From NCBI GenBank assembly GCA_009783395.1, contig WRHA01000339.1, positions 1 to 9,178 of the forward strand: a DNA stretch of 9,178 nucleotides, written 5' to 3'. Positions 1-9,178 of the stretch are shown here, one piece after another. The position numbers were made by a program, and so were the translations under genes. Each line of letters starts with the position of its first letter. Position 1 is the first letter of the stretch. A model generated the notes under the pieces. The model did no database searches, was not told the DNA's origin, and saw only the letters and a list, made by a program, of their open reading frames with translations. The DNA is from Defluviitaleaceae bacterium. Its GTDB lineage: Bacteria > Bacillota > Clostridia > Lachnospirales > WQUN01.

Positions 1-1
1 A

Positions 2-2065
2 ATTTCGGATGAGTTTGCGGAATTGAAAAAAGAACAGCCGGATTTCATGACCGAATTAACAAGTACGGCGCGTGTTGGACGTAGCTTGGGGGTTCACCTA
101 ATCCTTGCCACCCAAAAGCCCGGTGGTGTCGTGGATGACCAAATTCGTAGTAACAGCAGATTTCGCGTTTGCCTAAAGGTTCAAGACAACGGCGACAGCA
201 TGGAAATGTTGGGGCGGTCGGATGCGGCAATGCTTGTGGATACAGGGCGTTTCTACTTACAGGTTGGATACAATGAGATTTTTGAAATTGGTCAATCCGC
301 ATGGGCAGGTGCGCCGTATTATCCGTCCCAGCGGGCAATTAAAGACCGTGATGATGCTGTTTCGGTGATTAACACAAACGGGCGAACAATTGCGGAAAAC
401 AATACAAACAGATTCGCTATGATAACAGACCCGCCAAAACAGCTTGATGTTATCACTAAGTACGTAGCTAAAATTTGCGACGAGGAAAAAATTGACCATT
501 GGAAGATGTGGCTTGACCCGATACCGCCGCATATTTACGTTGACGAACTTTCAGAAAAATATGCGGAAACAAAAGAGCAGCAGTTTGTCCTTAATCCGAT
601 TGTCGGCGAATATGACGACCCAGCACACCAATCGCAGGGGGTGTTGCGTGTTCCAATCACCCGTGATGGCAATACCATAATTTACGGTTCGGCAGGCAAT
701 GGCAAAGAAATGTTTATTGAGGCTATGTGCTATTCGTTACTTAACGAACATTCCCCACAGGAAGTAAATTTATACATTTTGGATTTTGGCGCGGAAACGC
801 TGACTGCGTTTTCAAAAGCTCCGCATGTTGGCGATGTTGTACTGTCTCGTGATACTGAAAAGATCGGGAATCTTTTTAAAATGCTGGGCGAAAAACTTGA
901 AATGCGCAGAAATTTGCTTGCCGAGTATGGCGGTGACTTGCTTCAGTACAACAAAAATGAAACTCAAGCGGAATCAAGTATTGTTATAGTAATCAACAAT
1001 TTTGCCATTTTTTCCGAAATGTACGGAGATTTGGCAGGAGATATCGGATACCTGACGAGTGAGGGCACAAAGTACGGTATATATTTTGTGCTGACTTGTA
1101 CCGGCATTAACAACGTAAGATACTCATTGCTACAAAATTTTAAAAATTTATATTGTTTGCGCCTAAATAATATAGACGATTATACATCTGTTATTGGACG
1201 AACGGGCGGCTTGATACCGGAAAGCTTCAAGGGAAGGGGTTTGCTTCGTCAAGGTAAAGATTCTGTATTTGAATTTCAAGTAGCGGCTGTGACGAGAGAG
1301 GAAACATCTTTCAAGTTTATTAATACATTTTCTCAAAAACTGTCTGATGAATACAAGGGAATAAAGGCTCAGGGCATCCCTGTTTTGCCGGAGGTCGTAA
1401 CAGAACAATTTTTGATCTCGGCAATTGAAAAGAATAACATGCGCCGTGTCCCAATAGGCGTGGAAAAGGAAACCTTAAACATTGCTTTCCAAGACTTTTC
1501 CGGCATTTGTTTGGTTTTGTCCGTGAATCAAGAGTGGAAGAATTTTATTGATCCACTTGGATCGATGATTGATGGACAGTACGACATAAAGGTTGCAATA
1601 ATGGCACAGGGAGACCCTGCAGAGAGTGTACTCAGCACTGTTGAGGATTGCATACAGCTAATTTGCGAAATAGAAACCCCTGCACAAAAGCCAACGGTTG
1701 TCATTATACACTCTCTATCTGCGCTTACTGCGATGTTTGAACAATATAAGCCTAATGATGAGGGCGATGACGACGGCAGAACATTTGTTAATAAGCTTAA
1801 ATCAACTATGGAAAATGCCGGAACGAAATCCAATATCTATTTTGTAGTAGGGGAAAGTTCGGGGCACTTGACTTCGTTAACACTGGATAGCTGGTACAAA
1901 AAATTTGTAAACGATAGCAATTGTATATGGGTAGGCAATGGAATTAGTAATCAATACCGCTTGAAACTTAACAAAATCCCATCGGATTATAGGTCGGAGC
2001 TTAGTGAAAATTATGGATTTGTTGTAAAAAATTCTATAGCTACACTCGTAAAATTCCTTCAATAG
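2..2065 (+). CDS. essC: EssC/YukB-like T7SS FtsK/SpoIIIE ATPase, C-terminal part (5' end outside window)
   Basis: This is the membrane-anchored coupling ATPase that recognises and drives WXG100 substrates through the type VII secretion channel. The visible 687 residues open in the Walker B of one FtsK/SpoIIIE domain (ISDEFAELK, acidic pair at 8-13), followed by the family signature HLILATQKP and DDQIRSNSRF. A second ATPase domain follows (about 590-1320). Its P-loop at 686-709 reads GSAGNGKE, where Thr/Ser is expected after Lys, and its Walker B at 980-1003 reads IVIVINNF, with Asn-Asn in place of the acidic pair. A third domain (about 1430-2000) has no recognisable P-loop. Degenerate distal ATPase domains are known in EssC, so these are probably substrate-binding or regulatory. 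The C terminus (YGFVVKNSIATLVKFL) is family-typical, so the 3' end looks intact. The frame is open back to the window edge. FHA domains and transmembrane helices would lie upstream and cannot be seen. Confidence 0.95.
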   Translation: MSDEFAELKKEQPDFMTELTSTARVGRSLGVHLILATQKPGGVVDDQIRSNSRFRVCLKVQDNGDSMEMLGRSDAAMLVDTGRFYLQVGYNEIFEIGQSAWAGAPYYPSQRAIKDRDDAVSVINTNGRTIAENNTNRFAMITDPPKQLDVITKYVAKICDEEKIDHWKMWLDPIPPHIYVDELSEKYAETKEQQFVLNPIVGEYDDPAHQSQGVLRVPITRDGNTIIYGSAGNGKEMFIEAMCYSLLNEHSPQEVNLYILDFGAETLTAFSKAPHVGDVVLSRDTEKIGNLFKMLGEKLEMRRNLLAEYGGDLLQYNKNETQAESSIVIVINNFAIFSEMYGDLAGDIGYLTSEGTKYGIYFVLTCTGINNVRYSLLQNFKNLYCLRLNNIDDYTSVIGRTGGLIPESFKGRGLLRQGKDSVFEFQVAAVTREETSFKFINTFSQKLSDEYKGIKAQGIPVLPEVVTEQFLISAIEKNNMRRVPIGVEKETLNIAFQDFSGICLVLSVNQEWKNFIDPLGSMIDGQYDIKVAIMAQGDPAESVLSTVEDCIQLICEIETPAQKPTVVIIHSLSALTAMFEQYKPNDEGDDDGRTFVNKLKSTMENAGTKSNIYFVVGESSGHLTSLTLDSWYKKFVNDSNCIWVGNGISNQYRLKLNKIPSDYRSELSENYGFVVKNSIATLVKFLQ

Positions 2066-2071
2066 TGACGA

Positions 2072-2075
2072 GAGG
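2072..2075 (+). promoter_or_regulatory. Ribosome binding site deciding the start of the YukD-like gene
   Basis: GAGG lies 7 nt before the ATG at 2083. In-frame GTG (2065) and ATG (2077) codons sit before or almost on this site, so 2083 is the favoured start. The site is only 6 nt after the essC stop, which suggests coupled translation. Confidence 0.6.
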
Positions 2076-2082
2076 CATGTTT

Positions 2083-2334
2083 ATGAAAAAATATCTTGTT
2101 GATGTGTATGTACCTTCAGTGAGTAAGCATTACGATGTACTTTTGCCTGCCGAAAAGAAAATCGGAGAGGCAACAATGTTGCTTGTAGAAATCGTTGAGT
2201 CTTTATCGAACAAAAGCTACAAAGGCTCGCAAGGCTCTATGTTGCTCAGAGCGGACAATGGTGTTCCGCTAGATAAAGGAGCAACGGTTTTTGAATCTAA
2301 GATTCGCAATGCAACGAGATTGATCCTGATTTGA
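2083..2334 (+). CDS. YukD/EsaB-like ubiquitin-fold T7SS accessory protein
   Basis: The 83-residue protein begins MKKYLVDVYVPS, a charged start followed by a beta-strand pattern. It continues through a predicted helix (GEATMLLVEIVESLSN) and closes with a strand (NATRLILI). Small size, beta-grasp-like pattern, the final hydrophobic strand and position directly after essC match the YukD/EsaB family. These are ubiquitin-like cytoplasmic proteins needed for, or regulating, T7SSb activity, without a ubiquitin-type conjugating Gly-Gly tail; none is seen here. The start at 2083 is chosen because GAGG at 2072-2075 is correctly spaced; a GTG at 2065 overlapping the essC stop would add six residues. Assignment to the family rests on pattern and context rather than a diagnostic catalytic motif. 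Confidence 0.75.
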   Translation: MKKYLVDVYVPSVSKHYDVLLPAEKKIGEATMLLVEIVESLSNKSYKGSQGSMLLRADNGVPLDKGATVFESKIRNATRLILI

Positions 2335-2396
2335 AGTTCAATGCCGGAGCCGCCTATTATCAAGGCTACCACGACTGGCTTGGATAAAAAAATACG

Positions 2397-2404
2397 AAAG
2401 GAGG
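2397..2404 (+). promoter_or_regulatory. Strong ribosome binding site for the first WXG100-like gene
   Basis: AAAGGAGG lies 9 nt before the ATG at 2414. It is a near-perfect match to the 16S anti-Shine-Dalgarno sequence and predicts high translation, as expected for a secreted small protein. Confidence 0.75.
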
Positions 2405-2413
2405 CATAAAAAG

Positions 2414-2758
2414 ATGCCTATTGTAAAAGCTGCTGGAAAACTTATTATTAACGCGCCTAAAATTTTAGCCGCTGTACAAATGTTTCGTAATACTTTTCTT
2501 CCGGAAGTGCAAGACATAATTGACCGAATACGTGGCGTACAAACCGGACCGTTAGAACAATTTTGGGCAGCGTCACAAAATGTTGACAGTCAAATGTTTC
2601 AAGAAAGAATGAACGCTTTGCATGCTGACGTCGTACACTTGAAGAGTCTTTTGCAGGAGTACGAAACGCTGCTAGAGCAAAGTGCAAGGGGCTTCCAAGA
2701 TGTGCAAGAAATGAACTTGTCGGCTGTAGGTGGATTAGTTAGCCCAAGAGGGAATTAA
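2414..2758 (+). CDS. WXG100-superfamily helical hairpin protein (W-A-A variant)
   Basis: The 114-residue protein has an amphipathic helix at about 17-44, a turn with Trp51 (FWAASQN, where canonical WXG100 proteins have W-x-G), and a second helix at about 57-100 rich in heptad-spaced Leu, Phe, Met and Val (for example VVHLKSLLQEYETLL). The length and helix-turn-helix layout fit the ESAT-6/WXG100 superfamily of T7SS substrates. It has about 16 extra N-terminal residues before the first helix and a flexible Gly/Ser/Pro tail. No Y-x-x-x-D/E export signal is visible after helix 2. The next gene product does carry one, so the simplest model is a heterodimer in which that partner supplies the signal. 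Family membership is fairly sure; substrate versus chaperone role is not. Confidence 0.75.
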   Translation: MPIVKAAGKLIINAPKILAAVQMFRNTFLPEVQDIIDRIRGVQTGPLEQFWAASQNVDSQMFQERMNALHADVVHLKSLLQEYETLLEQSARGFQDVQEMNLSAVGGLVSPRGN

Positions 2759-2793
2759 TGTACATGTCAAGCTTTAACAAATTTATTGGAAGG

Positions 2794-2802
2794 AAGGAGG
2801 TG
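2794..2802 (+). promoter_or_regulatory. Consensus ribosome binding site (AAGGAGGTG)
   Basis: A full-length anti-16S match sits just upstream of the ATG at 2808, in a 49-nt gap that holds no other clear signal. It predicts strong expression of the second WXG100 gene. Confidence 0.8.
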
Positions 2803-2807
2803 GAATC

Positions 2808-3128
2808 ATGGCAGAAGGTAATATTAGGGTTACTCCGGAGCAATTAAGAGACGTCGCTACTCAAATCGGGGCCATTCGTTTGGATTTAGACGATCGATTC
2901 ACTGCAATATACAATCAGATGATGGCTCTCGAAGACGATGGATGGTGTACTGAATCGGGTACCGAACTCCGAACAAGGTTCGCTAATCTACGGCAATGTT
3001 ATTTTGAAACATATCCGCCGGCAATGGAATCGTACATGCAGTTTCTTAGAGACACTGCGGATAGGTATGACAATGAAGAGGCCGCTCGAATGTCGGCTGT
3101 ACAGGAGATGGCTACCTCTACGCAATGA
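2808..3128 (+). CDS. WXG100-family protein with Y-x-x-x-E export motif
   Basis: The 106-residue protein starts with the frequent WXG100 opening pattern (I-R-V-T-P-E-Q-L). It forms a helical hairpin with a turn at Trp46 (DDGWCTESG; Gly comes five residues after Trp, not two). The second helix ends in Y87-D-N-E-E91, a match to the Y-x-x-x-D/E general T7SS export signal, which normally follows helix 2 of one member of a WXG100 dimer. Two cysteines (47 and 64) are present and could matter after export, but no evidence shows that they pair. It is preceded by a consensus ribosome binding site and followed 11 nt after its stop by a long hairpin. The probable role is the signal-bearing partner of the 2414-2758 product and an EssC substrate. 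Confidence 0.85.
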   Translation: MAEGNIRVTPEQLRDVATQIGAIRLDLDDRFTAIYNQMMALEDDGWCTESGTELRTRFANLRQCYFETYPPAMESYMQFLRDTADRYDNEEAARMSAVQEMATSTQ

Positions 3129-3139
3129 CAAAATGCATT

Positions 3140-3195
3140 TCAAGGGACAACGCCCATTCATTAATCGTGGTAGTGAATGGCGGTTGTTCCCTTGA
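3140..3195 (+). repeat. Long imperfect inverted repeat (RNA hairpin) between the two WXG100 pairs
   Basis: The left arm at 3140-3160 pairs with the right arm at 3174-3195 around a 13-nt loop. Reading the pairs gives an 8-bp stem (TCAAGGGA with TCCCTTGA), a bulged T at 3187, 4 bp, a bulged G at 3182, 3 bp, a bulged C at 3155 and 5 bp, so 20 bp with three single-base bulges. No U-tract follows (the next bases are GCTACATAATT), so it is not a canonical rho-independent terminator. It may set mRNA processing, stability or partial read-through, or be a small dispersed palindromic element. Confidence 0.7.
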
Positions 3196-3211
3196 GCTAC
3201 ATAATTAATAC

Positions 3212-3217
3212 AAGGAG
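3212..3217 (+). promoter_or_regulatory. Ribosome binding site deciding the start at 3226
   Basis: AAGGAG lies 8 nt before the ATG at 3226. An in-frame GTG at 3217 overlaps the last base of this site and so cannot be the start served by it. Confidence 0.7.
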
Positions 3218-3225
3218 TGAAACAC

Positions 3226-3510
3226 ATGACAATCAACATCTCAAACATAAGCAATCAAGCAAATCAGCTAAGGATGCAAGTCAGCTCTTTGAACAGTTCG
3301 CAAATATCCATATCTTCATACCAGCGCAACTTAAACACCCATTGGCGGGGGTCGGAAATGCAACTCATCAATCAAGCACTCGACAACCACGCCGCAAAAA
3401 TTGCGAAGATTGCAACAGAATTGGACATTATCATTAATAATATAATTCAAGAGGCTGATAGGATAAAGATGGAAGAAGAAACGGCTATACGAAATCAAAT
3501 GTCGCACTGA
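3226..3510 (+). CDS. Canonical WXG100-family protein (W-R-G)
   Basis: The 94-residue protein has helix 1 at about 6-34, a turn holding the textbook W40-R-G42 motif (THWRGSE), and helix 2 at about 47-85 (for example AKIAKIATELDIIINNII). Size and motif place it clearly in the WXG100 (ESAT-6-like) family secreted by T7SS. It lacks a Y-x-x-x-D/E motif at its C-terminal end, whereas the next gene product has one, so it is probably the signal-less half of a heterodimer. The ATG at 3226 is preferred over the GTG at 3217 because the AAGGAG at 3212-3217 is spaced for 3226 and overlaps the GTG. The 97-nt gap before it contains the inverted repeat. Confidence 0.88.
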   Translation: MTINISNISNQANQLRMQVSSLNSSQISISSYQRNLNTHWRGSEMQLINQALDNHAAKIAKIATELDIIINNIIQEADRIKMEEETAIRNQMSH

Positions 3511-3511
3511 C

Positions 3512-3517
3512 AGGAGG
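3512..3517 (+). promoter_or_regulatory. Strong ribosome binding site (AGGAGG) for the fourth small gene
   Basis: AGGAGG lies 7 nt before the ATG at 3525 and only 2 nt after the preceding stop codon. This tight spacing suggests coupled, near-equal translation of the 3226 and 3525 genes. Confidence 0.75.
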
Positions 3518-3524
3518 CAAAAAA

Positions 3525-3824
3525 ATGGATATTGACATAAACACAACCCTCGCAAAATCTGCAAACGAGCAACTGCCACTAATTATAAATCATATCAGCG
3601 AGACAAAAGAAAGCGTGTCAAGAATAATGTCCCTTATTGACCCTCGAGTGCTTGAGCGTGCAAATTTGCGTTCAATGTTTCGTAACGTACTAAACGGAAT
3701 TGAATCCGTCGAAAGCGACTTGATGCTTTTGCATCGAACCGTCATGCAAAACATAATCGCATATGAAGAGGCCGAGGCACGCGTCCGAACTAAAGTGCAA
3801 AATGTGCCGTCTGCAATAGAGTAA
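3525..3824 (+). CDS. Divergent WXG100-like partner protein with Y-x-x-x-E motif
   Basis: The 99-residue, mostly helical protein has helix 1 at about 5-38, a turn reading I38-D-P40 where WXG100 proteins have the Trp motif, and helix 2 at about 44-84. Helix 2 ends in Y80-E-E-A-E84, matching the Y-x-x-x-D/E T7SS export signal. It has no Trp at all, so motif searches would miss it. Length, two-helix layout, signal position and a 14-nt gap to the W-R-G gene indicate the second half of a heterodimer, like other T7SS pairs in which only one partner carries the signal. The family call is inferred from architecture and context and is less certain than for its neighbour. A gap of 42 nt separates it from the phosphatase start. 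Confidence 0.65.
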   Translation: MDIDINTTLAKSANEQLPLIINHISETKESVSRIMSLIDPRVLERANLRSMFRNVLNGIESVESDLMLLHRTVMQNIIAYEEAEARVRTKVQNVPSAIE

Positions 3825-3853
3825 TAATATTTAGTCGTTCAAGTTTTCGTGAT

Positions 3854-3858
3854 GGGGG
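3854..3858 (+). promoter_or_regulatory. Weak G-rich ribosome binding site for the phosphatase
   Basis: GGGGG lies 8 nt before the ATG at 3867 and is a much poorer match than the sites before the WXG100 genes. In-frame GTG (3849) and ATG (3852) codons precede it without a better site, so 3867 is favoured. The weak site fits lower expression of signalling proteins than of substrates. Confidence 0.45.
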
Positions 3859-3866
3859 TCGTCTTC

Positions 3867-5501
3867 ATGAAACTCACAACCTACGCAATCTGTGACATCG
3901 GCCGTGTCCGTGCCGACAATCAAGACAATTTATATCTGAACGGTGTTTTACGCGAATCTTTCTCCGACACATCGACATTTCGCCACAGCGACACTTCCGA
4001 TAATGTCGGAGTGTATGCCGTCGCAGATGGAATGGGCGGCGCGTCGCACGGCGGACTTGCTTCTTTTATTGCCGTAAATGAAATGAAGAAAACGAACTTT
4101 CCTAATAAAAAGGATGCAATGTCCCGATATTTGCTTGAACGAAACTCGGATATTTGCCACATCATGAAAAAAAACAACGGCGTTCGCATGGGTTCAACTT
4201 TTGCGGGGCTTTACGTTGCCGAGGATTCGGCGGTTGTAACCAATATCGGTGACAGCCGAATTTATTTGCTTCGCGGCGGGGAATTGCGGCAATTGAGTGT
4301 TGACCATACCGCCGCAAGAACGAAGGTCGAGCTTGGAATAATCACAGAGGAAGAAGCTCGCAAAGACCCCGAACGCAATAAATTAACTCAGCATTTGGGA
4401 ATTTTTCCGTCAGAAATGGAAATTGAGCCGTATAGAGAGCAAGTTACACTTTGTGATGGCGATGTTTTCTTGCTGTGCAGTGACGGCTTGACCGATATGC
4501 TGGATAACGATTTAATCCTGCATATCTTAAATACATATAATTCTCTCGAGGAAAAGGCAGAAGTACTACTCGCCGAGGCACTAAAAAACGGCGGCAGGGA
4601 TAATATTACGATTATGCTTGTTAATGCTCGTGCGGGCGGGAAATTCGCAAAGCGTCGAGGCCTTTTTGCTAAAAAGCCTGCACTGTATGCGGGCGTTGCG
4701 TCATTGCTAATTTTTATCGTTGTGTTTGGCGTTGTATTGACCGGAATGTTACGCAATGGCCGAGGTGCTGCTTCGCAGGATATAGGTTATGGGCAAAATT
4801 CGGACTCTCAGCGTATCGACAATTCAGAGGATGCACACGAAACATGGATTCCGCAGGAAACACCCGAACCCACGCCCGAATCAACTCATAGCTCTACACT
4901 CGAACCAACCTCAGAACCAACTCTAGAACCAACTCTAGAACTATCCCCGGAATCAACCCCTGAACAGACACCCGAACCGACACAAACTCCGACCTCTGCG
5001 CCGACACCTTCCCCAGCGCTACACCAAATACGATATGCACCTGTCGCAAATGTAGTCGAGATAAACAGAGATATTGCACGGAGCATATTGGAAGGTCGCG
5101 GATTCTATGTAACCGAAGAAGAATACTTCAACAATGAAGTGGAAGATGGGTTTGTGATTAGTCAAATTCCAGGGAGCGGAACCGAGCATCCCGTCGGAGG
5201 CCGGGTTACAATAATAGTAAGTCGGGGACATGCACCACAGGAATTGCCTGCTTACACGCCGACACCAACGCAGACTCTGCCCTCACCACCCATCGAGCCG
5301 GTGGTAACACCTGAACCACCGACAACACCAAGCCCGCCGCCTTCGCCGGAACCACCTTCCGATGACATCGAAAATGGCGACAACAATGTCAATAATAATG
5401 AAAATGATAACGAAAACGATGAATATAACAGTAGCGCAGCCGACCCTACAGTCAACTATACAGCCAACCCCGAAGACGATGAAGAGGAGTTACCCGAATG
5501 A
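3867..5501 (+). CDS. Membrane PP2C-type Ser/Thr phosphatase with extracellular PASTA domain
   Basis: The 544-residue protein should remove phosphate from Ser/Thr residues, probably opposing the kinase encoded next. Residues 1-255 form a complete PPM/PP2C domain with all metal-binding aspartates: D20 (VRADNQDN), D54 (VADGMGG), D206 (CSDGLTD) and D245 (GGRDNIT), plus NIGDSRIYLLRGG. A basic stretch is followed by one transmembrane helix (272-294), a Pro-Thr-Glu-Ser linker (about 320-385), one PASTA-like domain (388-454, ending TIIVSRG), a Pro-rich segment and an Asn/Asp/Glu-rich acidic tail. The catalytic part should face the cytoplasm and PASTA the outside. Most PrpC/Stp relatives are soluble and lack PASTA, which is normally found on kinases and penicillin-binding proteins. 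The start at 3867 gives the usual short approach to the catalytic core. The stop overlaps the kinase start by 4 nt. Confidence 0.93.
   Translation: MKLTTYAICDIGRVRADNQDNLYLNGVLRESFSDTSTFRHSDTSDNVGVYAVADGMGGASHGGLASFIAVNEMKKTNFPNKKDAMSRYLLERNSDICHIMKKNNGVRMGSTFAGLYVAEDSAVVTNIGDSRIYLLRGGELRQLSVDHTAARTKVELGIITEEEARKDPERNKLTQHLGIFPSEMEIEPYREQVTLCDGDVFLLCSDGLTDMLDNDLILHILNTYNSLEEKAEVLLAEALKNGGRDNITIMLVNARAGGKFAKRRGLFAKKPALYAGVASLLIFIVVFGVVLTGMLRNGRGAASQDIGYGQNSDSQRIDNSEDAHETWIPQETPEPTPESTHSSTLEPTSEPTLEPTLELSPESTPEQTPEPTQTPTSAPTPSPALHQIRYAPVANVVEINRDIARSILEGRGFYVTEEEYFNNEVEDGFVISQIPGSGTEHPVGGRVTIIVSRGHAPQELPAYTPTPTQTLPSPPIEPVVTPEPPTTPSPPPSPEPPSDDIENGDNNVNNNENDNENDEYNSSAADPTVNYTANPEDDEEELPE
4902..4937 (+). 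repeat. Three 12-bp tandem repeats in the phosphatase linker
   Basis: Units at 4902-4913, 4914-4925 and 4926-4937 begin GAACCAAC; the last two are identical (GAACCAACTCTA). They encode E-P-T-S/L units. The run lies inside a longer Pro-Thr-Glu region and could change length by slippage in steps of four residues without breaking the frame. Confidence 0.8.
5484..5489 (+). promoter_or_regulatory. Ribosome binding site of the kinase inside the phosphatase gene
   Basis: GAGGAG lies 8 nt before the ATG at 5498, within the last codons of the phosphatase (the Glu-Glu-Leu run). With the ATGA stop-start overlap at 5498-5501 this indicates translational coupling of kinase to phosphatase. Confidence 0.7.
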
Positions 5502-8500
5502 ACACAAAATACAAACCCGGCGACATAGTCCTTGGCAACTGGACGCTTGTCCGCTTAATCGGCGAAGGAAATTACGGAAGCGTTTTTGAAGCAGAGCGTG
5601 AAGATTTTGGTAGCGTCTATAAATCCGCAATCAAAATTATCACAATTCCGCAAAATCAATCCGAAATCAGAAGCATTCGTTCACAAGGCATGGATGATGA
5701 GAGCCTTACGGCGTATTTTCAAGGATTCGTTGAAGATATTGTGCGAGAATCCGCTTTAATGTCGCGGCTTAAAGGTACGCCGAACGTTGTGAGTTACGAA
5801 GACCATAGCGTTATTAAGCACGATGGCGAGATTGGTTGGAATATAATCATTCGCATGGAGCTACTTACGCCACTCTATGATTATTCGAAAAGCGAATCCT
5901 TCACCCGACAAACCATAATAAAGTTGGGTGTAGATATTTGTAGCGCGTTGGAATTATGTCAAAAGCACAACATTGTTCACCGCGACATTAAGCCGGAGAA
6001 TATTTTTGTGTCCGATTTGGGTGATTTCAAACTCGGCGATTTCGGCATTGCGCGGACTGTAGAAAAAACGAGCGGCGGACTGTCAAAAAAAGGGACATAT
6101 ACATATATGGCTCCGGAGGTTTATCGCGATGAAGCGTACGGCCCGAGCGTGGATATTTATTCGTTGGGTATCGTTTTGTATAGGTTGTTAAACGATAACC
6201 GCACACCTTTTCTTCCCGAATATCCAAAGCCGATAAAATACAGCGACCAAGAAGCGGCAAAGACAATGCGATTTAATGGAACGCCGTTGCCCGCACCGAA
6301 AAATGCAGACGGCAGGATTGCTGAAATTGTGTTAAAAGCCTGTGCGTTTGACCCGAATCTCAGGCATTCCAGCCCGATGCAACTACGGCAGGAACTTGAG
6401 GCAATTGCCTATTCTACAGCAGAAGCTCCGATAATTTATCCAAAGGGCGATTCGACACCTGTAAAGTCCGTGGATTACATTGATACCGAAGCTCCCGAAG
6501 GTACTGTCACAACAAGTTTGTTTGCTGATTTTCATGCGCAAGATGTAAAGAAATCGCGCAAGTCGAATAGCGAGAATACCAACGAGGCAACGGTGAGTTT
6601 ATTCGGTGATTCTGCCGGGCAAAGTTCGCGCACAAATGAAGGTACAGTGGGTTTGTTTGATGACTCAACCACTGAAGCTAAAAATATTCCCCGCAAACAA
6701 GCGTATGAACCTTCCGGGGTGCAGGTGAACAAAAATAATGAGTATACGAATAAAGAAGAGCCACAAAAGGACCGGTGGCAAAAAGCCCTGTTGCTTACAG
6801 GGATAGGAGCGGCATCTTTGCTTGTTTTTCTCGTAGTGGTTATTTTCATATCGGGACACGACCCCGAGAGCTCGTTATATGTAGAAAATGTTTTCGGCCA
6901 AAACTGGGTTGATGCCGAAAATATGTTGCGAGAGCAAGGATTTTCTGTGACCATAGTCGAAGAATATCACGATACTATGGTATCCGGAAGCGTACACAGC
7001 CAAAGTCCTGCGGCCGGAGCTGTGTTAGTTATCGGAGAAACGGTTGTGTTATCTGTGAGCCGCGGAGCAGAACCGACAGCCCCTCTCGTCCCCGATATTC
7101 AACCGGAATCTGAAGACAACTTGGAAGATGATGGCGTACCTGAAGTTGAATTTGAGGATGATGACGAACCGGAAGGCGAAAGCGAAGACGATGTTGAGCA
7201 GGGAGACGAACCAACATCGGAACCACCTCCACCGACGCACACTCCTGTCGAAAGCATAACGGGAGTACCAACGGCCGCGACAGTAGGGACGCCGTTGACC
7301 CTTTCGGGTACAGTTGCTCCAAGCAATGCAACGAACAGTAGCATTGCTTGGAGCGTTGCGAATGCCGGAGGCACGGGCGCGACAATAAGCGGAAATGCGC
7401 TGAATGCAACAGCGGAGGGGACGGTAACGGTTAGGGCAACCGTTGTAAACGGCTCATCCGCAACCTCAAATTTCACGCAAGATTTCAACATAACCGTTAG
7501 TGAGGCATTCGTTCCTGTAACAAGCGTAACGGGAGTACCAACAAGCGCAACAGCGGGTACGCCGTTAAATCTTTCGGGTACGGCAAACCCAAGCAACGCA
7601 ACCAATAGGAATATTGCGTGGAGTGTAGCAAGTGCCGGCGACACAGGTGCGTCAATAAGCGAAAACACGCTGAACACAACTGCGTCGGGTGTCGCGATAA
7701 TTAGGACAACTGTTACAAACGGCGAAACGGCAACCTCAAATTTCACACAAGATTTTAGCATTACAGTACGTGCGGCGTTCGTTCCTGTTACGAGCATAAC
7801 GGGCGTACCAATGACCGCGACAGCGGGTCAGCCATTGACTCTTTCAGGCACGGCAAACCCAAGCAACGCAACAAATAGGAATATTACGTGGAGCGTTGTG
7901 AATGCAGGAGGTACAGGTGCAACAATAAGTGGAAATAGGTTAAGTGCAACATCCGGAGGCACTGCAACAATACGGGCAACTGTAGTAAATGGCAGAACGC
8001 AATATGCCGACTTTACGCATGAAATTACTATTACAGTCGCACCAGCATCGACACCACCCCCACCAGCGCACATTCGTGTCGCAAACATAACGGGAGTACC
8101 ATCGAACGCGACGGTGGGGACGCCGTTGACCCTTTCGGGTACAGTTGCTCCAAACAATGCAACAAATAGAAATATTACATGGAGCGTCGCAAGCGCAGGG
8201 GGAACGGGTGCAACAATAAGCGGAAATACGTTGAACGCAACATCTGCAGGAACTGTGACGGTCAGGGCAACCATTACAAACGGTGCAACCGCGACCACAA
8301 ATTATACTCAAGATTTCAGAATAACGGTTGCCGCACCGGCACCGGCGGTTACGCCGCCAACCATAACTGCCACATCCCTGCCCGGCGGAATATTTGGTGA
8401 GACGTACACTGCGCAAACGCTCGCCGCGACCGGGGGGACACCGATTACATGGAGCATTGAGTCCGGTTCTTTACCCGATGGATTAAGTATGGGGACAGGC

Positions 8501-8869
8501 GGGATAATTGGAGGCCGCGCAAATGATTTCGGAACATTCAACTTCACCGTACGCGCCGAAAATGCCGGCGGTTATGACACAAGACAATTTACAATCACCA
8601 TACATGCATTGACATGGGGACAAAGCCCGTTCCACCAAGTTTCAGTCGGTCAGCCTTTTACGATGCCTATATCGATTACAGGTGCAACTCCAAGTTTTTG
8701 GACACTTGCGTCAGGTCAATTGCCTCCCGGAGTTTCATTTTGCATGACCAGTGGTACGATTAGCGGCACTCCGACAACCGCCGGAACATTTGCCTTCTCA
8801 TTTAGAATCGAGTTCGAAGACGTAGTGGGTGCCTTCACAACAGATCAGCTTACAATTGCAGTGCAGTAA
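5498..8869 (+). CDS. Receptor-type Ser/Thr protein kinase with PASTA and six Ig-like domains
   Basis: The 1123-residue single-pass kinase phosphorylates Ser/Thr on proteins. The cytoplasmic kinase domain (about 15-305) has G-loop GEGNYGSV (22-29), K46, helix-C E84, HRDIKPEN (161-168), DFG (181-183), activation-loop T200/T202 and APE (205-207), so it should be active. A linker (306-425) holds three E-G/A-T-V...L-F-x-D motifs (Thr336, 365, 383). A transmembrane helix (430-451) is followed by one PASTA-like domain (460-524), an acidic linker (about 530-575), four Big_2-like repeats (583-945) and two He_PIG-like domains (954-1037, 1038-1123). PrkC/PknB-type kinases usually carry several PASTA domains and no such Ig stack. 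It overlaps the phosphatase by 4 nt and is presumably its antagonist. The ligand is unknown; PASTA suggests cell-wall fragments, and the Ig stack suggests reach or adhesion. There is no LPxTG or other wall anchor. Confidence 0.95.
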   Translation: MNTKYKPGDIVLGNWTLVRLIGEGNYGSVFEAEREDFGSVYKSAIKIITIPQNQSEIRSIRSQGMDDESLTAYFQGFVEDIVRESALMSRLKGTPNVVSYEDHSVIKHDGEIGWNIIIRMELLTPLYDYSKSESFTRQTIIKLGVDICSALELCQKHNIVHRDIKPENIFVSDLGDFKLGDFGIARTVEKTSGGLSKKGTYTYMAPEVYRDEAYGPSVDIYSLGIVLYRLLNDNRTPFLPEYPKPIKYSDQEAAKTMRFNGTPLPAPKNADGRIAEIVLKACAFDPNLRHSSPMQLRQELEAIAYSTAEAPIIYPKGDSTPVKSVDYIDTEAPEGTVTTSLFADFHAQDVKKSRKSNSENTNEATVSLFGDSAGQSSRTNEGTVGLFDDSTTEAKNIPRKQAYEPSGVQVNKNNEYTNKEEPQKDRWQKALLLTGIGAASLLVFLVVVIFISGHDPESSLYVENVFGQNWVDAENMLREQGFSVTIVEEYHDTMVSGSVHSQSPAAGAVLVIGETVVLSVSRGAEPTAPLVPDIQPESEDNLEDDGVPEVEFEDDDEPEGESEDDVEQGDEPTSEPPPPTHTPVESITGVPTAATVGTPLTLSGTVAPSNATNSSIAWSVANAGGTGATISGNALNATAEGTVTVRATVVNGSSATSNFTQDFNITVSEAFVPVTSVTGVPTSATAGTPLNLSGTANPSNATNRNIAWSVASAGDTGASISENTLNTTASGVAIIRTTVTNGETATSNFTQDFSITVRAAFVPVTSITGVPMTATAGQPLTLSGTANPSNATNRNITWSVVNAGGTGATISGNRLSATSGGTATIRATVVNGRTQYADFTHEITITVAPASTPPPPAHIRVANITGVPSNATVGTPLTLSGTVAPNNATNRNITWSVASAGGTGATISGNTLNATSAGTVTVRATITNGATATTNYTQDFRITVAAPAPAVTPPTITATSLPGGIFGETYTAQTLAATGGTPITWSIESGSLPDGLSMGTGGIIGGRANDFGTFNFTVRAENAGGYDTRQFTITIHALTWGQSPFHQVSVGQPFTMPISITGATPSFWTLASGQLPPGVSFCMTSGTISGTPTTAGTFAFSFRIEFEDVVGAFTTDQLTIAVQ
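6497..6676 (+). other. Juxtamembrane linker segment with triplicated Thr-Val...Leu-Phe motif
   Basis: Three short protein repeats lie between kinase domain and membrane: EGTVTTSLFADF (T336, T338, T339), EATVSLFGDS (T365) and EGTVGLFDDS (T383). The surrounding residues are low-complexity and variable, so the motif is what is conserved. Each copy has a Thr three residues before the Leu of the Leu-Phe pair (T338, T365, T383). Position +3 after phospho-Thr is the main specificity site of FHA domains, so these are candidate autophosphorylation and FHA docking sites. That role is inferred. Confidence 0.65.
7244..8332 (+). repeat. Four tandem 270-291 bp repeats encoding Big_2-like Ig domains
   Basis: The repeats begin at 7244, 7514, 7784 and 8075 (residues 583, 673, 763 and 860). 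The first three have a 90-codon period; the step to the fourth is 97 codons because of an inserted Pro-rich linker. Each encodes ITGVP..A..G.PL.LSGT..P.NATN..I.WSV followed by GATIS.N.L..T. Repeats 1 and 4 share a 37-nt identical stretch (7286-7322 and 8117-8153), while 2 and 3 resemble each other in the same segment. Confidence 0.88.
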
Positions 8870-9178
8870 CCGACTCAAACTCCTGAAACCCGATAACTTG
8901 CCCCTTGTTGTTGAAGTAATATCTGTACGGATATTCGCGTTTTCGCGCTACTTCGGAAAATTCCTCGGTTACGGTCAAGCGATTTTTCAAGCGCGAAAGG
9001 GTAAACTCCCAATTGTTTGTAACATTCGCACCTAAGAGAATGTGATTATGTAACTCGCCGCCAAAGGGAACGGCTAGCGCGATAACTTTTTCCATGTCAT
9101 ACCCGCCGATGTTCATTTTGTGCAATATGCATATATTGGCATCGCCGCGAAAGCCGCCGACGGATACCTTCATCGTCT
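8850..9178 (-). CDS. Probable retropepsin-like aspartic protease, C-terminal part (5' end at or beyond window edge)
   Basis: This minus-strand frame is open from the window edge to a TAA at 8852-8850. The first visible ATG (9173) has only 5 nt before it, so the true start may lie outside. The visible sequence has FRGDANICI, a strand-like IGGYDMEKVIALAVP and then HILLGANVTNNWEFTLSR. This resembles the end of retropepsin-like folds (hydrophobic strand, I-L-L-G-x-N, then a strand with Phe). The catalytic D-T/S-G motif expected nearer the N terminus is not in the window, so activity cannot be judged. The gene converges on the kinase and overlaps its last 20 nt. It faces away from the T7SS genes and is probably a separate transcription unit. 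The family call is moderate; it could be another small beta-rich protein. Confidence 0.5.
   Translation of the reverse strand, partial: TMKVSVGGFRGDANICILHKMNIGGYDMEKVIALAVPFGGELHNHILLGANVTNNWEFTLSRLKNRLTVTEEFSEVARKREYPYRYYFNNKGQVIGFQEFESVTALQL

Follow-up and report, generated by a model that had tools for sequence, protein, structure and literature searches.

A PASTA-bearing kinase/phosphatase cassette of separate lineage beside a type VII secretion motor: a possible phospho-switch

Judged from the sequence, the PP2C-family phosphatase and Ser/Thr kinase encoded downstream of the type VII secretion system (T7SS) motor gene essC in an uncultured bacterium are a kinase/PP2C cassette of a different lineage in the same slot as TseD/TseF. 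The reading we favour, with a probability of about 0.55, is that this pair sets a phospho-threonine state which is read by the FHA domain of EssC, thereby switching secretion. On this reading both PASTA domains would be exposed on the outer side of the membrane and would recognise cell-wall material. The switch would have two states: in the first, threonines of a T7SS component, which could be EssC, an Esx protein or the kinase itself, would be phosphorylated by the kinase, and docking of the EssC FHA domain on these phospho-threonines would let the machine assemble or open; in the second, the phosphatase would reset the machine. A membrane anchor is predicted on both enzymes and PASTA likely faces the cell wall; as writer and eraser are both equipped with an anchor and PASTA and stand beside an exporter, the pair would likely turn that exporter on and off.

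The window, that is the whole stretch of 9,178 nucleotides analysed, is the entire contig C339 of a 1.72-Mb genome in 360 contigs which is 71.5% complete. Its forward strand encodes in a row the C-terminus of EssC, a YukD-like protein, four small Esx-like proteins, the PP2C and the kinase (Table 1). Intergenic spacing computed from the ORF coordinates (a 1-nt overlap, then 79, 49, 88, 14 and 24 nt, and finally a 4-nt overlap), together with the domain matches, bore out the co-directional array with gaps below 100 nt and a terminal 4-nt overlap given in the preliminary description. Membership in the T7SS is indicated by the FtsK-type ATPase of the EssC fragment and by WXG100 proteins, namely the second small protein of the row, which scored above the Pfam cut-off, and an EsxA-like protein encoded on another contig of this genome, C187. 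Pfam and NCBIfam searches with the proteins encoded in the window returned no T6SS family, and no lipase was found in the window. Rfam gave no match in the window at the gathering threshold, and scans for promoter-like sites (20 vs 13.8 expected) and terminator-like sites (9 vs 11.2 expected) were uninformative.

Table 1. Coordinates, strand and supporting matches of the features in the window.
Feature	Coordinates	Strand	Matches and remarks
essC/tsxC, C-terminal part (687 aa)	2..2065	+	PF01580 E 9e-23; TIGR03928 E 8.5e-144
YukD/EsaB/TsxB-like ubiquitin-fold protein	2065..2334	+	PF08817 E 4e-5, 24.6 bits, cut-off 27; internal alternative ATG starts
Esx-like protein, first of four	2414..2758	+	Weak WXG-pair profile matches; TIGR03930 E 0.002, under cut-off
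WXG100/ESAT-6-like protein, position 2 of first pair	2808..3128	+	PF06013 E 2e-7, 31.6 bits, above cut-off
WXG100-like protein with WRG motif, third of four	3217..3510	+	PF06013 E 0.004, 17.7 bits, under cut-off
Small orphan protein, last of Esx-like set	3525..3824	+	Predicted helical hairpin
PP2C-family phosphatase	3849..5501	+	PF00481 E 2e-14; PF03793 E 4e-10
Ser/Thr kinase	5498..8869	+	PF00069 E 2e-38; PF03793 E 5e-12; PF02368 E 3e-6; PF05345 E 5e-13

The EssC part in the window begins where the first ATPase domain ends, runs to the C-terminus and is open at the contig start, its N-terminus lying outside the window. It matched FtsK_SpoIIIE with 81.3 bits, above the cut-off, and is the only FtsK/SpoIIIE match in the 71.5%-complete genome, whereas its TIGR03928 score of 480.8 bits fell under the cut-off of 778 because it is a fragment. 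The FHA domain that had been expected in the EssC N-terminus was found on C187, where positions 3044-4195 (locus L006) encode EssC residues 1 to about 375 (PF00498 E 1.6e-9) and the alignment places R, S and N at the phospho-threonine-binding positions; the domain departs from the pattern in a His replaced by Gln and in the Gly following the triad Asn replaced by Met. The two EssC pieces lie on separate contigs that are not joined, with a gap that would amount to about 460 residues. Their identities to the EssC of L057 and L058 are 59-60% for the N-terminal and 58-62% for the C-terminal piece, and we infer that they belong to one essC gene. Also encoded on C187 are a sigma-70 region 2 protein, which lies upstream of its essC piece, and the EsxA-like protein of 99 aa (WXG100 E 1.4e-13, above the cut-off). 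A profile built on the YukD-like protein of the window matched small proteins directly 3' of essC in many related loci.

The EssC studied here keeps the triad, but the general statement of the preliminary description that the FHA domains of Firmicute EssC read phospho-threonine does not hold for T7SSb, whose FHA domains bind the pseudokinase domain of EssB and have no phospho site (PMC11217815, in the portion available). Phospho-independent docking of this kind, with the kinase as an EssB-like scaffold, would agree with the lack of any EssB (PF10140) match in our incomplete genome, a search for which the B. subtilis control was positive. We consider it improbable here, given the intact catalytic motifs of the kinase, the phosphatase that accompanies it and the conserved FHA triad.

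The 'two WXG100 pairs' of the same description stood as four Esx-like genes, of which only the second exceeded the Pfam WXG100 cut-off, the pairing being partly positional. Against WXG-pair profiles of seven related loci, with E-values referring to a database of four target sequences, the first protein matched weakly and without position specificity (position 1, 11.9 bits; position 4, 11.6 bits), the position-2 profile gave 26.4 bits on the second and the position-3 profile 11.2 bits on the third. The first was modelled as helical with low confidence (pLDDT 66.7). The fourth found no homologue but itself in the protein database; its single-sequence AlphaFold2 model consists of two long helices (pLDDT 88.9), and Foldseek placed Esx proteins in four of the five top rows, none significant (best E 0.24), while the VIA-align list for this 99-aa hairpin contained generic helical hairpins and no Esx protein in 50 rows.

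Both enzymes keep their catalytic motifs and both carry PASTA. The phosphatase, whose probable true start is the ATG at 3867, has invariant catalytic motifs in the alignment and one strong hydrophobic segment, the predicted transmembrane stretch at about 281-301, followed by a Thr/Pro-rich linker and a single PASTA domain at 399-458. In the kinase the AIK, HRD, DFG and APE motifs are retained, and its one strong hydrophobic segment (predicted transmembrane stretch at about 431-451) precedes one PASTA domain (462-521), Big_2 repeats and two He_PIG Ig-like stretches. PASTA on a PP2C was rare: among the best 120 of 2400 database matches one other protein besides the window PP2C carried it, and none of the 48 PP2Cs of the 80 EssC loci described below did. 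Literature searches yielded nothing helpful on PASTA phosphatases or on T7SS with PASTA kinases and WXG100, and a search for bacterial LRR receptor kinases was without result.

The neighbourhood of essC, PP2C and kinase genes, whose absence from relatives would have spoken against the earlier proposal, recurs. In the best 80 of 551 EssC loci, chosen by EssC similarity and scored on mechanical ORFs with profiles seeded from window and C187/C110 proteins rather than on curated annotation, a PP2C was found near EssC in 35, a kinase in 38 and both in 30. An additional FHA protein was present at 27 of these 30, and in 17 of them the kinase directly followed the PP2C in the same orientation, at a spacing of -60 to +300 nt. 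In 35 of the 80 loci neither a kinase nor a PP2C nor an additional FHA gene was seen in the stretch covered, which in some ends at a contig edge. The sole yardstick for chance adjacency to essC is given by the counts in the own genome, with four kinase matches in 1.72 Mb, one of them partial, and three PP2C matches at E 1e-15.

An FHA domain was found in 76 of the 77 full-length EssC proteins among these best 80 loci, and where the FHA could be aligned the triad was kept in 39/43 loci with linked phospho-genes vs 11/34 without (Fisher 1.2e-7). We rejected this enrichment as strong evidence and discounted it, because it was driven mostly by one 22-row EssC clade with neither triad nor linked genes. 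In a tree-aware test a mean of 1.9 of 6 independent pairs went the expected way, 0.3 the opposite way and 3.8 were undecided (p 0.5), and for the kinase alone 2.0 of 11 pairs went the expected way vs 1.6 opposite. As 11 of the 34 unlinked loci keep the triad, it does not need linked genes.

Quick trees of both enzymes showed three kinase/PP2C cassette lineages filling the slot at EssC loci, the kinase and PP2C lineages being mostly matched. In the tree used for the AU test the window kinase fell in a separate starred clade of 20 rows (100/99), apart from the T7SSe-like kinases; in the quick PP2C tree, the PP2C of the window belonged to a clade of 24 rows (100*) and the T7SSe-like PP2Cs to another of 17 rows (97*). 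Two identities for the pair were rejected: TseD/TseF, as kinase and PP2C both lie outside the T7SSe-like clades, and housekeeping PrkC/PrpC, as grouping the window kinase with the PrkC type of the same family of genomes gave an AU p of 7.7e-5. The AU p-values are optimistic because the groups were named after the first kinase tree had been seen; dropped from the AU-test tree relative to that first tree were L086 and the orphan kinases of L206, L207, L209, L214, L215 and L217. Cassettes are not always matched, since at L055, L057 and L058 the PP2C beside EssC lies, like that of L053, inside the window PP2C clade and the kinase outside the window kinase clade. With types assigned by hand from the quick trees, the cassette lineage switched repeatedly along the EssC tree, with 11 changes in the 32-locus count, which includes these three mixed loci; the 29-locus count leaves them out, and L093, where the kinase is a fragment, is in neither. 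An 11-row EssC clade comprises 10 distinct loci, because L059 is apparently the same record as the contig of L032 in the relative G032. The trees thus suggest that an EssC lineage can retain the kinase/PP2C slot while its occupant is swapped for another lineage, and the changes argue that the slot matters.

Kinases of the window subfamily are not confined to T7SS loci, and the pair might merely have been carried along, or form a substrate-side module with no part in controlling secretion, one copy of a subfamily expanded in some of these genomes having come to lie beside a T7SS. The relative G032 has 45 matches, often not linked to T7SS; the subfamily is present in 7 of 38 family genomes, where linkage to EssC is not general; and contig C315 of the own genome carries a kinase copy that is 91% identical, with a different ectodomain and no adjoining PP2C. 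Against this, which we hold unlikely, stand the kinases of the same clade at eight other EssC loci (L045, L052, L054, L080, L082, L085, L088 and L114) and the different kinase lineages in the slot at further EssC loci. The kinase had 7844 database matches, the best 120 of which were listed.

The clade also serves other contexts, as at L212, where the order is PP2C, kinase and an FHA-FHA membrane protein, and this would suit an envelope sensor acting on transcription or general wall homeostasis, with the T7SS affected via expression only; the genes would then be co-located because the cell deals jointly with T7SS activity and wall stress. PASTA on kinase and phosphatase alike and the sigma-70 region 2 protein encoded ahead of essC on C187 are in keeping with such a role, and IreK of Enterococcus faecalis affects the T7SS through expression, as stated in the available part of PMC11217815. 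The repeated linkage to essC with cassette changes and the triad on the EssC FHA domain speak against it, and we regard it as the less probable explanation, if the foremost of the alternatives.

A broader and still tentative view is that the phospho-control slot of the T7SS motor takes separate receptor-kinase/receptor-phosphatase lineages, each with its own sensor. Here PASTA is on both writer and eraser, and one cue may drive both arms because they share this cell-wall-reading domain type; a PP2C with PASTA, if confirmed, would be a phosphatase itself reading the cell wall. The cassette changes provide close EssC relatives with differing kinases for direct tests. The proposal of phosphorylation control for T7SS rests on gene content in the accessible portion of PMC11217815.

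The T6SS has a kinase, a phosphatase and an FHA reader (PpkA, PppA and Fha) coupled to the secretion machine. The present locus is alike in idea, but its machine is EssC/Esx, and its predicted FHA reader is the N-terminus of the motor itself. Threonine phosphorylation in a T6SS is represented by an Agrobacterium case cited in PMC11217815, in the part available. T7SSb (EssA/EssB/EssC/EsaA/EsaB) has EssC, YukD and Esx in common with our locus, whose FHA domain differs in keeping the phospho site. A PP2C gene likewise adjoins a membrane PASTA kinase in the pairs PrkC/PrpC, Stk1/Stp1 and PknB/PstP, and PASTA of the housekeeping kinases PrkC, Stk1 and PknB binds peptidoglycan (PMC6213207, as far as available). 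The own genome encodes such a pair separately, on contig C120, where a PP2C accompanies a kinase with three PASTA domains; the window kinase has a single one, and its phosphatase carries PASTA as well.

The idea of phospho-control and the analogy with type VI secretion are not new, having been published by Garrett, Higginson and Palmer (2024), who suggested that several subtypes within T7SSc-j are controlled by phosphorylation and drew the parallel with the T6SS (PMC11217815, available portion). By the same portion, the locus shares with T7SSe (TseA-K), and likewise with T7SSc, T7SSd and T7SSj, the FHA-bearing ATPase, YukD-like protein, paired WXG100 proteins, PPM/PP2C and membrane kinase. Of the hallmarks of T7SSe, the ATPase with N-terminal FHA domain and phospho-threonine-binding residues was seen on C187, probably in one gene with the window part; TsxB and a second WXG100 protein were found, the YukD-like protein under the Pfam cut-off and WXG100 in the window and on C187; kinase and phosphatase were of other lineages than TseD and TseF. 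A reverse lipase is reported for one T7SSe cluster (PMC11217815, available portion). In all six tested relatives of the window EssC clade the WXG pairs are separated by Mbeg1-family hydrolases, and the lipase of L057 as query on the own genome gave no match, in a search without positive control. As regards TseJ (DUF6382-FHA), the FHA gene on contig C110 of the own genome has its N-terminus cut off. The VWA-FHA protein of the relative G009 had no match in the own genome, again without positive control. T7SSe-like loci encode DUF6382-FHA, whereas relatives of the window EssC clade have instead a VWA-TM-FHA protein (6/8, four above a Pfam cut-off). These proteins, a PASTA-bearing PP2C and alternative cassette lineages do not appear in the available portion of PMC11217815. 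Compared with T7SSe, the window also stands apart in a phosphatase with PASTA and a kinase with PASTA plus Ig-like repeats.

Open reading frames and domain profiles bore out the co-directional array of essC, a YukD-like gene, small ORFs, PP2C and kinase named in the preliminary description, including gaps that are all below 100 nt and a PP2C/kinase overlap of 4 nt (see table). The window is the entire contig C339 of a 1.72 Mb assembly of 360 contigs that is 71.5% complete, and the ORF at its far end had no Pfam match. The claim of two WXG100 pairs held only in part: one of the four small proteins passed the Pfam WXG100 cut-off and two showed a weak likeness to WXG-pair proteins of relatives, while the last, a predicted helical hairpin, had no match in the protein database except itself. 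In the second ATPase domain of EssC (about 686-709), the P-loop reads GSAGNGKE, without Ser/Thr after the Lys; the consensus of our EssC alignment at this site is GSxGNGKx.

Features of the window
Feature	Coordinates	Strand	Remark
EssC C-terminus	2-2065	+	
YukD-like	2065-2334	+	
Small ORF, first of four	2414-2758	+	
Small ORF, second of four	2808-3128	+	
Small ORF, third of four	3217-3510	+	
Small ORF, fourth of four	3525-3824	+	
PP2C	3849-5501	+	
Ser/Thr kinase	5498-8869	+	
107-aa ORF	8850-9176	-	converges on kinase end by 20 nt; open at contig end

A whole-genome search gave two FHA matches in the same assembly, on contigs C187 and C110. The former lies within an EssC N-terminal piece, where an FHA domain had been expected, and has R, S and N at the positions which we take, from Rad53 FHA1, to be the phospho-threonine-binding triad. 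The C110 domain, with R, S and G, lies at the end of a truncated gene, and the gene after it encodes a PP2C that has no hydrophobic segment. The C187 piece aligns to residues 1 to about 375 of the EssC of relatives and the window piece begins at about 834-845, and therefore some 460 residues would be missing between them. Each piece shares about 60% identity with EssC of loci L057 and L058, and the window holds the genome's sole FtsK/SpoIIIE match; judged from these alignments, the two are likely parts of one essC gene. Genes upstream of the C187 piece code for a protein of 165 aa, two members of the WXG100 family (one of them clearly EsxA-like), a protein of 283 aa and a protein with sigma-70 region 2. 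The last two (1044-1895 and 2-991 of the C187 stretch L006, ahead of both the EsxA-like gene and essC) raise the possibility of sigma/anti-sigma control; the 283-aa protein has no Pfam match and, by eye, an HxCxCxxC-like motif.

EssC of the window was matched at E 1e-20 or better in 20 of 78 genomes of its kinship, its own included. An EssC-alignment scan of named genomes gave 551 loci, the best 80 of which were annotated with ORFs and profiles made in this analysis. FHA was carried by 76 of 77 full-length EssC at these 80, and the proposed conservation of the essC-PP2C-kinase neighbourhood was recovered, PP2C being present at 35, a kinase at 38, both at 30 (PP2C directly upstream of the kinase in 17) and both plus an additional FHA gene at 27; none of the three was seen in the stretch examined at 35 loci, some ending at contig ends. 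Of the 77 EssC from these best 80 named loci whose FHA was aligned, 39/43 that had a kinase, PP2C or extra FHA gene linked to them showed the complete triad, versus 11/34 that had none. On the EssC tree this contrast is mostly one 22-row clade in which neither linked genes, within the stretch examined per locus, nor a full triad were seen. A tree-aware test on six independent pairs on starred branches averaged 1.9 in the expected direction and 0.3 in the opposite (P = 0.5), and for the kinase alone 2.0 versus 1.6 of 11 pairs; the tie between triad and linked phospho-genes is suggestive only. By title the 22-row clade (within L098-L131) is mainly Bacilli and Erysipelotrichaceae, and Tyr often replaces the Asn of the triad.

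In a careful tree, the window kinase belonged to a clade of 20 rows (100/99) distinct from the kinases of T7SSe-like loci, and in a quick tree its PP2C was likewise set apart from T7SSe-like PP2Cs, the PP2Cs adjoining EssC in L053, L055, L057 and L058 falling in its broad clade. Two groupings named after the first tree had been seen were rejected, namely the kinases of the window's EssC clade (window, C315 copy, L052, L055, L057, L058) as one group (AU P = 0.0023) and the window kinase with housekeeping PrkC (AU P = 7.7e-5). Loci with both enzymes carried three cassette types, 15 TseD/TseF-like, seven of a second type and seven of the window's type (window included), and three loci were mixed. 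On the EssC tree, which is weakly supported in parts, the types changed at least eight times over 29 loci, or 11 times over 32 when the mixed loci are treated as a type, and because of these repeated changes we read the kinase/PP2C slot as persisting while its occupant is replaced. At L080, two nearly identical PASTA kinases (6000-8417 and 9282-11582) flank one PP2C in a T7SS locus.

An alternative is that kinase and phosphatase genes beside the T7SS are passengers unrelated to secretion control. Its main support is that the majority of the subfamily copies mapped here lie away from essC; kinases of the window's clade at several other EssC loci speak against it. The subfamily was matched at E 1e-25 in 7 of 38 genomes of the family. 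The window's own genome holds a second copy on contig C315 (L008, 224-3007), whose kinase domain shares 91% identity with that of the window kinase but in which PASTA and Ig are replaced by a PDZ-like stretch and DUF6273; it has no neighbouring PP2C and stands alone after a divergent ORF. In the 8.8-Mb genome G032 (L206-L210, L214, L215) there are 45 matches, of which some form tandem arrays, and the three ectodomains tested have LRR or Sel1 repeats following the TM segment, a receptor-kinase-like expansion in a clostridial genome. At L212 (3600-9188), a PP2C and a kinase of the window's clade precede a membrane protein bearing a pair of FHA domains, and at L216 and L217 a kinase adjoins an FHA-FHA membrane protein; the cassette may serve another machine there as well.

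PASTA has been described on kinases (PMC6213207, in the part available). Each of the two window enzymes has a single predicted TM segment and a single PASTA domain. Among the 120 best-listed PP2C matches, 107 had a hydrophobic segment beyond residue 230, so that a membrane anchor is common; PASTA was borne only by the window protein and P0002 (79% identical), as a second check repeated. At EssC loci (best 80 of 551), PASTA occurred on 0 of 48 PP2Cs and 11 of 47 kinases. After P0002, the nearest of 99 collected PASTA domains to that of the PP2C were from kinases of the window's subfamily (P0127, P0129, P0150). Only 3 of 392 genomes of the order, its own being one, matched this PP2C at E 1e-40 or better.

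The starred EssC clade of 11 rows includes the window, genome G009 and eight named loci (L052-L059). Directly upstream of essC are an FHA protein and PP2C in L053, L055, L057 and L058 and an FHA protein alone in L054, L056 and L059; in L052 both lie farther upstream. YukD was detected after essC in five of eight (L052, L053, L057, L058, L059), and a WXG pair, a small TM protein, an Mbeg1-family hydrolase and a second WXG pair then follow in L052, L054, L055, L057, L058 and L059, L053 being cut at that point and L056 outside the test. Unlike these relatives, the window has no hydrolase and neighbour between its Esx-like genes, and a search without positive control gave no hydrolase match in its 71.5% complete genome. 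In one comparison of eight loci of this group, with L177 and without L057, VWA models matched the FHA protein in six (L052, L053, L054, L055, L058, L177), four of them over a Pfam cut-off, and not in L056 and L059; the match in L057, from another comparison, was below cut-off.

The locus is real, well conserved and partly known. The types T7SSc-j are named in PMC11217815, which, as far as its available text goes, describes kinases, phosphatases and FHA proteins among their components, finds that TsdC, TseC and TsjC conserve the phospho-threonine site, and puts forward phospho-control of secretion with a T6SS comparison, so that the central idea is already in print. None of the papers found from 2022 onward on EssC, FHA, phosphorylation and T7SS reports, by its title, a test of phospho-control; we infer a circuit in which kinase and phosphatase would regulate the T7SS. 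Relative to the available text of the literature found, new are a PASTA-bearing phosphatase, a cassette other than TseD/TseF, and the VWA-FHA relatives: T7SSe-like loci (L034, L060, L063) carry DUF6382-FHA, whereas most relatives tested in the window's group carry VWA-FHA instead.
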